Positions 1 through 10,979 of a DNA stretch of 10,979 bases are shown one piece after another (positions within the stretch are counted from its first letter, which is position 1; every line of letters starts with the position of its first letter). The stretch is from contig JAHIOK010000065.1 in assembly GCA_018895315.1 (NCBI GenBank), positions 1 to 10,979 on the forward strand. The letters are read 5' to 3'. This DNA is from Actinomycetota bacterium. GTDB lineage: Bacteria > Actinomycetota > Actinomycetes > Actinomycetales > Microbacteriaceae. The position numbers and the translations under genes are program-made. Under the pieces are notes generated by a model, which did not search any database, had not been told where the DNA came from, and worked only from the letters and a program-made list of their open reading frames with translations.

Positions 1-705
1 GGGATGGTCATCCCGGTGCTGCTCGTCCCTGGAGCGCCCATAACGCTTGCACTACGTGCGATTCGAAAGCGCACCGATTCGAGCCGTGGGGCCCGCGAAT
101 GGATCCTGCTGCTCGTGCACTCGCGTGTCGCCGGTGTGCTGACGCATCCGCTGGTTGCCGCCGGTGTCTTCGCCGCATCCCTCTGGGTGTTCTACTACTC
201 TCCGCTGTTCCGCTGGGCGACGGTCGACCACGTGGGACACGAGTGGATGATCTTCCACTTCCTCATCGTTGGCTACCTGTTCGTGCAGACCCTCGTCGGC
301 GTCGACCCGATCGGCAATCAGGCGCCATACCCGCTGCGGCTCATCCTGCTGCTCGCCACCATGGCACTGCACGCCTTCTTCGGCCTGGCGTTGATCTCGA
401 ACGCGGGACTCCTCCTCTCCGACTGGTACGGGGCGATGGGCAGGCAGTGGGGCGCGAGTCCACTCGACGACCAGCGCGCGGCGGGCGGGATCGCGTGGAG
501 CGTCGGCGAGATCCCGACAGTAGCCCTGGCGATCATCGTCGTATTCCTCTGGTCGCGCAGCGATGGCCGGGAAAGCAAGCGCTACGACCGTCAAGCCGAC
601 CGCGACGGCGACGCGGAGCTCGAGGAGTACAACCGGATGCTGTCCGCGCGCGCGGCCGCCGCCATCCTCACGAGCCCCAAGCTTCCCGGACGCCGCGATG
701 AGTAA
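1..705 (+). CDS. ctaG: CtaG-type cytochrome c oxidase assembly protein, C-terminal part (5' end outside window)
   Basis: The reading frame is open from base 1, so the gene starts upstream; the ATG at base 4 is probably internal. About 234 residues remain. They show four to five hydrophobic segments, conserved-looking histidines in VHSR, VGHEW, FHFLIVGY and MALHAFFGLAL, and a charged tail with RYDRQADRDGDAELEEYN. This pattern matches the caa3_CtaG family, whose actinobacterial members are often fused behind a CopD copper-resistance domain. The fusion cannot be tested here because the N-terminus is missing. CtaG proteins are membrane proteins linked to copper delivery to cytochrome oxidase. The TAA stop lies inside the start of lnt (ATGAGTAA), so the two genes are probably translationally coupled. 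The family is fairly certain from remembered sequence patterns; the substrate is not shown by the sequence. Confidence 0.85.
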   Translation, partial: GMVIPVLLVPGAPITLALRAIRKRTDSSRGAREWILLLVHSRVAGVLTHPLVAAGVFAASLWVFYYSPLFRWATVDHVGHEWMIFHFLIVGYLFVQTLVGVDPIGNQAPYPLRLILLLATMALHAFFGLALISNAGLLLSDWYGAMGRQWGASPLDDQRAAGGIAWSVGEIPTVALAIIVVFLWSRSDGRESKRYDRQADRDGDAELEEYNRMLSARAAAAILTSPKLPGRRDE

Positions 706-2272
706 ATCCTCACCCGGCGGCCAGCCAGGTCCTCGTGTTCACGAGGCGGAAGGCGTGAAGGGGTCCGCGGCGCTGCCGTTGTGGGCCGCAATCCCAGTCG
801 CGGGAGCTGCTGGAATCATCTTGGATGCCGCCTTCCCCGACCGGGGCTGGTGGCCCCTCGCGTTCGTGGGGATCGGCCTGAATTTGACAGTACTCATCGG
901 TCGTCGACTCGGTGCGGCGTTCCTTGTCAGCTTCGTCGCGGGCTGCGCGTTCTACCTCGTGCAGATCGAATGGGCCTCGCTCTTCCTCGGGCCGCTGCCC
1001 ATGGTCGCATTAGTTGTCCTGCAGGCACTGTTCTTCGGCGTCGGCGGAATGGCGATCACGCTGGCGTATCGGTGGGTGCCCCGAGCGTGCTCCGGGATCG
1101 CCGGACGGCTGGTCGTGCTGCCGGTAGCGGTCGCGGGTCTGTGGGTGTCGCGCGAAGCGGTCGCGAGCACATGGCCTTACGGCGGGTTCTCATGGGGACG
1201 CGTAGCCATGTCCCAGTCCGACAGCCCGATCGCCTCTCTTTTTGGGTGGCTGGGTGTGTCCGGAGCGGGCTTCGCGATGGTCCTGTTGGCCGCGACCGCC
1301 GTGGAAGCCCTCCGCTACCGTGGCGCACCCCCGCTCCATCGCGCGGCCGTTCCCATCGCCTTGGCCACCGTGATGGTCGGGCTACCCAGCTGGCCGACCC
1401 CCGCCACCGGGACGCTTCGGGTTGCCGCTGTCCAGGGAAACGGCCCCGCCGGCTACTTCGACTCGCGGGAGCCCGGCGACCTCCTCGCTGCCCAACTAGA
1501 CGCCACCCGTCCTCTTTTCGGCGGGCGTGTCGATGTGGTCGTCTGGCCCGAGGGGTCCACCGACCGCAGCCCGCTCACGGACCCGTACACCGCCGCCGTG
1601 TTCGACGAGGTTTCACGGCGCATGGGCGCACCGTTCGTGGGATGGGCGATCACCGACCGCGGCGGCCGCACCTACAACACTGAGATCCTCTGGACGGACG
1701 AGGATGGTGCTGTCGACTACTACGACAAGAAGCATCCCGTTCCGTTCGGCGAGTACGTCCCGGACCGCGCCTTCTGGCGACCTTTCGCGCCCGACCTCAT
1801 CGACCTCGTCCAGCGCGACTACACCCCTGGAACGACCGACCCGATCTTCAACGTCGAGGGAGTGCTCATCGGAGTGAACATCTGCTTCGACGTCGTGGAC
1901 GACCGCGTGCTGCGCGAATCAGTGCTCGAAGGTGCGACGGCGATCTTCTCATCTTCCAACAACGCCGACTTCGGAAAGTCGGACCAGAGCGCCCAGCAAC
2001 TTGCCATCGCCCGAATACGCGCAATGGAGCTCGGCCGCTCAGTCGTCAATGTCTCAACCGTCGGCCTTACCGCGGCCATAGGCCCGGACGGTGGGGTCCT
2101 CAGACAGCTTCCATGGTTCACGTCCGCCAGCCTCGTTGAGGACGTCCCCTTGGTCCAGACGGTCACACCAGCGGCCCTACTGGGAGGACAAATTGAGTTG
2201 GGGCTGTGTGGCATCGCCTTGGCCCTCCTCGCCGGATCCACCTTTTCCCGTTCCCAGAAAGGAGAAAACTGA
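698..2272 (+). CDS. lnt: Apolipoprotein N-acyltransferase
   Basis: This 524-residue membrane enzyme adds the third acyl chain to the N-terminal cysteine of lipoproteins, the last step of maturation. The N-terminal half is a bundle of hydrophobic helices and carries the Lnt signature WPYGGFSWGRVAMSQ (159-173). The C-terminal half is a nitrilase-fold domain with the Glu-Lys-Cys triad in place: E285 in VVWPEGS, K344 in YDKKHPVPFGEYVP and C396 in VNICFD. A last hydrophobic helix follows near residues 502-516. The length fits the family. The frame is open further upstream, but ATG 698 is chosen because it overlaps the ctaG stop by 8 bases and places the first helix (about 27-45) correctly. All key residues are present, so the enzyme looks functional. 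A housekeeping copy probably exists elsewhere in the genome, which would make this an accessory paralogue (inference). Confidence 0.93.
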   Translation: MSKSSPGGQPGPRVHEAEGVKGSAALPLWAAIPVAGAAGIILDAAFPDRGWWPLAFVGIGLNLTVLIGRRLGAAFLVSFVAGCAFYLVQIEWASLFLGPLPMVALVVLQALFFGVGGMAITLAYRWVPRACSGIAGRLVVLPVAVAGLWVSREAVASTWPYGGFSWGRVAMSQSDSPIASLFGWLGVSGAGFAMVLLAATAVEALRYRGAPPLHRAAVPIALATVMVGLPSWPTPATGTLRVAAVQGNGPAGYFDSREPGDLLAAQLDATRPLFGGRVDVVVWPEGSTDRSPLTDPYTAAVFDEVSRRMGAPFVGWAITDRGGRTYNTEILWTDEDGAVDYYDKKHPVPFGEYVPDRAFWRPFAPDLIDLVQRDYTPGTTDPIFNVEGVLIGVNICFDVVDDRVLRESVLEGATAIFSSSNNADFGKSDQSAQQLAIARIRAMELGRSVVNVSTVGLTAAIGPDGGVLRQLPWFTSASLVEDVPLVQTVTPAALLGGQIELGLCGIALALLAGSTFSRSQKGEN

Positions 2273-2298
2273 TTCAGTCAGCCCTATATAGTCAGTCG
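2273..2298 (+). promoter_or_regulatory. Candidate leaderless promoter/operator before the CmtR-like hybrid gene
   Basis: The 26 bases between the lnt stop and the ATG at 2299 are AT-richer than the surroundings and contain TATATA at 2285-2290, eight bases before the start codon. That is the spacing expected for a -10 box of a leaderless actinobacterial transcript. The box is flanked by two copies of AGTCAG (2275-2280 and 2290-2295). A short inverted pair, GTCAG (2291-2295) and CTGAC (2302-2306), spans the start codon. No good -35 box or Shine-Dalgarno sequence is visible. An autoregulatory ArsR-family repressor would be expected to bind here, but the site itself is an inference. Confidence 0.4.
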
Positions 2299-2892
2299 AT
2301 GCTGACCATTGCCACTCGCCTTGACGTCATGAACCATTTAGGTAATGCCTTGGCCGACCCCACGCGTTCGCCGATCCTGCTCAGCCTTTCGGAACGGCCG
2401 GGCTACCCCGCCGATCTCTCGCGTGGACTGCAACTCACTCGCTCCAATGTGTCTAACCACCTCGCTTGCGTGCGTGGATGCGGCATCGTCGTGGCGACGC
2501 CGGAAGGTCGGCAGACCCGATACGAGATTGCCGACGCGCACCTCACTCGAGCGCTTACAGCTCTCGTTGAGACGGACGCCGCTATCGAGTCAGCATCGGT
2601 CGCCTTCACAGGGAACGACCTTCGACTGCTACCCGCCGCACTCCTGCACGCCCGTCGCGGCCGACGGATCATGACGGGCAACATCGTGCTGTCCCTCGGC
2701 ATCATCATCGTGCTGCTCCCGCTAGCCCTTCTAGGGATCCTCGGGCTCGCAGGCGTCGTACTCGTGCGCGAAATGGCTGAGCTGATCGTCATCCTCAACG
2801 GCGTGCGAGCTGCACGTCGCCCCAAGCCGATCACGGCGCTTGGTGCCCGCACGGCAGCAGCATCCCCGCCGAGAGCCAACGTGTTCCGGTGA
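2299..2892 (+). CDS. Hybrid protein: CmtR-like ArsR/SmtB metal sensor fused to the last two helices of a P1B-type ATPase
   Basis: The 197-residue frame has two halves. Residues 1-91 follow the Mycobacterium tuberculosis Cd/Pb sensor CmtR: a winged helix with recognition helix LTRSNVSNHLACV (46-58), the ligand cysteines C57 and C61 at the same positions as in CmtR, and the wing EGRQTRYEIADAHL. The third CmtR ligand (C102) and the normal C-terminus are missing. From about residue 92 the sequence is instead the C-terminus of a heavy-metal ATPase. Residues 92-172 align almost without gaps to residues 582-661 of the intact ATPase in this window (AIESASVAFTGNDL against ALETCDIALMSDDL, ELIVILNGVR against TLIVVANALR), with two membrane helices at about 129-170. 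The helix-8 histidine of HE is Arg (VREMAE). ATG 2299 is the normal CmtR start. The gene overlaps lspA by 4 bases (GTGA). It is most likely the product of an in-frame internal deletion across a former cmtR-ATPase pair; whether it is expressed or functional is unknown. Confidence 0.85.
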   Translation: MLTIATRLDVMNHLGNALADPTRSPILLSLSERPGYPADLSRGLQLTRSNVSNHLACVRGCGIVVATPEGRQTRYEIADAHLTRALTALVETDAAIESASVAFTGNDLRLLPAALLHARRGRRIMTGNIVLSLGIIIVLLPLALLGILGLAGVVLVREMAELIVILNGVRAARRPKPITALGARTAAASPPRANVFR

Positions 2893-3476
2893 CGAACACT
2901 CCGGATTCGCATCCGAAAGTCAGCGCCACGACTCGCGCCATGGTGGGTGGGTCGACCCTGGTCGTGCTGGTGGCCGCCCTAACCGCGGACCGTCTCAGCA
3001 AATCGTGGGCACTGACCGCACTGGCCGAGGGAGAAACCATCCCGCTACTGCCAGGGGTTCAGCTTCAGCTCGCGTTCAACCCGGGAGCTGCATTCGGGAT
3101 GGGAGCGGCCTTCGGTCCGGTGATGGCGATCGGAATCTTGGTGCTACTTCTATCCCTTAGCTCCTGGATCTTTTGGTGTATTGCACGCGGGACTGCCAAT
3201 TGGTCACTACTGCTCCTGACCGCCGCCGCTGGCGGAGGCTGGGGCAACATGTACGACCGCATCTCACGAGCCGACGGGGTAGCGCTCTCAGGCACAGTTG
3301 TCGACATGATCGCGGTCGATTGGTTTGCGATCTTCAACGTCGCCGACATCTTCGCTGTCGGGGGAATCGCAGGATGGGCGTTCACGAGGCTCATCCGTCG
3401 GCGACCCGAGACAAAAAGAGCCACTGAGGGCGAACCAGTTCGCCCCCCGCGCTCGTCTTCAAATCCATTCAAGTAG
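2889..3476 (+). CDS. lspA: Lipoprotein signal peptidase (signal peptidase II)
   Basis: This 195-residue membrane aspartyl protease cleaves the signal peptide from diacylglyceryl-modified prolipoproteins (after Lgt, before Lnt). Visible family blocks are ADRLSKSWAL in the first helix, FNPGAAFGM, GGGWGNMYDRI, and the two catalytic aspartates D139 in TVVDMI and D153 in FNVADIFAVGG. There are four hydrophobic segments and a basic, Pro/Ser-rich cytoplasmic tail. The GTG start at 2889 overlaps the stop of the CmtR/ATPase hybrid as GTGA, the usual sign of translational coupling. LspA genes next to P1B-type metal ATPases are an established arrangement (for example the lspA-like gene of the pbr lead-resistance operon), so the coupling probably predates the loss of the ATPase body. 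The protein looks intact. Confidence 0.93.
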   Translation: MTNTPDSHPKVSATTRAMVGGSTLVVLVAALTADRLSKSWALTALAEGETIPLLPGVQLQLAFNPGAAFGMGAAFGPVMAIGILVLLLSLSSWIFWCIARGTANWSLLLLTAAAGGGWGNMYDRISRADGVALSGTVVDMIAVDWFAIFNVADIFAVGGIAGWAFTRLIRRRPETKRATEGEPVRPPRSSSNPFK

Positions 3477-3632
3477 GGAACCTCCACGACACACCCAGTG
3501 ACCACTAGGCCTTGGCAGCGCCCCGAGCGCTGGCCGGCATCAACGTCGACTCCCTTTGGGGCTCCTTGGCGAGTGCTCCCGCTGCCGAGTTCAATACTCG
3601 TAGGAATGAGATGCGTGGACGTGCAAGGCTGG

Positions 3633-4583
3633 CTAAAGACCCGAGTAGGCGTGCAGCCCCTTGAAGAAGAGGTTCACGATGGTGAAGTTGAACACCACAG
3701 CAGCAAAGCCGATGATCGCAAGCCAAGCGGAGCGAGAGCCTCGCCACCCTCGGGTCGCCCTGGCGTGGATGTAGCCGGCGAAGATGGTCCAGATTATGAA
3801 GGTCCAGACCTCCTTCGTGTCCCAACCCCAGTAGCGCCCCCAGGCCCGCTCCGCCCAGACCGCCCCGGCGATGAGGGTGAAGGTCCAGAAGACGAATCCC
3901 ACGACGATGACACGGTAGGCCATGTTCTCGAGTTGCTCGGCGTCTGGGACGCGGTCGAGGAAGCGCAATCCCGCAGCTTTGCCGGCGGCACGACGGGCTT
4001 GCAGCAGTTGCACGGTCGATAGGGCCGCGCCGATCGCGAAGAACGCGGTGCCCAGAGAGGCAACGAATACGTGGATGACGAGCCACACCGACTGCAGTGC
4101 GGGTGGTAGCGGAACGACGTCGATGTAGAAGTTGACGGTGGCAACCCCAAGGGCGAGAAGCACAAAGCCGACAACGAACGCTCCGACAAAGCGGAGGTCC
4201 TGCCAGAACTGCACGGTAAGAAACACTCCGATGATGATGGCCGTGGCGGTGAGGGTGAATTCGAACATGTTCGCCCAAGGGACACGGCCTGCCGCTGCCC
4301 CGCGGAGTACCGTTGACGCGACGTGCAGCACCCAAGCGATCACCGTAAGGGCGACAGCCGCACGCAGGTAGCGCGGTCCCCTGGCAGTGCTGGGCGAGTC
4401 CGGCGCGCGATCCACGAGAAGTTGAGTCGACCCGGAACTTACGACAACGGACTCCTGAACGCTCACGGGAGCCCGAGACGAGCGACGCGCGAGATCCAGA
4501 GTAAAGAGCACAAACGCCAGGACATAGATGACCATTGACGAATACACTGCCACGAGAGAATAGGTCGCAAGGGTCTCAGTCAC
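3633..4583 (-). CDS. ccsB: CcsB/ResC-type cytochrome c biogenesis (heme-handling) membrane protein
   Basis: This 316-residue multi-helix membrane protein of the CcmC/CcmF/CcsA-like family acts in System II cytochrome c maturation, moving heme across the membrane and presenting it to apocytochromes. The tryptophan-rich heme motif is present as WGRYWGWDTKEVW (248-260). It is flanked by candidate heme-ligand histidines H87 (WVLHVAS), H171 (LVIHVFVASLGTAFF) and H273 (GYIHARATRGW). The N-terminus (TETLATYSLVAVYSS) is typical of actinobacterial members, which supports the GTG start at 4583 although no strong ribosome site precedes it. Its usual partners (ResB/CcsA, CcdA, a thioredoxin-like protein) are not next to it here. 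It converges on lspA across 156 bases without a gene. Its upstream side abuts a transposase remnant, which may have cut off partners or a promoter (inference). Confidence 0.9.
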   Translation of the reverse strand: MTETLATYSLVAVYSSMVIYVLAFVLFTLDLARRSSRAPVSVQESVVVSSGSTQLLVDRAPDSPSTARGPRYLRAAVALTVIAWVLHVASTVLRGAAAGRVPWANMFEFTLTATAIIIGVFLTVQFWQDLRFVGAFVVGFVLLALGVATVNFYIDVVPLPPALQSVWLVIHVFVASLGTAFFAIGAALSTVQLLQARRAAGKAAGLRFLDRVPDAEQLENMAYRVIVVGFVFWTFTLIAGAVWAERAWGRYWGWDTKEVWTFIIWTIFAGYIHARATRGWRGSRSAWLAIIGFAAVVFNFTIVNLFFKGLHAYSGL

Positions 4584-4629
4584 GGTCCCAGCTTAAGCCT
4601 CGATTTCACAATTGGAGGCGACGAAGCAC

Positions 4630-5027
4630 GCCCGGTCTGGCGAGAAATAAGCACCACCACGAACTCCTGCGACACGCATTCGTCCACACCGTCATCGAAG
4701 ACCACTCTCGCGTCGCCGACCACGGCGTGACGGTCAAACGCGTCCTACCCGACAACGGTCCGGCCTACCGATCCCATGCCTGGCGGCACGCGTGCTCCGA
4801 CCTCGGCGTGAAGCCGAAGTTCACCCGTCGTAGACGCAACGACCAACGGCGGGATCGAACGATTCCAGCGCACGCTCGCCGACGGCTGGACCTACTCACG
4901 CTACTACCGATCCGAATCAGCGCGCCGAGCAGCACTGCCCCTGGCTTCACTTCGAACAATCAGCACCGGCGCCAAACCCGTCCTGCCCATCACACGCCTC
5001 AACGACGTGCCTGGGCTCTACACCTAG
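4630..5027 (+). pseudogene. Degraded IS481-family transposase (C-terminal remnant)
   Basis: Pieces of an IS481-type DDE integrase core can be read in two frames. Frame 2 gives HAFVHTVIEDHSRVA (first catalytic Asp) followed directly by DHGVTVKRVLPDNGPAYRSH (second Asp), with roughly 30 residues usually between them deleted. Near 4830 the reading must shift to frame 3, giving ATTNGGIERFQRTLADGW (catalytic Glu) and the family-typical ending ITRLNDVPGLYT before TAG at 5025-5027. The N-terminal helix-turn-helix region is absent, and I could not identify terminal inverted repeats. The element is inactive: truncated at the 5' side, internally deleted and frameshifted. It ends 3 bases from the ATPase gene that runs the other way. 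The left boundary at about 4630 is approximate and the family call is from recalled motifs. Confidence 0.85.
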
Positions 5028-5030
5028 GCG

Positions 5031-7097
5031 TCACGCCGCCGCGGGCTCGGGCTTCTCGCGCGGTGGGGCATCCTCGTGGTCGATGCCTTGGTGCTCCTTG
5101 TTGCGCTCGAAGTTCAGCATGCGCAGCGCGTTGGCGACCACGATGAGGGTCGAGCCCTCGTGGATGAGCACGACGGCGCCGATGTTGAGCCCGGCGAAGG
5201 TGGCGATGATGAGGAACGCCACTACGGCGAGGCTCGCGATGAGGTTCTGGCGGATGATGCGGCTCGTCGCGCGGCTGAGGCGTACGGCGAACGGCACGCG
5301 GCCGAGGTCGTCGCTCATGAGGGCGATGTCGCAGGTCTCGAGGGCCACGGTCGAGCCGGCGGCGCCCATCGCGATGCCGACGTCGGCTCGGGCCATGGCC
5401 GGGGCGTCGTTCACGCCGTCGCCGATCATCGCGATCGGTCGCGATCGCTCGGACAGCAGGGTGATCTGGGTCACCTTGTCCTCTGGCATGAGTTCGCCGA
5501 GCGCGGTATCGATGCCCACCTCGCGGGCGACGGCGTTGGCGACGCGCTGGTTGTCTCCGGAGATCATGACGAGATGCTTCACTCCGGCGGCGCGCAGAGC
5601 GATGAGCACCTGCGCGGACTCGGCGCGCGCGACATCCATCACGCCGACGATGCCGAGGAAGCGTTCGCCGCGGCGCACGATCATGATGGTCTGCCCGGCG
5701 TCGAGCGCACGTTCGTACTCGGCGCTCAGCGGCAGCGGCAGAGTGAGTCCCTGCTCGTCGAACATGCGGAGGTTGCCCACCTCGACCAGCTCGCCCTCGA
5801 CCGTCGCGCGCACGCCACGTCCGACGACCGACGTGATGTCCGTGACCTCGAGGCGGGCGCGTTCGCCCAGCTCGGGAGCGAGATCGCGAAGGATGGCGGA
5901 GGCCAGCGGATGATCACTGAGCGCCTCGACCGCGACGAGGGTTGGCACAAGCAGCTCGCCGGCCTCGCCCTCGGCACGGATCACGGAGCTGACGCGCGGT
6001 TCGCCCCAGGTGAGGGTTCCGGTCTTGTCGAAGGCCATGGTCGTGACGCGGCCGAGTGTCTCGAGCGGGCCGCCGCCTTTGACGAGCACACCGGCCCGCG
6101 CGGCGCGCGCGACCCCGGCCAGCACGGCGCTCGGTGTGGCGATCGCGAGCGCACACGGGCTCGCGGCGACCAGCACGGTCATCGCGAGGTAGAACGCGTC
6201 GGGGAACTCCTGCCCGAACCCCCAGAGCGACACCCCGAGCGTGACCGCCACGCCGACGATGACGACCGGCACGTACCAGCGCTGGAACTTGTCGATGAAC
6301 TGCTGGGTCGGCGACTTCGCCTGGTCCGCGGTGCGCACCATCTCGATCACCTTGCTGAGCGTCGAGTCGGCGGCGGTGGCCGTGACCTCGATCTCAAGCG
6401 CTCCTGCACCGTTCACCGTGCCAGCGAACACGCGGTTCGCCGCCGGCAGGGTGTTCGCGTTGCGCAGCGCGCGCTCGGGGTTGTCGACCGGCGACTTCTC
6501 GACCGGGATCGACTCTCCGGTGACCGCGGACTGGTCGACGGCCGAGACGCCCAAAACCACGAACCCGTCGGACGGGATACGCGAGTTGGGGCGCACCACC
6601 ACGATGTCGCCGATGTCGATCTGCTGCACCGGCAGCTCGACGGGCTCACCGCCGTCGCGTCGCACAAGCGCCGTGCGCGGTGCGAGTTCGGCGAGTGCCT
6701 CGATCGACTTGCTCGCCCGGCTCAGCGCATACTCCTCCAGCGCGTGACCGAGGCTGAAAAGGAACAGCAGCACGGCACCCTCAGCCCATCGTCCGATCAG
6801 GGCCGCGCCGATCGCGGCGACCAGCATAAGGAAGTCAACCTCGAACTTGCCCCGCAGGGTCGAGGAGATCGCGCCGCGGATGGTGAAGAACCCGCCGAAG
6901 AAGTAGGTGCCGAGGAAGAAGGCGAGCGGCAGACCGACCATTGGCAGGCCGAACGCCAGTTCGGAGATCATGCCGGCACCGTAGGTCACGCCTGCGGCGA
7001 TCGCGAACCACAACTCGATGCGGGATGAGCCGTGAGCGTGTTCCTCGTCGGGTTTCGCTGCGGCTGAGGTCTTCGCGGGGGCAGTAGGTCGCGTCAT
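5031..7097 (-). CDS. P1B-type (P1B-4-like) heavy-metal translocating ATPase
   Basis: This 688-residue inner-membrane pump couples ATP hydrolysis to metal-ion export. Motifs in order: actuator TGES (193-196), membrane metal site SPC (313-315), phosphorylation loop DKTGTLT with D357, nucleotide-domain SDHPLA (H396), ISGDN (512-516), hinge GDGVNDAP (559-566), and HEGST (646-650) in the last helix. SPC together with HEGxT marks subgroup P1B-4, whose members (CtpD, CtpJ, CoaT) export Co, Fe, Ni or Zn rather than Cu. There is no N-terminal HMA domain or Cys-rich tail, only a short HAH stretch (20-22), as usual for P1B-4. ATG 7097 lies 10 bases from an ArsR-type inverted repeat. TATAGT on the - strand (7110-7105) could be a -10 box giving an almost leaderless mRNA. 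Divergence from a sensor with an alpha5 His/Asp site supports induction by Co, Zn or Ni. The exact ion is not proven. Confidence 0.95.
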   Translation of the reverse strand: MTRPTAPAKTSAAAKPDEEHAHGSSRIELWFAIAAGVTYGAGMISELAFGLPMVGLPLAFFLGTYFFGGFFTIRGAISSTLRGKFEVDFLMLVAAIGAALIGRWAEGAVLLFLFSLGHALEEYALSRASKSIEALAELAPRTALVRRDGGEPVELPVQQIDIGDIVVVRPNSRIPSDGFVVLGVSAVDQSAVTGESIPVEKSPVDNPERALRNANTLPAANRVFAGTVNGAGALEIEVTATAADSTLSKVIEMVRTADQAKSPTQQFIDKFQRWYVPVVIVGVAVTLGVSLWGFGQEFPDAFYLAMTVLVAASPCALAIATPSAVLAGVARAARAGVLVKGGGPLETLGRVTTMAFDKTGTLTWGEPRVSSVIRAEGEAGELLVPTLVAVEALSDHPLASAILRDLAPELGERARLEVTDITSVVGRGVRATVEGELVEVGNLRMFDEQGLTLPLPLSAEYERALDAGQTIMIVRRGERFLGIVGVMDVARAESAQVLIALRAAGVKHLVMISGDNQRVANAVAREVGIDTALGELMPEDKVTQITLLSERSRPIAMIGDGVNDAPAMARADVGIAMGAAGSTVALETCDIALMSDDLGRVPFAVRLSRATSRIIRQNLIASLAVVAFLIIATFAGLNIGAVVLIHEGSTLIVVANALRMLNFERNKEHQGIDHEDAPPREKPEPAAA

Positions 7098-7106
7098 GGA
7101 CTCGAC

Positions 7107-7132
7107 TATACATCACGATAACGTGATATATA
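7107..7132. promoter_or_regulatory. ArsR/SmtB-type operator in the divergent ATPase-sensor promoter
   Basis: An AT-rich imperfect inverted repeat: left arm TATACATCACG (7107-7117), spacer ATAA (7118-7121), right arm CGTGATATATA (7122-7132), with 10 of 11 positions pairing. It sits between the divergent start codons of the ATPase (- strand) and the ArsR-family regulator (+ strand) and overlaps likely -10 boxes for both directions (TATAGT on -, TATATA on +). Placement, size and symmetry fit the operators of SmtB/CzrA/NmtR-type repressors, so metal-free repressor would block both promoters. The site is seen directly; its function is inferred. Confidence 0.75.
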
Positions 7133-7169
7133 AGGCGTGATTGCTCGCGGCGCTGGCTCGTCGGGCACA

Positions 7170-7538
7170 ATGGTGCGCGTGAGGACTTCGGAGGCAGCAC
7201 ATCAGCACGAGCTGCTGAGCAAGTCCGACGCGGAACGACTCGCCGAGCTTATGCACGCCCTGGCCTCACCCGTGCGGCTACGGATTCTGAGCGCGCTGCG
7301 CGGGGGACCGATCACCGTCACCGAGCTGACCGAGCGGCTCGGCCTCGGGCAGACAACGGTGTCGAACCACCTGCGGCTCCTGCGACACCTCAGCTTGGTG
7401 GACGGCGACCGCCAGGGGCGCCACATCTACTACTCGCTGTTCGACGAGCACGTCGTCGACCTGCTCGACGACGCGGTCGGTCACGTGGTGCACCTACCGC
7501 GGATTGGCGAGCGCGGCGCCGGCGGTCTATCGATTTAG
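7170..7538 (+). CDS. ArsR/SmtB-family metal sensor with alpha5 site (NmtR/CzrA-like)
   Basis: This 122-residue winged-helix repressor has the ArsR core ALASPVRLRILSALRGGPIT, the recognition helix LGQTTVSNHLRLLRHLSLV and the wing GDRQGRHIYYSLF. The last helix carries D92-x-H94 and H105-x-x-H108 (FDEHVV...GHVVHL). This is exactly the D-x-H-x10-H-x2-H spacing of the alpha5 sites in CzrA, SmtB and NmtR, which sense Zn, Co or Ni. An N-terminal AHQHELL adds possible ligands, as NmtR also uses an N-terminal His. The frame can be opened at GTG 7137, but the likely -10 box (7127-7132) puts the transcript start at or beyond that codon, so ATG 7170 is preferred; GTG 7179 is also possible. It probably represses itself and the divergent P1B-4 ATPase through the inverted repeat between them. 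Confidence 0.92.
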   Translation: MVRVRTSEAAHQHELLSKSDAERLAELMHALASPVRLRILSALRGGPITVTELTERLGLGQTTVSNHLRLLRHLSLVDGDRQGRHIYYSLFDEHVVDLLDDAVGHVVHLPRIGERGAGGLSI

Positions 7539-7932
7539 TCCGAGGGTCCAGACCCGATTGTCGGTCGCTGCACGACGCTAGTTCAGTCCGTATCGTGCTC
7601 GACCGCGCGCCACGACCTCATCGATGTCACTGCAACCAGCGGCGGACTCTTCGCCGTCTGCGCGAGTGGCTGCCGGGGAGGGGCTCGGGTCTGATCGCGC
7701 TCGGCTGAGTCGTCCCACTACCACTGCAAGCTCTGCGGGGGACTTAACCGATTTGTAACCTGTCGCAGGAATGCAAATAGTTGGATTTCTGCTGGTGAAG
7801 CGTGCTATTAGTTTTCACACTAGAGGGCGGCAGATCACGGTGCGTGCGCGCTTGGAATTGTGAGTCGGGCGGCACGCAACGATGATTGTCTAGGGCGTCA
7901 AGTCGTCGTCGAAAAATGGAGGCCAGCCACAT
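7539..7932 (+). other. 394-base spacer between the sensor gene and lgt; no convincing gene
   Basis: I see no reading frame of credible length or family here. The first 200 bases are GC-rich like coding DNA but broken by stops on the + strand, so this may be a decayed gene. The second half (about 7741-7830) is AT-richer and may hold the lgt promoter. One weak candidate is TTGGAT (7781-7786) with TATTAG (7806-7811), at a long 19-base spacing. A 7-base inverted repeat (TGCGTGC 7841-7847 and GCACGCA 7872-7878) lies in what would be the lgt leader. GGAGG at 7918-7922 is a clear Shine-Dalgarno sequence ten bases before the lgt start. Confidence 0.5.
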
Positions 7933-8832
7933 ATGCTCCCGAGCAGTATCCCCAGCCCGCCTCCGGCGTGGGCGCAGTTTGAGCTGGGCCCGCTGACGAT
8001 CCACACCTACGCGCTCTGCATTCTGACGGGGATCATCGCTGCGGTCATCATCTCGCAACGCCGACTGTCTCGGCGGGGCGCCGACAACGGCGTGGTGCTC
8101 GACATCATCATCTGGGCGGTGCCGCTTGGGATCGTCGGGGCACGGTTCTATCACGTGTTCACGCACATGGGGGACTATTTCTTCCCCGGTGCGAATCTTT
8201 GGGACATCTTCGCGATCTGGGATGGTGGCAATGCCCTTTACGGCTCGCTGCTGGGGGGCGCGCTTGGTGCCTACATCGGGTGCCGACGGGCCGGCATCCG
8301 GTTCTGGTCCTTCGCCGACGCATTGGCTCCGGCGATGCTGGTGGCACAGTCGATCGGGCGGATCGGTAACTACTTCAATCACGAGTTGTTCGGATTGCCG
8401 ACGACGCTGCCGTGGGGGTTGGAGATCCTGCCGACCGACCCGATGTTCCCGAAGGAGCTACCGGCGGGGACGCTGTTTCACCCATTGTTTTTGTACGAGA
8501 TCATCTGGAACCTGGTCGGGGTTGGGATCATCCTGCTCCTCGAGCGCCGGTTCTCATTGCGGTGGGGCCGCACTTTCGGGTTGTACTTGATCTGGTACGG
8601 ACTCGGTCGCAGCTGGCTTGAGGCGATCAGAATCGATCCGACCAGCGACGCGCCGCTCGGCATCCCGGCGAACATTTGGGCCTCATTGGTAGCGATCATT
8701 CTCGGGGTGATCTTGTTCATTGTGCAGAGGCGCAGGCACCCCGAACCTGAGGAGTCGGTATATCGGGGAGGGCGGGAGCCCCGACTGCTAGCTGCACCGA
8801 CATCACGACCGAGAAGTCAGTCCGCCCGGTAA
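7933..8832 (+). CDS. lgt: Phosphatidylglycerol:prolipoprotein diacylglyceryl transferase
   Basis: This 299-residue membrane enzyme transfers diacylglycerol from phosphatidylglycerol to the lipobox cysteine, the first step of lipoprotein maturation. The Lgt signature is complete as GRIGNYFNHELFG (142-154), with R143, N146, E151 and G154 in the positions known to matter in the E. coli enzyme. Other family blocks are HTYALCILTG (24-33), IVGARFYHV (67-75), GNALYGSLLGG (99-109) and YGLGRSWLEAIRID near residues 222-235. About seven hydrophobic segments are visible. The C-terminal 45 residues form an Arg/Pro/Ser-rich cytoplasmic tail, common in actinobacterial Lgt. The ATG at 7933 follows a strong GGAGG and places the N-terminal helix correctly. 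It appears intact and may have its own promoter in the long upstream spacer. Confidence 0.95.
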   Translation: MLPSSIPSPPPAWAQFELGPLTIHTYALCILTGIIAAVIISQRRLSRRGADNGVVLDIIIWAVPLGIVGARFYHVFTHMGDYFFPGANLWDIFAIWDGGNALYGSLLGGALGAYIGCRRAGIRFWSFADALAPAMLVAQSIGRIGNYFNHELFGLPTTLPWGLEILPTDPMFPKELPAGTLFHPLFLYEIIWNLVGVGIILLLERRFSLRWGRTFGLYLIWYGLGRSWLEAIRIDPTSDAPLGIPANIWASLVAIILGVILFIVQRRRHPEPEESVYRGGREPRLLAAPTSRPRSQSAR

Positions 8833-8871
8833 ACCGTGAGGCAGCCGCATTTGATTATGCTCGGCGCCCGA

Positions 8872-8892
8872 CTGAGTGCGGCTAAGACTCAG
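8872..8892 (+). terminator. Possible weak stem-loop after lgt
   Basis: CTGAGT (8872-8877) can pair with ACTCAG (8887-8892) across a nine-base loop, 40 bases after the lgt stop. There is no T-run after it and the stem is only six pairs, so it is at best a weak terminator. A TAGGGT at 8912-8917 just downstream could be the -10 box of the next gene, which would fit a transcription break here. Confidence 0.2.
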
Positions 8893-8938
8893 GGGCATCA
8901 TCTAGGGTCGGTCAAATGCAACCGAGAAAGGGCATCGC

Positions 8939-9220
8939 ATGAAATGTCCCACCGATGAGACCCTATTGGTCATGTCCGAACGCTCAGGGATCGAGATTGA
9001 CTACTGCCCGACATGTCGCGGCGTGTGGTTGGATCGCGGGGAACTGGACAAGATCATCGAGCGGTCGCTGGCGGTGCCCGAGACGGCTCAGAGCCCGATT
9101 GGTCAGGCTCCGCCAGCTATGCCATATCAAGATCGAAGTGGGCACCACTCCGGGAGCGGGCACGACCAGTACGGGCGCAAGCGAAAGAAGGGGAACTTTC
9201 TGAGCGAGCTGTTCGACTAG
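8939..9220 (+). CDS. Small zinc-ribbon protein (zf-TFIIB family)
   Basis: This 93-residue cytoplasmic protein has an N-terminal zinc ribbon: MKCPTDETLLVM with C3, then DYCPTCRGVWLDRGELDKII with C23 and C26. The CPxD ... CPxCxGxWLDxGEL pattern defines the zf-TFIIB-like family of short bacterial proteins, whose biochemical role is not established. Residues 45-93 are polar and Pro/Gly/His-rich (SGHHSGSGHDQYGRKRKKG) and likely disordered, ending in the hydrophobic FLSELFD. A Shine-Dalgarno-like AGAAAGG (8925-8931) lies seven bases before the ATG. The gene follows lgt by 106 bases in the same direction. The TAG stop is followed in the same frame by another coding-like stretch (9221 on), so the C-terminus sits at a junction with foreign or decayed DNA. 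Confidence 0.88.
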   Translation: MKCPTDETLLVMSERSGIEIDYCPTCRGVWLDRGELDKIIERSLAVPETAQSPIGQAPPAMPYQDRSGHHSGSGHDQYGRKRKKGNFLSELFD

Positions 9221-9894
9221 ACACTCGGGCGCCACGACATCAAGGAAGCACGTCATCTGCAGGCGCGGTTCGACGCGCAAAGGGCCGGTGCACGCGCTGA
9301 GTTTGCACCCGTGCACAATGCGTCGTGGTGGGACCAGGCGCAGCTGGGCGACGTCGCCCGCGCCTATGAGACGGCCGTTACGTTCCGCGACGAAGACCAG
9401 GCCGCGCGGGATGCAGAGAGCCGCATCCGCCGAGAGCTTCGCGAGCGATACGACGTCGAGGTGTTGGAGACAGGCGGCGTCCTGCAGTGGTGCGCGCCGC
9501 GCTCGTCGACCGCGACACCGAGCGCGACGAGCGCCAGGCGCAAGCTCGCGACGACCAGGACCTCGCCGCCGGCCTCGTGGTCAGCGCCGAGGTACTCGAG
9601 GTGTCAGCGGACCTTGCGGACGCTGAGAAAGCGCAGGATCTTCGCGAGCTCGCCGCCGACGTGGAGCACGATGCAGAGCTGTCGTGGGACTCGGCCGAGC
9701 GTCGCGAGCTGCACGTAGAAGGCATCAAGGCCGGCCCCGACCAGTCCGCCGCCGCGACCGCATGGAAGCAGGCCGACGTCGACCAGGCACGTCACCCGCG
9801 CGAGGCAGTGCAGGGTGGCCGTAAGGGCAAGTCGCCGCGTGCTCGAGTTCCCGCGTCGACACCGGATCGCCAGATCGGCCGCGACGGCCGATGA
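9221..9894 (+). pseudogene. Frameshifted, startless remnant of a coiled-coil protein of the kind found on actinobacterial plasmids
   Basis: Coding-like sequence continues from the zinc-ribbon stop in the same frame, with no start codon of its own before GTG 9311. It reads DIKEARHLQARFDAQRAGA, then VHNASWWDQAQLGDVARAYE, then RIRRELRERYDVEVLETGG. At about 9487 the sense moves to another frame: VVRAALVDRDTERDERQAQA, DQDLAAGLVVSAEVLEV, LSWDSAERRELHVEGIKAG, ending at TGA 9892-9894 after a basic tail. The combined product would be about 220 residues, Ala/Glu/Asp/Arg-rich and predicted mostly helical and coiled-coil. It resembles, from memory, hypothetical proteins encoded near relaxase genes on actinobacterial mobile elements; this identity is tentative. 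The lack of a start plus a frameshift argue that it is dead, although GTG 9487 could start the second half as a separate 135-residue protein. Confidence 0.55.
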
Positions 9895-9919
9895 CGTGGG
9901 CACCTGACAGACTTCTCCC

Positions 9920-10979
9920 ATGAAACCGGGCAGCGCGATCGAGCAGCATATTGCAGTTTTTGGCGAGAGCGGCAGCGGCAAAACCGTCCTGCTGTCCTCG
10001 TTCTACGGGGCGGCGCAGGAGCCCGAAAACATCAAGAGCAGCCGCTTCAATGTCGTGGCCGAGAACCCCACTCAGGGAACCCAGCTTTCTCAGAATTATC
10101 TCGGCATGAAGAATTCAGCGAAGGTACCCGCGCAAACTCGCTTGTCCGCCAAGTCGTATTCGTTCTTGATCAAGTTGAAGGCTGATCCCGCAGCGCCGGC
10201 GGCCAAAGGCACGACTCACAACGCGCTACGTCTGGTTTGGCACGACTACCCCGGTGAGTGGTTCGAGCAAGACGTGAGCGGGCCAGAGGAAGCACAGCGA
10301 AGGGTCGACACCTTCCGCGCCCTGCTGGGTTCTGACGTAGCGCTCCTTCTTGTGGACGGTCAGCGCCTGTTGGAGAACGCAGGAGAAGAAGAGCGCTATC
10401 TGAAGTCGTTGCTGACCAATTACCGCAGCCAACTCCTTTTGCTGAAGGATGAGCTGCTTGTGGACGGCAAACCGCTAGTCCGATTCCCTCGCATCTGGAT
10501 CATGGCGTTGTCGAAGGCTGACCTGCTGTCGAGTCTGAACGTGACCGCGTTCAAGGAACTTCTTCAAGAGAAGGTCGGCGGCGAGATCAACGAACTGACC
10601 GAAACCATCGCAGGGATGGTCGAAGGAAAAGCCGCGCTCTCTGTTGGCGAAGACTTCGTCTGCCTCTCGTCAGCGAAGTTCACCACAGGCAAGATCGAGG
10701 TCACCAAGCGCGTGGGCCTTGACCTGATCCTGCCCCTCGCCGCGGTACTCCCGTTCGAACGACACCTTCATTGGGCCGAGATCATGGAGGTCCCCAGAAA
10801 AGTGGCCGTGGAGCTGATGGTGGTCGTCGAAGAAGTGGCCGTCGCCGTGGGAGCTGTTGGATTGATAGCCGCCAAGTTGATCGGAACGAAGAGCAAGGCT
10901 CTTGCGGCGGTGGGCCTCCTAGTGAGCCGCTTTGGCCCGGACGTAGCGAAGCTGGTGAAAAACAAACTGATGCAGGCCA
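9920..10979 (+). CDS. P-loop GTPase-like protein with DYPGEW switch, 3' end outside window
   Basis: The frame is open from ATG 9920 to the last base (353 residues shown). GTPase motifs are visible in order: Walker A/G1 GESGSGKT (15-22), G3 HDYPGEWF with DxxG at 109-112, a hydrophobic strand ending in a short acidic turn, VALLLVDGQ (140-148), G4-like SKAD (198-201) and G5-like LSSAKF (249-254). DYPGEW plus a GxSGSGKT loop recalls the YcjX/DUF463 family and the double-GTPase (DO-GTPase) proteins of bacterial conflict systems. I cannot decide between them, and a second domain may lie beyond the window. Residues about 295-347 form hydrophobic or amphipathic helices (VELMVVVEEVAVAVGAVGLI) that could bind membrane or a partner. 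No clear ribosome site precedes the ATG. Codon use looks less GC-biased than in the left-hand genes, suggesting separate acquisition. Role unknown. Confidence 0.8.
   Translation, partial: MKPGSAIEQHIAVFGESGSGKTVLLSSFYGAAQEPENIKSSRFNVVAENPTQGTQLSQNYLGMKNSAKVPAQTRLSAKSYSFLIKLKADPAAPAAKGTTHNALRLVWHDYPGEWFEQDVSGPEEAQRRVDTFRALLGSDVALLLVDGQRLLENAGEEERYLKSLLTNYRSQLLLLKDELLVDGKPLVRFPRIWIMALSKADLLSSLNVTAFKELLQEKVGGEINELTETIAGMVEGKAALSVGEDFVCLSSAKFTTGKIEVTKRVGLDLILPLAAVLPFERHLHWAEIMEVPRKVAVELMVVVEEVAVAVGAVGLIAAKLIGTKSKALAAVGLLVSRFGPDVAKLVKNKLMQA

Follow-up and report, generated by a model that had tools for sequence, protein, structure and literature searches.

The regulator CmtR and the P1B-type ATPase encoded beside it are the nearest known relatives of the two halves of the protein discussed here. 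Presumably C57 and C61 are metal ligands of CmtR, and we take a cysteine near residue 102 to be the third. Our alignments were built from fetched loci, with matches containing gaps, stops or less than 85% coverage removed and duplicates collapsed; 100 cmtR and 39 ATPase-tail sequences remained, among them the copy on contig C162 of the assembly studied here. C57 and C61 are present in all 100 distinct relatives, and a cysteine lies at positions 100-104 in 98 of them (at exactly 102 in 94); the other two are L054, which ends at a contig edge, and L105, which has a different tail. We note that the latter, a CmtR of a Micropruina MAG read from position 5001 onward, is a closed reading frame whose tail lacks the third cysteine. 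A literature search for a CmtR with Cys102 found none. One CmtR is reported to have been modelled on the MerR-family regulator ZntR (PMC3378830); that model is set aside here.

The operon is seen in a relative, L036, which is a contig from a Salinibacterium MAG; there lnt, cmtR and a P1B ATPase gene follow one another. Across the 34 loci in which both parts were found, cmtR is separated from the end of the ATPase gene by 1991-2470 bp in 32, the two exceptions (L042 and L115) having the parts 5 and 11 kb apart. In L115, CmtR (12900-13466) is directly followed by a different membrane protein, which we take to be CadD-like; CmtR thus occurs alongside other pumps as well.

The fusion gene and its parent operon

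The window analysed here, the whole of contig C460 (10,979 nucleotides), carries on its forward strand an open reading frame at 2299-2892 encoding 197 amino acids, in which residues 1-92 belong to a CmtR-type regulator and residues 93-197 carry the final pair of membrane helices from a P1B ATPase. It lies inside a longer frame that begins with GTG 2206, but the match to CmtR points to ATG 2299 as the start. The CmtR-derived part (2299-2573, forward strand) contains the winged helix with C57 and C61, as an earlier note on this DNA had recognised from the letters alone. It matches the NCBIfam model NF047906 over residues 1-100 (of 104; E 1.3e-42) with 143.9 bits, below the family cut-off of 150 and the 173.6 bits of the L036 CmtR. 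Pfam HTH_5 scores 44.2 bits against a cut-off of 22, so the winged helix of the family is present, and phmmer aligns residues 1-98 with the CmtR of 2JSC (E 6.8e-28).

The ATPase-derived part (2575-2892, forward strand) comprises the stalk, the last two membrane helices, the tail and the stop codon, as judged from DNA identity to L036 and from TIGR01512 (cadmium P-type ATPase). The end of that model, positions 402-493 of 494, matches residues 80-172 of the fusion at E 3.8e-15, a partial match far under the family's whole-protein cut-off. Hydropathy in 19-residue windows exceeds 1.6 across residues 122 to 169, and together with TIGR01512 and the 39 aligned tails it identifies the last transmembrane helix pair of a P1B-type ATPase. 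Pfam gives no match to the E1-E2 ATPase or HAD hydrolase domains in the fusion, both of which are found in the second ATPase of the window (5031-7097, reverse strand). The earlier note had aligned the tail with this second ATPase. The tail does align with its residues 585-659, with one gap and a local score of 107 (best of 200 shuffles 60), but we reject this gene as the source: it is a distant paralogue, and the ATPase of the L036 CmtR operon aligns far better, without gaps over 100 residues, at a score of 417 (best of 200 shuffles 68).

Comparison with L036 gives the event its outline. Window positions 719-2573 correspond to L036 3419-5275 at 80.5% DNA identity, and 2575-2850 to 7106-7381 at 87%; the left match stops at 2573 (L036 5275) and the right begins at 2575 (L036 7106). 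In register, the 1829 bp (2105 - 276) between the two matches in L036 are absent from the window, where the spacing from cmtR to the ATPase end is 276 bp. The L036 matches, the spacing and a base-by-base display place the junction at 2574-2575 (forward strand), uncertain by a base or two. CmtR-type DNA can be followed to roughly codon 92, and D93 is the first residue of clear ATPase origin, which bears out in essence, with a slight shift, the junction at codon 91-92 given in the earlier note. Its suggestion that the body of the ATPase had been deleted in frame is borne out as well: the relative L036, with its matching upstream gene order, and the spacing in 32 of 34 loci lend good support to a history in which the stretch from cmtR to the ATPase end lost the body of the pump gene while the overlap with lspA was kept. 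Since cmtR and the ATPase gene occupy different frames in L036, we infer that a random deletion would join genes of this arrangement in frame about one time in three, and the open frame alone is hence no sign of function.

The surroundings of the frame have stayed largely as they were. Upstream, lnt (apolipoprotein N-acyltransferase; 563-2272, forward strand; PF20154, PF00795), which also precedes the cmtR-ATPase pair in L036, opens at 563 with homology only from about residue 80, and the lnt of L036 matches at 82%. Between and across the two genes lies a putative cmtR-type promoter and operator-like region (2271-2306, forward strand) with TCAG and ATGCTGAC elements. The upstream consensus of 98 relatives reads tca........tgtat.gTCAg.g.aTGCTGAC (capitals at least 80%, small letters at least 60%); the window retains TATAGTCAG and ATGCTGAC from it and has TA in place of TG. 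TATAGT lies at 2287-2292, six bases before the ATG, a leaderless layout; a generic sigma-70 scan found no site. We note that the block tgtat.gTCAg.g.aTGCTGAC enters the first codons of cmtR, an operator-like block thus overlapping the coding start. Downstream, the frame stays open to a TGA stop codon that overlaps the GTG of lspA (signal peptidase II; 2889-3476, forward strand; PF01252, E 3.9e-22) as GTGA, the clean frame and kept coupling to lspA that the earlier note had read, and translational coupling from the fusion to lspA may follow from this overlap. That lspA can follow a cmtR-ATPase pair holds for L149 and L079, but not in general: in L036 the ATPase is followed by no lspA match, and L035 and L132 have lspA between lnt and cmtR. 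One report lists both cmtR and lspA within the same genomic islands (PMC12467314).

Several other features of the window may be recorded here. Three lipoprotein-maturation genes, lnt, lspA and lgt (563-3476 and 7933-8832), surround metal-resistance genes on one contig. The second P1B ATPase (TIGR01525, TIGR01512) is divergent from an ArsR-type regulator at 7137-7538, and between it and a cytochrome c assembly gene lies a frameshifted rve-type transposase remnant (4620-5027, forward strand; Pfam rve E 3.6e-6 and rve_3 E 0.0047, both under their cut-offs), presumably IS481-like. At 9920-10979 a gene cut by the contig end matches Double-GTPase 2 (PF19993, E 1.1e-9).

Occurrence of the junction

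The junction is a real event, and so far it is unique among the genomes, plasmids, phages and viral contigs searched. A 100-residue junction piece was compared with 366 genomes of the genus, 398 of the family and 396 of the order, overlapping sets that include the genome itself (E limits 1e-25, 1e-24 and 1e-24); it was spanned only in its own genome, with at most 12-13 candidates scored per genome, so that a strongly diverged fusion could escape. The earlier note had proposed looking for the junction in other strains; in these sets the other matches (G258, G460 and G530) are to the ATPase side only. Within its own genome, a pattern search allowing up to three mismatches finds the junction at one place.

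In a scan of genome contigs, the best 80 of 545 matches all fall inside residues 1-115. One candidate among the matches listed for 148 genomes (its own included), G112, extends over residues 2-165 with a stop; it is no fusion but an entire CmtR with another membrane protein behind it. Plasmid matches repeat the two-piece picture, as in the Cryobacterium plasmid pA28BH2 (L149), where cmtR, the ATPase gene and lspA follow one another; none of the 175 plasmid records with a match to the query covers 80% of it, nor does any of the 63 found by DNA. Two phage records matched, neither covering 80%, and in viral contigs a single locus matched over residues 1-98 only, the junction not being covered.

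Metal ligands, conservation and decay

C57 and C61 are the only cysteines of the fusion; the third ligand is lost, as the earlier note had held. On the ATPase side, the TM8 histidine found in all 39 tails is an arginine here. With both the pump and the third ligand gone, the sequence indicates that metal export by the fusion's own operon is lost and that metal sensing is likely impaired.

Signs of decay are mixed, in that the CmtR part is unusually changed at conserved positions and the tail as a whole is not. At the 51 CmtR positions conserved in at least 95% of relatives the fusion departs four times (R13H, R16N, R25P and L58V), against at most three in any of the 100 relatives. At 90% conservation it departs five times, equalled by one relative; with the window sequence itself in the pool, one control ties with it at four, and at 99% conservation its three departures stand against two in the best control. 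In the model built from CmtR rows P25 falls within the opening turn of a helix, a place that usually accommodates proline. The next-most-departing relatives, L115:12900 and L118:15718, have no P1B ATPase match after them in the fetched stretch. The tail has one real departure at conserved positions, inside the control range of 0-6, a further one at residue 93 being an artefact of the M forced at the first column.

Substitution rates, which the earlier note had proposed comparing between the halves, do not settle the question of decay. Against L036 the tail has five amino-acid changes and an NG86 dN/dS of 0.066 (median of 409 control pairs 0.187), and the CmtR part a dN/dS of 0.159 (median of 325 pairs 0.128). 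One-ratio branch lengths for the CmtR part are 0.73-0.96 for the window and 0.13-0.50 for L036, whereas lnt shows no such lengthening (0.45 and 0.55). In codon fits the CmtR part has a branch omega of 0.08-0.15 against a background of 0.03-0.05, a difference that is not significant (LRT 0.7-2.9), and the fit to 13 sequences rejects omega = 1 (LRT 30); both parts together give 0.057 against 0.038 (LRT 1.2). For the tail, omega lies at its upper limit in the first fit and in two of three later ones (LRT 1.6, 1.8, 4.7 and 2.0), and the one value above 3.84 is not trusted, as an estimate at the limit on a very short branch. The omega of lnt rises similarly, 0.126 against 0.040 (LRT 3.5); the lnt fits made with L035 and with L132 coincide and are hence not independent.

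An open frame, promoter-like elements mostly kept, an undecayed tail and a CmtR omega below 1 leave two readings, a recent deletion or selection acting on the fusion. Most simply, the deletion would have happened fairly recently and the gene would have had little time to decay.

Scar or membrane-anchored regulator

The earlier note had left open whether the gene is a neutral scar or a new membrane-bound metal sensor, and of these the scar is favoured, nothing found positively supporting the sensor. We suggest that the fusion is best explained, and quite probably so, as the in-frame deletion scar of a lost pump, its product being mainly a tolerated remnant. Illegitimate recombination would have deleted about 1.8 kb within the lnt-cmtR-ATPase operon. 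With this stretch would have gone the last part of cmtR, third metal ligand included, and almost the whole P1B ATPase, the remaining ends falling in frame by chance. The fusion would probably still be transcribed from the retained CmtR-type promoter, reading on into lspA. In the protein made from it, two membrane helices would tether the DNA-binding domain of CmtR, now without a pump, and at most it would repress its own promoter weakly and regardless of metal. Read-through to lspA may be its remaining use. A second cmtR-ATPase pair on contig C162, together with the P1B ATPase and its ArsR-type regulator (5031-7538), suggests that loss of the pump may have been tolerable.

It is less probable, and in our view doubtful, that the fusion is a working membrane-anchored CmtR, its winged helix facing the cytosol and controlling the gene's own promoter, with a response to metal that is altered because it would depend on C57 and C61 alone. 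The topology would suit this, since in P1B ATPases the segment preceding the last helix pair is cytosolic, and the tail retains its flanking Arg-rich stretches; the promoter elements are mostly kept, the tail is little changed and the omega of the CmtR part is below 1. Structure prediction is partly favourable: from CmtR rows the winged helix is predicted well (block pLDDT 84-92 over residues 21-80, the model being good for this part only), 2jsc being the best Foldseek match. From ATPase rows a confident helix is predicted (pLDDT 96-97, residues 131-170), for which no PDB match was found at E 0.001. Each of the two AlphaFold models gives one long helix without resolving a hairpin, however, and the membrane helix pair is predicted from homology and hydropathy rather than from these models. 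Also against such a regulator are its single occurrence, the lost third ligand, the changes at conserved CmtR positions and the lack of an adjoining pump gene left to regulate; a narrow literature search found no description of a CmtR fused to an ATPase tail. The evolutionary claim that goes with it, that a single deletion made a soluble CmtR into a membrane-tethered one-component regulator by using the terminal helix pair of its target pump, would seem improbable on the same evidence.

Very unlikely, to our mind, is a metal-blind or dominant-negative CmtR fragment that goes on repressing promoters of the CmtR type, both the one in front of it and the one of the C162 copy. The DNA-binding part is largely kept, and the assembly contains the second cmtR, whose product has C57, C61 and a tail rich in cysteines; but C162 may be another replicon or mis-binned, and substitutions at conserved sites may make for poorer dimer or DNA contacts. 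An assembly or binning artefact, with cmtR wrongly joined to the 3' end of an ATPase gene in a fragmented MAG, is equally unlikely: the assembly is in 461 contigs and 72.84% complete, and the cmtR-ATPase copy on C162 is truncated at a contig end, but the regulator there has a protein identity of only 71%, one relative, L036, matches to the left and to the right of the join, on the left running on through lnt, and the join shares no bases with L036, one with L041 and up to three when relatives are combined (six displayed), the 71-base breakpoint regions of L036 having a longest common stretch of six, so that with little or no homology an illegitimate deletion is favoured and collapse in a k-mer graph unlikely.

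Read as the scar of a lost pump, the locus shows neatly how a metal pump can be lost in frame while the gene behind it stays readable, and it calls for caution in annotation, as the gene would be called CmtR or ATPase and is in full neither. If the product were functional, it would mean that a deletion within a regulator-transporter operon can yield a membrane-anchored regulator in one step.

Set beside the described systems, the first 92 residues are like CmtR (Rv1994c type; NF047906; 2JSC) in the winged helix, C57 and C61, but the protein lacks the tail with the third cysteine, falls under the NF047906 cut-off and carries a membrane helix pair instead. With the P1B Cd/Pb/Zn-type ATPase of CmtR operons (TIGR01512; solved relative 7QBZ) it shares the C-terminal stalk, the last two membrane helices and the tail, and it differs in lacking the earlier helices and the actuator, phosphorylation and nucleotide domains, and in the arginine at the TM8 histidine. 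Finally, as in the cmtR-ATPase-lspA operon of the Cryobacterium plasmid pA28BH2, the regulator comes first and lspA last, whereas in the window the ATPase has lost its body and what is left of it, the end, is joined to cmtR.
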